The translations under genes and the position numbers were made by a program. Positions 1 to 64,000 of a stretch of 64,000 bases of DNA are shown here, one piece after another. The notes below the pieces were generated by a model. That model was not told the origin of the DNA, did not search any database, and saw only the letters and a program-made list of their open reading frames with translations. Position 1 is the first letter of the stretch. Every line of letters starts with the position of its first letter. Source of the DNA: Flavobacterium sp. 1 (GTDB taxonomy: Bacteria > Bacteroidota > Bacteroidia > Flavobacteriales > Flavobacteriaceae); contig NZ_PGER01000001.1 of NCBI RefSeq assembly GCF_002797935.1, forward strand, positions 620,001 through 684,000, read 5' to 3'.

Positions 1-343
1 TCCAGTCTTCTGTATTTCCTTCAAAACCATAATCCCGAACGGCTTCAATGTATTTTAAAGGCTCTTTTTTGAAATCGATATCAAGAAATTTAGGCATTTC
101 TTCAGGCATTTCTGTCGGGAAATCTGTTTTAAGGCGAAATATTGGCTGGTCAGCATATTTATCTCTGTATTCCTGAGGGGTTACCATATAACCGAAATCA
201 GGGAAACCATTTTCTTCATAGTTTTGTTTCTCTAATGCTGTCAGGGCAATTGGTGTTTTTTCAGCAACTGGATTTTCATGTTTTTTGTCGCAGGAAGCGA
301 AAAAGATGGAACTTGCAATAATAAGCGGTTTTAGCTGTTTCAT
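1..343 (-). CDS. Lipoprotein of unknown function, 3' end outside the window
   Basis: Only the N-terminal 114 codons lie in the window; the frame is open to base 1. The start is ATG at 343-341. The protein begins MKQLKPLIIASSIFFASC, a lipoprotein signal peptide with the lipobox Cys at residue 18, so it should be lipid-anchored in the cell envelope. The mature part is acidic and proline-rich at first (HENPVAEKTP) and has no motif I recognise. It lies 57 bases downstream of the xanthine dehydrogenase-like gene on the same strand and may be cotranscribed with it. Function unknown; the reading frame and lipobox are clear. Confidence 0.75.
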   Translation of the reverse strand, partial: MKQLKPLIIASSIFFASCDKKHENPVAEKTPIALTALEKQNYEENGFPDFGYMVTPQEYRDKYADQPIFRLKTDFPTEMPEEMPKFLDIDFKKEPLKYIEAVRDYGFEGNTEDW

Positions 344-400
344 TGGTAGATAATTTGGTTAGTATTTATTTTTTATTTATTGTCTTTTTAGAATGCTTTG

Positions 401-3400
401 TTATTCTCCGAGATTTTTTTCAATTACTTCACAAGCTCTGCGTACTTCCTGAACGGTTGCTGGTGCATCTAGTCGAAAAAGCGGTGATAGTTTACGCTCT
501 GTTCTTGAGGCACGTATGGCATCTTTTATGGCGAAGAAAACGCTGTTGGCTAATACTAGGGGAGGTTCACCGACTTCCTTTGCCGAGAATATTTGATTTG
601 TATCTTCTGGGATGCTTTTTACCGATTCTTCATCTCTAGGGAATAAGAAAGTATTCATTTCTAATGGAATGGTAGTAACAGCAGGAATCTTGTAACGCCA
701 AGTGTTGGTTGAGTTTAATCTTCCTTTATTAACACCTTCAGTTTCTGATACTAATTTTTCGGTAAGCAGGTATCCGATACCCTGAACAAAAGCTCCTTCT
801 ACTTGTCCTATGTCGATGGCAGGATTCATACTCCATCCCATATCATAAATGATGTCTGAACTAATAATCTTAACTTCACCTGTTAGGATATCAACCTCGG
901 TAACTGAACATGCTACCGAATAAGTAAAACCAACAAAGGAATCAACACCACCGCCAAGTTTGGCATCTTTAATACGAGCTATGCCCGGAATGTTAGGCTG
1001 ATCTGCTTCGGTTTTGAAAGTCATGGTAGGGATTTGAACCTCACCGCCTTTTATTTTAGTATTAAAAGAAGCAATAAGATTTACTCTTTGTGAAGCGGCC
1101 AAATTGATGAGGTGCTGCCAAATCATTAATTCATTTCCTTCACTAACTTTGATTTTTTTAGCCCAGCCTTTATTTTCTCCTGCACCATAGTTCCAAAAGT
1201 CTATGTTTTTGTTTTTACACCAGTCTTCACCGTTTTCTTTCAGCATTTGGTAACCAAACTCCATAAGTCTGGCCCGCATTTCTTCGCAGGTTTGTTTTAC
1301 GGCTTCGCAGGAATATGGTGTTCCAGTAGAACCTCCTGTACTTGTTGGATTTGGAGTGACACTTGTATTTACATTGTCAATAAATATCATTTCCATTGGG
1401 ATTCCCAAGACATACGCTGCTACTTGCTGCGCCTGAGTAACTAAGCCTTGTCCAATTTCTACACCACCCTGATGGATGACAACAGTTCCGTCACTTGGAT
1501 TTATAACCACGATAGCAGCAGATTGCTCTAGTGCAAGCAAATTGTATCCTGAGCCATATTTTACAGGTATCATAGAAATACCTCTTTTATGCCATTTGTT
1601 TTCTTTGTTGAATTTTTGAACATCTTGATATTTAGCTTCAAAATTTGAAACTTTCTTAGCATAAGCCCATACTTGTTTCATATAACAATACGAAAGTGCT
1701 TGCCCGAATGGGGTAACATCACCACGATCGTAGAGATTTTTTTCACGCAAATCTTCTGGTCTCATGTTTAATGAGATAGCCGCATCGTCAATGGCGTTTT
1801 CAACAATATTTTTTCCTTGGACATCGCCAAAGGCACGCATCGCTGTACTAGGAGCTGTATTGGTTCGGCATACATCGATTTGACTTTCAAAATTTTTGAT
1901 ATTGTAAGCATTGTCTGTTCGCAATTGAATACAGTTTGATACGATAAAAGAGCAGTCATAGAATGCGCCGCCGTCTCCCCACATTTTCAATTGGAATCCA
2001 TGAATAATTCCTTTGTTCTTTTCATTATGCGAACCAGTATCCACTGCAATCTGGTATTCACCATAATAAGCATGACGTTTTCCGATCATTGCTGTATCCT
2101 CATCACGTGGAACTGCAAGACGAACAGGTCTTTTTGTTGCTTTTGCAGCAACGGCTGTTGGTCCGGCAATAAAGCGGGTTTGTTCCGTTTTTCCTCCAAA
2201 TCCTCCTCCAACTGCTGGTACTTCAACTTCAATTTGATGATGATACATCCCTAATGCCGAAGCAACGGTGTCATGCATTCCTCCCGGACTCTGTACAGAT
2301 GGCTGTACTTTCATACGGTGCTCATCCATCGGCGTTACGATACAGGCTTGAGGTTCCATATAAAAATGCGCTTGCCCGCCACAAAGCTGTGAAGAACTCA
2401 CTACAGTACAAGGCACACTGTCTACAGTAATTTCTTGAGTATTTATTTTTTGCTCTCGCAAAAGAACTTTAGGAGCAATAGTATCATCATTGGTTGCCCA
2501 GTCAAATTGACTGCCAGGACGGGTTATTTTCCAAATATGGGATGCAAAAGAAGCAGAAACAGGAGCATCGGGAAAAATACTTCCTTTTTTAATAGCGTCA
2601 AGTAAATCTATAATCGGTTCACTCCATTGCTCAGTCCAAGGAGCTCCTGGTTTCGAATACTGAACGCATTCTGTAGATACAAACGCAGCAATCTTAATGG
2701 CATCCTGCTCGGTTGGAGCTAGAATCATAGCAATAGACTGTCCTACATAACTAACTAACTGCTCAGCAAAAAGCGGTTGGTCACTTCCCATTCCCTGAAG
2801 GTTACGACCTCCATTTTTAATATTTTCAGCGGTAATGATATCTGTAAAAGTTGGGAATTTATCTTTTATAAATACTCTTAATTCCGCTATTGTAATTGTA
2901 TTTTTTTTCTCTGGATCTACAAAATAGTAGTTCATCAGTGCACTTTGACTTTGTACAAATGCACCGTTTAAAGTAAGTGGTGGTACAGCGAGTTCATGGG
3001 TGTAATTGGTTTGTCCAGATGTTTGGTACATCGCTGTAACCTTGATATAAGGCTGAGCAACTGGAGCTTTATAATCTTGAGTACTGTACTTTTGTATTCC
3101 ATCACTTACAGGCCAGTTCCCCCATTTGACTTCAGCGGTTGAAATTAGGTTTTCAGGTATAGGAACACCTTTAACAACTAAAGCATTTACAATGGATTTG
3201 TAGAAAAAAGAAACAGTTAGCTGTGTACGGTATTCCGAAGTAAAGTCTTCGTTTGGAACCTCTTCCATTCTTTTTTTCTGAGCATCAAGTTCTTCGGAAA
3301 CTTCTTTTGCTAATATTTTTGAAAGTTTTTCAGCATCCGCTAAGCTTAGTTTTTTATCCTTCATCGCCTTCTCGGTTGCTGCTGCTCTCCAAGGATATGG

Positions 3401-4993
3401 CGCTATACCTCCAAATACAAGGATAGCTGATTTTACGATGAGTTCATCATTAATGCTGAAATTGATAGTTGAATTCACGATACTATGAGCATTCACTTCG
3501 CGCAGCGCCACTTTTTGAGCCAATGCAACGTCATTTGCACCCTTCAAAGGAATAGTATAGGAAGTAAGCACAATCTCGTCAGCTAATTTTGGATCTTTTA
3601 TGATAGCTTCAACAAGCGCTTCAGCTGTTTTTGTATGCTCTTTGAAACTGTCATTTTTGTCTAATAATAAATAGCTGATTTTTGTTTCTACAGCAAATAG
3701 GGCTGTAAAGAGATCTGAAGGAAATGGCTCTCCAGTACCTGCTGGAATATGCTTAAGTACTAACATGGTGTTACCGCCAATTGTCGCAGCATTACGAACA
3801 ATACGGCCGGCGGTACGTCGTGCCATATAATCTAATGCTTCTAAAATAGAAATATCAGATATAGTTGTTTTTTTATTAATGTGTTTTAGCTTATCAATGC
3901 CCTTAGGCAGAATTTCGATTAGCTCGCTGTAAGTAGTACTGGCGGCTACTTTTAGATAGTTATCTGTTAATTCATGGCCAGTATTCAGTTCAGGTATAAA
4001 CCGAATATCAGCATATAATGTAGTGTCTAAATACTCGTTTTTGTAAATTCCAAAAGAGGTATTAGCATGTACGAGTCGAACATTCTTATTTTTTTTGAAG
4101 ATGTCGGCTAGTTCTGTTAGTGATTTTGGAGTCAGCCAACGGGTTGTCGAAACTCCCGAAGCAGGCTGTTGAGCTTCTTGAGGAAAAGGAATCTCAACAT
4201 TTGCAGGAAGCTGGGCTTTAGTAACAGGATCCAGTTTACAAGGCATTCTGTTTTTTTCGTCAGCGGCACTCCAATCCGAAGCAAAGGTTTTCATACCAGT
4301 AAGGATGGAACGATAACCTGTACAACGGCATAAATTTCCATCAAAGGCATCTTCAATTTCTTTTTTAGTCGCCTCTGGTTTGTTATGTATAAATTCAGAC
4401 ATATTCATTACAAACCCTACACTGCAATACCCACATTGGCTTCCGTTGTTTAAAGCCAATTGGTAGGCCACAGGATTCATACCTAAATGCGACTGTTCCG
4501 AAGGATATTCAGAAACTTCGTCTATGATTTTTATCTCTGCTGAAACGATTCCATTTTGAAGACTTTCAGATATTTTTTCCTGAACAGCAATAAGTTTTTC
4601 TCCCGCTTCTTTCATTGCGGTATCTAATACTGGAGAGTTATCTTCGTCAATAGGAACATTAGAACGTGTAGAACTTGATTTTTGTAATAGAAATTTGGGA
4701 TCAGGTTTACGGGCAGCACCAGTTCCTTCAATTGTAGTAACCGAAAGTCCGCCTACAGCACATATAGGTCTAAGACAAGAGTTTATAGCCAAATGTTTGG
4801 GTGTTTTTTCCTTATCATCCCATTCAGATACTATTACAGTACAACCACCGCAGCCTCCTTGGCCACATGGTTTTTTTGGACCAGAAAGACCTACTTCAGG
4901 AGACCGTAAATAATCAATTAAAAGTAAATCCGGAGAAGGGTTTTCTATGGTAACGGGCTTACCGTTTAGAAAGAAGTTAACTGAATTTTTCAT
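401..4993 (-). CDS. Single-chain xanthine dehydrogenase-like molybdenum hydroxylase
   Basis: This 1530-residue protein has the full eukaryote-style XDH layout in one chain: a plant-type [2Fe-2S] ferredoxin domain (C43, C48, C51, C73), a second [2Fe-2S] domain (C187, C190, C222, C224), an FAD-binding middle domain (about 280-620), and the molybdopterin-binding catalytic part with GGGFGGKT, AMRAFG, GQVEGAF and the C-terminal KEVGEPPL motif carrying the catalytic Glu (about 1476). It should hydroxylate purines or aldehydes at a molybdenum centre and pass electrons through Fe-S and FAD. About 75 extra residues (roughly 96-172) separate the two Fe-S domains compared with mammalian XDH, and pocket positions differ. 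There is no signal peptide, so it is probably cytoplasmic. No XdhC-like or molybdenum-cofactor gene is nearby. The family is certain; the substrate is not. Confidence 0.9.
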   Translation of the reverse strand: MKNSVNFFLNGKPVTIENPSPDLLLIDYLRSPEVGLSGPKKPCGQGGCGGCTVIVSEWDDKEKTPKHLAINSCLRPICAVGGLSVTTIEGTGAARKPDPKFLLQKSSSTRSNVPIDEDNSPVLDTAMKEAGEKLIAVQEKISESLQNGIVSAEIKIIDEVSEYPSEQSHLGMNPVAYQLALNNGSQCGYCSVGFVMNMSEFIHNKPEATKKEIEDAFDGNLCRCTGYRSILTGMKTFASDWSAADEKNRMPCKLDPVTKAQLPANVEIPFPQEAQQPASGVSTTRWLTPKSLTELADIFKKNKNVRLVHANTSFGIYKNEYLDTTLYADIRFIPELNTGHELTDNYLKVAASTTYSELIEILPKGIDKLKHINKKTTISDISILEALDYMARRTAGRIVRNAATIGGNTMLVLKHIPAGTGEPFPSDLFTALFAVETKISYLLLDKNDSFKEHTKTAEALVEAIIKDPKLADEIVLTSYTIPLKGANDVALAQKVALREVNAHSIVNSTINFSINDELIVKSAILVFGGIAPYPWRAAATEKAMKDKKLSLADAEKLSKILAKEVSEELDAQKKRMEEVPNEDFTSEYRTQLTVSFFYKSIVNALVVKGVPIPENLISTAEVKWGNWPVSDGIQKYSTQDYKAPVAQPYIKVTAMYQTSGQTNYTHELAVPPLTLNGAFVQSQSALMNYYFVDPEKKNTITIAELRVFIKDKFPTFTDIITAENIKNGGRNLQGMGSDQPLFAEQLVSYVGQSIAMILAPTEQDAIKIAAFVSTECVQYSKPGAPWTEQWSEPIIDLLDAIKKGSIFPDAPVSASFASHIWKITRPGSQFDWATNDDTIAPKVLLREQKINTQEITVDSVPCTVVSSSQLCGGQAHFYMEPQACIVTPMDEHRMKVQPSVQSPGGMHDTVASALGMYHHQIEVEVPAVGGGFGGKTEQTRFIAGPTAVAAKATKRPVRLAVPRDEDTAMIGKRHAYYGEYQIAVDTGSHNEKNKGIIHGFQLKMWGDGGAFYDCSFIVSNCIQLRTDNAYNIKNFESQIDVCRTNTAPSTAMRAFGDVQGKNIVENAIDDAAISLNMRPEDLREKNLYDRGDVTPFGQALSYCYMKQVWAYAKKVSNFEAKYQDVQKFNKENKWHKRGISMIPVKYGSGYNLLALEQSAAIVVINPSDGTVVIHQGGVEIGQGLVTQAQQVAAYVLGIPMEMIFIDNVNTSVTPNPTSTGGSTGTPYSCEAVKQTCEEMRARLMEFGYQMLKENGEDWCKNKNIDFWNYGAGENKGWAKKIKVSEGNELMIWQHLINLAASQRVNLIASFNTKIKGGEVQIPTMTFKTEADQPNIPGIARIKDAKLGGGVDSFVGFTYSVACSVTEVDILTGEVKIISSDIIYDMGWSMNPAIDIGQVEGAFVQGIGYLLTEKLVSETEGVNKGRLNSTNTWRYKIPAVTTIPLEMNTFLFPRDEESVKSIPEDTNQIFSAKEVGEPPLVLANSVFFAIKDAIRASRTERKLSPLFRLDAPATVQEVRRACEVIEKNLGE

Positions 4994-5723
4994 AATTAGT
5001 ATTTGAGATTTTGGTTATTTATGCCTTTTATTAGTTTATCAAAAACATGGTCATCAGTTAATTTGTTTTTTAAATAAATCTTTAACGCCAGGTTTATTAA
5101 AGCGACTCTACTTTATTTATTGGGAGTAGTTTCCTTTTGATTGTGGATTTTTCTGCCCGTAATAAATATTGTATCCTATTATTACATTTGATTCAGTTTC
5201 GAATCTTTTTTTAGAAACTAATAGAATAAGTATTTTTGTATGAATTTATCTAACATATTTAACTATTCAAAGTTGATAAATTGATTTGTTGATTTTAAAA
5301 AAAATAGCATTAACCCTAATTATTAAGTCATAAAGAGGGGAAATAGGGTTATGAGTTTTGAAGTACTATTTTTTTACCTTATGATGTAGAGGAATACTGA
5401 ATTTTTAGATTTGATTGTCTGTGTCAAACACAATATCGAAAACTTATATTGTTGTTTTGTTACGTATTTATTGGTGTAAAATAAATGCTTATGAATTCCA
5501 GACTTAAGGGATTCATTTGGTTAGGTAAGCTTTCCATATTTGAGTTTTTATGGAATCAATATGTCTAATTGTGGAAGGATAAATTTAAATGTGTAAGTTA
5601 TATTTCTATTTGTAGAACTTATAACATTATTTAAGGTTGAAATATATCTTACTGCGATTGTAATATTTGGATGGTTTAGAAGCTCACATGAGTAAAAAAA
5701 TGAAATTACAAATTGTAAATCTG
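4994..5723. other. AT-rich stretch of about 730 bases without a supported gene
   Basis: This lies between the start of the XDH-like gene and the restored 3' end of the iron permease gene. It is strongly AT-rich, with stops in all frames and no open frame that looks like a protein. It should carry the promoter of the XDH-like gene, but I found no convincing TTG / TAnnTTTG pair on the minus strand and no strong hairpin terminator. Confidence 0.5.
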
Positions 5724-6220
5724 CTATTGAGGTTTATTTTTGGGACTATTTTTAGCATGTATTTTGCTTCTTTTTTTACCTTTTCTTTCGTGTTGTTGGT
5801 GTGCTTCTGCAATTGAATGTGATGTTCTTATGCTTTCTTCTTTTTTAGCGAGTTCACTAAGTCTGTGATAATATTTTGTACAATAATCATTTCTTCTTCA
5901 GTCATACTTTCAATATCAACAAGACTGTTGCTGGAATACTCATTTGAAGCTACCAAATCATTTAATTTCAATTGAATAGAAAGAGAGTCTTTGTTTTGGG
6001 CTTTCTGAATTAAAAACACCATTAAAAAAATAATAATGGTTGTTCCTGTATTGATAACTAATTGCCAAGTTTCAGAATAATTAAAAAAAGGTCCAGAAAT
6101 TGCCCAAACGACAACAATTAAAAAGGCTGTGATGAATGCAGTTGTGCTCCCTGATGCTTTTGAAACATGTAAGGCAAATTTTTCGAATGCGCTATTTTGA
6201 TTCTGTTTTTTACTTTTCAT
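5724..6220 (-). pseudogene. Low-affinity iron permease family protein, frameshifted
   Basis: The frame from ATG 6220 reads a membrane protein of the small low-affinity iron permease family: the N-terminal part has the FEKFALHVSKASGS entry, then VVVWAISGPFFNYSETWQL and a second helix ending FLIQKAQNKDSLSIQLKLN. It stops early at 5828. The expected family C-terminus (KYYHRLSELAKKEES, then SHSIAEAHQQHERKGKK) lies in another frame and runs to TAG at 5724. One extra base in the T run at 5874-5877 would join the two parts into about 165 residues. A GTG three codons upstream could also be a start, but the ATG is more likely. This is either a true frameshift or an assembly error in a homopolymer. In the family the protein is an inner-membrane iron-transport or iron-response protein; its biochemical role is poorly established. 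Confidence 0.8.
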
Positions 6221-6390
6221 TTTCAACACCTTTTTTTGTTTAGTAATCTTATTTAAAATCGAAAATTAACTCAGTTATTTAAATGTCTTATTACACAACT
6301 TTGAAGAGTATTTATATAATTTGCATTAAATTTTCCTCAATAATAAAAACAGATTGTTGTCAATTGAGATTTTTTAAATAAAGAATTGAT

Positions 6391-7425
6391 TTATAATTGC
6401 TGTTCTAATTTCAAAACCTTTTCTTTAATTTCATTTATAGTTAATTCCGTTGTAGTATTTGATTTTGATAAATTTTCAAGGGCTATAATTTGTGCTTTTA
6501 TTAATGCTTTTTCAGAACTTATTTTAATATCACTATCGATACCTTTATGTTCCCAGTTTGTATTTGTGACTGAATTTTTTTCTATTGAAATTGGGATAAA
6601 CAAATGATATTTGTTGCCAATAAAAAAAGCTTTTACTGGATTTGCTGCTCCGTAAGTTTTATCGCCAATTATAGTTGCAATTTTATTTTGCTGTAAATTA
6701 TAGGCTAATGCTTCAGCGGCTGAAATAGTTTTGTTGTTTACAAGAATATATACTGGTTTATCTAAATACTTTTTGCCATTCACTTTTTGATTTGTGTATG
6801 ATTTTGTATTTGTATTATTATACCTTGTGTAAGTCTCATTTAATTTTATTTTTTTATCAAAAAAGTAGCTTAAAAAGAGTTCTACCATTTTGCCATCTCC
6901 ACCTTGATTGTTTCTTAAATCGATAATTAATGCATTTGTATTTGAAACAAAATTCATTGTTGCATCAAGAATATATTGAGCAGATTTGTTTCCTTCAGGA
7001 AATCCGGTATATTCGATGTAACCAATATTCCCATCTAATCGTGTAACTTTTTCAAAACCATAATTCCATTGTTTATTAATAGCGTCATATTTTTGTAATA
7101 ATTCTTTTTCATTAATTGGTTTTTCTTCTTCTTGATTTGGACGATATAACACATTGAAATGTAAATCGTTTCCATTTTTAGTTAAATATAAAGAAAGAGA
7201 TTTTGCGAATTCAGCATCCGTAAGATTATCAAAAGTTTTATTTTCTATTTCGGATTTTAGCTTTTTTGAAAGTTGATTTGCTACATCCTCAAAAATGTAA
7301 TATTCATTAATTTTATTGGCAATTTCGAGTATTTGTTTATTTCGTTCTGTCAAATCTTGTGCATTTGCCTTAAAGCTGAAGCAGATTGTAATGTAAATTA
7401 ATAATAGGTTAAATACTGTTTTCAT
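6391..7425 (-). CDS. Secreted S41-family peptidase
   Basis: The 344-residue protein starts with a cleavable signal peptide (MKTVFNLLLIYITICFSFKANAQ) and carries a tail-specific protease/IRBP-type S41 core: IIDLRNNQGGDG (about 167-178), the probable catalytic Ser235 in the NNKTISAAEAL stretch, Glu238, and Lys256 in IGDKTYGAAN. No PDZ domain is apparent, so it resembles the short, retinoid-binding-protein-like subgroup rather than a full C-terminal processing peptidase. It begins 3 bases after the MarR gene on the same strand and is surely cotranscribed with it. It probably acts in the periplasm or outside the cell; its substrate is unknown. Confidence 0.85.
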   Translation of the reverse strand: MKTVFNLLLIYITICFSFKANAQDLTERNKQILEIANKINEYYIFEDVANQLSKKLKSEIENKTFDNLTDAEFAKSLSLYLTKNGNDLHFNVLYRPNQEEEKPINEKELLQKYDAINKQWNYGFEKVTRLDGNIGYIEYTGFPEGNKSAQYILDATMNFVSNTNALIIDLRNNQGGDGKMVELFLSYFFDKKIKLNETYTRYNNTNTKSYTNQKVNGKKYLDKPVYILVNNKTISAAEALAYNLQQNKIATIIGDKTYGAANPVKAFFIGNKYHLFIPISIEKNSVTNTNWEHKGIDSDIKISSEKALIKAQIIALENLSKSNTTTELTINEIKEKVLKLEQQL

Positions 7426-7428
7426 TTT

Positions 7429-7866
7429 TTAAATTTTACAATTAGTAATTATTTTATTTAGAGTTTTATCTAGCAAATTAATTTCTTCCAATGACAAGCC
7501 ATTAAGTGCAGTTTTTCTATTTATTTGGATAGCTGGCTCTATTAAATCTATAGTTTTTTTACCTTTTTCGGTTAACTCAAGATTAAATTTTCTTCTATCT
7601 TTTTCATGAATAGTTCTGTTTAAGTATTCTTTTTTTACCATTAACTCTACCATTCTTGTTATAGATGCATTGTCTTTAAATACAAGATTTGCCAATTCAT
7701 TTTGTGAAATTTTCGTATTCTTATTAAGGATTATCAAGACTAAACATTGATCTACTGTAATGTCTTTTACAATTTTAGAAATATTTCTCTGTGATATTTT
7801 CCTGTACTCCTTGATGGCTTGCTCAATTAAATAGAGCACTGTACCTGTTGGGTTTTTTATTTCCAT
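7429..7866 (-). CDS. MarR-family transcriptional regulator
   Basis: This 145-residue protein has the winged-helix MarR fold: an N-terminal dimerisation helix, the DNA-recognition segment KISQNELANLVFKDNASITRMVELMVKK (about 51-78), and the wing motif EKDRRKFNLELTEKGKK (about 86-102). It is the first gene of a two-gene operon with the S41 peptidase. A 14-base perfect palindrome between its -33 and -7 promoter elements is a likely operator, which would make it autorepressing and responsive to an unknown ligand. Confidence 0.9.
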   Translation of the reverse strand: MEIKNPTGTVLYLIEQAIKEYRKISQRNISKIVKDITVDQCLVLIILNKNTKISQNELANLVFKDNASITRMVELMVKKEYLNRTIHEKDRRKFNLELTEKGKKTIDLIEPAIQINRKTALNGLSLEEINLLDKTLNKIITNCKI

Positions 7867-7882
7867 ATAAGATTATTTGATA

Positions 7883-7914
7883 CAAATATAATTGATATAT
7901 CAATATGATTTCAA
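7883..7914 (-). promoter_or_regulatory. Promoter and operator-like palindrome of the marR-S41 operon
   Basis: Read on the minus strand, TTG (7914-7912) and TATATTTG (7890-7883) match the Bacteroidota -33 and -7 elements with a 21-base spacer. The perfect palindrome ATTGATATATCAAT (7891-7904) fills most of the spacer, a placement suited to repression by the adjacent MarR protein. Confidence 0.65.
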
Positions 7915-8034
7915 AAATTCTAATTATTGCATAAATTATTTTGTTGCGAAGTATAAGAAATTTTTAAAATTATAGATCAGAAGTATATCGATAATCTTAT
8001 AAATATTGAAAATCATTCTTTTTAAAGCATAAAA

Positions 8035-8066
8035 AAACGGCACTTAAAAATTTTTAAGTGCCGTTT
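8035..8066 (-). terminator. Terminator after trpA
   Basis: This is a perfect 16+16-base inverted repeat (AAACGGCACTTAAAAA and its complement) just after the trpA stop. On the minus strand the GC-rich stem is followed by T-rich sequence, closing the trp operon. The symmetry means it could work in both directions. Confidence 0.85.
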
Positions 8067-8087
8067 AATTTTAGGTAACAATATTAT

Positions 8088-8849
8088 TTATCGAATCGCT
8101 TTCACAAAAGTATCAATCTTTCCAGTTCCATTATCTTTTAAATGCGTGATAAAAGCACTACCAATAATAGCTCCTTTGGCATATTGAGTAGCTTGATTGA
8201 AAGTTTCGGCATTATTGATTCCGAAGCCAATGATTTGAGGATTTTTTAGATTCATATCGGCAATGCGTTTGAAATAATCTTCTTGAGTGCTTCCAAAACC
8301 AGATTGTGAACCAGTAACACTTGCCGAGCTCACCATGTAAATGAATCCACTAGAAACACTGTCAATAAAACGAATGCGCTCGTCTGACGTTTGCGGTGTA
8401 ATCAAGAATACATTGATTAATCCGTATTTATCGAAAGTTGCTTTGTATTGTTCAGCATATACATCTACAGGAAGGTCAGGAATGATTAAACCATCAATGC
8501 CAATTTCAGCACATTTTTTGCAGAAATTTTCGACACCGTATTGTAGCATTGGGTTGAAATACCCCATAATCACTAGTGGGATGCTTACGCTTTCGCGAAT
8601 GTCTTTTAGCTGGTCAAATAAAATTTGAGTGGTCATTCCGTTTTGCAAAGCTTTTGTTGAACTCGCCTGAATCGTTGGTCCATCGGCTAAAGGATCACTA
8701 AATGGCAATCCTATTTCGATCATATCGACACCATTTTTTTCTAAATCCTGAATGATTTGTAAGGTGTCATTCAAGTTAGGATATCCTGCTGAAAAATAGA
8801 TGGAAAGTATCTTTTTGTCTTCTTGTAGTTTTTGTTTTATTCGGTTCAT
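8088..8849 (-). CDS. trpA: Tryptophan synthase alpha subunit
   Basis: TrpA cleaves indole-3-glycerol phosphate to indole and glyceraldehyde 3-phosphate; indole is channelled to TrpB in the alpha2-beta2 complex. The 253-residue TIM-barrel protein shows the catalytic Glu45 (MIEIGLPFSDP) and Asp56 (ADGPTIQ), the loop GIDGLIIPDLP, and the phosphate-binding GFGI and IIGSAF segments. It is the last gene of the trp operon, 34 bases after a GGCT-like gene, and is followed by a strong terminator. Its length is normal for the family. Confidence 0.97.
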   Translation of the reverse strand: MNRIKQKLQEDKKILSIYFSAGYPNLNDTLQIIQDLEKNGVDMIEIGLPFSDPLADGPTIQASSTKALQNGMTTQILFDQLKDIRESVSIPLVIMGYFNPMLQYGVENFCKKCAEIGIDGLIIPDLPVDVYAEQYKATFDKYGLINVFLITPQTSDERIRFIDSVSSGFIYMVSSASVTGSQSGFGSTQEDYFKRIADMNLKNPQIIGFGINNAETFNQATQYAKGAIIGSAFITHLKDNGTGKIDTFVKAIR

Positions 8850-8883
8850 TTTTCTTATTTCTTTAAAAGCTCTTTATTCGTTT

Positions 8884-9204
8884 CTAAATAGCAGCACTAT
8901 AAGCCCATGCATTTTGATTGGACTGCAAATGTACTTCTACACGCTTGTAATGCAGTCCTTCATACAAATCTGCTTGACGGAGTTCACTTTGCGTTACTTC
9001 GTATAAGGTACCGCTAATGGTATCATTTGAGTTTTCGGTTTCCATTATAATAGGGTAGTGGACTATTCCAAATTCTTCTTCAATTTGTATTTCATTTAGT
9101 TCATAACCTACTAATATTTCTGGTGTTCCTTCAAGAATACGTCCAAAAAGGTCTTGTTGTACATCCTCATGCTGTAAGGTGCCGTAAGCGAATAATTTTT
9201 GCAT
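8884..9204 (-). CDS. Gamma-glutamylcyclotransferase (GGCT/AIG2)-family protein
   Basis: The small protein of 106 residues has the family signature YGTLQ near the N-terminus (7-11), the hydrophobic core PIIMETENSNDTISGTLYEV, and Glu82 in DLYEG at the position of the catalytic acid. Such proteins open or cyclise gamma-glutamyl amides, but substrates of bacterial members are mostly unknown. It sits between trpB and trpA on the same strand, separated from trpB by a 105-base repeat element, so it is probably transcribed with the operon. No role in tryptophan synthesis is evident. Confidence 0.85.
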   Translation of the reverse strand: MQKLFAYGTLQHEDVQQDLFGRILEGTPEILVGYELNEIQIEEEFGIVHYPIIMETENSNDTISGTLYEVTQSELRQADLYEGLHYKRVEVHLQSNQNAWAYSAAI

Positions 9205-9258
9205 AGAATCTATTTTGAAAATGTTAATAAACTTAAATTTGATACTTATCTCGAATGC

Positions 9259-9363
9259 GCGTTAGGGATGGTAGTGGAGCTTTTTTTATTAATTGCCACG
9301 GGTTTAAACCCGTGGCAATTAATAAAAAAAGCGGGAACGTACAGCCCGACCCTTGGGGAACGC
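9259..9363. repeat. REP-like palindromic element A (trpB-GGCT spacer)
   Basis: This 105-base element is bounded by inverted GCGTT / AACGC and contains a perfect 54-base palindrome (9279-9332) centred on GTTTAAAC. Conserved blocks are TTAGGGATGG on the left and CAGCCCGACC on the right. The AGCCCGACC block recurs in the element at 22.1 kb, and a related layout occurs at 46.3 kb. It resembles the dispersed intergenic repeats common in Flavobacterium genomes. In RNA it would form a very long hairpin inside the trp transcript. Confidence 0.85.
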
Positions 9364-9376
9364 ACAAATTATTATA

Positions 9377-11194
9377 TTACAATTTGAAATAATCGATGTA
9401 ATTGTCTAAATCTTTGTCGCCGCGTCCTGAAAGACTGATTACTACAACATCTGTCGGCTTGAATTTTTTCTGGTCTAAGACAGCAAATGCATGCGCACTT
9501 TCGATGGCTGGAATAATTCCTTCTAATTTTGTAAGCTGTAAACCTGCGTTCATGGCTTCATCATCGGTTACGGAGAAGAATTCGCCACGGCCTGTTTGTG
9601 CCAAATGTGCGTGCATAGGACCAACTCCTGGGTAATCAAGTCCTGCAGAAATCGAGTACGGTTCAGTAATCTGGCCGTCTGGAGTCTGCATCAATAGGGT
9701 TTTACAGCCGTGAATAATCCCCACTTTTCCTAGTTTACTGGTTGCCGCGCTATGACCGCTGTTAACGCCTTTTCCGGCAGCTTCAACTGCAATAATTCCA
9801 ACTTCGGGCTCGTGTAAAAAGTGATAATATGTTCCAGCAGCGTTACTTCCGCCACCAATGCAAGCCACTACATAATCGGGGTTTTCGCGTCCTTCTTTCT
9901 CTTTTAACTGCCATTTGATTTCCTCGGAAATGATGCTTTGAAAACGGGTTACCATATCCGGATAAGGATGCGGTCCAATGGCTGACCCAATGATATAATG
10001 GGTATCTACTGGATTGTTAATCCAATCGCGGATGGCTTCGTTAGTAGCGTCTTTCAGCGTTCGCGAACCCGAAAGTGCAGGACGAACTTCGGCACCCAGC
10101 ATTTTCATTCGGGCAACATTTGGTGCTTGACGCGCAATGTCGATTTCGCCCATGTACACAATGCATTCCATGCCCATTAAGGCGCAGACAGTAGCTGTTG
10201 CCACTCCATGCTGACCTGCACCAGTTTCGGCAATGATTCGTTTTTTGCCCAAACGTTTTGCAACTAATATTTGCCCAATTGTGTTGTTAACTTTGTGCGC
10301 GCCTGTATGATTTAAATCTTCTCTTTTCAGATAGATTTTGGTATTGTATTTTTCTGATAATCTTTTGGCAAAATACAGCGGACTGGGACGGCCTACGTAA
10401 TCTTTTAGCAGTTGATTAAACTCTGCTTTAAACTCGGGTTCGGCTGTGATTTCTAAATATTTCTGGCGTAATTCTTCTACATTTGGGTATAACATTTCGG
10501 GAATGTAGGCTCCTCCAAATTCTCCGTAATATCCTTTTTCGTTAACGTTGTATGACATTTTATATTTTTTAATTGTTGAGATGCACTGCAGTGCATCTTT
10601 ACATAATGATGTATTTTTTAATCCTGATTCAATTTCAAATTTACTATTTATGTCAATGGCATAAATGGGTAAATCGGTTTTTAAAATTTCATTTATCAAA
10701 TCCAATTCTTCAATCCCAATGCCGCCACTAAGGAAGAACGGTTTTGTCGAGGGATATTTTTCTAATATTTTCCAGTCGAAAGTGATTCCGTTGCCACCGG
10801 GCAGTTTTCCTTTGGTGTCAAAAAGAAAATAATCACAAACAGTTTCATAAGGCTCTAAAACGCTGAAATCAAAATTTTCGTCTGCCGAAAACACTTTGAT
10901 GATTTCAACTGCTGTACCAAATTTAGTTTTTATTTCCTTACAAAATACAGCTGATTCCTGACCGTGCAGCTGAACAGCCTGCAAATCGTATTTTGTTATT
11001 TTCTCTTCAATTATGGAAATACTTTCATTGACAAAAACGCCCGTTTTCTTAATAGATTTTGGTAATTTGGGCATATCTCCGTCAAAATAGCGAGCCGATT
11101 TAGGCCAAAATATAAATCCCATATAATCGGGCAGGAGCGAGCCTACTTCGAGTATATTGTCGGGGTATTTCATGCCACAGATTTTGAGTTTCAT
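9377..11194 (-). CDS. trpF-trpB: TrpF-TrpB in one reading frame: phosphoribosylanthranilate isomerase + tryptophan synthase beta
   Basis: A single 605-codon frame encodes both enzymes. Residues 1-212 are TrpF, which isomerises phosphoribosylanthranilate: KICGMK with the catalytic Cys6, [18 protein letters not shown] with the catalytic Asp, and LSGGI. Residues 213-605 are a normal 393-residue TrpB, which joins indole and serine: [10 protein letters not shown] with the PLP lysine (K89 of TrpB, K301 of the fusion), GGGSNAAG phosphate loop and a C-terminal SGRGDKD segment. No stop codon separates them. The last TrpF residues (about 198-206) are encoded by a palindromic repeat. The usual TrpB start ([14 protein letters not shown]) follows an A-rich stretch, so TrpB may also be made separately. 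A sequence error removing a stop is possible but is not indicated by the reading frame. Confidence 0.9.
10556..10572 (-). other. Internal start for TrpB within the fused frame
   Basis: ATG at 10558-10556 begins the conventional TrpB N-terminus and is preceded by AATTAAAAAATATAAA, the kind of A-rich leader that serves for initiation in Bacteroidota. A free 393-residue TrpB (9377-10558) could therefore be produced alongside a TrpF-TrpB fusion. Confidence 0.55.
10575..10602. repeat. Palindromic repeat inside the end of trpF
   Basis: A perfect 20-base palindrome AGATGCACTGCAGTGCATCT (10579-10598), with arms extending imperfectly to GTTG / TTAC. It matches the pattern of the repeat after dnaK at 24288-24317 (GTAGAGAnGCACTG / GTGCGTCTCTAC). 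Here it is translated as the C-terminal residues of TrpF, immediately before the trpB start. Confidence 0.8.
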
Positions 11195-11210
11195 AATGTA
11201 CTTTTTTTAT

Positions 11211-11286
11211 AACCACGAAGTTCGCAAAGAAGACGCAAAGTTCACAAAGCTTTGTGTTCTTAGTGATTTCTCTGTGTCTTTTGTGT
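11211..11286. repeat. Dispersed CGCAAAG-type repeat between trpC and trpF
   Basis: The spacer begins AACCACGAAGTTCGCAAAG, continues with GACGCAAAGTTCACAAAG, and is centred on the perfect palindrome CACAAAGCTTTGTG (11243-11256). I recognise this wording from intergenic repeats of Flavobacteriaceae. A shorter piece with the same words (ACCGCAAAGACGCAAAGG) lies at 14684-14705 before trpG's neighbour. Confidence 0.65.
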
Positions 11287-12069
11287 TTAAATTAATTGAT
11301 TAATAAATTCCGTTGCTGCTTTTCCTGCATCATCGGTTTTCATGAAGTTTTCTCCAATCAAAAATCCTTTGTAACCATAAGGCTTAAGTTCATTAATAGC
11401 TTCGATTGACGAAATACCGCTTTCTGAGACTTTCACGAATTCATCTGGAATTTTTGAAGCCAGTTCTTTACTGAAATCCAAACTTACTTCGAATGTTTTT
11501 AGGTTTCTGTTGTTTACCCCAATCATATCCAGCGTTGGCATGATTGATTTTTCTAATTCCACGAGATTATGCACTTCTAATAATACTTCTAATCTTAAAC
11601 TTTTGGCAAATTCGGATAATGATTTGATTTCGTCTCTAGTTAAAACGGCTGCGATAAGCAAAATCAAATCGGCTCCGTGTGCTTTTGCTTCCAGGATTTG
11701 GTATTCATCTACAATAAATTCTTTTCTCAAAAGCGGAATATTTACTGAAGCTCTGGCTAAAAGCAAATCATCTAATGAACCTCCAAAATACTTTCCATCA
11801 GTCAATACTGAAATACCGCAGGCACCGGCACTTTCGTAACCTTTGACTACTTCTTCAACAGTAAAACTTTGATTGATAATTGACTTTGAAGGGGAACGGC
11901 GTTTGTGTTCTGCAATGATTCCAGAGTTGCTGTTTCTTAAATTTTGGCTTAAAGAAATAGTATTTTTTCCAAAGAAAATCGAAGCTTCCAATTGTGAAAT
12001 AGGAATGATGGATTTTTTGAGTACGACTTCTCTTTTTTTGTCGATTATGATTTTATCTAGTATGTTCAT
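11287..12069 (-). CDS. trpC: Indole-3-glycerol phosphate synthase
   Basis: TrpC closes the indole ring: carboxyphenylamino-deoxyribulose phosphate to indole-3-glycerol phosphate, CO2 and water. The 260-residue TIM barrel has the diagnostic IIAEHKRRSPSKS motif (catalytic Glu and Lys), LRKEFIVDEYQI, GADLILLIAAVL, GVNNRNLKTFEV and the phosphate-binding SESGI. It starts 2 bases after the stop of the methyltransferase-like gene, so translation is probably coupled. Standard length. Confidence 0.97.
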   Translation of the reverse strand: MNILDKIIIDKKREVVLKKSIIPISQLEASIFFGKNTISLSQNLRNSNSGIIAEHKRRSPSKSIINQSFTVEEVVKGYESAGACGISVLTDGKYFGGSLDDLLLARASVNIPLLRKEFIVDEYQILEAKAHGADLILLIAAVLTRDEIKSLSEFAKSLRLEVLLEVHNLVELEKSIMPTLDMIGVNNRNLKTFEVSLDFSKELASKIPDEFVKVSESGISSIEAINELKPYGYKGFLIGENFMKTDDAGKAATEFINQLI

Positions 12070-12071
12070 TT

Positions 12072-12752
12072 TTATTTTCTTTTAATAACTAACATTTGGT
12101 TTCCGTCTTTCTGAAATTCATAGTCAGAAGATTCAATACTTACAACGAAATCAGAATTAAAATGATTAATGATATCATCCAAAACCTCCGATTTCGCTGT
12201 ATTCAAATTCAATATCGGAAATATTCTTATTTCTTTACTAATTCGTAGCATTTCGGTAATGGATTGAATGTGGAAGTCCAATCCTAATTGCGAATACAGA
12301 ATCAAAAAATGGGAACTTAAACCCAAATCAAATTCGAGAGTATCGTATTTTGTTGAATTTGGCAACTCGTGGTAAACATATCTTTGCTGTTCTTTCCCCA
12401 ATTCAAAGTCATCAACAAAATTAGACATTGCTCCCATACGGATCTGTTCTAATTCCTCTACATTTTTAATATTTTTCCAAACGAATTTTTCCTGATTCGT
12501 TCTCATTTGTTCCATAACGGTTTCCTTTGTTTCGTTAATTCGCTGTTTTAATTCAGCTTTTGTGAATTGATAAATGGGATCTAATGAAACTACTTTTTTT
12601 CCAAGTTGTGTCATCTCTGAATTGAAACTTGCCGGCCCATCTCCAAAACTGATGATTTTGCTGTTCAAATCGAAATCCGTCAGTTTGAAAATTTTAATAT
12701 ACTCATCTAAATTTCTACCCCATGGAACTACATTTTTTAATTCAAAAGCCAT
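12072..12752 (-). CDS. SAM-dependent methyltransferase-like protein within the trp operon
   Basis: This 226-residue protein begins FELKNVVPWGRNLDEYIKIF and has a glycine-rich FGDGPASFN motif (36-44) after a beta strand, followed by VVSLDPIYQF, the order of motif I and the acidic residue of motif II in Rossmann-type methyltransferases. I recognise the VPWGR plus GDGPASFN pattern as a conserved bacterial family annotated as methyltransferase, without a known substrate. It is packed between trpD (3-base gap) and trpC (2-base gap), clearly cotranscribed. Function in tryptophan synthesis is not known. Confidence 0.75.
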   Translation of the reverse strand: MAFELKNVVPWGRNLDEYIKIFKLTDFDLNSKIISFGDGPASFNSEMTQLGKKVVSLDPIYQFTKAELKQRINETKETVMEQMRTNQEKFVWKNIKNVEELEQIRMGAMSNFVDDFELGKEQQRYVYHELPNSTKYDTLEFDLGLSSHFLILYSQLGLDFHIQSITEMLRISKEIRIFPILNLNTAKSEVLDDIINHFNSDFVVSIESSDYEFQKDGNQMLVIKRK

Positions 12753-12755
12753 GAT

Positions 12756-13751
12756 TTAGTCTTTGCTTAATTCTTGTAATTTATTCAAAGCTAATAGCCC
12801 TTTTCCAGAAAACAAACTTTCTTTGGCTAATTCAAAACCTTTGAGTGGTGTGCATCCTGTAACCGTTGCAATTGCTATTCCGGCATTGGCACAAACCACA
12901 TTGTTTTGAGCTTCGTTTCCTTTTCCAGAGATTATATTCATGAACATTTCTGCTGATTCTTCGATGGTTTTTCCGCCATCTATTTCGCTTTGTTCCAATA
13001 GGCGGACACCAAAATCAGCTGGATTCAACATTCCTTCTTTAGTGCTGGTTATAATTTTTGTAGGGCCAGTCAAAGAGACTTCATCATAACCGTCCAAGGA
13101 ATGCAAAATTGTAAAATTCACATCGGTATTTTGGTATAAATAACTGTACATTCTGGCTAATTCGAGATTGAAAACTCCAACCAATTGGTTTTTTGGAAAA
13201 GATGGATTCACCATTGGTCCCAACATATTGAAGAAAGTTTTAACTCCCAATTCTTTTCGGATGGGGCCCACATTTTTCATGGCTGGGTGAAACAAAGGCG
13301 CATGCAAAATGGCAATTCCAGCTTTGTCGATGCATTTTTCTATAAAAGCATTGTCGTTGCTGAATTTCACTCCCAATTTCTCCATTACGTTACTGGACCC
13401 CGAAATAGAAGATACTCCGTAATTTCCATGTTTGGCCACTTTGATTCCTGCTCCAGCGGCCACAAAAGAAGCTAAAGTCGAAATATTGAAAGTGTCTTTT
13501 CCGTCACCACCAGTACCACACAAATCGATAGTGTTATAAGCTGATAAATCTATTCGAATGCACAATTCCAAAAGCGCTTCCCTGAATCCTGCCAATTCTT
13601 CGATACTGATGCTTCTCATCATATATACGGTCAAAAAGGCCGAAATCTGGCTTGGATTGTAACTCCCGCTTGAAATATTCACCAATACGTTTTTGGCTTC
13701 TTCTTTGGAAAGAATTTCGTGATTGATTAATCTGTTTAATATGTTTTTCAT
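12756..13751 (-). CDS. trpD: Anthranilate phosphoribosyltransferase
   Basis: TrpD transfers phosphoribose from PRPP to anthranilate. The 331-residue protein has the N-terminal helical domain, the PRPP-binding LCGTGGDGKDTFNIS (77-91), KHGNYGVSS, the anthranilate-site segment LFHPAMKNVGPIRKELGVKTFFNMLGP, and DEVSLTGPT. It lies between the cytochrome c lipoprotein gene (95-base gap) and the methyltransferase-like gene. TrpG is a separate protein here, not fused to TrpD. Confidence 0.97.
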   Translation of the reverse strand: MKNILNRLINHEILSKEEAKNVLVNISSGSYNPSQISAFLTVYMMRSISIEELAGFREALLELCIRIDLSAYNTIDLCGTGGDGKDTFNISTLASFVAAGAGIKVAKHGNYGVSSISGSSNVMEKLGVKFSNDNAFIEKCIDKAGIAILHAPLFHPAMKNVGPIRKELGVKTFFNMLGPMVNPSFPKNQLVGVFNLELARMYSYLYQNTDVNFTILHSLDGYDEVSLTGPTKIITSTKEGMLNPADFGVRLLEQSEIDGGKTIEESAEMFMNIISGKGNEAQNNVVCANAGIAIATVTGCTPLKGFELAKESLFSGKGLLALNKLQELSKD

Positions 13752-13846
13752 TTTTCTATAAAGATGCTAAGTTTCTAAGATACTGATTTTCTAAGTTTTT
13801 ATTTTAAACTAAAAACAGAGACTTAGAACTATTCACTAATTACTAT

Positions 13847-14677
13847 TCACTTTTTATGTTCTGACATGTATTTTAAATAATCAACAATTTCCTGAGATTC
13901 TTGTCTTGTGATTCCCAATGTCGGCATTTTTACTTTGTGTCTGAAAGAAGCTGGATCTACGATATAATCGACCAATTCGTTTTCTTTCCAATATTCAGTA
14001 ATATTTTTGGGATAATTTAATTCAGGTCCCATTTCTCCCCCGATTCCGTTTATGGCGTGGCACGTAATGCATTGTTTCTGGAATAATGCAAATCCTTTCA
14101 TTGCTTTCTCATCATCTTTTGGCTGTAAGGCTTTGATGTTTTTATTTTTCGATTCAAAGCGAAATTTGATAACGTTGTAAGGCCATTTGTATTCCTGATT
14201 ATCTGCAGAAACTGATGTGTAAACCAAATAAAATGGGTCGGCATTCATCTCGTTTCCGTTTTTGATAATCTTTTCCCAATTGGAACCTTTAGGTGCATCA
14301 ACATCTTTAAAAGCCAAAAAAGGGTTTGTTTTTAAAAATAATTCAAGAGGCATTTCAGGTTTATAGCCATCGATGCATTCGAAAATTATTAATGTGTTTT
14401 TTATGTCAACTTTTGATAAATCAATTTCATTTTTTAAAAGTTCTAATGCGTTTACGGCTTGGTATTTCTTTGTTTTATGATAAACGGGGTCATTTACAAT
14501 AGTGACAACAGTGTCTTTTCCCAGTTTGTTTTTTGATTGCAAATCCACCAAATCCAAGACTATTTCAGGTTGGACATTAACTGTCTGCTCTATTTTTTGC
14601 TCCTTCTGTTGATTACAGGAAAGAAGGCTAAAAATAAAAAAGCATGAGAGTATAAGATGGATTTTGACTGTTTTCAT
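13847..14677 (-). CDS. Cytochrome c lipoprotein inserted in the trp operon
   Basis: The 276-residue protein has a lipoprotein signal ending SLLSC (Cys21), so it is exported and lipid-anchored. Residues about 37-175 (IVLDLVDL, FECIDGYKPEMPLELFL, DPFYLVY, WPYNVIKFRF) recall the substrate domain of sulfite-oxidase-fold proteins, but I see no molybdenum-ligand Cys in the usual context. Residues about 190-276 are a class I cytochrome c: CITCH heme site (203-207), GPELNYP and Met251 in KMPTLG as axial ligand. An exported electron-transfer protein is unexpected between trpG and trpD. It has spacers of 76 and 95 bases, so it could be an insertion into the operon. Partner and reaction unknown. Confidence 0.8.
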   Translation of the reverse strand: MKTVKIHLILSCFFIFSLLSCNQQKEQKIEQTVNVQPEIVLDLVDLQSKNKLGKDTVVTIVNDPVYHKTKKYQAVNALELLKNEIDLSKVDIKNTLIIFECIDGYKPEMPLELFLKTNPFLAFKDVDAPKGSNWEKIIKNGNEMNADPFYLVYTSVSADNQEYKWPYNVIKFRFESKNKNIKALQPKDDEKAMKGFALFQKQCITCHAINGIGGEMGPELNYPKNITEYWKENELVDYIVDPASFRHKVKMPTLGITRQESQEIVDYLKYMSEHKK

Positions 14678-14753
14678 TTATTTACCGCAAAGACGCAAAG
14701 GCGCATTTTTTTATTCTTATTTGAGACTTATTCTTAAATTGAATTTTCAAATA

Positions 14754-15320
14754 TTAATTTTTCAACCAGTTTTCTAAAATCTTTTTCCCGTTTGGCGTCA
14801 ATACGCTTTCGGGATGAAATTGGACACCTCTTACATCGTATGTTTTGTGTCTTAACGACATTACCTGACCGTTTTCGTCAAAAGAAGTGGCTTCCAATAC
14901 ATCGGGCAAGTTAGCATCAACTACCCAAGAATGGTAACGTCCCACTTCAAATTCATTTCCTAAGCCTTCGAATAAAAGCTCATCGTCAACTACTGTTTTT
15001 ACTGGTGTTGCAACTCCATGATACACTTTATCTAAGTTAGAAAGTGTTCCTCCAAAAACTTCTCCGATGGCTTGTTGTCCAAGGCAAACGCCAAGAATAC
15101 TTTTCGTTGGGGCATATTTACTAATTACAGCTTTCAATAAACCCGCTTCGTCTGGGATTCCTGGTCCCGGTGAAAGCAGAATTTTATCAAAAATAGCAAT
15201 TTCGTCAATATCAAATTCATCATTTCTATAAACGGTTACTTCGCAATCTAAATCTTCGAGATAATGCACTAAATTATAAGTGAAACTATCGTAATTGTCT
15301 ATGACTAGTATCTTTTTCAT
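14754..15320 (-). CDS. trpG: Anthranilate synthase component II (glutamine amidotransferase)
   Basis: TrpG hydrolyses glutamine and delivers ammonia to TrpE. The 188-residue class I amidotransferase shows the oxyanion loop LLSPGPGIP, the nucleophile Cys79 in ILGVCLGQQAIGE, and the His169/Glu171 pair in VQFHPES. It follows trpE after a 123-base spacer filled by an inverted-repeat element. A dual role in folate synthesis (PabA) is possible because no separate pabA is seen in the window. Confidence 0.95.
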   Translation of the reverse strand: MKKILVIDNYDSFTYNLVHYLEDLDCEVTVYRNDEFDIDEIAIFDKILLSPGPGIPDEAGLLKAVISKYAPTKSILGVCLGQQAIGEVFGGTLSNLDKVYHGVATPVKTVVDDELLFEGLGNEFEVGRYHSWVVDANLPDVLEATSFDENGQVMSLRHKTYDVRGVQFHPESVLTPNGKKILENWLKN

Positions 15321-15325
15321 TTTTT

Positions 15326-15442
15326 CCTCCCCCAGCCCCTCCGAAGGAGGGGAGAACCTATTGGGGTGAATAGGGTTTTAATTATTTTTTGTTTTACAGC
15401 TTATCTCCGCACTGCGAAGTTCCCCCTTCGGGGGTTAGGGGG
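15326..15442. repeat. MITE-like inverted-repeat element between trpE and trpG
   Basis: The spacer is bounded by near-complementary C-rich and G-rich ends, TCCTCCCCCAGCCCC on the left and GGGGTTAGGGGGA on the right. Each end carries its own small hairpin: CCCCTCC-GAA-GGAGGGG (15336-15352) and CCCCC-TTC-GGGGG (15422-15434). The whole is about 117 bases and non-coding, much richer in GC than its surroundings. It ends exactly next to the trpE stop codon. Confidence 0.8.
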
Positions 15443-15443
15443 A

Positions 15444-16844
15444 TTATATCGTTTCGGCTAAATCCAAAGCTTTATTCAAAGCGAGTAGTTTATTGTAAAC
15501 CTCCTGCATTTCGCTTTCTTCGTCTGAACTAGCTACGATTCCGGCACCGGCTTGGGAATGTAATTGGTGGTTTTTGCTCAGGAAAGTTCGAATCATAATA
15601 GCGTGGTTAAAGTTACCTTCAAAATCCATAAAACCAATGGCACCTCCATAAAAATTACGGTTTGTTTTTTCGTAATCTTCAATCAACTGCATCGCTCTGT
15701 GTTTTGGTGCTCCGCTCAAAGTTCCTGCTGGAAAAGTATCGGCTACGACCTGCATAGTTGTTGCTTTTTCGTGTAAATGACCCGTTACTTTGGAAACCAA
15801 ATGGATAACGTGAGAGAAAAACTGAATTTCTCTGTATTTTTCCACTTCTACACCATGTCCATGACGGCTTAAATCATTTCGAGCCAAATCTACTAACATC
15901 ACATGCTCACTATTTTCTTTTTTGTCTTCTGATAATTTTTTGGCAAGTACGGCATCTTTTTCGTCATCACCGGTTCGTTTGAATGTTCCTGCAATTGGGT
16001 GAATTTCGGCCTTGCGGTTTTTGACTATAATTTGGGCTTCGGGTGACGAACCAAATATTTTGAAATCGCCATAATCAAAAAAGAATAGGTAAGGGGATGG
16101 ATTGATGCTTCTTAAGGCTCTATAAACATTGAACTCGTCGCCTTTGAATCCTTGTGTAAATCTTCTGGATAATACTAATTGAAACACATCGCCACGGAAA
16201 CAGTGCTTTTTGGCCAAAGCCACATTTTGTTTGAATTCTTCATCGGTTAGGTTCGAAAAACCTTCACCTTCTTTGGAGAATTTATAGGAAGCAATGTTTC
16301 TGGATTGTAACAGTTGTTCAATTTCGGAGATATTGTTTTTTCCGTCAAGGTTGTGGCAGAAAATATAGGCTTCGTTTTTGAAATGGTTGATGGCAATAAT
16401 GTTTTGGTAAACTGCATAATACACATCGGGAATAGAATTGCTGTTTTCTTTTTTGGCTATGGTTACTTTTTCGAAATAACGAACAGCATCATACGAAATG
16501 TAACCAAATAAACCATTGTTAATGAATTTGAAATCGGTTTTGTCGGATTTAAACTGACCTGAAAAATTTTGGATGATTTGAGGAATATCAGTTTTTGCAT
16601 CGATAGTAATAGTTTCAGATGTTCCGTCAGGGTAGTTTTTGGAGATGATTTCGTTTTCTATTTTTATTGAAGCAATCGGATTGCAGCAGATATAGGAAAA
16701 GCTATTGTCGTTTCCGTGATAATCGCTGCTTTCCAGTAATAGACTATTTGGGAATTTATCTCTTATTTTAAAATAAATGCTCACCGGAGTAATCGTATCG
16801 GCTAGGATTTGTTTGTAGTTAGTTTGTAATTTATAGGTTTTCAT
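15444..16844 (-). CDS. trpE: Anthranilate synthase component I
   Basis: TrpE converts chorismate to anthranilate with ammonia from TrpG, the committed step of tryptophan synthesis. The 466-residue protein has the N-terminal LLES motif (36-39) that forms part of the tryptophan feedback site, and the chorismate-binding core: FQLVLSRRF, FGSSPEAQI, HPIAGTFKRTGDDEKD, LVDLARNDLSRHG, PAGTLSGAPKHRAMQLI and GGAIGFMDF. It is the first structural gene of the operon, preceded by a leader peptide and attenuator, so both enzyme activity and transcription should respond to tryptophan. Confidence 0.97.
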   Translation of the reverse strand: MKTYKLQTNYKQILADTITPVSIYFKIRDKFPNSLLLESSDYHGNDNSFSYICCNPIASIKIENEIISKNYPDGTSETITIDAKTDIPQIIQNFSGQFKSDKTDFKFINNGLFGYISYDAVRYFEKVTIAKKENSNSIPDVYYAVYQNIIAINHFKNEAYIFCHNLDGKNNISEIEQLLQSRNIASYKFSKEGEGFSNLTDEEFKQNVALAKKHCFRGDVFQLVLSRRFTQGFKGDEFNVYRALRSINPSPYLFFFDYGDFKIFGSSPEAQIIVKNRKAEIHPIAGTFKRTGDDEKDAVLAKKLSEDKKENSEHVMLVDLARNDLSRHGHGVEVEKYREIQFFSHVIHLVSKVTGHLHEKATTMQVVADTFPAGTLSGAPKHRAMQLIEDYEKTNRNFYGGAIGFMDFEGNFNHAIMIRTFLSKNHQLHSQAGAGIVASSDEESEMQEVYNKLLALNKALDLAETI

Positions 16845-16903
16845 GCTTTATGTTGCTTTTTAGTCAATGGATTTTTTTTTAATTTTTCCTCATTTTGCTA
16901 AAT

Positions 16904-16936
16904 GAAAAAAGACCTGTCGTGATGACAAGCCTTTTT
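16904..16936 (-). terminator. Attenuator terminator of the trp operon
   Basis: On the minus strand, AAAGGCTTGTC (16934-16924) pairs with GACAGGTCTTT (16918-16908) over 11 positions with G-U pairs, around an ATCAC loop, and is followed by TTT runs. The loop and stem sequence TCACGAC (16922-16916) is also complementary to GTCGTGA at the end of the leader-peptide gene (16979-16973), which gives the competing antiterminator. Confidence 0.85.
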
Positions 16937-16972
16937 ATATTTATAGTTCAAATAATACTATAGGAGCTTAGT

Positions 16973-17029
16973 TCACGACGACTGACGTAAATTATTCCAC
17001 CACCAAGTATTGTTTGTTATTGTTATCAT
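16973..17029 (-). CDS. trpL: trp operon leader peptide (three consecutive Trp codons)
   Basis: The short frame from ATG 17029 to TGA 16973 encodes MITITNNTWWWNNLRQSS, 18 residues with three adjacent TGG codons in the middle. It begins about 20 bases downstream of the -7 element and ends just before a mutually exclusive antiterminator/terminator pair upstream of trpE. Ribosome stalling at the Trp codons when charged tRNA-Trp is scarce would leave the antiterminator free to form. The stop codon lies inside the antiterminator strand, as expected for a leader whose completed translation favours termination. Confidence 0.88.
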   Translation of the reverse strand: MITITNNTWWWNNLRQSS

Positions 17030-17047
17030 GTTTTAATTTCTTATTTG

Positions 17048-17077
17048 CAAATATATAAATGATATTTGTTTTGACAA
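17048..17077 (-). promoter_or_regulatory. Promoter of the trp operon
   Basis: On the minus strand TTG (17077-17075) and TATATTTG (17055-17048) match the Bacteroidota sigma-A consensus with a 19-base spacer. The predicted transcript start is about 7 bases further on, giving a very short untranslated stretch before the leader peptide. Confidence 0.85.
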
Positions 17078-17132
17078 AAAATATGAAATAAAAAAAAAGA
17101 TATTTTTTTGAATTTTTGTTAAATTTCAATGG

Positions 17133-17702
17133 TTAAAACACTAAAACTACGTTTAATTCAAAATCATCATAAATTGTTTTATCTCCTAAATCATCAAAAT
17201 AACTGCCTGAACCATATTTAATGTCATATTTGGTTCTATTAATATTTAATGAAGCAGTAGCTTTGTTTTTTCCAACAATAACCAAATCAAATTGTATTGA
17301 GTTGATAATTCCTTTGATGGTTAAGTCTGCAGTCACGAGGTAGGTGTTGTTTCCTTTACTTGCAATATTTTTAAAGACTAATGTCGAAGTGGCGTAATTT
17401 GTAGTGTTGAAAAAATCTTCTGATTTTAAATGACCTTCCAGTTTTTGTTTAGAACTGCCTGTTTGATCAGTATTAGATAAGCTCGTCATATCTGCAGTAA
17501 AGCTTCCTCCTGCTAATTTATTGTCTTTAAAAACAAGATAACCATCCTTAAATTTGATGTTTCCTTCATGTTCACCCGTTATTTTTTTTCCTACCCAATT
17601 AATGCTGCTCTTTGCTGCATCAATTTTAGACGTTTGTGCACTTCCTTTGTGAAAGGAAAATAGAATCAGTAAAACAAGGCTAAGGGATTTTAATTTGCTC
17701 AT
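17133..17702 (-). CDS. YceI-family secreted lipid-binding-type protein
   Basis: This 189-residue protein has a signal peptide (to about FHKGSAQ, 23) and the YceI beta-barrel signature: IDAAKSSINWVGKKITGEHEGNIKFKDG, GSFTADMTSL, the block ending HLKSEDFF, TADLTIKGI and TKYDIKYGS near the C-terminus. YceI proteins are periplasmic lipocalin-like barrels that bind isoprenoid-like molecules. It is a paralogue of the gene at 19490-20055, and it stands between the beta-helix gene and the trp promoter, with 290 bases upstream of it. Confidence 0.92.
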   Translation of the reverse strand: MSKLKSLSLVLLILFSFHKGSAQTSKIDAAKSSINWVGKKITGEHEGNIKFKDGYLVFKDNKLAGGSFTADMTSLSNTDQTGSSKQKLEGHLKSEDFFNTTNYATSTLVFKNIASKGNNTYLVTADLTIKGIINSIQFDLVIVGKNKATASLNINRTKYDIKYGSGSYFDDLGDKTIYDDFELNVVLVF

Positions 17703-17992
17703 ATTTTATAAATTAAATTAATAAAAAAAATAAATAAACTGTAGGCTGATTATATTTTGATAAAAAACGAAATCCTTTGAATTGTGATTGTGGTATGCGG
17801 CAGATTATGAATGTTCTATAAAGTTAATTTAAAATTTTGTAATTCAGTTACTTTCAATCTATTATTTTGTAGCGGTATTTTTAATGTTATAAAATATTTA
17901 GACGTTGTTTTAAATCATGATTTTGCATTGTTAAGCAATAAAAAAAGTTCGATAAAATCAGGATTTGCAGGTTTTTAAAGTCAAAAAATCAA

Positions 17993-19267
17993 TTATTTAC
18001 TTACTATCGGATTTGTATTTTTAGTTCTAAAATCGGGTAAGTTTTTAACATCTGATTGAATGAATAATTCAGTATTGGTAAACTTTGTAATATCTAATGA
18101 GAAGGTGTCACTGTTGTACCAACTGCTTAATTCTGAATTATAGTTGGGACTTTCGCTTATAACTACACCGCCACATCGGTTAATCTGTATTCCTTGGATA
18201 TTGATTTTTGCTAAATTAGCAGGTAATGCTGCTATTTTGTTTTCGAGTAAAACACAGCTGCTAAAGCCATCTATAATACTGTTAATGATATTAAAATAAC
18301 TTTTTTCTTTGATATAAACCGCTTCTCTAACCAGTCCCTGATTGTTGTCTTCGGTATTTATCAATGTCATATTGCTGGCTGTAATTTTGGTTAGTTTTTT
18401 CGTTATATCAGCATTTTCAATTTTATCGTATGAATCAATCTCAAAACAGCGTGAACCTGATATGTCCGAAGAATAAGGATTACGGATAGCAATACTATTG
18501 GAAATGGTGCATTGAACACCTTGCGTAAAATCAAAATCATCATCGGTTGCTCTAAACGAAATCAGGTTACTGAAATTAACATCACCTCCATAAGATTCAA
18601 ATGAATCATCATTTGAAAAACTAATTTGAATGAATTCAAATTTAGTGCCTCTTCCGACACCGCCCAATGATAATCCGTTCAATTCTTTAAGAGCATTGAT
18701 TTTGTGGCCTGAATATTCGATACGCACATATTTTAAAATACCCGAATTGCTGTTTGGGTCTTGTCCTCCGTAATAACTGACAGCTGGATCTAGATTGAAA
18801 TCTAAAAAACTAACACCTCCAATTTTATTGATAGGAGCTTCGCCTAATATAATAATGCCTCCCCAATCGCCTGGTTTTCTCATTAAATTAGAATTGTTTG
18901 AAGTAAAAACGATAGGTTCGGCAACGGTACCTTCGGCTATAAGTTTACAGCCTTTGGTAATTATAAGTGTTCCGCAAGATTCTTTATCGCCTCTAATGAC
19001 TGTTCCGGGTTCTATTGTCAAAACAGCTTTATTGGTTACATAAACGGTTCCAATTAATTTATAAGTGTTGTTTTTTGTTAGTTTTAAATCGTGGTCTATA
19101 GTACCAGTTATAATTTGGTTAGGTTCTTTATAGACTGTAGTAGCTGGTTTGAAGTTTGTCCAATTGTCCATCCAGTTGGTATTGCCGGTAATTCCTTTTA
19201 TTTGTTGAGCATTCAATGTGTTAATTGAAAAGAAAATGATAATGACTACGAGTAGTTTTGCTTTCAT
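17993..19267 (-). CDS. Secreted right-handed beta-helix protein
   Basis: The 424-residue protein has a signal peptide (MKAKLLVVIIIFFSINTLNAQ). Its mature part has the repetitive strand pattern of a parallel beta helix: LTIEPGTVIRGDKESCGTLII, IVFTSNNSN, DWGGIIILGEAPIN, LKYVRIEYSG, FEFIQISFSNDDSFESYGG and LISFRATDDDFDF. The GDWGGI and DDxFE(S/F)xGG features are shared with many uncharacterised Bacteroidota surface proteins. No type IX secretion tail is evident at the C-terminus (NPIVSK). No catalytic assignment is possible. It is followed 290 bases later by yceI on the same strand. Confidence 0.8.
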   Translation of the reverse strand: MKAKLLVVIIIFFSINTLNAQQIKGITGNTNWMDNWTNFKPATTVYKEPNQIITGTIDHDLKLTKNNTYKLIGTVYVTNKAVLTIEPGTVIRGDKESCGTLIITKGCKLIAEGTVAEPIVFTSNNSNLMRKPGDWGGIIILGEAPINKIGGVSFLDFNLDPAVSYYGGQDPNSNSGILKYVRIEYSGHKINALKELNGLSLGGVGRGTKFEFIQISFSNDDSFESYGGDVNFSNLISFRATDDDFDFTQGVQCTISNSIAIRNPYSSDISGSRCFEIDSYDKIENADITKKLTKITASNMTLINTEDNNQGLVREAVYIKEKSYFNIINSIIDGFSSCVLLENKIAALPANLAKINIQGIQINRCGGVVISESPNYNSELSSWYNSDTFSLDITKFTNTELFIQSDVKNLPDFRTKNTNPIVSK

Positions 19268-19430
19268 AATGCTAATAGTTGTGGTTTTTTTAATTTTTTA
19301 GTTTTGTTTTCAAAATTACCAGAACAATGTTTTAGACGTATTTTTTTAATGTTATCGATTCATGATTTTTGAGTTAATATTTTTCTGTGTATGTAGGCTG
19401 TCCATTATATTTTTTTGACTGATTTTAGCA

Positions 19431-19466
19431 TAAAAAAAATACCCTCAGCATTTTTTGCTGAGGGTA
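19431..19466 (-). terminator. Terminator after the second yceI gene
   Basis: TACCCTCAGCA (19440-19450) and TGCTGAGGGTA (19456-19466) form a perfect 11-base stem. On the minus strand it is followed by a run of eight T residues, closing the marR-nitroreductase-yceI operon. Confidence 0.9.
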
Positions 19467-19489
19467 CTTTCCATTATTGAATTCTAAAA

Positions 19490-20055
19490 TTAAAAGTTCA
19501 AGTTTACTGTTAATTCAAATTCGTCATAGATAGCTTTGTCTCCAATGCTTTCGAAAAATGATTTAGAATTGTATTTAATATCGTATTTAGTACGGTCTAC
19601 ATTGAAAGCTGTAGTAGCAGTGTTTCCTTTTACTGTGATATCAAAAGTTACAGGTTTAGTGATTCCTTTGATAGTCAAATCAGCAGTTACAGTGTATACG
19701 TCTTTTGCTTTTACAGCAATAGTTTTGAAAACTAAAGTTGAAGTTGGGAATTTTTCAGTTCCAAAGAAATCTTCTGATTTCAAGTGACCGTTTAATTTTC
19801 CTAAGTATTCACCTGTAAGATCTGTAGCTGTTAAAGAAGTCATGTCAACAGTAAAAGATCCTCCTGTTAATACATTTTTTTTGAATACTAGAGCACCGCT
19901 TTTAAAAGCTACAGTTCCAGAGTGCTGTCCTGTTACTTTTTTTCCAACCCAGTTAATGCTGCTTTTTGCTGCATCAATTTTTTTGTTTGTGCAGTTACTG
20001 CTAATGTAGACAATGCTACTACGAATGCTAAGGCAATAGTTTTTAAATTTCTCAT
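19490..20055 (-). pseudogene. Second YceI-family gene, frameshifted near the N-terminus
   Basis: The start ATG at 20055 gives a signal peptide (MRNLKTIALAFVVALSTLAV), but the frame ends 40 codons in. Adding one base to the T run at 19978-19984 restores KKIDAAKSSINWVGKKVTG and joins it to the intact remainder, which ends at 19490 and carries MTSLTATDLTGEYLGKLNG, the HLKSEDFFGTEKF block and TKYDIKYNS. The restored product would be 188 residues, almost the length of the paralogue at 17133-17702 and clearly similar to it. The rest of the frame shows no decay, so a recent mutation, a homopolymer-length switch or a sequencing error are all possible. It follows the nitroreductase gene by 48 bases. 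Confidence 0.85.
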
Positions 20056-20103
20056 GTTTTAATTTGTTTAAAATGATTTAATATGAATTAGTAATTATTA
20101 AGA

Positions 20104-20736
20104 TTATAAAGTGATAAATAAGTCTTCTTGTGATTTTCTAACTTTTTTGTAAAATTGAGTAGTGTCTTCTTCATGACGGTATCCAATTGTTGCAATAAGA
20201 GAGGCATTAAGATTTAGTTTGTCTAAACCTAATATTTCGTTTACTTGAGCAGGTACAAAACCTTCCATTGGAGTTACGTCAATTTTTAGTTCGGCCGCGG
20301 CATTTAGTAAGTTTCCTAATGCTAAATACGTTTGTTTTGATGTCCAAACATTTTTGATTGCAGGTTCCAAAGTTGAGATTTTAGATTTCATAAAATCACC
20401 ATATCCAGCCAATGCTTCAAGAGGAGTTTCTCTTTCAACGCTAATAGCATTTAAAAACTCGTCAATAGCTTCATCTCCAATATTTGTATCATTTGCAAAA
20501 ATGAATAAATGCGAAGCATCTATTATTTGTGATTGTCCCCAAGCTGCTGGCTGTAGCTGTGCTCTTAATTCTGGATTTTCTACAATGATTACTTTATAAG
20601 GCTGTAATCCGTATGAAGAAGAACTCAATCGAATAGCTTCTTTCAATGTGTTTAAGTCTTCTGCTGAAACTTTTTTAGTGGCATCAAATTTCTTTGTTGC
20701 GTATCTCCAATTTTGATTGTTCAAAAAATTACTCAT
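20104..20736 (-). CDS. Nitroreductase-family NAD(P)H-dependent oxidoreductase
   Basis: This 210-residue flavoprotein resembles the NfsB/DHPR-like nitroreductases: the N-terminal NWRYATKKFDATKKV with the FMN-contacting Arg/Lys pair, RLSSSSYGLQPYKVIIV, SHLFIFA, an AALGNLLNAAAELKIDVTPMEGF-like block (TYLALGNLLNAAAEL, then TPMEGF) and IGYRHEED. It should use FMN to reduce quinones, nitro compounds or similar electrophiles in the cytoplasm. It is 16 bases downstream of the MarR gene and upstream of yceI, an arrangement that suggests induction by a reactive compound sensed by MarR. Confidence 0.92.
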   Translation of the reverse strand: MSNFLNNQNWRYATKKFDATKKVSAEDLNTLKEAIRLSSSSYGLQPYKVIIVENPELRAQLQPAAWGQSQIIDASHLFIFANDTNIGDEAIDEFLNAISVERETPLEALAGYGDFMKSKISTLEPAIKNVWTSKQTYLALGNLLNAAAELKIDVTPMEGFVPAQVNEILGLDKLNLNASLIATIGYRHEEDTTQFYKKVRKSQEDLFITL

Positions 20737-20752
20737 GATTATTTATTTTATT

Positions 20753-21208
20753 TTATTTGGTTCTGTATTTTTCTAGTAATGTGTTCAGTTGTTCTAATTC
20801 TTCGTTATTTAAATTTTTGGCAAAAAAATCTTCGTGTTCCTTTACTTTAGGATCTAGTTCGGCTAATAAATCTAGACCTTTTTGGGTAATTAAGACTTCA
20901 ATTTTTCTTCGATTATCTGGGCAAACGTTGCGGGTAACTAAATCTTTCAATAATAATTTATCTACTAATCGCGTTGTGTTACTTGTTTTGGCCAACATTC
21001 TGTCTTGTATAATGCACATATTGGCAGGACAGCCTTTTTGGCCTCTTAATATACGTAATACATTAAATTGTTCTCCTGATATATCATAAGGTTTTATGAT
21101 GTCATTAAAACGTTCTGTAATTACGTTTACAGTGTACATTATGTTCAAAACGATCTGTTTTGATTTGCTATATTCAACAGTGCTCTTTAATTCATCTTCA
21201 ATCTTCAT
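20753..21208 (-). CDS. MarR-family transcriptional regulator of the nitroreductase-yceI operon
   Basis: The 151-residue winged-helix protein has the MarR core: YDISGEQFNVLRILRGQKG, the recognition helix region MLAKTSNTTRLVDKLLLKDLV and the wing CPDNRRKIEVLITQKG. Three cysteines (GCPANMC and VCPDNRR) flank the DNA-binding part, which could give redox or electrophile sensing as in some other MarR proteins; this is a guess. Two 16-base palindromes overlap its promoter, so autoregulation is likely. Nitroreductase and yceI follow on the same strand and end at a terminator. Confidence 0.92.
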   Translation of the reverse strand: MKIEDELKSTVEYSKSKQIVLNIMYTVNVITERFNDIIKPYDISGEQFNVLRILRGQKGCPANMCIIQDRMLAKTSNTTRLVDKLLLKDLVTRNVCPDNRRKIEVLITQKGLDLLAELDPKVKEHEDFFAKNLNNEELEQLNTLLEKYRTK

Positions 21209-21223
21209 AGCGTGTCAATCTTT

Positions 21224-21269
21224 ATTTGTTGATACAAATGTAACATGTTTTATATTTGTATATACAAAT
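21224..21269 (-). promoter_or_regulatory. Promoter with two MarR operator-like palindromes
   Basis: ATTTGTTGATACAAAT (21224-21239, near-palindromic) and ATTTGTATATACAAAT (21254-21269, perfect) share half-sites ATTTGT/ACAAAT and lie 30 bases apart centre to centre. On the minus strand the -7 element TACATTTG (21242-21235) overlaps the first site and the -33 TTG (21267-21265) overlaps the second, spacer 22. Binding would block RNA polymerase. Confidence 0.75.
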
Positions 21270-21432
21270 GTTAGAGTTAATTTTTTGTTAAGAAAAATAA
21301 TCAAATAGTTTTTATGATAATTCAAAGACTAGTTTAATAGGAGGGAAAGCTAGTAAAATAAGGATTTTTAAAGATGTTTTTAGAAGCTTTTCAATTATAA
21401 TAGAGCGCTTTTAAAACAATGAAGTATTTATT

Positions 21433-21894
21433 TTACTGGCACATTGCTTTTAATTCCTTTTCAAGTTTATCAAAGTTCTCTTCATTTTTATCAATTACAA
21501 ATGGTTTCAACTTATTGCATTCTTCGCCTGAATTGAAAAGCATTTTAAAAACAATTTTTGTTTTTTCGTCGGAGACTTCTTCAAATGTCGCCAGTACTTG
21601 AAATAATGGTTTCGAATGGCGTTTCCATGCGATTAGGGAAGGTTTTTCTATTTTGATAAACTCACATTCATTTGGGTAATTTCCTTTTTCTGGGTCGTGC
21701 ATGATGAAACTCCATTTTCCGCCTACCCGGAAATCAAACTCATTAAATGTGTTTGTAAAACCAGTGGGTCCCCACCAATTTTTCAGATGTTCTGGTTCAG
21801 ACCATGCGCGAAAAACAAGTTTTTGAGGAGCATTTACAATTCTGGAACTAACTATTTCACTGTCTGGAGTAGTTACTATAATTTCTGTTGCCAT
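21433..21894 (-). CDS. SRPBCC / AHSA1-family protein
   Basis: This 153-residue protein has the START-like fold signature of AHSA1-type proteins: SRIVNAPQKLVFRAWSEPEHLKNWWGP at the N-terminus (about 17-43), the DFRVGGKWSFIMHDPEKG block, and LATFEEVSDEKTKIVFKMLF. Such proteins have a hydrophobic pocket and are often partners of small regulators or hydrolases, with largely unknown ligands. It stands alone between the marR promoter and a repeat element. No signal peptide. Confidence 0.88.
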   Translation of the reverse strand: MATEIIVTTPDSEIVSSRIVNAPQKLVFRAWSEPEHLKNWWGPTGFTNTFNEFDFRVGGKWSFIMHDPEKGNYPNECEFIKIEKPSLIAWKRHSKPLFQVLATFEEVSDEKTKIVFKMLFNSGEECNKLKPFVIDKNEENFDKLEKELKAMCQ

Positions 21895-22110
21895 TTGTAG
21901 TTGTCTTTAGTTATTACTGTCGGTTTAAAATTGTCTCTAAGATTGATACTTAGAAAAAGTTTTTATTGATGATACTAAGGTATAAAATAAGTAATTATTT
22001 TGCTAAAACCTGCTTGTTTTTGGATCATTATCAGTTTTGTTAAAGTCTCATGAAATGGAATAAATTATTCAGCTAAGGATTAATGGTGTTATGACTGCAA
22101 GAGGGATAGC

Positions 22111-22223
22111 GCCAAACTACCAAAGTAATGGCAATAGCCCGACCGCATTATGGAAAGGGGCGAATATGCGCATGCTGCAGGAGCCCCTTTCCATAATGGG
22201 GTCTTGCCCAGATAGACTTTGGC
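22111..22223. repeat. REP-like palindromic element B upstream of dnaK
   Basis: A 16-base perfect inverted repeat, CATTATGGAAAGGGGC (22146-22161) and its complement (22183-22198), surrounds a 21-base loop that itself contains ATGCGCAT. Outer GCCAAA (22111-22116) and TTTGGC (22218-22223) bound the structure. The AGCCCGACC block (22136-22144) is shared with element A at 9.3 kb. The rest of 21895-22250 holds no gene. Confidence 0.75.
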
Positions 22224-22251
22224 AAATTGATGAAGTAAATAAATTGCAAAA

Positions 22252-22298
22252 TGTCAGTTTGTCATATTGTTTTATGACAATTGTATTATAAACTGACA
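22252..22298 (+). promoter_or_regulatory. Nested TGTCA/TGACA inverted repeats upstream of dnaK
   Basis: TGTCAGTTTGTCAT (22252-22265) is mirrored by ATGACAA (22274-22280) and AAACTGACA (22290-22298). This gives four half-sites, two TGTCA on the left and two TGACA on the right, with an outer 9-base and an inner 7-base perfect match. They end about 20 bases upstream of a sigma-54-like promoter and are a likely activator binding region. Confidence 0.65.
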
Positions 22299-22318
22299 AT
22301 TTACTTCGTTTTTTATAT

Positions 22319-22334
22319 TGGCATAGTGATTGCT
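22319..22334 (+). promoter_or_regulatory. Sigma-54-type promoter of dnaK
   Basis: TGGCATAGTGATTGCT matches the -24 (TGGCA) and -12 (TTGCT) sigma-54 elements with the GG and GC dinucleotides exactly 12 bases apart. A start near 22345 would give a leader of about 44 bases before dnaK. No CIRCE element and no good TTG/TAnnTTTG pair was found upstream of dnaK. Confidence 0.65.
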
Positions 22335-22388
22335 TTTGAGTCTTCGAGTTATAAAATCAGTATATAATAAAAATTAAATATATTAAAA

Positions 22389-24272
22389 ATGGGTAAAATA
22401 ATCGGAATTGATTTAGGTACTACAAACTCTTGTGTTTCTGTAATGGAAGGTAATGAAGCAGTTGTTATTCCTAATGCGGAAGGAAAAAGAACTACACCAT
22501 CTATCATCGCTTTTGTTGAAGGTGGAGAAATTAAAGTGGGAGATCCTGCTAAAAGACAAGCAGTAACTAATCCAACTAAGACTATTGCTTCTATCAAACG
22601 TTTTATGGGACATTCTTTTGCTGAAATCACTGAGGAAGCAAAAAGAGTTCCTTATTCAGTAGTAAAAGGGGACAACAATACTCCACGTGTGGATATTGAT
22701 GGTCGTTTGTATACTGCACAAGAATTGTCAGCTATGACACTTCAAAAAATGAAAAAAACTGCTGAAGACTATTTAGGTCAAACAGTTACTGAAGCGGTTA
22801 TTACTGTTCCTGCTTACTTTAATGATGCACAACGTCAAGCTACAAAAGAAGCTGGTGAGATTGCAGGTCTTAAAGTTATGCGTATCATCAACGAACCAAC
22901 TGCTGCTGCTTTGGCTTACGGTTTGGATAAAAAAGGAACTGATCAAAAAATTGCTGTTTACGATTTAGGTGGAGGTACTTTTGATATCTCTGTTCTTGAA
23001 TTAGGAGACGGAGTTTTCGAAGTATTGTCTACTGATGGAGACACTCACTTAGGAGGAGATGATTTTGACCACGAAATTATTGACTGGTTAGCTGACGAAT
23101 TTAAAGCTGAAGAAGGTATAGATTTGCGTCTTGACCCAATGTCATTGCAACGTATCAAAGAAGCTGCTGAGAAAGCTAAAATTGAATTGTCATCTTCTGC
23201 AGAAACTGAAATCAACTTACCATACGTAACTGCTACAGCTTCTGGACCAAAACACTTAGTTAAAAAATTATCCAGAGCTCAATTTGAAAAATTAACTGAT
23301 TCATTAGTGAAACGTTCTATGGCACCAGTTGCTAAAGCGTTGAAAAATGCTGGTTTATCTGTTTCTGATATTGACGAAGTTATCTTAGTTGGTGGTTCTA
23401 CACGTATCCCAAGAATTGTTGAAGAAGTTGAAAAATTCTTTGGAAAAAAAGCATCTAAAGGAGTTAACCCTGATGAAGTTGTTGCAATTGGAGCAGCTAT
23501 TCAAGGTGGAGTTCTTTCTGGAGATGTAAAAGATGTATTGTTACTTGACGTTACTCCTTTATCTTTAGGTATCGAAACTATGGGTGGTGTTATGACTATA
23601 TTAATTGAGGCTAACACAACTATCCCAACTAAAAAATCTCAAGTATTCTCTACTGCTTCTGATTCTCAGCCATCTGTTGAACTACACGTTCTTCAAGGAG
23701 CCAGAGCAATGGCTGTTGATAACAAAACTATCGGTCGTTTCCACTTAGACGGTATCCCGCCAGCACCAAGAGGAGTTCCTCAAATCGAAGTTGCTTTTGA
23801 CATAGATGCTAATGGTATCATCAAAGTGACTGCTACAGACAAAGGAACTGGTAAATCTCACGACATTCGTATCGAAGCTTCTTCTGGATTAACTTCTGAA
23901 GAAATCGAAAGAATGAAACAAGATGCTGAAGCTAACGCTGAATCTGACAAAATTGCAAGAGAAAGAGCTGAAAAATTGAACGAAGCTGATGGAATGATCT
24001 TCCAAACTGAGTCTCAATTGAAAGAACTTGGAGCTAAATTATCTGATGATAACAAAGTAGCTATCGAGTATGCATTGACTGAATTGAGAATGGCTCACCA
24101 ATCTCAAGACATTCCTGCAATTCAAACTGCTCTTGACAACATCAACGCAGCTTGGAAAAAAGCTACTGAAGCAATGTACGCTCAAGGAGAACAAGGTCAA
24201 CAAGCAGCTGAGCCACAAGCTCAATCGCAAGGAGATAATGTTGAAGACGTTGAATTCGAAGAGGTAAAATAA
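22389..24272 (+). CDS. dnaK: Molecular chaperone DnaK (Hsp70)
   Basis: DnaK binds and folds client proteins in an ATP cycle driven by DnaJ and GrpE in the cytoplasm. The 627-residue protein has the ATPase motifs [16 protein letters not shown] (5-20), [46 protein letters not shown] and VGGSTRIPR, then the linker [16 protein letters not shown], the peptide-binding beta domain and the helical lid. The tail ends [10 protein letters not shown], the usual bacterial form. It stands alone: no dnaJ or grpE adjacent. Upstream elements suggest sigma-54-dependent control. Confidence 0.99.
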
Positions 24273-24287
24273 TTCTAGCGATGCATT

Positions 24288-24317
24288 TGTAGAGAAGCAC
24301 TGTTGTGCGTCTCTACA
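24288..24317. repeat. 30-base palindromic repeat downstream of dnaK
   Basis: TGTAGAGAAGCAC and GTGCGTCTCTACA pair with one mismatch around TGTT. Flanking words ATGCATT and GCATTGCAT add outer partial symmetry. It is of the same type as the palindrome in trpF at 10575-10602. Placed between the dnaK stop and its terminator. Confidence 0.75.
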
Positions 24318-24351
24318 GGGCATTGCATGTTTTACAATATAATAAATGAAA

Positions 24352-24379
24352 ACCGAGTCAGAAATGGCTCGGTTTTTTT
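24352..24379 (+). terminator. Terminator of dnaK
   Basis: ACCGAGTC (24352-24359) and GGCTCGGT (24366-24373) form an 8-base stem with one G-U pair, followed by seven T residues on the plus strand. Confidence 0.9.
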
Positions 24380-24395
24380 GTTAACATGTATAAGC

Positions 24396-25034
24396 TTAAT
24401 CCTCTTTTATTATGACGATTTCTCCCATCATTACAGAAGTTGCTTTTATTGTGACAGCAATTTTAGGATTATTTTTAAGCTTAAATTCTATAGTATTATA
24501 ACCAATATAAGAGAATACTAAAATATCTCTTTTTTTTGCGCTTATTGAAAATTTTCCATCGAAGCCAGTTTGTGTTATAATTTTGGTTCCTTTAATCATC
24601 ACATTAACTCCAGGTATTGGAATCTTGTTTTCATCATAAACAATTCCATGATAGGGTGATTCTCCTTTAAATTCAATAGCTGTAGAATCATTCAGTTGTT
24701 TTTTGTCTGTCTGTTCTGTTTTAATCGATTCTTGTGCTTTTGCGGTTTGGCTTCCTAATCCAAAAAAAGTAATTACGGATGTTGTAACCAACATCCAAAT
24801 AGAACTTTTTTTTTGGGGAATAATCATATTTCTGTCTAATTGTGATTCCCTAAACTGACCGCATAAGTTTTTACTTTTATTATAAGCCGAAAGTATTTCT
24901 CTGTCTGTTGAATTTGTAAAATCAATAACATCTTTTTTGCAATTGGAACAAAATCTGCCTTTTTCTGTTACTGACATTTCAAGCCAGTTTTCACGGCAAG
25001 GTTTTGGTATTGAGATTTTTATTTTGTGAGTCAT
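24396..25034 (-). CDS. Membrane protein with N-terminal Cys motif and carboxypeptidase-like regulatory domain
   Basis: I place the start at ATG 25034 (MTHKIKISIPKPC), as the 22 codons further upstream look non-coding. The N-terminal part has a cysteine pattern (KPCRENW ... GRFCSNCKKDVIDFT) found at the head of several Flavobacteriaceae proteins, possibly metal-binding. One hydrophobic segment (SIWMLVTTSVITFFGLGSQTAKAQ) may be a membrane anchor. The C-terminal half is a CarboxypepD_reg-like beta sandwich (GIVYDENKIPIPGVNVMIKGT, TQTGFDGKFSI, FSYIGYNT), as seen at the N-terminus of TonB-dependent receptors, but no receptor barrel follows. It is convergent with dnaK. Function unknown. Confidence 0.75.
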   Translation of the reverse strand: MTHKIKISIPKPCRENWLEMSVTEKGRFCSNCKKDVIDFTNSTDREILSAYNKSKNLCGQFRESQLDRNMIIPQKKSSIWMLVTTSVITFFGLGSQTAKAQESIKTEQTDKKQLNDSTAIEFKGESPYHGIVYDENKIPIPGVNVMIKGTKIITQTGFDGKFSISAKKRDILVFSYIGYNTIEFKLKNNPKIAVTIKATSVMMGEIVIIKED

Positions 25035-25165
25035 TATCAGAATAAATTTTAAAGCAGATTTATATTGATAAATGTAACTATTATTTTTAAAACCTTTCAA
25101 TCAAAATGATAATTGCCACTTCCTTTTTGGAATCTTTTTCGTAATATTACTATACAAATTATTTT

Positions 25166-26236
25166 ATGAGAAAGATTAAATACAAGAAAGGGAAGAGACT
25201 ACAGCCTTATACGCTCGAATATACCGGACTGCACAAAAATAAAGAGATTGAAATGCAATTGTTTGTTTTTGATGATTGTACGGTTTCTGAATACGAAAAT
25301 GGAACTATTGATAATTTAGAAAAACATATTGATTTAGCCAAAACCAATTGGCTGAATATTCATGGTTTAAACGATGTTGATCTACTTAAAGATGTAGCTG
25401 CTTATTTTAAAATCGACAATTTTATGCTGGCGGATATTTTGAATACTACCAAAAGAACCAAGCTGGAAGAGGAAAAAGATGTTTTGTTTTTTAATATAAA
25501 ATCAATGTTGCCGTCGGAAAGTTCGGATGATATTAAGGTAGAGCAAATTAGTTTTTTGTTAAAAAAAGGAATTCTGATTTCTTTTCAGGAAAAAAGGAGT
25601 GATTTTTTTACTCACATTCGTGAACGCATTCGAACCAATTCCGGAATTGTAAGAACCAAGAAAGCTGACTATTTATTGTATATTCTGCTGGATGCCATTA
25701 TAGGTAATTTTTATATTACGATTGAAGCCGAAGAGGATAAAATAGAAGATTTGATAGACTGTACCAAAAATAGTGCTGACCCCATTATTTTGGAAAAAAT
25801 TGAAAAGCACAGAGATAATTTTAATTTTTTAAAGCGCTCTATTATACCGCTTCGGGATTCTTTGTATGATATTAAAAGTATTAAAGAGGATAATGTATTT
25901 GATGAAATTGAATCGGATAATTTTAGTTTTTTTACCCGTCTGCATCAAAAATGTTTAGAACTTTTGGAGCAAATAGAATCGGATATGGGTTCATTGGAAA
26001 GTGCGTCTAATTTCTTTTTTGCAGCGCAGACGCATAAAATGAATGAGATCATGAAAACGCTGACTATTATCTCGGTCATATTCATTCCGTTAACATTTAT
26101 TGTAGGAGTTTATGGGATGAATTTTGATAATATGCCAGAACTGCGGGAACCAAATGGCTATTATTTTGTAATTGGCTTCATGTTTTTGACAGTGATTGGC
26201 ATGGTTATTTACTTTAAGAAAAGAAATTGGTTTTAA
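25166..26236 (+). CDS. corA: CorA-family magnesium/cobalt transporter
   Basis: CorA forms a pentameric inner-membrane channel for Mg2+ and Co2+. The 356-residue protein has a large cytoplasmic N-terminal domain, a long stalk helix region (about 200-290) and two C-terminal membrane helices. The signature GMN (317-319, in GVYGMNFDNMPEL) follows the first helix at the pore mouth. The end is the usual basic KKRNWF. It begins 131 bases from the divergent gene upstream and 91 bases before pta. Confidence 0.95.
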   Translation: MRKIKYKKGKRLQPYTLEYTGLHKNKEIEMQLFVFDDCTVSEYENGTIDNLEKHIDLAKTNWLNIHGLNDVDLLKDVAAYFKIDNFMLADILNTTKRTKLEEEKDVLFFNIKSMLPSESSDDIKVEQISFLLKKGILISFQEKRSDFFTHIRERIRTNSGIVRTKKADYLLYILLDAIIGNFYITIEAEEDKIEDLIDCTKNSADPIILEKIEKHRDNFNFLKRSIIPLRDSLYDIKSIKEDNVFDEIESDNFSFFTRLHQKCLELLEQIESDMGSLESASNFFFAAQTHKMNEIMKTLTIISVIFIPLTFIVGVYGMNFDNMPELREPNGYYFVIGFMFLTVIGMVIYFKKRNWF

Positions 26237-26327
26237 TTTTATATTTAAACTGATTTTGGTCATATTTATTAGGAAATTAAACTTCTAATTTTGTAATTAA
26301 TATAAAAGGAAAAATAAAATTTACAAT

Positions 26328-28421
26328 ATGAAGAAAGCTATATATATCGCAACTATTGAAGAGAATTGTGGCAAGACAATAATTACTTTAGGGTTATTGA
26401 GAATGCTTTTGGGAAAGACCGCAAAAGTGGGCTATTTCAGACCTATTATTGAAGATTATGAAAAGGGAAAAAAAGATACGCATATCGAAATGGTTATTTC
26501 GCATTTTGATCTTGATATTGAATATGAGGATGCTTATGCCATTACCAAAAGTAAATTAATCAAGAAAAAAAACAATGGCAAATTAGGAGAAGTTGTTGAT
26601 TTGATTATTGAAAAATATAAAAAACTGGAAGACCGTTTTGATTTTATTTTGGTCGAAGGAACCAGTTTTACAGGTGAAGGGACAGTCATTGAGCTGGATA
26701 TGAATGTTTTGATTGCTAAAAATCTAGGTGTTCCTACTATTATTGTTGGCTCAGGAGAAGGAAAAACTCTAGATGAATTAATTGATAATTTAAATCTTGC
26801 TCATAATTCCTTTAAAATTAAGGAGGTTGAAGTATTGGCTGTAATTGCCAATAAAGTACAGCCGGAGAATTTGGATTTAGTTACTACCAGTCTGCAAAAA
26901 AGCCTGCCATCATCAGTTCTTGTAAATTCGATACCATTAATTGGAAGTTTAAACAATCCTACTATACATGAAATTGTCGAAGTATTGAATGCCGAAATAC
27001 TATTTGGGCATGAATATCTGAATAATCAAATAGGAAGCTACAGTATTGGAGCAATGCAATTATGCAATTACTTACTGCATCTGAAAGAAAATGGGCTTAT
27101 TATCACACCAGGTGACAGAGCCGATATTATTCTGGGAGCATTGCAGGCAAATGAGTCGGCCAATTATCCATCAGTTTCTGGAATTGTATTGACTGGAAAT
27201 ATTATTCCGGAGGACAGTATTATGAAACTGATAGAAGGACTTTCATCTGTAGTGCCAATTATTACCGTAGAAGGAGGTACTTATCATATTGCGAATAAAA
27301 TAGGGAATATTAAATCTAAAATCTACCCTGATAACCTGCAAAAAATTGAGACATCGATCAATACGTTTGATAAATATGTAGATTTAGATGTTTTGATCGA
27401 TAAGTTTAATGCTTTTGAAGCAGAAGGAATGACGCCAAAAATGTTTCAGTATAATTTGGTAAAAAGAGCCAAAGCACATAGAAAACATATCGTTTTGCCC
27501 GAAGGAAGCGATGAAAGAATTATCATAGCTGCTGCCCGTTTGCAAGCTATGGATGTTGTAGATCTTTCCATTATTGGAAACAAAAAACAAATTGAAAGCA
27601 AAGTAGCTGAATTAGGATTAGAGTTAGATTTTTCAAGAATACCAATTATAAATCCAATAGAATCAGAGCTGTATGAGGATTATGTAAATACTTATTATGA
27701 GCTGCGAAAAGCCAAAAATGTGACGCTTGGAATGGCAAGAGATTTAATGGAAGATGTCTCTTATTTTGGAACGATGATGGTGTACAAAGGCCATGCTGAC
27801 GGAATGGTTTCTGGAGCGGCACATACTACGCAGCATACTATTTTGCCTGCATTACAATTTATTAAAACCAAACCAAACTCTTCTGTAGTGTCTTCTATAT
27901 TTTTCATGTGCTTGGAAGATCGCGTTTCTATTTTTGGAGATTGTGCGATTAATCCAAATCCTACTGCTGAGCAATTGGCAGAAATCGCAATTTCATCTGC
28001 TGATTCCAGTATTGGTTTTGGAATAGAACCAAAAATAGCCATGTTATCGTATTCATCTGGCTCATCTGGAAAAGGTGATGAAGTGGATAAAGTAAGAGCA
28101 GCAACCGAAATTGTGAAACAAAAACGCCCAGATCTCAAAATTGAAGGTCCAATTCAATATGATGCTGCTGTCGATTTGGAAGTAGGACAAAGCAAAATGC
28201 CAAATTCTGAAGTGGCAGGTCACGCCAGTGTATTAATTTTCCCTGATCTAAACACTGGAAACAACACTTACAAAGCAGTACAGAGAGAAACTGGAGCATT
28301 AGCAATTGGGCCAATGCTGCAAGGATTAAATAAACCTGTAAATGATTTAAGCCGTGGCTGCACAATAGATGATATTATTAACACTGTCGTGATTACGGCA
28401 ATTCAAGCGCAAGGATTGTAA
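26328..28421 (+). CDS. pta: Phosphate acetyltransferase
   Basis: Pta interconverts acetyl-CoA and acetyl phosphate. At 697 residues it is the long form: an N-terminal P-loop-like BioD/CobB-type domain (IEENCGKTIITLGLL near residue 10), a DRTGG-type middle domain (about 215-325), and the C-terminal catalytic PTA_PTB domain (about 370-697) with LPEGSDERII, GMVSGAAHTT and SYSSGSSGKGDEVDKV. ackA follows after 27 bases, forming the acetate-producing operon that makes ATP by substrate-level phosphorylation. Confidence 0.97.
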   Translation: MKKAIYIATIEENCGKTIITLGLLRMLLGKTAKVGYFRPIIEDYEKGKKDTHIEMVISHFDLDIEYEDAYAITKSKLIKKKNNGKLGEVVDLIIEKYKKLEDRFDFILVEGTSFTGEGTVIELDMNVLIAKNLGVPTIIVGSGEGKTLDELIDNLNLAHNSFKIKEVEVLAVIANKVQPENLDLVTTSLQKSLPSSVLVNSIPLIGSLNNPTIHEIVEVLNAEILFGHEYLNNQIGSYSIGAMQLCNYLLHLKENGLIITPGDRADIILGALQANESANYPSVSGIVLTGNIIPEDSIMKLIEGLSSVVPIITVEGGTYHIANKIGNIKSKIYPDNLQKIETSINTFDKYVDLDVLIDKFNAFEAEGMTPKMFQYNLVKRAKAHRKHIVLPEGSDERIIIAAARLQAMDVVDLSIIGNKKQIESKVAELGLELDFSRIPIINPIESELYEDYVNTYYELRKAKNVTLGMARDLMEDVSYFGTMMVYKGHADGMVSGAAHTTQHTILPALQFIKTKPNSSVVSSIFFMCLEDRVSIFGDCAINPNPTAEQLAEIAISSADSSIGFGIEPKIAMLSYSSGSSGKGDEVDKVRAATEIVKQKRPDLKIEGPIQYDAAVDLEVGQSKMPNSEVAGHASVLIFPDLNTGNNTYKAVQRETGALAIGPMLQGLNKPVNDLSRGCTIDDIINTVVITAIQAQGL

Positions 28422-28448
28422 CTTTTTAATTATCAAATAAAATTTTAA

Positions 28449-29645
28449 ATGAAAGTAGTAATAATAAACTCCGGAAGTTCCTCCATAAAATACCAATTAA
28501 TCGAAATGCCTGCTGGTGAAGTCATCTGTTCAGGTATGATTGACAGAATAGGGTTGGAAACTTCTAATTTTAGTTATGTAACCAAAGCCGTTAAAGTTGA
28601 GGAAATTCTGCCAATCGCCAATCATAAAATTGGGCTTAATAAAATCGCTCAATTACTGATGGATGACGAAAAAGGAGTTATAAAAAGCACTAAAGAGATT
28701 GAAGCTGTAGGACATAGAGTGGTGCATGGCGGCAGCTCATTTTCAGATACAACTTTGATTACTCCAGAAGTAAAAGAAGAAATAAGAAAATTATGTGATA
28801 TAGCTCCTCTGCATAATCCTGCTCATTTAGAAGGAATTATTGTTGCCGAAGAAATTTTTTCTGGAGCCAAACAAATCGTTGTTTTTGATACAGCTTTTCA
28901 TCAGACTATGCCTGAAGTGGCTTATAAATATGCTATTCCTACTCATTTCTTAAAAGAGAATAAACTTAGAGTGTATGGATTTCATGGAACATCTCATAAA
29001 TATGTTTCAGAAAAAGCAATTCAATATCTAAAATCAGAAAACAAACCGTACAAAAATATAATCACTGTGCATTTGGGTAATGGCTGCAGTATTACTGCTG
29101 TGAAAGATGGAAAATGTATCGATACCTCGATGGGCTTTACGCCAATTAGCGGGTTGATTATGGGAACCCGTAGTGGTGATATTGATCCATCTGTGTTGTT
29201 TTATATGATGAAAGCATTGAATTATACTGTAGATGAAGTTAGTACTTTATTGCAAAAACAAAGTGGAATGCTGGCTCTTACAGGTTACAGCGATTTAAGA
29301 GATATTGAAGCGAATGCCGAGCAGGGAAATAAAGAATGTCAATTGGCATTGGCAATGAATGCGTATCGAATCAAAAAATACATTGGTTCTTATACAGCAG
29401 CTTTGAATGGTTTAGATGCCATTGTTTTTACTGCTGGAATTGGTGAAAATTCATCTTACATCAGAAAATTAGTGTGTACCGATATGGAGTATTTTGGAAT
29501 TGAATTAGATGTTCCTAAAAACGAAATCCGTTCCAAAGAAATCCGAGAAATCAATTTGCCTCAATCGAAAACTAAAATTTTGGTTGTCCCTACCAATGAA
29601 GAAATCGAAATTGCAAATCAGGTGTATAAATTACTGCTGAATTAA
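28449..29645 (+). CDS. ackA: Acetate kinase
   Basis: AckA converts acetyl phosphate and ADP to acetate and ATP. The 398-residue ASKHA-fold kinase has the family signatures VIINSGSSSIKYQLIEM at the N-terminus, VGHRVVHGG, FDTAFHQTMP, VYGFHGTSHKYVS, HLGNGCSITAV, MGFTPISGLIMGTRSGDIDP, and FTAGIGENS. It follows pta by 27 bases and is closed by a strong terminator. Length is standard. Confidence 0.98.
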   Translation: MKVVIINSGSSSIKYQLIEMPAGEVICSGMIDRIGLETSNFSYVTKAVKVEEILPIANHKIGLNKIAQLLMDDEKGVIKSTKEIEAVGHRVVHGGSSFSDTTLITPEVKEEIRKLCDIAPLHNPAHLEGIIVAEEIFSGAKQIVVFDTAFHQTMPEVAYKYAIPTHFLKENKLRVYGFHGTSHKYVSEKAIQYLKSENKPYKNIITVHLGNGCSITAVKDGKCIDTSMGFTPISGLIMGTRSGDIDPSVLFYMMKALNYTVDEVSTLLQKQSGMLALTGYSDLRDIEANAEQGNKECQLALAMNAYRIKKYIGSYTAALNGLDAIVFTAGIGENSSYIRKLVCTDMEYFGIELDVPKNEIRSKEIREINLPQSKTKILVVPTNEEIEIANQVYKLLLN

Positions 29646-29665
29646 AAAATAAATAATAAAGGTTC

Positions 29666-29697
29666 AAAAAAGCTTCTGTATTCAGAGGCTTTTTTTG
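29666..29697 (+). terminator. Terminator of pta-ackA
   Basis: AAAAAAGCTTCTG (29666-29678) pairs with CAGAGGCTTTTTT (29683-29695) with one G-U pair around TATT, ending in a T run. Confidence 0.9.
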
Positions 29698-29721
29698 TGT
29701 TTTTAATTGAAGAATTGTAAT

Positions 29722-29729
29722 TATATTTG
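29722..29729 (+). promoter_or_regulatory. Probable -7 element of the PUL regulator gene
   Basis: TATATTTG fits the Bacteroidota -7 consensus exactly. The nearest suitable TTG (29695-29697) gives a 24-base spacer, slightly long, and lies at the tail of the ackA terminator. It would start transcription about 12 bases before the TTG start codon chosen for the regulator. Confidence 0.45.
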
Positions 29730-29747
29730 ATAAAAAATCACTGCATT

Positions 29748-32489
29748 TTGAAAGCTAAACTTCTTTATATACTCATTTTTGGTTTTATATCATTACATCT
29801 TAGAGCTCAGGAATTGCTCCCTTTTGTTGAAAATTACAGCAAATCAAATTATCAGGGAGATAACCAGATTTGGAGCGTAGCACAAGGAAAAGACAATGCA
29901 ATGTATTTTGCAAATAATAACTATTTACTACGGTATGATGGCGTAAAATGGGAGAAATATAAATTACCCAACAAAACAATAATCCGGTCAATAATGGTTG
30001 ATGGCGGTAAGGTGTATTCGGGTTCTTATAAAGAATTTGGGTATTGGTACCGAAAAAATTCAAAGATGCATTATGTTTCTGTTTCGAAAGAAAGAAAAGT
30101 CTTTGATGAAAATAATAATGAAGAAATATGGAAGATATTTAAGCTTAATAACAAAATTTACTTTCAGTCTTTTAATGGTATTTTTATTTTCGACGGAAAA
30201 GTTATTAAAGAAAAAAAGTTTCCTTTTTTAATATCCTATTGCTTTGCTGTCGGCAGTCAATTATTTATTGCTTCTGTAGAAAAAGGAATTTTTCGGTTAA
30301 ATAATGGAAAAATAGAAAAAGTAAATGGTTTATCCCTTTTAGAGAATAATGTAATTCATGCTATCCAGAAATACCAAGACAAAACGTATTTTTTTACAAA
30401 AAAACATGGAGTTTATGTACTTGAAAATAATATTCTGAGTCCATGGAAAAGTGGTTTAAATGAGGTTTTGAAATCGGCAAATATTAATGTTGCCCAATTT
30501 ATAAAAAGCGAGAAATTAATTATTGGTACTGCAAATAATGGCGTTTATATTCTGAATTTGATTGACGGCAGTTATAAAAACATTAATAGGAACAATGTCC
30601 TGATGAATAATTCTATTTTGAGTATTGGACAGGACAAAGAAAATGATTTGTGGCTCGGTCTTGATAATGGTATAGCACATATTGAGGTCAATTCTTTAAT
30701 TTCAATATTTTACGACAGTTCAGGAATTTTAGGTTCAGTTTATTCAGTAGCGAGTACTCCGAAAGGTTATTTGATGGCTTCTAATCATGGTGTCTTTAAA
30801 TATGAGGGCAAACAGCTTTCTTTGATTCCTAATACGCAGGGACAAGCTTGGAATATAAGTAAAATAAATGATCAGTATCTTATTGGTCATAATGAAGGGA
30901 CATTTGTTTATAAGAATGGTTTATTCAGTAGATTGAGTGATATCAATGGAGGGTGGAATCTAGCCAAGAGCGCCATTAATAATTCCTATCTGCAGGCTAC
31001 TTACAGTGGAATTGTAATTTATAATGATGCCAATAATTTAAAAGAAAAGACGGCTCTTAAAGGGTTGCAGAAGCCAATTAAATACCTTGCCCAAAACAGA
31101 AAGAATGAAATTTGGGCAGCAGATATCAATAGAGGCTTATATCGTATTTTATATAATGATGCTTATGAAATCAAAGTCGATAATGTGACTCAGCGCAGTA
31201 AAATAAGCAATGACTTTGGAGTGAAGATATTTGAATTTAGAAATGAAATCCTTTTTTTGATTAATAATTCTTGGTACACATTCAACTCCTTTACTAATCA
31301 ATTGGAAACCAATCAATTGTTTAATAAAAACTTTAAAAATGTTTCCAATATTGTCTCCATTGATGAAAATCATTTTATGGTGCTGCAGGATGGTCTTTTG
31401 TATCATGTTTATGCTCAGGGATCTAAGTTTATCAAAAACAGTATTCAGGAGAAATATTATAAAGGAAAAATCATCAATGATAACTTGAAGATTTTTAAAG
31501 ATAAAAATAATTATTTGCTCAATCTGGATGATGGCTTTATTTCTTTGGATTTAAAGTATAATAAGAAAGAAAAATCGAATGTAAAAATAGAAGCTTTCAA
31601 CAATGATATTTTGGTCGAAAACAATTCGAAGATCAAGCACAATTCTGAGCTGAGAATCGATGTTATATCTGGAGTTTACGGAGCTTCGAAACCAGATTTA
31701 TTTTACAGATTAAACGGCAAAAAAGAGCTGGTTCCAATAAAGGAAGGCTTGATACTGCTGAATAACCTTACCAGCGGTTCACATGATGTTACCATTTACA
31801 GTAATGATGGTCTGCGCTATAATAAAGCAGCAAATTTTCAATTTGTTGTAGCCAATGCATGGTATTTTTCAATTTGGATGATCTTAGTTTACCTTATTGT
31901 CGTTGGGCTTATCTTATATCTTTATTATAAATGGAATAAGATGAAATATATTCAGAAACTTAAACTGCAGAAAGAGGAACTAAAACATCAGAGAGAAATT
32001 CTGGAAATGGAACTTAAAGCCGAAAATGAGTTAAACATTCAAGAATATGAAAAACACATTCTGGAACTCGAACTGCAGTCAAAATCTTCGGAAGTAGCAG
32101 GCAAGTCGCTTTCTATTGCTAAGCAAAGTGAAATGATTGAAAACATTCAGAATATATTAGATTCAGAATCGGATTTCAATAAACTTAAAAGTGAAATTAA
32201 AAAAGCTATAAAAATTAATGCTGTTAATAAGCACGAATGGGAAATTTTTGAGACCAATCTGAATCAAATTAATAATGAATTTATTACTGCCCTTTCAAAG
32301 AAATATCCAAATCTGACTTCCAAGGATATTAAGCTGTGTGTTTACCTAAAAATGAACCTTTCTTCCAAAGAAATTGCTCCTATGATGAATATTTCTTTCA
32401 GAGGTGTGGAGCTGCATCGCTATCGTTTGAGGAAAAAATTGGGGCTAAATCAAGAAGAAGTACTTTCTAAATTTTTATTATCTGTATAA
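29748..32489 (+). CDS. Membrane-anchored sensor with beta-propeller and LuxR-type HTH (PUL regulator)
   Basis: The frame has no ATG before the mature part. TTG at 29748 gives a good signal peptide (MKAKLLYILIFGFISLHLRAQ), so I use it; a second TTG lies 7 codons upstream. The large periplasmic region (to about residue 700) is a repeat-rich two-component-regulator-type beta propeller (WSVAQGKDNAMYFANNN, LWLGLDNGIAHIEV). One membrane helix follows (IWMILVYLIVVGLILYLYY), then a coiled coil and a C-terminal LuxR-type helix-turn-helix (LTSKDIKLCVYLKMNLSSKEIAPMMN, RLRKKLG). There is no kinase domain. It probably senses a glycan breakdown product and activates the SusC/SusD operon directly downstream. 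Confidence 0.85.
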   Translation: MKAKLLYILIFGFISLHLRAQELLPFVENYSKSNYQGDNQIWSVAQGKDNAMYFANNNYLLRYDGVKWEKYKLPNKTIIRSIMVDGGKVYSGSYKEFGYWYRKNSKMHYVSVSKERKVFDENNNEEIWKIFKLNNKIYFQSFNGIFIFDGKVIKEKKFPFLISYCFAVGSQLFIASVEKGIFRLNNGKIEKVNGLSLLENNVIHAIQKYQDKTYFFTKKHGVYVLENNILSPWKSGLNEVLKSANINVAQFIKSEKLIIGTANNGVYILNLIDGSYKNINRNNVLMNNSILSIGQDKENDLWLGLDNGIAHIEVNSLISIFYDSSGILGSVYSVASTPKGYLMASNHGVFKYEGKQLSLIPNTQGQAWNISKINDQYLIGHNEGTFVYKNGLFSRLSDINGGWNLAKSAINNSYLQATYSGIVIYNDANNLKEKTALKGLQKPIKYLAQNRKNEIWAADINRGLYRILYNDAYEIKVDNVTQRSKISNDFGVKIFEFRNEILFLINNSWYTFNSFTNQLETNQLFNKNFKNVSNIVSIDENHFMVLQDGLLYHVYAQGSKFIKNSIQEKYYKGKIINDNLKIFKDKNNYLLNLDDGFISLDLKYNKKEKSNVKIEAFNNDILVENNSKIKHNSELRIDVISGVYGASKPDLFYRLNGKKELVPIKEGLILLNNLTSGSHDVTIYSNDGLRYNKAANFQFVVANAWYFSIWMILVYLIVVGLILYLYYKWNKMKYIQKLKLQKEELKHQREILEMELKAENELNIQEYEKHILELELQSKSSEVAGKSLSIAKQSEMIENIQNILDSESDFNKLKSEIKKAIKINAVNKHEWEIFETNLNQINNEFITALSKKYPNLTSKDIKLCVYLKMNLSSKEIAPMMNISFRGVELHRYRLRKKLGLNQEEVLSKFLLSV

Positions 32490-32548
32490 AAAGATGTGTT
32501 TTTTTAGTAATAATATATTTATTTTGTGTTTTTATTACAGAATAACAA

Positions 32549-32570
32549 TACATCATTGCTACATCATTGC
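32549..32570 (+). promoter_or_regulatory. Exact tandem 11-base repeat upstream of susC
   Basis: TACATCATTGC occurs twice with no gap, one helical turn apart, about 165 bases before the susC start. The spacing puts both copies on the same DNA face and suits a dimeric activator such as the adjacent LuxR-type regulator. Confidence 0.5.
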
Positions 32571-32653
32571 CCTTGGACGTGGTACTTGGTAATCTATCTT
32601 AACTCCTTTAATACAAGGGTTTAAAAACAAAAAAATACGATTTGATGTATTCG

Positions 32654-32680
32654 TGTAGTAGTGCCATTTCAGTTACTACA
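32654..32680 (+). promoter_or_regulatory. Interrupted inverted repeat upstream of susC
   Basis: TGTAGTA (32654-32660) and TACTACA (32674-32680) are perfect complements separated by 13 bases, about 50 bases before the susC start. It could be a regulator site or a hairpin in the leader RNA. The symmetry is real, the role is open. Confidence 0.45.
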
Positions 32681-32731
32681 ACGTTGTATTAGTCTAATTT
32701 AGCTGGACTAACTTAAACGTTTAATAAACCT

Positions 32732-35700
32732 ATGAGAAATTTTATTTTTAGCTTTTTAGCACTCATTCTGCTTCCAGCCTATATGTCTGGTCAAGTAATC
32801 AAAGGAAAAGTATTGGATCTGAATGGAATGGGAGTTCCCGGAGCATTTATTGTTGCGGGAGATTCTAATGTTTCTGCCTATTCTGATTTCGATGGAACTT
32901 TTAATATTAATGCCAAAGTGGGGCAGATATTAAAAATAAGTTTAGTCGGTTTTGATGCAGTGTCTATAGCGGCAACTGCAGAACCGATGACTATAACTAT
33001 GAAAGAATCCAAAGACACCGAACTAAAAGAGGTAGTAGTCATTGGGTATGGTACCAGAAAGAAAGTAGATAACACAACTGCGATTTCTTCTATAAAGACA
33101 GAAGAAATAACCAGAACTAAAGTATTGAATGCTTCTCAGGCAATTCAAGGTAAAGCGGCGGGTGTTCAAGTGATTTCATCTGATTTGCCGGGTAGTACAC
33201 CTTCGGTAATAATTAGAGGTTTAGGTACTGCTTTAGGAGGCAGAACCCCATTGTATATTGTTGATGGAATGCAATCAGAAAATATCAATAATATTAATGC
33301 AAACGATATTACGTCTTATGAAATTTTGAAGGATGCTTCTGCACTTGCGATTTATGGTACCAGAGCGGCAAACGGAGTTATCATTATTACAACTAAAAAA
33401 GGTAAAGGAGACAAAGTTTCTGTTGAAATTGAAAGTTATGCCGGTATTAGAGAGCCGCTTAAAAAAGTAAAAATGGCGGGTAGTAATAAATATGCGTATT
33501 ATTCAAATGCAGCATTGCAGTCAACTGTTTTTTCTCAGGATCAGCCTGTAAATACAGATTGGTTTGACGAAATTACAAGAACGGGTATTTATTATCAAAA
33601 TAATTTATCTGTTTCTGGAGCTACAGAAAATATAAAATACTTTTTCAGTTTAGGAAACTACGAAGAAAAAGCGGTTTTAAATGGTTTAGATTATGGTCGA
33701 ACAACTTTTAGAAATAATAATGAGTATAAAATTTCTAAAAAATTGACTTTAAATCAAAATTTCAGTTTTACATCTGCAAAATCTACACCTAAGCCATTAA
33801 GTGCTTTTACAAATGCATACAAACAATCACCAATTGTGCCAGTTTATTTTCCTGATGGCAAATATGGAGTTTCTCGAGTTGGTGATGATGGTTTTGCAAG
33901 CGAGACAGGATCTTCATTTAACAATGTAGGAAATCCAGCAGCTCAATTGAATTTTTTTGACGAACAGCAAAGAAGCATAACCTTGCAAGGAGGATTAAAA
34001 TTGGATTATGAAATTATAAAATCATTAAAATTTACTTCACAATTTAATGGTGAGTATTATACATGGAAACAATACAATTATGATGACACTAAAAATATTT
34101 GGTTAGCAGCAAACCCTAATAAGGTGTCAACTGATTATGAAAAGGAATTTCCAAATGCTAATATAAATTTATTGACCAAAGGCAGAGAAGAATATTTTAA
34201 TTGGAATTTATCTAATTACTTGACCTATAACAAAATTTTTAATGAAATTCATGATGTTGAGCTAACCGCTGGTATCGAGACTTCAGTAAGAGGTCCGAGA
34301 GAGAAACTGACAATTGCTAGAAAAAATGTAAATGCTAATTCTAATTATTGGTCTTTGAAAGGAGATAATGATTATGAAACAAATATTACAAGTTACCAAG
34401 ATGAGGTTTTTAACGAAACAAAGCTGGCATCTTATTTTGGACGTTTCCAATACAAATTAATGGATAGATACTTGTTTACCGGAACTCTTAGACGTGACGG
34501 TTCTTCAAATTTTGGTAAAGATTACCGTTGGGGTAATTTCCCGGCTTTTGGTTTAGGCTGGGTTATAACCAAGGAAAGTTTTATGCAAGATGTGAAAGCA
34601 ATCAACATGCTGAAATTAAGAGGTGGCTGGGGTAGATTAGGTAATCAAAACGTACCGCTTAACAATCAATCGTATACTTCTGGTCCAAATGCTTATTTAG
34701 GAGGTTCAATTTTAAATCAAGGAACAACTATCAGCTCTCAAATTGACCCTAGTCTATCTTGGGAAATAACTGAAGAATCTTCTATTGGTTTAGATTTTGA
34801 ATTATTAGACAGCAGATTAAAAGGAACTTTTGATGTATATGATAAAAATACATCAAATGTAATTTTAAATACTAAGCCTTATTTTACTTCTGGAATTACA
34901 GCGGCTTCGCCAGCACACGTTGGAGAAGTTTCTAACAAAGGATATGAAATTTCTTTGCGTTGGGATGACAAAATCAATGATGATATTAGTTATTGGGTTG
35001 GAGGTAATTTTTCGAACAACAAAAATGAACTTACAGGTTTAAAAGATGTTATTTTAACTCAACTTGTTGGAGGAGGATTAGGTAACGGTCAAGATACTAA
35101 ATTGCTTGATAATACTACAGTTGGTCAGCCGTTAGGAAGTTTTTATATTTATGAATATGCAGGTTTTGACAGCACCAATGGTAAAATGCTGTACTATAAT
35201 GCAGCAGGCGAGAAAGTAACTCAAGATGCATTAAACGCAAATACAGATAAAAAATATGTTGGATCTAGTTTGACTAAATCAAACTACGGAGTAACATTAG
35301 GACTTACTTATAAAAACTTCGATTTTTCAGTTGATGGATATGGAACTAGCGGTGCTAAAGTTTATAATGGTAAAAAAGCACAGCGTTTTTCAGGAGAAAA
35401 TATTGAAAATGGAGTCGCTACCGATTTCTGGACACCAAATAACTTAACAGCTTCAAACCCTGCACCATTCAACCAAGTACCAGTTGCTTCTACTTATTAT
35501 TTAGAGTCTGGAGATTTCTTTAGAATCAACAATATTACATTAGGATACAAACTGCCAATTCAAAGTAATAATTTTATTAGCTCATGCAGATTTTATGTAA
35601 ACGCTATTAATCCATTTATTACACAAAAATTCTCTGGTTTCTCTCCAGAACTAAACGGAGATGGAAATCCTTACGGAACCCAAGGTGTTGAGTTAGATGC

Positions 35701-35749
35701 TTATCCAACTTTAAGATCATTTGTAATTGGTGCTAATTTAAAATTTTAA
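32732..35749 (+). CDS. SusC/RagA-family TonB-dependent glycan transporter
   Basis: The 1005-residue outer-membrane protein has a signal peptide (MRNFIFSFLALILLPAYMSGQ), a carboxypeptidase-like regulatory domain (KGKVLDLNGMGVPGAFIV, SDFDGTFNI), the SusC junction motif ELKEVVVIGYGT with the TonB box, the plug domain (AGVQVISSDLPGSTPSVIIRG, LYIVDGM, EILKDASALAIYGTRAANGV) and a 22-strand-type barrel ending in FVIGANLKF. It imports oligosaccharides with its SusD partner, which starts 4 bases downstream. The substrate is inferred from the neighbouring hydrolases. Confidence 0.96.
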   Translation: MRNFIFSFLALILLPAYMSGQVIKGKVLDLNGMGVPGAFIVAGDSNVSAYSDFDGTFNINAKVGQILKISLVGFDAVSIAATAEPMTITMKESKDTELKEVVVIGYGTRKKVDNTTAISSIKTEEITRTKVLNASQAIQGKAAGVQVISSDLPGSTPSVIIRGLGTALGGRTPLYIVDGMQSENINNINANDITSYEILKDASALAIYGTRAANGVIIITTKKGKGDKVSVEIESYAGIREPLKKVKMAGSNKYAYYSNAALQSTVFSQDQPVNTDWFDEITRTGIYYQNNLSVSGATENIKYFFSLGNYEEKAVLNGLDYGRTTFRNNNEYKISKKLTLNQNFSFTSAKSTPKPLSAFTNAYKQSPIVPVYFPDGKYGVSRVGDDGFASETGSSFNNVGNPAAQLNFFDEQQRSITLQGGLKLDYEIIKSLKFTSQFNGEYYTWKQYNYDDTKNIWLAANPNKVSTDYEKEFPNANINLLTKGREEYFNWNLSNYLTYNKIFNEIHDVELTAGIETSVRGPREKLTIARKNVNANSNYWSLKGDNDYETNITSYQDEVFNETKLASYFGRFQYKLMDRYLFTGTLRRDGSSNFGKDYRWGNFPAFGLGWVITKESFMQDVKAINMLKLRGGWGRLGNQNVPLNNQSYTSGPNAYLGGSILNQGTTISSQIDPSLSWEITEESSIGLDFELLDSRLKGTFDVYDKNTSNVILNTKPYFTSGITAASPAHVGEVSNKGYEISLRWDDKINDDISYWVGGNFSNNKNELTGLKDVILTQLVGGGLGNGQDTKLLDNTTVGQPLGSFYIYEYAGFDSTNGKMLYYNAAGEKVTQDALNANTDKKYVGSSLTKSNYGVTLGLTYKNFDFSVDGYGTSGAKVYNGKKAQRFSGENIENGVATDFWTPNNLTASNPAPFNQVPVASTYYLESGDFFRINNITLGYKLPIQSNNFISSCRFYVNAINPFITQKFSGFSPELNGDGNPYGTQGVELDAYPTLRSFVIGANLKF

Positions 35750-35753
35750 TACA

Positions 35754-37211
35754 ATGAAAAAGATATATATAGCAGCGTTTGTATTTTCAACGTTCTTTTT
35801 TGCGGGATGTGCAGACGATTATTTAGATGTAGACCAAACAGAATCTATTTCTACAAAAGATACAGAATTATATAATAATGATGCGGGTGCAGCTCAGTTT
35901 GTTACAGCCATTTATAATAAATTCTTGAATTGGGATATGACTTCATTCGGATGGATAGGTCTTTCAAGTATTACCTCTGATGATGCAGACAAAGGTTCTT
36001 CACCTGGAGATACAGGTACAGATAAGGATGTACTGGATGCGTTGACTTATAATGCTTCAAACCCATCTGCGGAAAGTACTTTTATTGCAAATTATGATGG
36101 AATTAATAGATGTAATCAAGCCTTAAACATTATTCCAAAATTAGATAAGGCTGATCCAAATTTAAGAGCTAGATTAATTGGCGAAGCTAAATTTTTAAGA
36201 GCTTTTATGTATTTCACTTTGGTAAAATGCTACGGTGGAGTTCCAATTGTAGATCATTTACCGGTTCCTGGTTCAGATTCTGATAGAATCATGCAATTAA
36301 CCCGAAAAACTTCTGCTGAAGTGTATGCATTTATCGAAAGTGATTTGAATGATGCAATTGCTGCATTGCCAGATAAATCTGCTTATTCAGTAAATGAAAG
36401 ATCAAGAGCTTCAAAAGGTGCTGCTTATGCTTTATTAGCAAAAGTAAGTTTGTATCAAAAAAAATGGCAACAAGTGATTGATAATTGTAATAAGGTTACT
36501 GGTTACTCAATTGTAAGTGATTATGCGTCTATGTATAAAGCCACAGGAAAATTTGATTCAGAATCTATTTTCGAAATTTACGCTCAAGGTACTGCTCCTG
36601 CAAAAGGAATTGAGGGTTATTCTAATACACAAGGTGCTCGTGGTACTGGTGGCTGGGGTTGGGGTTTCAATACGCCATCTCAGAGTTTAGTAAATGCTTA
36701 TGAGTCTGGAGATGTTAGGAAAAATGCTACAATTATTTTTAAAGGAACAACTTTGTATGATGGTAGAGTAGTGCCAACAACAGTTGAAAACGATAGATAC
36801 AACTACAAAGCTTATTCTTCAGCTTACACTGATGCTTGGGAAACAGATGTTGATATTAAGTACCTAAGATACGCTGAAGTTTTATTAATGAAGGCCGAAG
36901 CTTTAAATGAATTGGGTCAAACCTCGACCGCTATTCCTTTGTTAAACCAAATTAGAAATAGAGCTGGATTAGCAAATACGACTTTTAGCTCTCAAGGAGA
37001 TATCAGAACAGCGATATGGAGAGAAAGAAGAGTAGAGATGGCTTTTGAACATGATAGATTCTTCGATTTAGTAAGAACAGGTCAAGCCAAAGCTGCATTT
37101 GCGATAGATAATAAAGTTTTTACAGAAGGTAAAAACGAATTGTTTCCAATTCCAGCGATATTCATTAAACAGGCTGGTGGATTGTCTCAGCAAAATCCGG
37201 GTTATAATTAA
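35754..37211 (+). CDS. SusD/RagB-family glycan-binding lipoprotein
   Basis: The 485-residue lipoprotein (lipobox FFAGC, Cys19) has the tetratricopeptide-like SusD fold: ETESIS-like start (VDQTESISTKD), the helical repeats NRCNQALNIIPKLD, RLIGEAKFLRAFMYFTLVKCYGGVPIV and SRASKGAAYALLAKVSLYQKKWQQVIDNC, then the C-terminal RYAEVLLMKAEALNELGQ, IWRERRVEMAFEHDRFFDLVRTG and ELFPIPA. It caps the SusC transporter at the cell surface. It sits 4 bases after susC and 17 bases before the LamG gene. Confidence 0.96.
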   Translation: MKKIYIAAFVFSTFFFAGCADDYLDVDQTESISTKDTELYNNDAGAAQFVTAIYNKFLNWDMTSFGWIGLSSITSDDADKGSSPGDTGTDKDVLDALTYNASNPSAESTFIANYDGINRCNQALNIIPKLDKADPNLRARLIGEAKFLRAFMYFTLVKCYGGVPIVDHLPVPGSDSDRIMQLTRKTSAEVYAFIESDLNDAIAALPDKSAYSVNERSRASKGAAYALLAKVSLYQKKWQQVIDNCNKVTGYSIVSDYASMYKATGKFDSESIFEIYAQGTAPAKGIEGYSNTQGARGTGGWGWGFNTPSQSLVNAYESGDVRKNATIIFKGTTLYDGRVVPTTVENDRYNYKAYSSAYTDAWETDVDIKYLRYAEVLLMKAEALNELGQTSTAIPLLNQIRNRAGLANTTFSSQGDIRTAIWRERRVEMAFEHDRFFDLVRTGQAKAAFAIDNKVFTEGKNELFPIPAIFIKQAGGLSQQNPGYN

Positions 37212-37228
37212 TTTTTAAAAAAAGTAAA

Positions 37229-38131
37229 ATGAAAAAAAATAAATATATTTTCTTATTTTCTTCGGTTATAGCCATGCAGCTTTTTGTAAGCTGTAATGAG
37301 GATAGTATAGATAAAGATAACGTCCCAATTCCTTATGAATCGATTGGTGGCTATGAAAATTCAGATGAAATTGCTAAAGATCATTTAGTGACTAAATTTA
37401 GTTTTGATGGAAACATTGCGGATTCAAAAAATGGAATCACAGGCGGAGTAGCAACCGATGTAACTTATGAAGCTGGTATAAAAGGTGAGGCTTATAAAGG
37501 ATCGCCAACAGCATTTATAGCTTACAATAACGTATCAAGTTCTGTAATAAATGTTAAGAGTATATCAGTTTCAATGTGGATAAAAACGGAAACTCATACA
37601 GGAGGTGCACAATCATTATTCATGTTGCCTAAAAAAACAGATTTTTGGGGAAATATTTTTTCTTTGATTGAACAGAGTAATTCAAATACTTCGATGTTTC
37701 TAAAAAATCATATTCAAAAAGATGTCACACCTAGTATTCCTTGGGCAGGACAATTTCCGGAGCATAATGGGGATAATATTTTGAAGAATATGTATGGAGC
37801 ATGGAAACATGTGGTTTGGACTTACAACGGAACAAGTTCTACATATAGCATATATATAGATGGTGTAAAATTAGATTTACCAGCTACAATCTCGAAAAGA
37901 TATGCGAGTGATCCTTTAACTGGTGGCGGACCTTATGGTGAGTTAGCTAATTCTGAAGTTTCAAAATTCATTATTGGCGGTTATCAGCAGCATTTAGGAG
38001 CTCCTTGGGGTAACGCCGATGGCTGGATGCTTCATTATACAGGTCTAATGGATGAATTTAGAATTTATGATGTGGCATTAGCTGACAATGAAGTTACAGC
38101 TCTTTATAAATTAGAAAAAGACAACAGATAG
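37229..38131 (+). CDS. LamG/concanavalin-like surface lipoprotein
   Basis: The 300-residue protein has a lipobox (LFVSC, Cys about 21), then from about residue 50 a LamG-type jelly roll: KFSFDGNIADSKNG, SISVSMWIKTETH, YGAWKHVVWTYNGTSSTYSIYIDGVKLD, and the closing GLMDEFRIYDVALADNEVTALY. No catalytic residues are apparent. At the SusE/SusF position, it is most likely a surface glycan-binding protein of this locus. A terminator follows immediately. Confidence 0.88.
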   Translation: MKKNKYIFLFSSVIAMQLFVSCNEDSIDKDNVPIPYESIGGYENSDEIAKDHLVTKFSFDGNIADSKNGITGGVATDVTYEAGIKGEAYKGSPTAFIAYNNVSSSVINVKSISVSMWIKTETHTGGAQSLFMLPKKTDFWGNIFSLIEQSNSNTSMFLKNHIQKDVTPSIPWAGQFPEHNGDNILKNMYGAWKHVVWTYNGTSSTYSIYIDGVKLDLPATISKRYASDPLTGGGPYGELANSEVSKFIIGGYQQHLGAPWGNADGWMLHYTGLMDEFRIYDVALADNEVTALYKLEKDNR

Positions 38132-38141
38132 ATATTCATTT

Positions 38142-38181
38142 ACACACCTGATAAAGTTAATAAATCAGGTGTGTATTTTTT
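38142..38181 (+). terminator. Terminator inside the PUL, after the LamG gene
   Basis: ACACACCTGAT (38142-38152) and ATCAGGTGTGT (38164-38174) form a perfect 11-base stem followed by TTTTTT. It divides the binding/transport genes from the hydrolase genes, so the latter need read-through or their own promoter. Confidence 0.85.
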
Positions 38182-38203
38182 AGCCATTAATACATTTTAT
38201 AAA

Positions 38204-39589
38204 ATGAAAAGTCATCTATTCTTATTCGTTTTTTTGAGTTTTTTCAATTCCTGTTCTTCATCAACACCCGAGGGAAATAGTGAAGGCACTCCATTGCCAA
38301 CAACTCCAACAACACCTGTAGCCGTTTTGACCGATGAACAAGCTATGGATCAGGTTCAAAAAGATGCTGTTAAATATTTTTGGGACTATGCCGAAACTAA
38401 CTCCAAATTGGCAAGAGAGCGTTATCTTACTGAGGATCCTGGTTTTGAAGAAAATATCGTTACAACTGGCGGTTCTGGTTTTGGGCTAATGTCTATAATT
38501 GTTGGAGTAGAACGCGGTTTTGTAAATAGAAGTGAGGCAGTTTCCAGATTAACAACGGCTATGACTTTCCTTGAAAATGCTGATCGTTTTCATGGCGCTT
38601 GGCCACATTGGATAGATGGTAAAACAGGTCATGTTATTCCTTTTGGAACCAAAGATAATGGAGGTGATATTGTAGAAACTTCTTTTTTATGCCAAGGACT
38701 GCTAATTGTTAGAGAATATTTTAAAAACGGAAATACACCAGAGAAAGCATTGGCTTCAAAAGCCGATAATTTATGGAAAGGAGTTGAATGGAATTGGTAT
38801 ACCAAAGGCGAAAATGCAATGTATTGGCACTGGTCTCCTAATTATGGCTGGGAAATGAATTTCAAATTAGAAGGCTATAATGAATGTTTGATTACCTATA
38901 TTTTGGGGGCTTCATCTATTGCACATGCCATTCCTGCTGTGGCTTATCATGAAGCTTGGGCTAGAAACGGAGCAATTGTAAACGGAGCTACTCAATATGG
39001 ACTTCCGGTAATATTCAATTATAATGGAGCTACAGGTAATGTAGGCCCTTTGTTTTGGGCTCAGTATTCCTATTTAGGACTTGATCCAAGTCAGTTAACA
39101 GATAAGTATGCGAATTACTGGGAATTAACCCAAAATCATTCCAAAATCATTAATAAATATTGTATTGCAAATCCAAAGCAATGGAATGGATATTCTGAAA
39201 AATGTTGGGGGCTTACAGCGAGTTATACCAGAAATCCAGATGGTACAACAGGTTACACAGCTCACCAGCCTTTGAACGATACAGGGGTTATTACTCCAAC
39301 CGCAGCTTTGTCTGCTTTTCCTTTTACTCCTGTGGAAAGCATGAAGTTTTTACATTATTTATACGATGAAAAGAAAAGCACTTATGTAGGAATTGCAGGT
39401 CCTTACGATGCTTTTTCTCCGCATTATAATTGGGTTACGCCTGGTTATCTCGCAATAGACCAAGGAACGATTGCGCCAATGATTGAAAATCATCGCACGG
39501 GTTTGTTATGGAAGTTATTTATGAATGCGCCTGAGGTAAAACAAGGTTTGCTGAATCTTGGTTTTCATTCTGGAAAGTATGGATTTTAA
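38204..39589 (+). CDS. Glucoamylase-like (PF10091-type, GH144-like) lipoprotein
   Basis: ATG 38204 is the true start; the GTG upstream lies in the terminator stem. The protein of 461 residues has a lipobox (FFNSC, Cys about 17) and the (alpha/alpha)6 domain of the glucoamylase-like family that includes GH144 endo-beta-1,2-glucanases: DAVKYFWDYAETNSKLARERY, TGGSGFGLMSIIVGVERGF, HGAWPHWIDGKTG, WHWSPNYGWEMNFKLEGYNECLITYILGASS, HQPLNDTGVITPTAALSAFPF, FSPHYNWV and IDQGTIAPMIENHRTGLLWK. Likely surface or periplasmic endo-glucanase. Members with other linkage preferences exist, so the substrate is a prediction. Confidence 0.85.
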   Translation: MKSHLFLFVFLSFFNSCSSSTPEGNSEGTPLPTTPTTPVAVLTDEQAMDQVQKDAVKYFWDYAETNSKLARERYLTEDPGFEENIVTTGGSGFGLMSIIVGVERGFVNRSEAVSRLTTAMTFLENADRFHGAWPHWIDGKTGHVIPFGTKDNGGDIVETSFLCQGLLIVREYFKNGNTPEKALASKADNLWKGVEWNWYTKGENAMYWHWSPNYGWEMNFKLEGYNECLITYILGASSIAHAIPAVAYHEAWARNGAIVNGATQYGLPVIFNYNGATGNVGPLFWAQYSYLGLDPSQLTDKYANYWELTQNHSKIINKYCIANPKQWNGYSEKCWGLTASYTRNPDGTTGYTAHQPLNDTGVITPTAALSAFPFTPVESMKFLHYLYDEKKSTYVGIAGPYDAFSPHYNWVTPGYLAIDQGTIAPMIENHRTGLLWKLFMNAPEVKQGLLNLGFHSGKYGF

Positions 39590-39601
39590 TATAATCTGGA
39601 T

Positions 39602-40309
39602 ATGAAATATAAAATCATAATTCCATTTTTTTTGTTTTCACTATTGACTTTTGCACAAAAGGATATTGTTGGTAATGCTAAAATAGAGGTTGTGCAAAAA
39701 CAGGAATTGGGGTATGCATTGCATATTCCTGCTGACATTAAAGAGAAAAAGCCATTGCTTGTTTTTTTGCATGGTTCTGGCGAGAATGGTTCTGATGTGG
39801 AGAAAGTGAAAATTCATGGTCCTTTCAAATATTTAAAAAACTATGAAATGGATACTTATGTTCTTGCGCCACAATGTCCGGAAGGTGAACAATGGAATCC
39901 AGATATTTTGTATGAACTGATTTTAAAAATTCAGAAAGAAAACAATATTGACTCTAACCGAATTTATCTAACCGGTTTAAGTTCTGGAGGATGGGGAACT
40001 TGGAGTCTGGCTTTAAAATATCCTGAAATGTTTGCTGCAGTAATGCCAGTTTCGGGTTTTGTCGACATCATTCAATTAGAAGAAATTTGTAAAATGGGAG
40101 CAATTCCCACTCGTATTTTTCACGGTTTGCTTGATGATGTAGTTCCTGTTGAAAATGATATTGCCATTTATAAAGAATTAAAAAAATGTAATAAAGATGT
40201 TGAGTTAAAGCTATTCAATGATTCAGGTCATGATTGTTGGACTCAAGTTTATGACAGCCCAGAAACATACGCTTGGATATTGAAGCAAAATAAAATAAAT
40301 AAAAAATGA
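39602..40309 (+). CDS. Secreted alpha/beta hydrolase (esterase/peptidase-like)
   Basis: The 235-residue protein has a signal peptide (to about LLTFAQ) and an alpha/beta-hydrolase core: KPLLVFLHGSGENGSDVEK with the oxyanion HGSG, YLTGLSSGGWGTW with the nucleophile Ser, FHGLLDDVVPVEND with the Asp, and DSGHDCW with the His. It looks like the PHB-depolymerase/dienelactone-type esterases found in glycan loci, which may remove acyl groups. It overlaps the GH3 start by 4 bases (ATGA), so translation is coupled. Confidence 0.85.
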   Translation: MKYKIIIPFFLFSLLTFAQKDIVGNAKIEVVQKQELGYALHIPADIKEKKPLLVFLHGSGENGSDVEKVKIHGPFKYLKNYEMDTYVLAPQCPEGEQWNPDILYELILKIQKENNIDSNRIYLTGLSSGGWGTWSLALKYPEMFAAVMPVSGFVDIIQLEEICKMGAIPTRIFHGLLDDVVPVENDIAIYKELKKCNKDVELKLFNDSGHDCWTQVYDSPETYAWILKQNKINKK

Positions 40310-42606
40310 AAAAAATAGTAATTGTAATACTCCTAGGCTCTGTTTTTTTTGGCTACAGCCAAAAGAAAGAAAATAAAAAAGCCGTTAAAATAAAACCAAA
40401 AACCGAATTTGTAGCCGAGCTGTTATCCAAAATGACTTTGGAAGAAAAATTAGGGCAATTGAATTTACCTACTTCGGGAGATATAACCACCGGTCAGGCC
40501 AATAGTTCTGATGTTGCAAAAAAGATCGAAGAAGGCAAGGTCGGTGGATTATTTAATATCAAATCAGTTCAGAAAGTAAAAGAAGTACAGCGGATTGCAG
40601 TCGAAAAAAGCCGTTTGAAAATCCCTTTGATTTTCGGTATGGATGTAATTCACGGTTACGAAACTACCTTTCCTATTCCTCTTGGATTATCCTGTACTTG
40701 GGACATGAACTTAATTGAAAGAAGTGCTCAAATTGCGGCACAGGAAGCAAGTGCCGATGGGATAAACTGGACTTTTTCTCCTATGGTAGATATTTCACGT
40801 GACCCTCGCTGGGGAAGAATTTCTGAAGGTTCTGGGGAAGATCCATATCTGGGAAGCCAAATTGCCAAAGCAATGGTGAATGGATATCAACAGCATGACC
40901 TTTCTAAGAATAATACGATTTTGGCATGTGTTAAACATTTCGCTTTGTACGGAGCGCCAGAAGCAGGCCGTGATTACAATACGGTGGATATGAGCCATAT
41001 CAGAATGTTCAATGATTATTTCCCTCCTTATAAAGCAGCTGTTGATGCTGGTGTAGGATCAGTTATGGCTTCGTTCAATGAAGTTGATGGTATTCCTGCC
41101 ACTGGAAACAAATGGCTGATGACTGATGTTTTAAGAAAACAATGGGGATTCAAAGGTTTTGTAGTAACTGACTTTACGGGTATTCCCGAAATGATTGCGC
41201 ATGGAATGGGCGATTTGCAGGCTGTAACGGCTTTGTCTTTGAATGCTGGAGTTGAAATGGATATGGTTGGAGAAGGTTTCTTAACCACTTTGAAAAAATC
41301 ATTGGATGAAAAAAAAGTTACGATTGAGCAGATTGATAATGCGGTGACTCTTATTTTGAATGCCAAATATGATTTGGGATTATTCGAAGATCCATATAAA
41401 TATTGTGATGAAAAAAGATCGAAAACTGAAATTTTTACAGCATCAAGCAGAGATGAAGCTAGAAAAACAGCTTCACAATCATTGGTTTTGCTAAAAAACA
41501 ACAATCAGTTATTGCCTTTGAAAAAATCGGGAACAATTGCGCTTATTGGACCATTGGCGGATGCCAAAAACAATATGTCTGGGACTTGGAGCGTAGCTAC
41601 CAATGGGGAAAAATGTATCTCATTATTGGCAGGAATTCAGAAAGTTGCAGGGAAATCAACCAAAGTGCTGTATGCCAAAGGTAGTAATTTGGATTATGAT
41701 GAAACCTTTGAAACCAATGCAACGATGTTTGGTAAAACCTTAAACAGAGATAAACGCTCTAAAGAAGAAATGCTGGCCGAAGCTTTAAAAGTAGCCAATC
41801 AATCCGATGTTATTGTGGCAGCACTTGGCGAATCTGCTGAGATGAGCGGAGAGAGCAGCAGTCGTACCAATTTAGAAATTCCTCAAGCGCAAAAGGATTT
41901 ATTGAATGAATTATTAAAAACAGGAAAACCTTTAGTACTCGTGTTATTTGACGGTCGTCCATTAGTGTTAAATGACGAAAATGCAACTGTTCCAGCTATT
42001 TTGAATGTTTGGTTTGCCGGTAGTGAAGCTGGTTACGCAATTGCCGATGTTTTGTTTGGCGATGTAAATCCTTCGGGGAAATTAACTACTACATTTCCAA
42101 GAAGCGTTGGGCAAGTGCCAATTTATTATGCTCATAAAAATACAGGAAGACCTTTATCGAACACAGAAGGTAAATTCGAAAAATTCAGATCTAATTATTT
42201 AGATGAAAGAAATGAACCCTTATTTCCTTTTGGCTATGGATTGAGCTATACCAATTTTGATTATTCTAACCTTAAAATTTCATCTGATAAAATGAATTTT
42301 AATGGAAAGGTAACTGTAACTGTTGAGGTTGCCAATACTGGAAATTATGATGGTAAAGAAACGGTTCAATTGTATATAAGAGATGTTGTTGGATCTGTAA
42401 CTAGACCTGTTAGAGAACTTAAAGGTTTTCAAAAAATAACGCTTAAAAAAGGTGAAAAGAAAACAGTAACATTTGACATCACTGTAGAAGACCTGAAATT
42501 CTATAATTCGGATTTAAAATTTGTTGCTGAATCTGGACAGTTTGAAGTTTTTGTTGGTGGAAACTCAAGCGCAGACAAGAAAGTTAGTTTCAATTTAGTA
42601 GATTAA
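40306..42606 (+). CDS. GH3-family beta-glucosidase
   Basis: This 766-residue exported enzyme (signal MKKIVIVILLGSVFFGYSQ) has the complete BglX-type GH3 layout: the TIM-barrel domain with FSPMVDISRDPRWGRISEGSGEDPYLG, ACVKHFALYG, MASFNEVDGIPATGN and the nucleophile Asp289 in GFVVTDFTGI; the second domain with a candidate acid/base Glu in AEMSGESSSRTNLEIP (about 512-516); and a C-terminal fibronectin-like domain (VTVEVANTGNYDGKETVQLYI). It removes glucose from the non-reducing end of short beta-glucans, completing the work of the GH144-like enzyme. A terminator follows. Confidence 0.95.
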   Translation: MKKIVIVILLGSVFFGYSQKKENKKAVKIKPKTEFVAELLSKMTLEEKLGQLNLPTSGDITTGQANSSDVAKKIEEGKVGGLFNIKSVQKVKEVQRIAVEKSRLKIPLIFGMDVIHGYETTFPIPLGLSCTWDMNLIERSAQIAAQEASADGINWTFSPMVDISRDPRWGRISEGSGEDPYLGSQIAKAMVNGYQQHDLSKNNTILACVKHFALYGAPEAGRDYNTVDMSHIRMFNDYFPPYKAAVDAGVGSVMASFNEVDGIPATGNKWLMTDVLRKQWGFKGFVVTDFTGIPEMIAHGMGDLQAVTALSLNAGVEMDMVGEGFLTTLKKSLDEKKVTIEQIDNAVTLILNAKYDLGLFEDPYKYCDEKRSKTEIFTASSRDEARKTASQSLVLLKNNNQLLPLKKSGTIALIGPLADAKNNMSGTWSVATNGEKCISLLAGIQKVAGKSTKVLYAKGSNLDYDETFETNATMFGKTLNRDKRSKEEMLAEALKVANQSDVIVAALGESAEMSGESSSRTNLEIPQAQKDLLNELLKTGKPLVLVLFDGRPLVLNDENATVPAILNVWFAGSEAGYAIADVLFGDVNPSGKLTTTFPRSVGQVPIYYAHKNTGRPLSNTEGKFEKFRSNYLDERNEPLFPFGYGLSYTNFDYSNLKISSDKMNFNGKVTVTVEVANTGNYDGKETVQLYIRDVVGSVTRPVRELKGFQKITLKKGEKKTVTFDITVEDLKFYNSDLKFVAESGQFEVFVGGNSSADKKVSFNLVD

Positions 42607-42626
42607 ATTTGGTTAGTAGTTTTTTC

Positions 42627-42661
42627 AGCCCTTCGTTTTTTGGTTAGACGAAGGGCTTTTT
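42627..42661 (+). terminator. Terminator after the GH3 gene
   Basis: AGCCCTTCG (42627-42635) and CGAAGGGCT (42649-42657) form a perfect 9-base stem followed by T-rich sequence. Confidence 0.88.
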
Positions 42662-42807
42662 ATTAGTCAAGAAATTGATGAAAAACAAAGCACTTTAGCA
42701 AAATTTCTTTAGCCTTTAAAATATTTTCGCCACAGATTAAAAGCAATCAAATCAATGAGTTTTATGCTATCATGGTTTAGTTTAGTAACTTTTAAAAATT
42801 TAAAAAA

Positions 42808-44715
42808 ATGAAAAATTTTCATTTAATAGCGCTATTGTTATTGGTACACCAAATTAATATAGCTCAAAATAATAGTGGAAAAACAGAATGGTTTGATCCT
42901 AATAAACCAGCAACAACGTATTGCAATCCAATAAATATAGGTTACAATTATACGACCCAAAATCATAATGGTATTCCCGAATCCCGCCGTTCAAGTGCAG
43001 ATCCTGTGATTATTACTTATAAAGGAGAATATTATTTGTTTGCAACGAATCAGGCTGGATTTTTTTGGAGTAAGGATATGTCCGATTGGAAATTTGTGTA
43101 TGGCAGTTTTCAAAGAAACCCAGGTGATGATGACCAATGTGCGCCTTCAGCTTGGGTTGTTAATGATACTTTATTTTACGTAGGTTCAACTTGGAAAAAA
43201 GATCATCCAATCTGGAAAACAGCCGACCCAAAATCAGGAAGATGGACAAGACATGTAAATACAGCAATGTTGCCCACTTGGGATCCTGCTATTTTTCAGG
43301 ATGATGATAAAAAAGTCTATATGTATTATGGATCAAGCGGAAAATTACCTCTTGTTGGGGTTGAAGTAGATTATAAAACGTGGCTTCCAAAAGGGAATCA
43401 GGATGATTATGCAAAACTATATGCGGCAACTGAAGTTGAAGATATTCAGAAGCCGTATGGGGAAGCAAAAGCAGTTGTTGGCTTAGATCCTGCATCGCAT
43501 GGTTGGGAACGTTTTGGTCCTAATAATGACATGGAGCCTGCACCTTGGGGAAATTTTATTGAAGGTGCGTGGATGACGAAACACAATGGGAAATATTATA
43601 TGCAGTATGGTGCTCCTGCAACCGAATTTAAAGGCTATGCAAATGGTGTTCATGTTGGAAATAATCCTTTGGGTCCATTTGTATATCAAAAACACAATCC
43701 GATGTCCTATAAGCCTGGAGGTTTTGTAATCGGTGCCGGACATGGAAATACTTTTGCCGATAATTATGGCAATTATTGGAATACCGGAACGTGTAAAATC
43801 TCAATAAAAGACCGTTTTGAACGAAGAATTGATATGTTTCCCGCTGGATTTGACAAAGATGATGTCATGTATTCTATTACTTCTTATGGAGATTTTCCAA
43901 TAGTGCTTCCAACAGGACAGCGAGATCAAACAAAAGGAGCATCATCAGGCTGGATGCTACTTTCTTATAAAAAGTCTGTGACAGTATCTTCTTCTGAGGA
44001 ATGCAAGGATGTGGAAACACACAGAGTTGACAATGGAGGCAAAAAAGTGTTTGAAAAAATCTGTTATGACGCTTCGAATTTAACCGATGAAAATATTCAG
44101 ACGTATTGGTCGGCAACGACAGATAAACCTGGTGAATGGCTACAGCTTGATTTAGGGAGAAAGATGGAAATTAAGGCGTTGCAAATTAATTATGCAGATC
44201 ATAAAGCAACTCAGTACAATAAAGCGATGGATATTTATTATCAGTATAAAATCTATATGTCTGACGATGCCAAAAATTGGACTTTAGTAGTTGATAAATC
44301 AAACAATGATAAAGATGTGCCTCACGATTATGTTGAACTAACAAAATCAATTAAGGCTCGTTACATAAAAATGGTTAACATTCATAATGCTTCTGGTTTG
44401 TTTGCTGTTTGTGATTTTAGAGTTTTTGGAAATGGTTTATTAGAAAACCCAAAGGCTGTAACTGATATTAAAGTCAAAAGAAATGCATCTGATTCCCGTA
44501 ATGCAATTATCTCCTGGAAAAAACAGAAAGAGGCCACCGGATACACTATTTACTACGGAATTGCACCTGATAAATTATACAACAGTATTATGGTTTATGG
44601 AGATAACTCTTATGATTTTAGAGGTTTAGATAAAGGAACAAAGTACTATTTTGCGATTGAGTCTTTTAATGAAAATGGGATTGGATCAAAAAATAAGATT
44701 ATTGAGATAAAATAA
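42808..44715 (+). CDS. GH43-family enzyme with F5/8C-type and fibronectin III domains
   Basis: The 635-residue exported protein (signal to about INIAQ) begins with a five-bladed GH43-type propeller in which the three acidic residues are visible: Asp65 (SSADPVIITYKGEYYLF), Asp159 (WDPAIFQDDDKKVYMYYG) and Glu252 (FIEGAWMTKHNGKYYMQYG). Residues about 390-545 form a discoidin/F5-8C-type carbohydrate-binding domain (WSATTDKPGEWLQLDLGRKMEIKALQI, FAVCDFRVFG), and the end is a fibronectin III domain (GYTIYYGIAPDKLY). It is 201 bases after the GH3 gene, beyond a terminator, so it may be an independent unit. Specificity cannot be read from sequence. Confidence 0.88.
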   Translation: MKNFHLIALLLLVHQINIAQNNSGKTEWFDPNKPATTYCNPINIGYNYTTQNHNGIPESRRSSADPVIITYKGEYYLFATNQAGFFWSKDMSDWKFVYGSFQRNPGDDDQCAPSAWVVNDTLFYVGSTWKKDHPIWKTADPKSGRWTRHVNTAMLPTWDPAIFQDDDKKVYMYYGSSGKLPLVGVEVDYKTWLPKGNQDDYAKLYAATEVEDIQKPYGEAKAVVGLDPASHGWERFGPNNDMEPAPWGNFIEGAWMTKHNGKYYMQYGAPATEFKGYANGVHVGNNPLGPFVYQKHNPMSYKPGGFVIGAGHGNTFADNYGNYWNTGTCKISIKDRFERRIDMFPAGFDKDDVMYSITSYGDFPIVLPTGQRDQTKGASSGWMLLSYKKSVTVSSSEECKDVETHRVDNGGKKVFEKICYDASNLTDENIQTYWSATTDKPGEWLQLDLGRKMEIKALQINYADHKATQYNKAMDIYYQYKIYMSDDAKNWTLVVDKSNNDKDVPHDYVELTKSIKARYIKMVNIHNASGLFAVCDFRVFGNGLLENPKAVTDIKVKRNASDSRNAIISWKKQKEATGYTIYYGIAPDKLYNSIMVYGDNSYDFRGLDKGTKYYFAIESFNENGIGSKNKIIEIK

Positions 44716-44826
44716 TTTTAGATTTTGAGAAAAGTCAGCAGATAAATTCCTTTTGGTTGTTTAGAATTTTGTTTCTTTGCTTTAGCCCAAAAAAGGGTTT
44801 TGATAACCAATAAAAGAATATTACTT

Positions 44827-46200
44827 ATGAAAAAAACAATTCTTTTAACTGTTTTAGTTCTAAACGGATTGACATCTTTTGCACAGTCAAATGATGAAAA
44901 TAGCATTAAGCTATTTTATAAAAAAGCTTTAACCGAATCTCAATGTTATTCTTGGTTAGAACATTTATCTAACAAGATCGGAAGCCGTCTGTCTGGATCT
45001 GCAAATGCAGAAGCTGCGGTTCAATACACAAAGTCACAGTTAGAAGGTCTTGGTCTTGATAAAGTATATCTGCAGGAAGTAATAGTTCCTCATTGGGTTC
45101 GCGGAGAAAAAGAAACTGCTTATATTTTAAACAACCGAACCAAAACTGTTGTGCCAATCTGCGCCTTAGGCGGATCAGTTGGAACTGCAAAAACTGGACT
45201 TACTGCTGAGGTAATTGAAGTTAAGGGAATAAAAGAATTAAATGAATTAGGGGATAAAGTAAAAGGGAAAATTGTGTTTTTCAATCGCCCAATGAATCCT
45301 GAAAACATTGAAACGTTTGTCTCTTATGGAGCTTGTGTTGACCAAAGATTTGCTGGTGCAAAAGAAGCAGCGAAATTTGGTGCTGTAGGAACTATTGTCC
45401 GCTCAATGAATTTACGTTTAGACGATTTTCCTCATACAGGAGCACAAAGTTATGGTGATCTTCCAAAAGAGAAATATATTCCGACTGCAGCAATAAGTAC
45501 AAATGGAGCTGAATTATTGAGTGAATCCTTAAAAAAGAACCCAACACTGAAATTTTATTTCAAACTATCATGCCAGACAATGCCAGATGTGTTGTCTCAT
45601 AACGTAATTGGTGAACTAACAGGAACAGAACGTCCCGATAATATTATGGTAGTTGGAGGACATCTTGATTCTTGGGATTTAGCTGATGGTTCTCAAGATG
45701 ATGGAGCAGGAGTAGTACAAAGTATGGAAGTAATCCGTATTCTTAAAAATGTAAATTACAAGCCTAAAAATACGATTCGTGTGGTTTTATTCATGAATGA
45801 AGAAAATGGTGGAAAAGGCGGAGCAAAATATGAAGAAGAAGCAAAGCAAAAGAACGAAAATCATGTTTTTGCTTTAGAAAGTGATTCTGGCGGGTTTACT
45901 CCAAGAGGTTTCTCTATTGAAGCAGATGATGTTAGCTTCAAAAAGATACAAGGATTTAAAGATTTTTTTGAACCTTATTTAGTTCATAGTTTCACAATAG
46001 GTCATGCAGGATCAGATATTGAACATTTAACGTCTAAAAAGATTGTCAAAGCCGGTTTAAAACCAGATTCGCAGCGTTATTTTGACTATCATCATGCAGC
46101 GAATGATAAGTTTGATGCAATTAATAAAAGAGAGCTGGAACTTGGCGCAGCGACAATGACAGCCCTGATTTATTTGATAGATCAAAATGGCATAGAATAA
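44827..46200 (+). CDS. M28-family metallopeptidase (carboxypeptidase Q-like)
   Basis: I choose ATG 44827, which starts a clear signal peptide (MKKTILLTVLVLNGLTSFAQ), giving 457 residues. It has the M20/M28 two-zinc centre: GGHLDSWDLADGSQDDGAG (His279, Asp291), MNEENGGKG (Glu325, Glu326), ESDSGGFTP, and the final His in YHHAANDKFD (422-423). A PA-type insert lies before the catalytic domain (KGKIVFFNRPMNPENIETFVSYG). It should act as an exported amino- or dipeptidase. Proximity to the PUL may be coincidental. Confidence 0.9.
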   Translation: MKKTILLTVLVLNGLTSFAQSNDENSIKLFYKKALTESQCYSWLEHLSNKIGSRLSGSANAEAAVQYTKSQLEGLGLDKVYLQEVIVPHWVRGEKETAYILNNRTKTVVPICALGGSVGTAKTGLTAEVIEVKGIKELNELGDKVKGKIVFFNRPMNPENIETFVSYGACVDQRFAGAKEAAKFGAVGTIVRSMNLRLDDFPHTGAQSYGDLPKEKYIPTAAISTNGAELLSESLKKNPTLKFYFKLSCQTMPDVLSHNVIGELTGTERPDNIMVVGGHLDSWDLADGSQDDGAGVVQSMEVIRILKNVNYKPKNTIRVVLFMNEENGGKGGAKYEEEAKQKNENHVFALESDSGGFTPRGFSIEADDVSFKKIQGFKDFFEPYLVHSFTIGHAGSDIEHLTSKKIVKAGLKPDSQRYFDYHHAANDKFDAINKRELELGAATMTALIYLIDQNGIE

Positions 46201-46260
46201 TTTTACCTGAACTCTATTATTATTTTTTGGAGCAGAAAGATTAGGCTTTTTCAGCCGGCA

Positions 46261-46336
46261 TTAGTCCCGCTTTCCGTTTCAATCTTTGTGGGCTGAACCC
46301 CAGCCCACAAAGGATTTTCACTGCAATCGGGGCTAA
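46261..46336. repeat. REP-like palindromic element C
   Basis: CTTTGTGGGCT (46284-46294) and AGCCCACAAAG (46302-46312) form a perfect 11-base stem. The ends TTAGTCCCG and CGGGGCTAA are near-complementary. The outline resembles elements A and B (a long stem within GGGAT / AGCCC-type ends). It lies in a 519-base gap after the M28 gene; the rest of the gap holds only the hairpins at 46435-46565. Confidence 0.7.
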
Positions 46337-46530
46337 AAGGGAATATTTTGCTTTTTTGCCATTATTCAAAAAAAACAATTCAAGGTTTAATTATAGTCCG
46401 CTGTTATTAAGTTAATAAAAAATGAAACGTTTATCCTAACAGTTTTTTTAATCTGTTAGGTATAGTTTCAACCGCTGGAGATAATAATCGAGTTTAGATT
46501 TTTCGTATTATCATTTATGATTCAACAATA

Positions 46531-46565
46531 ACCTGCAGCGAATATAAATCCTGCAGGTTTTTTTT
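46531..46565 (+). terminator. Strong terminator upstream of nadC
   Basis: ACCTGCAG (46531-46538) and CTGCAGGT (46551-46558) form a perfect 8-base stem followed by a T run on the plus strand. A second hairpin, CCTAACAG / CTGTTAGG (46435-46460), lies 70 bases upstream. The pair could end an M28 transcript or a small RNA. Confidence 0.8.
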
Positions 46566-46719
46566 GCGAAAAAATCGAAGCTTTACATACTGAAACAGTT
46601 AGTAATTCAAATATTGATCTGTCATAAATAAATGTAAAAACTCAAACTTTTCAAACAGACTTGCTTTTTATTGCACAAAATAAATCCTACTTTAGCATTC
46701 TATATTAAAGAACAAAAAA

Positions 46720-47577
46720 ATGATTACTGAAGAGCAGTTTCAAAACGAATTAAAGATATTAATTGCAAATGCTATTAGAGAGGATGTTGGCTCTGGAGAT
46801 TACAGTTCCTTAGCTTGTATCCCTGAAAAGGCAATGGGTAAAGCAAAATTATTGGTAAAAGAAGACGGTATTATTGCTGGAGTAGCTTTGGCAAAAATGA
46901 TATTTGAATATGTTGATCCTACTGTGCAGATAGAAACCTTTATTGAAGATGGTACGGCAGTCAAAAAAGGGGATGTTGTTTTTCATGTTTCGGCAAGTTC
47001 GCAGTCTATTCTAAAATCCGAAAGAGTGGTGTTGAACACTATGCAGCGTATGAGTGCGATAGCTACCAAAACAAACAGTTTTGTGCAATTGTTAAAAGGA
47101 ACAAATACAAAAATATTGGATACCCGAAAAACCACTCCGGGATTTCGTGTTGCCGAAAAATGGGCTGTAACAATTGGAGGCGGAGAAAATCACCGTTTTG
47201 CATTGTACGATATGGTTATGCTAAAGGATAATCACATTGATTTTGCAGGAGGAATTACATTGGCAATAGCCAAAACACAAGCTTATCTGAAAGAAAATAA
47301 TCTGGACTTAAAAATTATTGTTGAAGCCAGAAATCTTGCCGAAATTGAAGAAATTCTAAAAAGTGAAGGAGTACACAGAATTCTGATTGATAATTTCAAT
47401 TATGAAGATACCCGTACTGCAGTTGCTTTAATCGGTAACAAATGCCAAACCGAATCTTCAGGAAACATCAATGAAGATACGATGAGGTTTTATGCAGAAT
47501 GCGGTGTTAATTATATTTCTTCGGGAGCGTTAACGCATTCGGTTTATAACATGGATTTAAGCTTGAAAGCAATTTAA
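46720..47577 (+). CDS. nadC: Nicotinate-nucleotide pyrophosphorylase (carboxylating)
   Basis: NadC makes nicotinate mononucleotide from quinolinate and PRPP in de novo NAD synthesis. The 285-residue enzyme has the family landmarks AIREDVGSGDYSSLA, ERVVLNTMQRMSAIAT, LDTRKTTPGFRVAEKWAVTIGGGENHR, MVMLKDNHI, IIVEARNLAEIEEIL, and ESSGNINEDT. It is 4 bases upstream of the YihY/BrkB-like gene. nadA and nadB are not in the window. Confidence 0.97.
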   Translation: MITEEQFQNELKILIANAIREDVGSGDYSSLACIPEKAMGKAKLLVKEDGIIAGVALAKMIFEYVDPTVQIETFIEDGTAVKKGDVVFHVSASSQSILKSERVVLNTMQRMSAIATKTNSFVQLLKGTNTKILDTRKTTPGFRVAEKWAVTIGGGENHRFALYDMVMLKDNHIDFAGGITLAIAKTQAYLKENNLDLKIIVEARNLAEIEEILKSEGVHRILIDNFNYEDTRTAVALIGNKCQTESSGNINEDTMRFYAECGVNYISSGALTHSVYNMDLSLKAI

Positions 47578-47581
47578 GGTT

Positions 47582-48508
47582 ATGACATTTAAGATCGAGG
47601 CAAAAATCGAAAAAATCCCAGTTATAAGAAGCCTGATGCATAACTTGAAAAAGATTAAAATGCCAGGTTTGAGAGGCTTTTCGTTCTATGATTTATTGGA
47701 ATTATATTTTGAGGGAATCATAGACGGAGCATTTTCCTATCATGCCAGTGCGGTTGCATTCAGCTTTTTTATGGCGCTGTTTCCTTTTGCGTTATTTATT
47801 TTAAACTTAATTCCTTACATACCAATTGAAGGATTTCAAGGGGATTTTCTTCAATTTGTTAAGGAAGGAGTACCGCCAAATACCTATGATGCAATTGCCA
47901 ATATCATTAACGATATTCTTAATAATAGTCATACAGGATTAGTGTCTTCGGGATTTTTCCTGTCTATTTTCTTGATGGCAAATGGCATAAACGGAATCCT
48001 TGGTGGCTTTGAATCTTCCCGTCATGTTTTGGAAAAAAGAGGTTTTTTGAACCAATATTTCGTTGCTTTGGGAATTTCATTACTGCTTTCTGTTCTTTTA
48101 CTTTTGACAGTTGCAATTATTGTTGTTTTTGAGGTCGTGATTCAAAGTACAGCGATACAAGATGTATTGAGTGACCGCATACCGTTGATTATTTTAGGAA
48201 GATATATTTTTGTAATATTGATGATTCTGATAACTTCTTCTGTTTTATTGCGATACGGGACTAAGCAGTCTCATAAACCGCCATTTATCAGTGTTGGTTC
48301 GGTTTTTACTACAGTACTTATAGTTATTTCATCCTATTTTTTTGGAATTTGGGTGTTGCGGTTTTCAAAGTATAATGAACTGTACGGTTCGATTGGGACA
48401 TTATTGATTATGATGTTTTACATCTGGATTAACTGTATGATTTTATTATTGGGATTTGAATTGAATGCAACAATTCGTAAATTAAAAAAGGGCAAATTGG
48501 AGAATTAA
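47582..48508 (+). CDS. YihY/virulence factor BrkB-family membrane protein
   Basis: The 308-residue integral membrane protein has about six membrane helices and the family motifs FFEGIIDGAFSYHASAVAFSFFMALFPFALFIL, NGINGILGGFESSRHV, and the late YGSIGTLLIMMFYIWINCMILLLGFELNA. The family is widespread in bacteria and its transport role is unproven. It follows nadC by 4 bases and is presumably cotranscribed. Confidence 0.92.
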   Translation: MTFKIEAKIEKIPVIRSLMHNLKKIKMPGLRGFSFYDLLELYFEGIIDGAFSYHASAVAFSFFMALFPFALFILNLIPYIPIEGFQGDFLQFVKEGVPPNTYDAIANIINDILNNSHTGLVSSGFFLSIFLMANGINGILGGFESSRHVLEKRGFLNQYFVALGISLLLSVLLLLTVAIIVVFEVVIQSTAIQDVLSDRIPLIILGRYIFVILMILITSSVLLRYGTKQSHKPPFISVGSVFTTVLIVISSYFFGIWVLRFSKYNELYGSIGTLLIMMFYIWINCMILLLGFELNATIRKLKKGKLEN

Positions 48509-48630
48509 AGTTTTATAATAAATGGTATTGTTTAAATGGAATTTTGTATTCTTGCCAAGAGTAATTCAAGTAGGAATTGAGGGATTTAATTTCGAATAAT
48601 AAAATGTTTGCTTTAATAATTTAAGAAAAA

Positions 48631-49062
48631 ATGAAAAAAAGTGTCCTATTTGGTTTGGTTATGTGTTTTTTGATGATTTTTAATGTTCAGGGACAGACGG
48701 TTTTAGGGAAATGGAAAACCATTGATGACGAGACAGGTCAGGCCAAATCAATTGTTGAAATTTATGAAAAATCAGGAAAAATTTACGGGAAAATTATTGA
48801 CATAATAAATCCGAAAAAGAGAAAAGATCTTTGTGTAAAATGTTCGGATGAGGATAAAAATGCTCCAATTTTAGGATTAATAATTATTAAAGGTCTTGTG
48901 AAAGATGGTGATGAATATAATGGTGGAAAAATTTTGGATCCTTTAAAAGGGGAACAGTATAAATGTTTCATTACACTTGATGAAAAAGATAAACTAAAAG
49001 TTAGAGGCTTTATTGGTGTTTCTTTATTTGGAAGAACTCAATATTGGTATCGAGTGAAATAA
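48631..49062 (+). CDS. DUF2147-family secreted protein
   Basis: The 143-residue protein has a signal peptide (MKKSVLFGLVMCFLMIFNVQGQ) and a small beta-rich domain with VLGKWKTIDDETGQAKSIVEIYEKSGKIYGKIIDI, a CVKCSDEDKN pair of cysteines, GLVKDGDEYNGGKILDPLKGEQYKC, and GRTQYWYRVK at the end. These match DUF2147, lipocalin-like exported proteins of unknown function. It lies between the YihY/BrkB gene and priA with gaps of 122 and 63 bases. Confidence 0.85.
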   Translation: MKKSVLFGLVMCFLMIFNVQGQTVLGKWKTIDDETGQAKSIVEIYEKSGKIYGKIIDIINPKKRKDLCVKCSDEDKNAPILGLIIIKGLVKDGDEYNGGKILDPLKGEQYKCFITLDEKDKLKVRGFIGVSLFGRTQYWYRVK

Positions 49063-49125
49063 TGTTATTTTTGGGTTTGTAATACTAAAAAACTCAAAAT
49101 AGACAATCTAAATCTAAAATTATTA

Positions 49126-51576
49126 ATGCATTTTGTAGAAGTTGTTTTACCGCTTTCACTTACCAAGACTTTTACATACAGAGTTTCGGAGGCTGAATTT
49201 CTTTTTATAAAAAAAGGAATGAGGGTTACGGTACCTTTTGGGAAAAACAAAATCTATACGGCTTTAGTTATTGAAATTCATAATAACACGCCAACTTTAT
49301 ACGAGGCCAAGGAAATTCATCAAATTTTAGATACAGCTCCATTGGTAACAGAGTTTCAAATCAATCATTGGTTGTGGATTGCCGATTACTACATGTGTGC
49401 CATAGGTGATGTGTACCGCAATGCCATGCCAAGCGCTTTGTTGTTAGAAAGTGAAACGCTGATAACGAGAAAAAATGATTTATTTGTTGATGAAACTCAG
49501 CTTTCTGATGATGAGTACTTAATCTATGAAGCCTTACAGCAACAGAGTTCGTTAAAAATACAGGATATTATCTCAATTTTGAATAAGAAGAACATTTTTC
49601 CAGTTATTCAAAAATTGATAGATAAAAATATTTTGGTACTGCAGGAAGAACTTCAGGAAACATACAAGCCTAAATTAGTCAGATATGTTCGGCTGCATCC
49701 AAAATACGATTCGGATCAAGGCTTAAAGGATTTACTCGAAATTTTAAAAAGTGCCAATAAGCAAAAGGAAATAGTCTTGAATTATTTCCAATTGAGCGCG
49801 ACTGAGAAAAAGCCGATTACAGTAAAAAAACTGGCTGAGACAGCTCAATCCACTCCTGCAATTATTAAAGCATTAATCGAAAAAGAAATTTTAGAAGAGT
49901 ATTTTTTGCAGGAAGACCGAATCAATTTTGCAGGAAAAGCCAGAGAAGATGAACTCCAGTTGAGTTTAGATCAGCAAAAAGCTTTTGAATCGATAAAAGA
50001 AAGTTTTGAGCAAAAATCGGTGTGTCTTTTACACGGAATTACTTCAAGCGGAAAGACTGAAATTTACATTAAACTTATAGAAGAATATTTAGCAATAGGA
50101 AAACAAGTGCTGTACTTATTGCCGGAAATTGTTTTAACAGCTCAATTGGTTTCCAGAATCAGAGCGCACTTTGGAAATAAAGTAGCTGTTTTTCATTCTA
50201 AATACAGCAATAATGAAAGGGTGGAAGTTTGGAATCAGGTTTTATTAAATGCTGAAAAAGCTCAAATTATAATTGGTGCCAGATCGGCTTTGTTTTTGCC
50301 TTTTTACGATTTAGGTTTTATAATTATTGACGAAGAGCATGAGCAGACTTTTAAGCAGTCAGATCCCGCTCCTAGGTTTCATGCTCGTGATTCGGCTATT
50401 GTTTTGGCCCATGCTCATCAGGCTAAAGTGCTTTTAGGTTCGGCAACGCCAAGTATCGAGACATATTACAATGCAAAATCAGATAAATTTGGTTTTGTTG
50501 AAATTTCAAAGCGTTTTGGGAATGCAACGCTGCCTGAAGTTCTGTTGGTTGATTTGAAAGATAAGTACTTTCGAAAAAAAATGAACGGACATTTTAGTGA
50601 TGTTTTAATAGAAGAAATCACTACGTCAATATCAGCTGGAGAACAAGTGATTTTGTTTCAAAACAGAAGAGGATATTCGCCAATTATAGAATGTATTACC
50701 TGCGGTCACGTTCCTCATTGTCAATCTTGCGATGTAAGTTTGACTTATCACAAGCATAAAAATCAATTGCGCTGTCATTACTGCGGTTATTCTATTGCTA
50801 ATCCAACTCATTGTCATGCCTGTCACAGTGTAGATTTGACTACAAAAGGATTGGGAACAGAGCAGATTGAGCAAGAGCTGATAACCATTTTTCCAAATGC
50901 TAAAATTGGCAGAATGGATCAGGATACGACACGAGGAAAATTTGGTTTCGAAAAGATAATTGATAGTTTCAAGAATCGGGAGATTGATATTTTGGTAGGT
51001 ACCCAGATGCTTGCCAAAGGATTGGATTTCGATAACGTCAATTTGGTTGGTATCATGAATGCCGATACGATGCTGTACCATCCTGATTTTAGAGCATTCG
51101 AGCGAAGCTTTCAAATGATGACCCAAGTTGCTGGACGTTCCGGACGATCGGATAAAAAAGGAAAAGTTATCATTCAAACTTATAATCCAAATCACAATAC
51201 GATACAGCAAGTTACCCATTCAAACTATATAGGAATGTATAATGAGCAATTATACGACAGGCAAATATATAAGTATCCGCCATATTTCAGAATTATAAAA
51301 CTGACCTTGAAGCAGCGTGATTTTGATAAACTAAAAGAAGGTGCTATGTGGCTGTATCAAGTGCTGAGCCAGAACCTTGCAATGCCCGTTTTAGGTCCTG
51401 AAGAACCAGCTATTAGTAGAATCCGAAATGAATATATCAGAACTATAATTATTAAAATTCCTCAAAACACTTCAATTATTGGCACAAAAAAAACTATTCA
51501 GAAGATACTAAATAGTTTTGAGGCTGTCTCTCAGTACAGATCCATTAAGGTTACTGTAAATGTAGATTTTTACTAA
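49126..51576 (+). CDS. priA: Primosomal replication restart helicase PriA
   Basis: PriA recognises stalled forks and reloads the replisome. The 816-residue protein has the N-terminal DNA-binding domain (FVEVVLPLSLTKTFTYRV), a superfamily 2 helicase core with Walker A GITSSGKT (304-311) and IIDEEHEQTFKQ, LLGSATPS, the zinc-binding cysteine cluster CITCGHVPHCQSCDVSLTYH plus CHYCGYS and CHAC, then GLGTEQIEQEL, RMDQDT, ILVGTQMLAKGLDF and QVAGRSGR. It is complete. It converges with a response regulator gene 10 bases on. Confidence 0.97.
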   Translation: MHFVEVVLPLSLTKTFTYRVSEAEFLFIKKGMRVTVPFGKNKIYTALVIEIHNNTPTLYEAKEIHQILDTAPLVTEFQINHWLWIADYYMCAIGDVYRNAMPSALLLESETLITRKNDLFVDETQLSDDEYLIYEALQQQSSLKIQDIISILNKKNIFPVIQKLIDKNILVLQEELQETYKPKLVRYVRLHPKYDSDQGLKDLLEILKSANKQKEIVLNYFQLSATEKKPITVKKLAETAQSTPAIIKALIEKEILEEYFLQEDRINFAGKAREDELQLSLDQQKAFESIKESFEQKSVCLLHGITSSGKTEIYIKLIEEYLAIGKQVLYLLPEIVLTAQLVSRIRAHFGNKVAVFHSKYSNNERVEVWNQVLLNAEKAQIIIGARSALFLPFYDLGFIIIDEEHEQTFKQSDPAPRFHARDSAIVLAHAHQAKVLLGSATPSIETYYNAKSDKFGFVEISKRFGNATLPEVLLVDLKDKYFRKKMNGHFSDVLIEEITTSISAGEQVILFQNRRGYSPIIECITCGHVPHCQSCDVSLTYHKHKNQLRCHYCGYSIANPTHCHACHSVDLTTKGLGTEQIEQELITIFPNAKIGRMDQDTTRGKFGFEKIIDSFKNREIDILVGTQMLAKGLDFDNVNLVGIMNADTMLYHPDFRAFERSFQMMTQVAGRSGRSDKKGKVIIQTYNPNHNTIQQVTHSNYIGMYNEQLYDRQIYKYPPYFRIIKLTLKQRDFDKLKEGAMWLYQVLSQNLAMPVLGPEEPAISRIRNEYIRTIIIKIPQNTSIIGTKKTIQKILNSFEAVSQYRSIKVTVNVDFY

Positions 51577-51586
51577 AATATTGTTT

Positions 51587-52282
51587 TTAAGAATAAGCAA
51601 GTGCTTTTACTAAATCTTCTTTTTTGTTTCTGCTCAAAGGGATTTTTGTTACTCCGATTTCGGCAAATTTGCTGTTAAAACGGTCAATCTTATCGATGTT
51701 TACTATGTAGGATTTGTGTACTCTAATAAACTTGTCTTTCGATAAATCATTTTCAAATGATTTCATTGTGGAAAGCACAAGATTGCTGTCATCTTCGGTT
51801 ACTACTTTTACATAATCCCCAAAAGCTTCAATCCATTTAATTTTGGAAGTAAATATCTTTAGTTTTTTTAGATTGCTTTTAATGAAAATATGTTCTCCTT
51901 CGTCTTCTTTATTTTCTTTTTTAAGAAGAAAATGGTCAATCGCTCTGCGGACAGAAGCATTAAATCGTTCAATAGAAATTGGTTTTTGTAAATAATCGGT
52001 TGCATCATAATCAAATGCCTTCATCGCATATTCAGCTTTTGAAGTAATGAAAATGATTTGAGGCTTGGTTTTTAAACCGTCAAGAAAATCAAAACCGCTG
52101 ATTACAGGCATTTCAATATCAAGAAATATTAAATCAACGGTATGGACAGTCATACAGCTTTTGGCCTCAATTGCATTTGAAAAATCTCCGATTAAATTTA
52201 AATTGGTATGATTATTAACCAGTTTTGCAATAATCATTCTTTGTATTGAACTATCATCAACAACAACACAGTTTAGTTTCAT
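51587..52282 (-). CDS. LytTR-family response regulator
   Basis: The 231-residue protein has a CheY-like receiver (VVVDDSSIQR acidic pair at 9-10, phosphoacceptor Asp55 in LIFLDIEMP, Lys in the KPIS loop) and a C-terminal LytTR DNA-binding domain (IFIKSNLKKLKIFTSKIKWIEAFGDYVKVV, MKSFENDL, FIRVHKSYIVNI). No histidine kinase gene is adjacent, so its partner must be elsewhere. It is convergent with priA and divergent from rpsF. Confidence 0.93.
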   Translation of the reverse strand: MKLNCVVVDDSSIQRMIIAKLVNNHTNLNLIGDFSNAIEAKSCMTVHTVDLIFLDIEMPVISGFDFLDGLKTKPQIIFITSKAEYAMKAFDYDATDYLQKPISIERFNASVRRAIDHFLLKKENKEDEGEHIFIKSNLKKLKIFTSKIKWIEAFGDYVKVVTEDDSNLVLSTMKSFENDLSKDKFIRVHKSYIVNIDKIDRFNSKFAEIGVTKIPLSRNKKEDLVKALAYS

Positions 52283-52387
52283 AGTATCAAATTTTTGATT
52301 TGGTAAAGTAAAAATAGTTTTTTTTTTTAATTAATTTTAAAAAATCATATTTTTTTCCACCGTTTGTCGATTATACTTAGATAGCAC

Positions 52388-52416
52388 TTGTTTGTTTAAA
52401 AAAAAGATTACTTTTG
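52388..52416 (+). promoter_or_regulatory. Promoter of rpsF-rpsR
   Basis: TTG (52388-52390) and TACTTTTG (52409-52416) fit the Bacteroidota consensus with an 18-base spacer. The start is predicted near 52423, so the leader before rpsF is only about 24 bases, leaving no room for an S6-S18 binding structure. Confidence 0.8.
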
Positions 52417-52446
52417 CACCCAATTTAACAAATAAATAAAATTTTT

Positions 52447-52788
52447 ATGAATCATTATGAAACTGTTTTCATTTTAAATCCCGTTTTATCTGAAGTTCAG
52501 GTAAAGGAAACAGTAAGCAAATTTGAAGATTTTCTTACTAGTAGAGGAGCAGAAATGGTATCTAAAGAAGACTGGGGTCTTAAAAAGATGGCTTACGAAA
52601 TCCAAAACAAGAAAAGTGGTTTTTACCATTTGTTCGAATTCAAAGTATCAGGAGAAGTTCTTATTGCTTTTGAAACTGAATTCAGACGTGACGAAAGAGT
52701 TATGCGTTTCTTAACTGTAAGTCTTGACAAACATGCTATCTCTTGGGCTGAAAGAAGAAGAGCAAAACTTAAATCTCAAAAAGCTTAA
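52447..52788 (+). CDS. rpsF: 30S ribosomal protein S6
   Basis: S6 binds the central domain of 16S rRNA together with S18. The 113-residue protein starts [16 protein letters not shown] and has the family segments [24 protein letters not shown] and [17 protein letters not shown]. It is the first gene of the rpsF-rpsR pair, 5 bases before rpsR. Confidence 0.97.
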
Positions 52789-52793
52789 TTATC

Positions 52794-53090
52794 ATGGCAA
52801 CATTACAACAATCTGCTTCAGGAAAAAAAGACGGGGATATCAGATATCTTACGCCTTTGAACATAGAAACTAACAAAACTAAAAAGTATTGTCGTTTCAA
52901 AAAATCAGGTATCAAATATATCGATTATAAAGATGCTGATTTCTTATTGAAATTCGTGAATGAGCAAGGGAAAATTCTTCCTCGCCGTTTAACAGGAACT
53001 TCATTGAAATACCAAAGAAAAGTGTCTGTAGCTGTAAAAAGAGCTCGCCACTTAGCTTTAATGCCATACGTGGCCGATTTATTAAAATAA
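52794..53090 (+). CDS. rpsR: 30S ribosomal protein S18
   Basis: The 98-residue protein has the conserved [32 protein letters not shown], then [33 protein letters not shown], which is the S18 core. S18 partners S6 on the small-subunit platform. It starts 5 bases after rpsF; rplI follows after an unusually long 160-base gap that contains the palindrome TAACATATGTTA (53180-53191). Confidence 0.97.
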
Positions 53091-53250
53091 TTAAAAATTA
53101 ACAGTTGTTGGTTTTCTGAAATATGAAATCGCTATCAATAAAGAGTTTGTTGTAAACAAACACAAATAAAAATAAGCGATAACATATGTTACCTATAAAA
53201 AGTAACATCAAAACATATGAAACCTAACTTCTATAAAAAAGGACAACAAC

Positions 53251-53694
53251 ATGGAACTTATTTTAAGAAAAGATGTTCAAAATTTAGGATTTAAAGATGA
53301 TGTAGTAACTGTAAAAAACGGTTATGGTCGTAACTTTTTAATCCCACAAGGATTTGCTCATTTAGCTACTTCTTCTGCAAAGAAAGTATTGGCTGAAAAC
53401 CTAAAACAAAGAGCACACAAAGAAGCTAAAGTTGTAGCAGATGCAAAAGCATTGGCTGAAGCTTTGAAAGCAATCGAAATTAAAATTTCTGCTAAAGCAG
53501 GTGGTGAAAAATTATTCGGTTCTATTACAAACATTGATATCGCTGAAGCTTTAGCTAAAGGCGGTCAAGTAATTGATAGAAAATTCATCACTTCTGGTAT
53601 CGTTAAACGTACTGGTAAATATACTGCTTCAGTAAGATTACACAGAGATGTAATCGTTGAATTAGCATACGAAATTGTTGCTGAAAAAGCATAA
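53251..53694 (+). CDS. rplI: 50S ribosomal protein L9
   Basis: L9 is a large-subunit protein near the L1 stalk that affects reading-frame maintenance. The 147-residue protein has MELILRKDVQNLGFKDDVVTVKNGYGRNFLIPQGFAHLA (N-domain), a lysine-rich connecting helix and a C-domain with GGEKLFGSITNIDIAEAL and SVRLHRDVIVEL. It is third in the rpsF-rpsR-rplI cluster and is closed by a terminator. Confidence 0.97.
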   Translation: MELILRKDVQNLGFKDDVVTVKNGYGRNFLIPQGFAHLATSSAKKVLAENLKQRAHKEAKVVADAKALAEALKAIEIKISAKAGGEKLFGSITNIDIAEALAKGGQVIDRKFITSGIVKRTGKYTASVRLHRDVIVELAYEIVAEKA

Positions 53695-53713
53695 TTTTTT
53701 AATTCTATAGATT

Positions 53714-53757
53714 AAAATCCCGTCTCGTTCTAAAAAACGAGATCGGGATTTTTTTTG
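53714..53757 (+). terminator. Terminator of rpsF-rpsR-rplI
   Basis: AAAATCCCG-T-CTCGTT (53714-53729) pairs with AACGAG-AT-CGGGATTTT (53736-53752) across a small internal loop, followed by a long T run. Confidence 0.9.
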
Positions 53758-53779
53758 TTTAAAATAATTATTGAAAAAA

Positions 53780-54253
53780 ATGAAATATTCTAGGTTAACC
53801 AAAGAACAGTTTGAAGAATTAACGCAGGAGTTTACTAATTTTTTGGCAACTCAAACAATTGATAAAGCCGAATGGGATCAAATCAAAGCAGAAAAACCAG
53901 AAGTTGCCGAACAAGAGCTGGATGTTTTTTCAGATTTAGTTTGGGAAGGTGTTTTGACCAGAGCTGTTTATTTGGAATTTTTCTCCAAAAATCATATCTT
54001 TCTGTTTCATTGTTTTGATACATATATAAAATCAATCGTTTTGAAATCATTGGTTCCCGATGTTGATTTTTTATCAAAAGACGGACTGCAATGGCTGAGT
54101 GACAATATGTTTACGGAAACAATTGAAATGAAAACTGGTAAAAAAGAATTTACTGAGGAACGCAATCTTTCCATTTTTCAATTGATTCAGCAAGGTTCAA
54201 TTTTGAGTGATGGACAATTATACAATCAAATTAATATGATTATAGAGTCTTAA
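53780..54253 (+). CDS. DUF6495-family protein
   Basis: ATG 53780 is the natural start (MKYSRLTKEQFEEL); the in-frame TTG three codons earlier is unlikely. The 157-residue protein is acidic and helical, with FTNFLATQTIDKAEWDQIK, ELDVFSDLVWEGVLTRAVYLEFFS, and ERNLSIFQLIQQGSILSDGQLY. I recognise it as a conserved family of unknown function in Flavobacteriaceae, commonly near ribosomal protein L9 and ligA as here. No signal peptide or known catalytic motif. Confidence 0.85.
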   Translation: MKYSRLTKEQFEELTQEFTNFLATQTIDKAEWDQIKAEKPEVAEQELDVFSDLVWEGVLTRAVYLEFFSKNHIFLFHCFDTYIKSIVLKSLVPDVDFLSKDGLQWLSDNMFTETIEMKTGKKEFTEERNLSIFQLIQQGSILSDGQLYNQINMIIES

Positions 54254-54312
54254 ATTTGATTTTTAAACTTTAAATTGGTTATTTTGGTAGATTATTTAAT
54301 CGACTAGAATAG

Positions 54313-56998
<2,686 letters not shown>

Positions 56999-57013
<15 letters not shown>

Positions 57014-57910
57014 TTTTCCTTGAGTTTTTATTTGTTTATTGGAATCAAAATAAAAGTCAATTCGGCCTAAATTAATTCCATAGCATCCCACTTGGTTTAC
57101 CAAAACTTCTTTTTGTTCAAGATTTTTTACAATAGTAGGTTTGTCTAAAAAAGTATGGGTATGTCCGCCAATAATCAGGTCAATATCCTTAGTTAAAGCG
57201 GCTAGTTTTAAATCGCAGATTTTATCAGGTTCTGTATTGTATTTATATCCTAAATGTGACAAACAAATGATTAGGTCACATTTTTTTTCTTGTTTTAGAA
57301 TCCGAACCATGTCTTGTGCGGTTTCAACAGGGTTGTTATAAACAGTTTCTTTATAGTTCTTTTTGTCCACTAAGCCGGATAGTTCTATTCCAAGACCGAA
57401 AACGCCCACCTTGATTCCTTGCTTGTTGAAAATTTTGTACGGTTTAGTATATCCGTCCATTGGGGTGTTTTTTAAATCATAGTTTGAAGAAATAAATTCA
57501 AAGCTGGCATGTGGCATTTGCGCAGCAATACCTTCTAAGCCATTGTCAAAATCATGGTTTCCAATTGTTGCGGCATCGTATTTCATCATGCTCATTAACT
57601 TGAATTCGAGTTCTCCTCCATAGTAATTAAAATACGGAGTTCCCTGAAAAATATCGCCCGCATCAAGAAGCAGTACATTAGGGTTTTCGAGACGGATTTT
57701 TTCTATAATCGAAGCTCTTTTAGAAACACCTCCCATATTTGGGTTTCTTGGATGATCTGCTGGAAAAGGGTCTATGTAACTATGAACATCATTAGTGTGC
57801 AAAATGGTTAAATGCTCAACAGATTCTGATTTGAAACTGCTTAAAGATAATCCCAAGCTTAATAATGCAGTGCCGGCGGCCGTTTTTTCGATAAAATCTC
57901 TTCTTTTCAT
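56999..57910 (-). CDS. Exported metallophosphatase (5'-nucleotidase N-terminal domain)
   Basis: The 303-residue protein starts with a twin-arginine-like signal (MKRRDFIEKTAAGTALLSLG) and has the calcineurin-type metal-binding blocks of 5'-nucleotidases: ILHTNDVHSYID, LLLDAGDIFQGTPYFNYYGG, AATIGNHDFDNGLEGIA, LIICLSHLGYK and LIIGGHTHTFLD. The C-terminal nucleotide-binding domain of UshA-type enzymes is absent here; it is supplied by the preceding gene (57979-58758). Together they probably form a periplasmic nucleotidase or a related phosphoesterase. Confidence 0.9.
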
Positions 57911-57978
57911 TGGGATTTTGCTTTGAAAATTTATTGAATTTATGAGTCGTTAAATTGTTTTTTATGTATATCTAGAAA

Positions 57979-58758
57979 TTATTCTGCCAATATTCGGATG
58001 TCATTTTTGACAGTGATAGTGTCTGTTTCACTGAAGTAATCGATCAAAATATTTCTTAGTTTGTATTCTAAATCAAATTTTTGAATTTCTTTTTGGAAGA
58101 AAGCCATATTGTCTCCGCCATTAACTAAATAATCATTTGTTGCAACATAATAGACAGCATTAGTTTCTAAAGGCTTGCCTTGTACTAAAATATTTTTGGA
58201 TTGATTGTTTTTATCAATGCTAAAGGTAAGGCCAGCGAGAGGATGCGGTTTTTTATCAGCAATAATAAAATCGGCTATTTCCTTAACCTGATCGCCTTTT
58301 AAAGAAACAACAAAAAGACTGTTTTCAAATGGCATTATTTCATAGGCTGTTCTTGAAGTAACATTTCCTTTGGGCAGGATAGAGCGTATGCCGCCATGAT
58401 TAAGTAAACATATATCTACATTTTTGTTTTCCCTTTTATTAAAAACGAAGTTTGCTTTCTCTAAAGTGACATCTGCGATGAAATTACCAATAGTAGTTTG
58501 CCATTTTCCTTTGCTTTTATCCAAAGTTTCGGGATTATATGCAAGAACCTTGTCGAGATCGCTGTTTATTTTCGCACGGTATGGGGAGATAAAGTTTTCT
58601 ATGTCAGTATTTTGATTTTCTTTGCCAGTAATCGAAATTTGTTTGCTTTCAATTTTTGTGACACTAAAACTTTTGTCACTGCAAGAAATAATAGAAACAA
58701 ATGTTAAGAATATAACAAAAAGTTTTAAAAAGTGGTTGTAGTTTTTTAAATTTACCAT
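57979..58758 (-). CDS. 5'-nucleotidase C-terminal-domain lipoprotein
   Basis: The 259-residue lipoprotein (lipobox SIISC, Cys about 27) consists of the UshA-type C-terminal domain alone: IGNFIADVTLEKANFVFNKREN, DICLLNHGGIRSILPKGNVTSRTAYEIMPFENSLFVVSLKGDQV, LTFSIDKNN, and YYVATNDYLVNGGDNMAFF. In most bacteria this is fused behind a metallophosphatase. Here the metallophosphatase is the next gene on the same strand, 68 bases downstream, so they are likely two chains of one enzyme. Confidence 0.9.
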   Translation of the reverse strand: MVNLKNYNHFLKLFVIFLTFVSIISCSDKSFSVTKIESKQISITGKENQNTDIENFISPYRAKINSDLDKVLAYNPETLDKSKGKWQTTIGNFIADVTLEKANFVFNKRENKNVDICLLNHGGIRSILPKGNVTSRTAYEIMPFENSLFVVSLKGDQVKEIADFIIADKKPHPLAGLTFSIDKNNQSKNILVQGKPLETNAVYYVATNDYLVNGGDNMAFFQKEIQKFDLEYKLRNILIDYFSETDTITVKNDIRILAE

Positions 58759-58804
58759 CTTAAATTAACTTAAATAATTAAATTTGTAATCTTGTAAAAG
58801 TACT

Positions 58805-59323
58805 ATGTTTTTAAATTATATAAAGCGCTTTTTATTAAAAAAAACCTTAAAAAAACAACTGCAGAACGTTAAGGAAGAGTCTTTAAGCAGTTCTGTTATG
58901 CGTATAGGTTTGATTATAGATGAAAGCCTTTTTTTAGAAACAAATGCATTAAAGCAAGAAATTATTCGGAATGGAATTGTAGAAGATAATATAAAAATTA
59001 TTGCTTATCGTGATAATTTAAAAGACAAAGAAGTATATTCTCATCCAACATTCAGCTTGAAAAATTTAAACCTGAAATGCGAATTTACGGAACAGGGAAT
59101 AAATGAATTTATTTCGGATGAGTTTGATTTATTAATTAATTATTACAATGAGGAGAAGCCAGTTTTGTTGCTTTTAACAAATAAATCTAAGGCAAAATTT
59201 AAAGCTGGTTTTTCAGCTGTAGATAAAAGACTGAATCATTTGTTGATAAACATAGATATAGAAGATTATAAAGGTTTTACTCATGAGTTATTTCGGTACT
59301 TAAAAATATTAAACAAAATATAA
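58805..59323 (+). CDS. Conserved Flavobacteriaceae protein (DUF6913-type)
   Basis: The 172-residue basic protein has no signal peptide. It contains alternating strands and helices (SSVMRIGLIIDESLFLETNALKQEIIRNGI, DFDLLINYYNEEKPVLLLLTNKSKAKFKAGFSA, LINIDIEDYKGFTHELFRYLKILNKI). I recognise it as the conserved family that precedes dapA in Flavobacteriaceae. No catalytic motif is visible. dapA follows after 8 bases, suggesting cotranscription. Confidence 0.75.
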   Translation: MFLNYIKRFLLKKTLKKQLQNVKEESLSSSVMRIGLIIDESLFLETNALKQEIIRNGIVEDNIKIIAYRDNLKDKEVYSHPTFSLKNLNLKCEFTEQGINEFISDEFDLLINYYNEEKPVLLLLTNKSKAKFKAGFSAVDKRLNHLLINIDIEDYKGFTHELFRYLKILNKI

Positions 59324-59331
59324 TTTAAATT

Positions 59332-60219
59332 ATGCAATCATTAATAGGAACAGGAGTTGCCCTAGTAACACCGTTTAATAACGATTTTACAATTGATGTT
59401 GAAGCTTTAAGAAGAATTGTGAATTTTTCGATAGACGGCGGGGTTGAATATCTTGTTGTGCTCGGCACTACAGCAGAAAATGCTACATTGTCAGCAGATG
59501 AAAAAGAACTGGTTATAGCTACGGTAATTGAAGTGAATGCGGGCAGACTGCCATTAGTTCTTGGAGTGGGAGGTAATAATACATTAAAAGTTGTAGAGGA
59601 GCTGCGCACAAGAGATTTGTCAGCGTTTGAAGCGATTTTATCTGTTTCGCCTTATTATAATAAGCCAAGTCAAGAAGGAATATACCAGCATTTTAAAGCA
59701 GTTTCTGAAGCCTCGCCGATTCCTGTAATTCTATACAATGTGCCAGGAAGAACATCCAGCAATATGCTGCCGTCAACCGTTATCAGATTGGCAAATGATT
59801 TTGAAAATGTTGTAGCTATAAAAGAAGCTGCTGGAGATTTAGTTCAGGCAATGCAGCTTATAAAAGATAAGCCTAAAGATTTCTTAGTGATTTCGGGTGA
59901 TGATATGATTGCGCTTCCGATTGTTTTAGCGGGTGGATCAGGAGTTATATCTGTAATTGGTCAGGGTTTTCCAAAAGAATTTTCCGAAATGATCCGATTA
60001 GGATTAAATAGAAAAGTAGATGATGCTTATAAACTTCAGTATCTGTTATCCAATTGCATTGATATGATTTTTGAGCAAGGTAATCCGGCAGGAATCAAAG
60101 AAGTGTTTAAGATTCTTGGTATTTCAGAAAATGTATTGCGTTTACCATTGGTTTCTGTAGATGAATCACTATCCAATCGATTGGAAATTTTTGTAAAAAA
60201 AATGGTAAAAAATACTTAA
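59332..60219 (+). CDS. dapA: 4-hydroxy-tetrahydrodipicolinate synthase
   Basis: DapA condenses pyruvate and aspartate semialdehyde, the first step of the diaminopimelate/lysine branch. The 295-residue TIM barrel has [63 protein letters not shown] and the Schiff-base Lys164 in [10 protein letters not shown]. The later [11 protein letters not shown] is also typical. Length is normal. The bamD promoter follows in its 3' region. Confidence 0.97.
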
Positions 60220-60252
60220 AATTTGACCGTTTTTTTTAACTAAAGAAATATT

Positions 60253-60282
60253 TTGTAATAGCTAAATTAATAACTAAATTTG
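60253..60282 (+). promoter_or_regulatory. Promoter of the bamD-rpoZ-coaBC cluster
   Basis: TTG (60253-60255) and TAAATTTG (60275-60282) match the Bacteroidota consensus with a 19-base spacer. The predicted start falls in the loop of the hairpin at 60282-60300. Confidence 0.75.
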
Positions 60283-60304
60283 CCACCTAACTTTGGTGGC
60301 TTTT
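60282..60304 (+). terminator. Probable terminator of dapA overlapping the bamD promoter
   Basis: GCCACC (60282-60287) and GGTGGC (60295-60300) form a 6-base GC-rich stem followed by TTTT. It begins at the last base of the bamD -7 element. Confidence 0.6.
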
Positions 60305-60349
60305 ACTGCGTATATACACTAGGCAATAAAATTAAAATCAGTGAATGAA

Positions 60350-61144
60350 ATGAAAAAAATAATATCTGTATTGCTTGTAGTTTTGTTTTTTAGTTCTTGT
60401 GGTGAATATCAAGAAGCATTAAAGAAAGAGGACGTAGCTTTTAAGTTTGAGGTTGGAACAAAATTATATGATGCAGGCAAGTATTCAAAAGCAATTCGTC
60501 TTTTTGAGCAATTGTCACCATCTTATAGAGGGAAGCCGCAAGGAGAAAAGTTATTTTATATGTATGCACAATCTTTATATAAAACAAAACAGTATTATTT
60601 AGCAGGATATCAATTTGATAATTTTAATTCTGGTTATCCAAAAAGTGAGAAAGCTGAAGAATGTTTGTATTTGGGGGCTAAGAGTTATGCTATGCTGTCT
60701 CCAGTTTACAGTATAGATCAGACAGATACTTTTAAAGCTATTGAAAAGGTTCAGGCATTTATTGATCGTTATCCAAATTCGAAATATATTGCTGAGGCTA
60801 ATGCAACATCAAAAAAGCTGAATGATAAGATTGAGCGTAAAGTTTATGAAAATGCATTCGAGTATTATAAAATTTCAAATTACAAATCAGCATTAATAGC
60901 TTTTGATAATTTTATAGCAGATTACCCTGGGACTTCCTATAAAGAAAAAGCATTGTATTATAAATTAGATGCTGCATATTTATTAGCAATGAACAGTATT
61001 TTAATGAAAATGCAAGAAAGGTTGGTTACTGCTAAAACCTGTTACAATAATTTGGTTAAATTTAAACCAAACACAGAATTCAAAAGTGAAGCTGACGATA
61101 GGTTAGCTAAAATTGATATTGAATTACAAAAGTTTAATAAATAA
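60350..61144 (+). CDS. bamD: Outer membrane assembly lipoprotein BamD
   Basis: ATG 60350 (MKKIISVLLVVLFFSSC) gives a clean lipobox with Cys17; the GTG three codons upstream is less likely. The 264-residue lipoprotein has the BamD/YfiO tetratricopeptide repeats: KFEVGTKLYDAGKYSKAIRLFEQL, YMYAQSLYKTKQYYLAGYQFDNFNSGYPKS, ECLYLGAKSYAMLSPVYSIDQTDTFKAIEKVQAFIDRYPNS, and NYKSALIAFDNFIADYPGTSYKEKALYYKLDA. BamD works with BamA to insert outer-membrane barrels. First gene of a cluster with rpoZ-like and coaBC. Confidence 0.95.
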   Translation: MKKIISVLLVVLFFSSCGEYQEALKKEDVAFKFEVGTKLYDAGKYSKAIRLFEQLSPSYRGKPQGEKLFYMYAQSLYKTKQYYLAGYQFDNFNSGYPKSEKAEECLYLGAKSYAMLSPVYSIDQTDTFKAIEKVQAFIDRYPNSKYIAEANATSKKLNDKIERKVYENAFEYYKISNYKSALIAFDNFIADYPGTSYKEKALYYKLDAAYLLAMNSILMKMQERLVTAKTCYNNLVKFKPNTEFKSEADDRLAKIDIELQKFNK

Positions 61145-61152
61145 AAAAAGTC

Positions 61153-61470
61153 ATGGATTTAAAAAAGACAAATGCTCCGGTAAATACAATAACTTACAAC
61201 AAAACAGTTATTGAAGAACCTACTGGAAATGTGTATGAGGCGATAACAATTATGGCTAAAAGAGCAAATCAGATCAATTCTGAAATCAAAAAAGAATTGA
61301 CTGAGAAATTAGAAGAATTTGCTACTTACAATGATAGTTTAGAAGAAGTTTTCGAAAATAAAGAACAAATCGAAGTTTCTAAATTTTATGAAAAACTTCC
61401 AAAACCGCATGCCTTAGCTGTTCAAGAATGGTTAGATGGCAAAATTTACCATAGAGATTCAAATAAATAA
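61153..61470 (+). CDS. rpoZ: RNA polymerase omega-like subunit (Rpb6 family)
   Basis: The 105-residue protein has the omega/Rpb6 pattern: PTGNVYEAITIMAKRANQINSEIKKELTEKLEEFA (about 22-56) with the conserved A-x(2)-RA-x-Q helix, followed by a Bacteroidota-type tail (YEKLPKPHALAVQEWLDGKI). It is 8 bases after bamD and 9 bases before coaBC, the usual place for this gene in Flavobacteriaceae. Omega helps assemble and stabilise RNA polymerase. Divergence from E. coli RpoZ is large, so the symbol is by family and context. Confidence 0.85.
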   Translation: MDLKKTNAPVNTITYNKTVIEEPTGNVYEAITIMAKRANQINSEIKKELTEKLEEFATYNDSLEEVFENKEQIEVSKFYEKLPKPHALAVQEWLDGKIYHRDSNK

Positions 61471-61479
61471 TCTATACTA

Positions 61480-62691
61480 ATGTCAGTTTTAAGCGGAAAA
61501 AAAATTTTGCTGGGTATTACTGGTGGAATTGCTGCGTATAAAACGGCCTCATTAGTTAGACTCTTCATAAAAGCAGGTGCACATGTCCAAGTGATAATGA
61601 CACCTGCTTCTAAGGATTTTATAACGCCGCTTACCTTATCTACACTGTCTAAAAACCCTGTTTTTTCTGAATTTTATAATAAAGACGAAAAAAATGAACA
61701 GTGGAATAGCCATGTAGAATTAGGGCTTTGGGCAGATATAATGCTCATTGCGCCAGCAACAGCCAACACCTTATCTAAAATGGCAAACGGATTATGTGAT
61801 AATCTGTTAATTGCTTGTTACTTATCTGCAAAATGTCCAGTGTATTTTGCTCCAGCGATGGATTTAGACATGTATATACACCCTTCTACTATTGAAAGCC
61901 TTGCAATATTGAAGGCTTTTGGTAATACAATGATACCAGCTGAAAATGGTGAATTGGCCAGTGGTTTATCTGGAGAAGGCCGAATGGCAGAGCCTGAAAA
62001 CATTGTTTCTTTTTTAGAATCAGATCTTGAAAGTAAATTGCCTTTAAAAGGAAAAAAAATACTGATTACTGCAGGTCCTACATACGAAGCAATTGATCCT
62101 GTGCGTTTTATTGGAAATCATTCTTCAGGAAAGATGGGATTTGATATAGCTCAAAGTGCAGCAAATTTAGGTGCTGCAGTAACACTGGTTTCTGGACCAA
62201 CACATTGTAAAATAAATCATCCTTTGGTTCATGTCATTCCAGTAGTTTCTGCTCAGGAAATGTATGATGCCTGCCATCAATATTATAAGGATATGGATGT
62301 TGTAATAGCCGCTGCGGCCGTTGCAGATTACAGGCCTAAAAATGTTGCAAATCAGAAAATAAAAAAGAATGCTAATGATTTTACAATTGAGCTTGAAAAA
62401 ACCAAGGATATTTTAGCTTCGTTTGGAGAATTCAAGCAAAATCAATTTCTTATTGGTTTTGCTTTAGAAACTGAAAATGAAATTGAGAATGCTAAAGCAA
62501 AAATTCAGAAAAAAAACTTAGATTTGATAGTTTTAAATTCGCTTCAGGATGAAGGGGCAGGTTTTGGTAAACCTACTAATAAAGTTACCTTTATTGATAA
62601 TGCTTTTCATATTGAACCTTTGGATTTAAAATCTAAAGAAGCTGTAGCCGATGATATTTTGAATAAAGTAATAGCACATTTTTATGATTAA
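61480..62691 (+). CDS. coaBC: Bifunctional phosphopantothenoylcysteine synthetase/decarboxylase
   Basis: CoaBC joins phosphopantothenate to cysteine and decarboxylates the product on the way to coenzyme A. The 403-residue protein has an FMN-dependent decarboxylase half (GITGGIAAYKTASLVRLF, IAPATANTLSKMANGLCDNLL with the catalytic Cys, PAMDLDMY) and a synthetase half from about 190 (KILITAGPTYEAIDPVRFIGNHSSGKMG, AAAVADYRPKNV, and a KIKK-type nucleotide site). It ends 8 bases inside the next gene. Confidence 0.97.
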   Translation: MSVLSGKKILLGITGGIAAYKTASLVRLFIKAGAHVQVIMTPASKDFITPLTLSTLSKNPVFSEFYNKDEKNEQWNSHVELGLWADIMLIAPATANTLSKMANGLCDNLLIACYLSAKCPVYFAPAMDLDMYIHPSTIESLAILKAFGNTMIPAENGELASGLSGEGRMAEPENIVSFLESDLESKLPLKGKKILITAGPTYEAIDPVRFIGNHSSGKMGFDIAQSAANLGAAVTLVSGPTHCKINHPLVHVIPVVSAQEMYDACHQYYKDMDVVIAAAAVADYRPKNVANQKIKKNANDFTIELEKTKDILASFGEFKQNQFLIGFALETENEIENAKAKIQKKNLDLIVLNSLQDEGAGFGKPTNKVTFIDNAFHIEPLDLKSKEAVADDILNKVIAHFYD

Positions 62692-63565
62692 ATTTATCTT
62701 ATTTTTATTTTTAGGGTGTGGCTTTATTCAAGCCCAGCAGTTGAATTGTACTGTAACTTTAAATACTCAAAAAATAAGTAATGCAAATCAGCAGGTCTTT
62801 AAAACATTAGAAACTGCCATAAATGAATTTGTAAATAAAACCGATTGGACTGGGCAAATGCTTCCGCAAAAGGAAAGAATAAACTGTTCAATGTATATAA
62901 CGATATCCAGTTACGGCTCAGATCAATTTGTTGCAAATATTCAAGTACAGTCTTCAAGAAATATTTATAATTCAACTTATTCCTCTCCAGTTTTGAATAT
63001 AAATGATAAAGATTTTACTTTTAATTATACAGAATTTGAGAATCTAATATACATTCCAACCAGCTATGCTTCTAACTTGGTATCTGTTTTATCGTTTTAT
63101 TCTTATGTGATTTTAGGAATGGATGCCGATACTTTTGTTCCATTCGTTGGAGATCGTTATTTTAAAGAAGCGCTTAATATTGCAAATTTGGCGCAGCAGG
63201 GAGGATATAAAGGATGGAATCAATCTGACGGAACATTGAGCAGGTATTTTTTAATCAATGATTTATTGTCTCCCACTTATGCAGAGATAAGACAATCAAG
63301 CCAGCAGTATTATTCAGGTCTTGATGTAATGAGCCAAGATCTTAAAAAGGCTAAAGAAACCATTAAAGGTTCTTTGATGAACTTAGCTAAACTGAATGAA
63401 ACCAAACCCAATTCCTATTTATTGCGTGTTTTTATGGATTCAAAATCAGATGAAATTGTGTCTGTATTTACTGGTGGACCAAGTATTGCTATAAATGAGA
63501 TGGTTGATAGTCTAAATAGAACTTCTCCGTCAAATTCAAGTAAATGGCAATCATTAAAATATTAG
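62684..63565 (+). CDS. DUF4835-family secreted protein
   Basis: The 293-residue protein has a signal peptide (MIKFILFLFLGCGFIQAQ) and the conserved DUF4835 features: LNCTVTLNTQKISNANQQVFKTLETAINEFVNKTDW, RINCSMYITIS, NFNYTEFENLIYIP-type block (FNYTEFENL), LSFYSYVILGMDADTF, GWNQSDG and RYFLINDLLSP. It is a Bacteroidota-specific family of unknown function regularly found between coaBC and recN. The start overlaps coaBC by 8 bases, so translation is coupled. Confidence 0.93.
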   Translation: MIKFILFLFLGCGFIQAQQLNCTVTLNTQKISNANQQVFKTLETAINEFVNKTDWTGQMLPQKERINCSMYITISSYGSDQFVANIQVQSSRNIYNSTYSSPVLNINDKDFTFNYTEFENLIYIPTSYASNLVSVLSFYSYVILGMDADTFVPFVGDRYFKEALNIANLAQQGGYKGWNQSDGTLSRYFLINDLLSPTYAEIRQSSQQYYSGLDVMSQDLKKAKETIKGSLMNLAKLNETKPNSYLLRVFMDSKSDEIVSVFTGGPSIAINEMVDSLNRTSPSNSSKWQSLKY

Positions 63566-63617
63566 CCTTAAAAAATTTCTTTTCAATTAACCCAATCTAT
63601 ACTTATAAATTTAATTA

Positions 63618-64000
63618 ATGATAACTTCACTAGCTATAAAAAACTATGCGTTAATTGAGAAATTAACAATCGATTTTTCGAAGGGTTTTTCGATAATTAC
63701 TGGAGAAACTGGTGCTGGTAAATCGATAATACTAGGCGCTTTAGGTTTGGCTTTGGGAAAAAGAGCTGATTTAACTTCGCTTAAAAATAAAGAAAATAAA
63801 TGTGTGATTGAAGCCCATTTTGAGATATCCAAATACAATCTTCGCCCTTTTTTTGAAGCAAATGATTTGGATTATGAAGATGATACCATTATCCGCAGAG
63901 AAATTTTACCTTCTGGAAAATCAAGAGCTTTTATAAATGACAGCCCTGTAAATTTACAAGAACTGCAAGAATTAGGTTTGTTTTTGATTGACATTCATTC
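63618..64000 (+). CDS. recN: DNA repair protein RecN, 5' part only
   Basis: The frame from ATG 63618 runs to the window edge (127 codons). It has the RecN/SMC N-terminal ATPase start: MITSLAIKNYALIEKLTIDF, Walker A ITGETGAGKSIILGALGLALGKRAD (GETGAGKS at 29-36) and RREILPSGKSRAFINDSPVNLQEL with the conserved SGKSRAFIND. RecN is a cohesin-like ATPase in double-strand break repair. It follows the DUF4835 gene by 52 bases. Confidence 0.95.
   Translation, partial: MITSLAIKNYALIEKLTIDFSKGFSIITGETGAGKSIILGALGLALGKRADLTSLKNKENKCVIEAHFEISKYNLRPFFEANDLDYEDDTIIRREILPSGKSRAFINDSPVNLQELQELGLFLIDIH

Follow-up and report, generated by a model that had tools for sequence, protein, structure and literature searches.

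The trp operon of Flavobacterium sp. 1 is preceded by a leader RNA that is very probably a ribosome-mediated transcription attenuator of the Bacteroid-trp type, the parts, conservation, spacing and covariation of which are directly visible in the genomes compared. In the family Flavobacteriaceae, the antiterminator strand of this leader pairs with the loop of the terminator and the top of its 3' arm, and the pairing covaries. Leader-peptide attenuation presupposes a ribosome that follows closely behind the RNA polymerase, as is textbook knowledge for enteric bacteria. The Bacteroidetes leaders described here start without Shine-Dalgarno sites, and a family-wide element with a measured distance between ribosome and switch makes coupling in the Bacteroidetes directly testable.

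The trp leader and the Bacteroid-trp RNA family

The element is situated in a stretch of 64,000 nucleotides (contig NZ_PGER01000001.1, positions 620,001 to 684,000), here called the window, on the minus strand between a YceI-like gene (17702-17133; PF04264) and trpE (16844-15444). Just 5' of trpE, the leader carries three Trp codons in a row (WWW), as checked by script. The parts, in window positions, are the following:

17048..17078, minus strand: predicted sigma-A promoter of the Bacteroidetes type (TTTG at 17078-17075, a 19-nt spacer and TATATTTG at 17055-17048)
16973..17029, minus strand: leader ORF of 18 codons, MITITNNTWWWNNLRQSS, plus stop (ATG at 17029, Trp codons at 17005-16997, stop at 16975-16973)
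16949..17016, minus strand: protector hairpin of the Trp-codon segment with CTCCTATAGTATT, which buries GTCGTGA (from the fold; the structure in Rfam RF01692)
16973..16979, minus strand: antiterminator 5' strand, GTCGTGA, whose 3' end is the leader stop codon (from the sequence and the spacing across loci)
16916..16922, minus strand: antiterminator 3' strand TCACGAC, formed by the terminator loop and the first three nucleotides of the 3' arm (from covariation with the 5' strand)
16905..16936, minus strand: intrinsic terminator with a 13-bp stem (AAAAAGGCTTGTC at 16936-16924, loop ATCAC at 16923-16919, GACAGGTCTTTTT at 16918-16906, T run to 16905)
15444..16844, minus strand: trpE, anthranilate synthase component I, predicted first regulated gene (PF00425, PF04715)
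8088..15320, minus strand: trpG, a cytochrome c-like gene, trpD, a 226-aa ORF, trpC, trpF-trpB in one frame, a 106-aa ORF and trpA (from ORFs and Pfam, the Pfam basis excluding the 106-aa ORF and trpA, which was named by reading its sequence)

A first-pass annotation of the same DNA had already proposed most of these parts. The 18-codon WWW leader gene on the minus strand was recovered by script at 17029-16973, GTCGTGA (16979-16973) is complementary to TCACGAC at exactly 16922-16916, and the terminator does reuse TCACGAC in its loop and 3' arm. The consensus promoter read there is likewise present, its type now being refined to that of the Bacteroidetes (TTTG/TAnnTTTG). The long hairpin between the Trp codons and CTCCTATAGTATT was absent from that annotation, yet it is the structure that Rfam models. 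Together with the terminator, this hairpin (17016-16949) makes up the fold of the 142-nt leader RNA, which is more stable than that of shuffled sequences (z -3.22; 1 of 200 shuffles as good); once the 3' arm of the terminator is removed, the fold is no better than shuffles (z 0.05). Two exact patterns for the terminator stem and the switch retrieved no second copy from the Flavobacterium sp. 1 genome. The terminator stem GGCTTGTC/GACAAGCC (window 16936-16906, minus strand) is nearly identical in most genera read, a likeness that exceeds what pairing with the leader needs.

The leader is no new element; its RNA family has been described before. It matches Rfam RF01692 (Bacteroid-trp) over the full model (1-131) with 78.1 bits at a gathering cut-off of 49, and shares with this family the sequence, the hairpin, the short tandem-Trp ORF and the place 5' of trp genes (trpE starts at 16844). 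No other copy in the genome exceeds the cut-off; four further matches are weak (24-26 bits) and were taken as chance. The element has been listed as a cis-regulatory RNA of the Bacteroidetes (Weinberg et al., 2010; PMC2864571), and a 2019 paper reports the same RNA as conserved before the trp operon of F. psychrophilum, noting its similarity to the leader of E. coli (PMC6414381). In an RNA-seq study of that species, clues to leader-peptide attenuation are described before amino-acid operons and five Rfam cis-elements are expressed (PMC9723704). Neither of these two papers, in the relevant passages on the F. psychrophilum trp leader, describes the geometry of the switch, its spacing or its covariation. 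By the words searched, Bacteroidetes are not mentioned in a 2010 survey of premature terminators (PMC2965389), the pertinent passages of a Bacteroides thetaiotaomicron map mention leader-like short ORFs without trp (PMC7366714), and the fhsA motif is presented in the corresponding text as a candidate riboswitch found in Leptotrichia and in environmental DNA, with no leader peptide named there (PMC11109978). Among the matches listed in the open-licence literature, no title or abstract holds a closer description of the switch, and none reports a bench test of leader-peptide attenuation in Bacteroidetes.

The RF01692 model stops in the 5' arm of the terminator, and its structure line represents the protector hairpin only, without the terminator 3' arm and the antiterminator. 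The present analysis supplies this omitted half of the switch. Beyond the Rfam model and the published passages it adds the antiterminator geometry with its covariation, the fixed spacing and possibly leaderless transcripts, the geometry being a modest refinement.

The leader is widely conserved. A WWW leader ORF is found at most 400 nt 5' of trpE in 80/80 of the closest trpE loci, which were picked by TrpE similarity alone as the best 80 of 576 and of which 75 are titled Flavobacterium. Since every one of these loci has a WWW leader, and since the RF01692 match reaches 78.1 bits, the occurrence of the trp leader parts before trpE is confirmed and chance is ruled out. WWW is likewise present in 110/110 loci with a parsed leader. 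RF01692 matches (E <= 0.1) occur in 169 of 199 Flavobacteriaceae genomes (198 genera), 123 of them over the cut-off, and in a sample of the phylum 35 of 296 genomes match (E <= 0.01), 29 from the same family, one from the order and five from the class; loci found in this way were picked by score and are biased towards the model. Genomes without an RF01692 match do not necessarily lack a leader, because 13 of the 15 TrpE loci inspected in such a set (L143-L157) have a WW leader. This set comprised 20 of the 30 negatives, G445 and five relatives from the same order (26 genomes); a TrpE match (E <= 1e-20) was found in 23 of them, several being partial or 27-31% identical, and 15 of the resulting 30 TrpE loci were read.

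A filter for leader plus terminator parsed 177 of 185 loci. It failed for L088, L095, L129, L132, L144, L154, L156 and L232, of which L088, L095, L129, L132 and L154 show a leader and a hairpin by eye. Removal of 16 further Flavobacterium loci and of L260 (wrong ORF) left 160 loci, 10 of them outside the family and several sharing a genus. A TrpE frame lies downstream of 153 of these 160 leaders (tblastn, E <= 1e-3), and the distance from the last Trp codon to its implied start is 79-357 nt, with a median of 112. For the remaining seven, inspection by eye suggests trpB (L119), trpD (L174, L176) or a TrpB-like frame (L284) as the next ORF; another ORF follows L210, and the ORF after L175 and L283 is unassigned.

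Antiterminator geometry, covariation and spacing

In the E. coli trp attenuator, the partner of the antiterminator strand is the terminator 5' arm. Both systems share tandem Trp codons, a protector, an antiterminator and a terminator, with the position of the ribosome deciding between them, and in the window the terminator (16936-16905) lies between the leader ORF and the first structural gene, while the Trp segment forms a protector helix (1:2). The systems differ in that this leader has three Trp codons, no Shine-Dalgarno site and an antiterminator (2:3) that uses the loop and the top of the 3' arm in place of the 5' arm. Pairing of the leader end with the loop and the first four nucleotides of the 3' arm beats shuffled leaders in 137/160 loci at p <= 0.05 and in 100/160 at p <= 0.01, the shuffles preserving base composition only. 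All 137 are among the 150 loci within the Flavobacteriaceae. The test fails in 23/160 loci, namely 13 within the family (L136, L139, L140, L145, L148, L149, L151, L217, L222, L273, L274, L275 and L287) and all 10 outside it. Conversely, pairing with the top of the 5' arm beats shuffles in 5/160 (L138, L150, L153, L174 and L176), all outside the family.

An exact copy of the enteric geometry, with the antiterminator on the terminator 5' arm, is therefore unlikely for this leader. It does hold in L138, L174 and L176, and a weak UAAGCU:GGCUUG helix in the fold of the window would fit it, but no locus within the family passes the 5'-arm test. Furthermore, the masked fold showed a possible second antiterminator helix, in which the terminator 5' arm would pair with an AAGC located 3' of TCGTGA. 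In the 131 of 160 loci that have TYGTGA, this helix scores below shuffles (7.5 observed vs 8.2 shuffled), and it was rejected. Of the enteric attenuation logic proposed in the first-pass annotation, the trp attenuator with a WWW leader thus stands as the best reading and is supported, with tryptophan as the probable signal judging from sequence, while the antiterminator takes the loop and the 3' arm and not the 5' arm. The comparison among relatives that it suggested turned out positive: related genomes keep the TGG run as well as the alternative stems, and these stems covary.

Outside the family, the E. coli-like pairing with the 5' arm involves GGCAACCT/GGCAGCCT with GGGTTGCC in L174 and L176 and TCAAAGT with ACTTTGA in L138 (p = 0.005 each).

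Covariation between the two strands was assessed by permuting partners among loci, those outside the family included; relatedness was reduced by removing duplicates, without a tree. Observed pairing exceeds permuted pairing for the 144 distinct combinations (2175.5 vs 2015 +/- 14; 0/1000 permutations reach it), for a set with each distinct loop represented once (n = 31; 407.5 vs 308 +/- 13; 0/1000) and for the 31 combinations without TCACGA (396 vs 301 +/- 13; 0/5000). Both strands have changed in TCGCGA:TCGCGA (L146), TGTCGCAAT:ATTGCGACA (L241), TCGTAAA:TTTACGA (L277), TCGTAAT:ATTACGA (L281) and ACCGGAT:ATCCGGT (L157), and TTTGGAA:TTCCAAG in L151 narrowly misses the 0.05 level (p = 0.055). 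Several loci with an odd loop keep the common leader and would pair equally well or better with the common loop. A pooled cross-species score was uninformative, with a median of 46% of non-cognate targets scoring as well, because most loci share TCGTGA; the deduplicated permutation was used instead.

The antiterminator strand is held at a fixed distance from the Trp codons. From the first nucleotide of the last Trp codon to TYGTGA, taking the copy nearest the stop, there are 20-22 nt in 110/110 loci and exactly 21 in 101. Meanwhile the first nucleotide of the stop codon lies anywhere between 11 nt upstream and 8 nt downstream of the start of TYGTGA, and TYGTGA occurs in all three reading frames (101, 7 and 2 loci). 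If the start of the helix is located by pairing alone, it falls 19-23 nt from the Trp codon in 148/160 loci (144/150 in the family), compared with 495/3200 shuffled leaders. If the ribosome is assumed to cover 15 nt upstream and 12 nt downstream of its A-site codon, the strand stays free in 137/137 significant loci when the ribosome is modelled on the last Trp codon. When it is placed at the stop codon, the strand is covered in 135/137, the exceptions being L100 and L243, where the stop is too far upstream.

These distances also bear on the idea that the nascent leader peptide itself, rather than codon stalling, arrests the ribosome in response to free tryptophan, as in TnaC-like systems. NNTWWW or a close form recurs in many genera, as such a peptide might require. 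However, the codons before WWW also sit in the protector helix, the residues after WWW vary, the peptide ranges from 13 to 20 aa, and the presence of TYGTGA in three frames indicates that RNA and not peptide is held constant there. Peptide arrest is accordingly a very improbable explanation, and stalling on the Trp codons is the reading carried forward.

A ribosome-dependent model of the switch

Stalling, kinetic capture and the control of the trp leader by tryptophan are steps that we infer. When charged tRNA-Trp is scarce, the ribosome would stall on WWW, open the protector hairpin and free GTCGTGA about 21 nt downstream. As the loop and the first nucleotides of the 3' arm leave the polymerase, GTCGTGA would capture TCACGAC and delay nucleation of the terminator, and transcription would run on into trpE. 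When tryptophan is plentiful, the ribosome would reach the stop codon, in or near GTCGTGA, and cover the strand, allowing the terminator to form. The terminator would form as well in the absence of translation or after ribosome release, when the protector hairpin would hide GTCGTGA.

The window RNA was folded with the ribosome-covered nucleotides masked; the figures below give, for each helix, the highest pair probability. With the loop plus GAC exposed, the antiterminator reaches 0.65-0.69 with the ribosome on the Trp codons and 0.0 with the ribosome at the stop. Three nucleotides later, the stalled state still gives 0.58-0.62 for the antiterminator, and the terminator reaches 0.92 at the stop. 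With six nucleotides of the lower 3' arm exposed, the terminator prevails whatever the state of the ribosome (0.88-1.0), and therefore the switch would have to be kinetic, with the loop occupied before the stem nucleates. Without a ribosome, the antiterminator has 0.67 at loop plus GAC, and three nucleotides later 0.30 vs 0.53 for the terminator; these values indicate that the protector does not exclude the antiterminator at equilibrium, and in the ribosome-free case the earlier-formed protector is assumed to hold GTCGTGA. The duplex energy of the protector averages -11.2 over the 160 loci, compared with -7.6 for shuffles, and is individually significant in 50/160 at p <= 0.05 and in 7/160 at p <= 0.01.

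Loop capture would not in principle keep the lower terminator stem from forming. Such coexistence would also be compatible with GTCGTGA making a kissing contact that aids termination, and the pairing does involve the loop. Read-through would then need a ribosome that blocks the contact, and the ribosome that should terminate would be the one to block the strand, which would turn the operon on in the presence of abundant tryptophan, the opposite of what a biosynthetic operon needs. We give the kissing contact very little credence. For loop capture as an antitermination step, the balance tips slightly towards a distinct design of the Flavobacteriaceae, in which a strand set by a ruler of about 21 nt, independent of frame, stop and sequence, kinetically blocks nucleation in the last few nucleotides before release; since the 5' arm serves as the partner in related lineages outside the family, the two geometries would have interconverted in evolution.

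Promoters, other leaders and the trp cluster

The -7 box TAnnTTTG lies at most 70 nt from the leader ATG in 81/81 loci (the window and the 80 closest of 576), compared with 7.6% of shuffles. By regular expression, the full -33/-7 pattern is present in only 30/81 loci, so that the -7 box alone is general. From the end of this box to the leader ATG there are 16-19 nt in 68/81 loci and exactly 4 nt in 13/81 (L008, L009, L012, L014, L018, L020, L025, L029, L062, L067, L074, L082 and L083). Because of this short distance, the trp leader transcripts of these 13 loci may be leaderless; in F. psychrophilum, 5.5% of mRNAs are reported as leaderless (PMC9723704). A regular-expression search for Shine-Dalgarno-like sites found none in 109/110 leaders and one in the remaining leader.

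Leader-like ORFs also occur elsewhere in the same genome (G000:C1, L293, L294, L295 and L296), before hisG (MLSIQLHHHHSHNCSQAMC), pheA (MSNNRFYFSNSFYFFFRK) and ilvD (MKHIINVLLVLSVIVIITYEKGLV), each followed by a terminator, and before one of two homoserine dehydrogenase genes, where the ORF ends in TTTSTTTTTP. None of these four leaders has an Rfam match; structured elements before hisG and pheA are mentioned for F. psychrophilum (PMC9723704). Loop capture is not clear in these leaders: the his leader gives a best p of 0.027 for the 5' arm and 0.07 for the loop, neither pairing is significant in the phe and ilv leaders, and no terminator of the thr leader passed the filter. Upstream of the homoserine dehydrogenase leader there is a Flavo-1 motif (RF01705; L296:625-702). 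Two more are present in the window, at 9244-9355 (plus strand), between trpB and the 106-aa ORF, and at 46259-46338 (minus strand).

The genes of the trp cluster probably form one transcript. The cytochrome c-like gene (window 13847-14677, minus strand) lies between trpG and trpD, and the 226-aa ORF (window 12072-12752, minus strand), which has no Pfam match, between trpD and trpC. TrpF and TrpB are encoded in one open frame of 605 aa (window 9377-11194, minus strand; PRAI 4-203, PALP 268-590). This frame is matched in 29 of 41 genomes of the genus, Flavobacterium sp. 1 included: in 4 of the 29 it is full-length without a stop, in 3 full-length with one internal stop, and in 22 the two parts are separate or partial.
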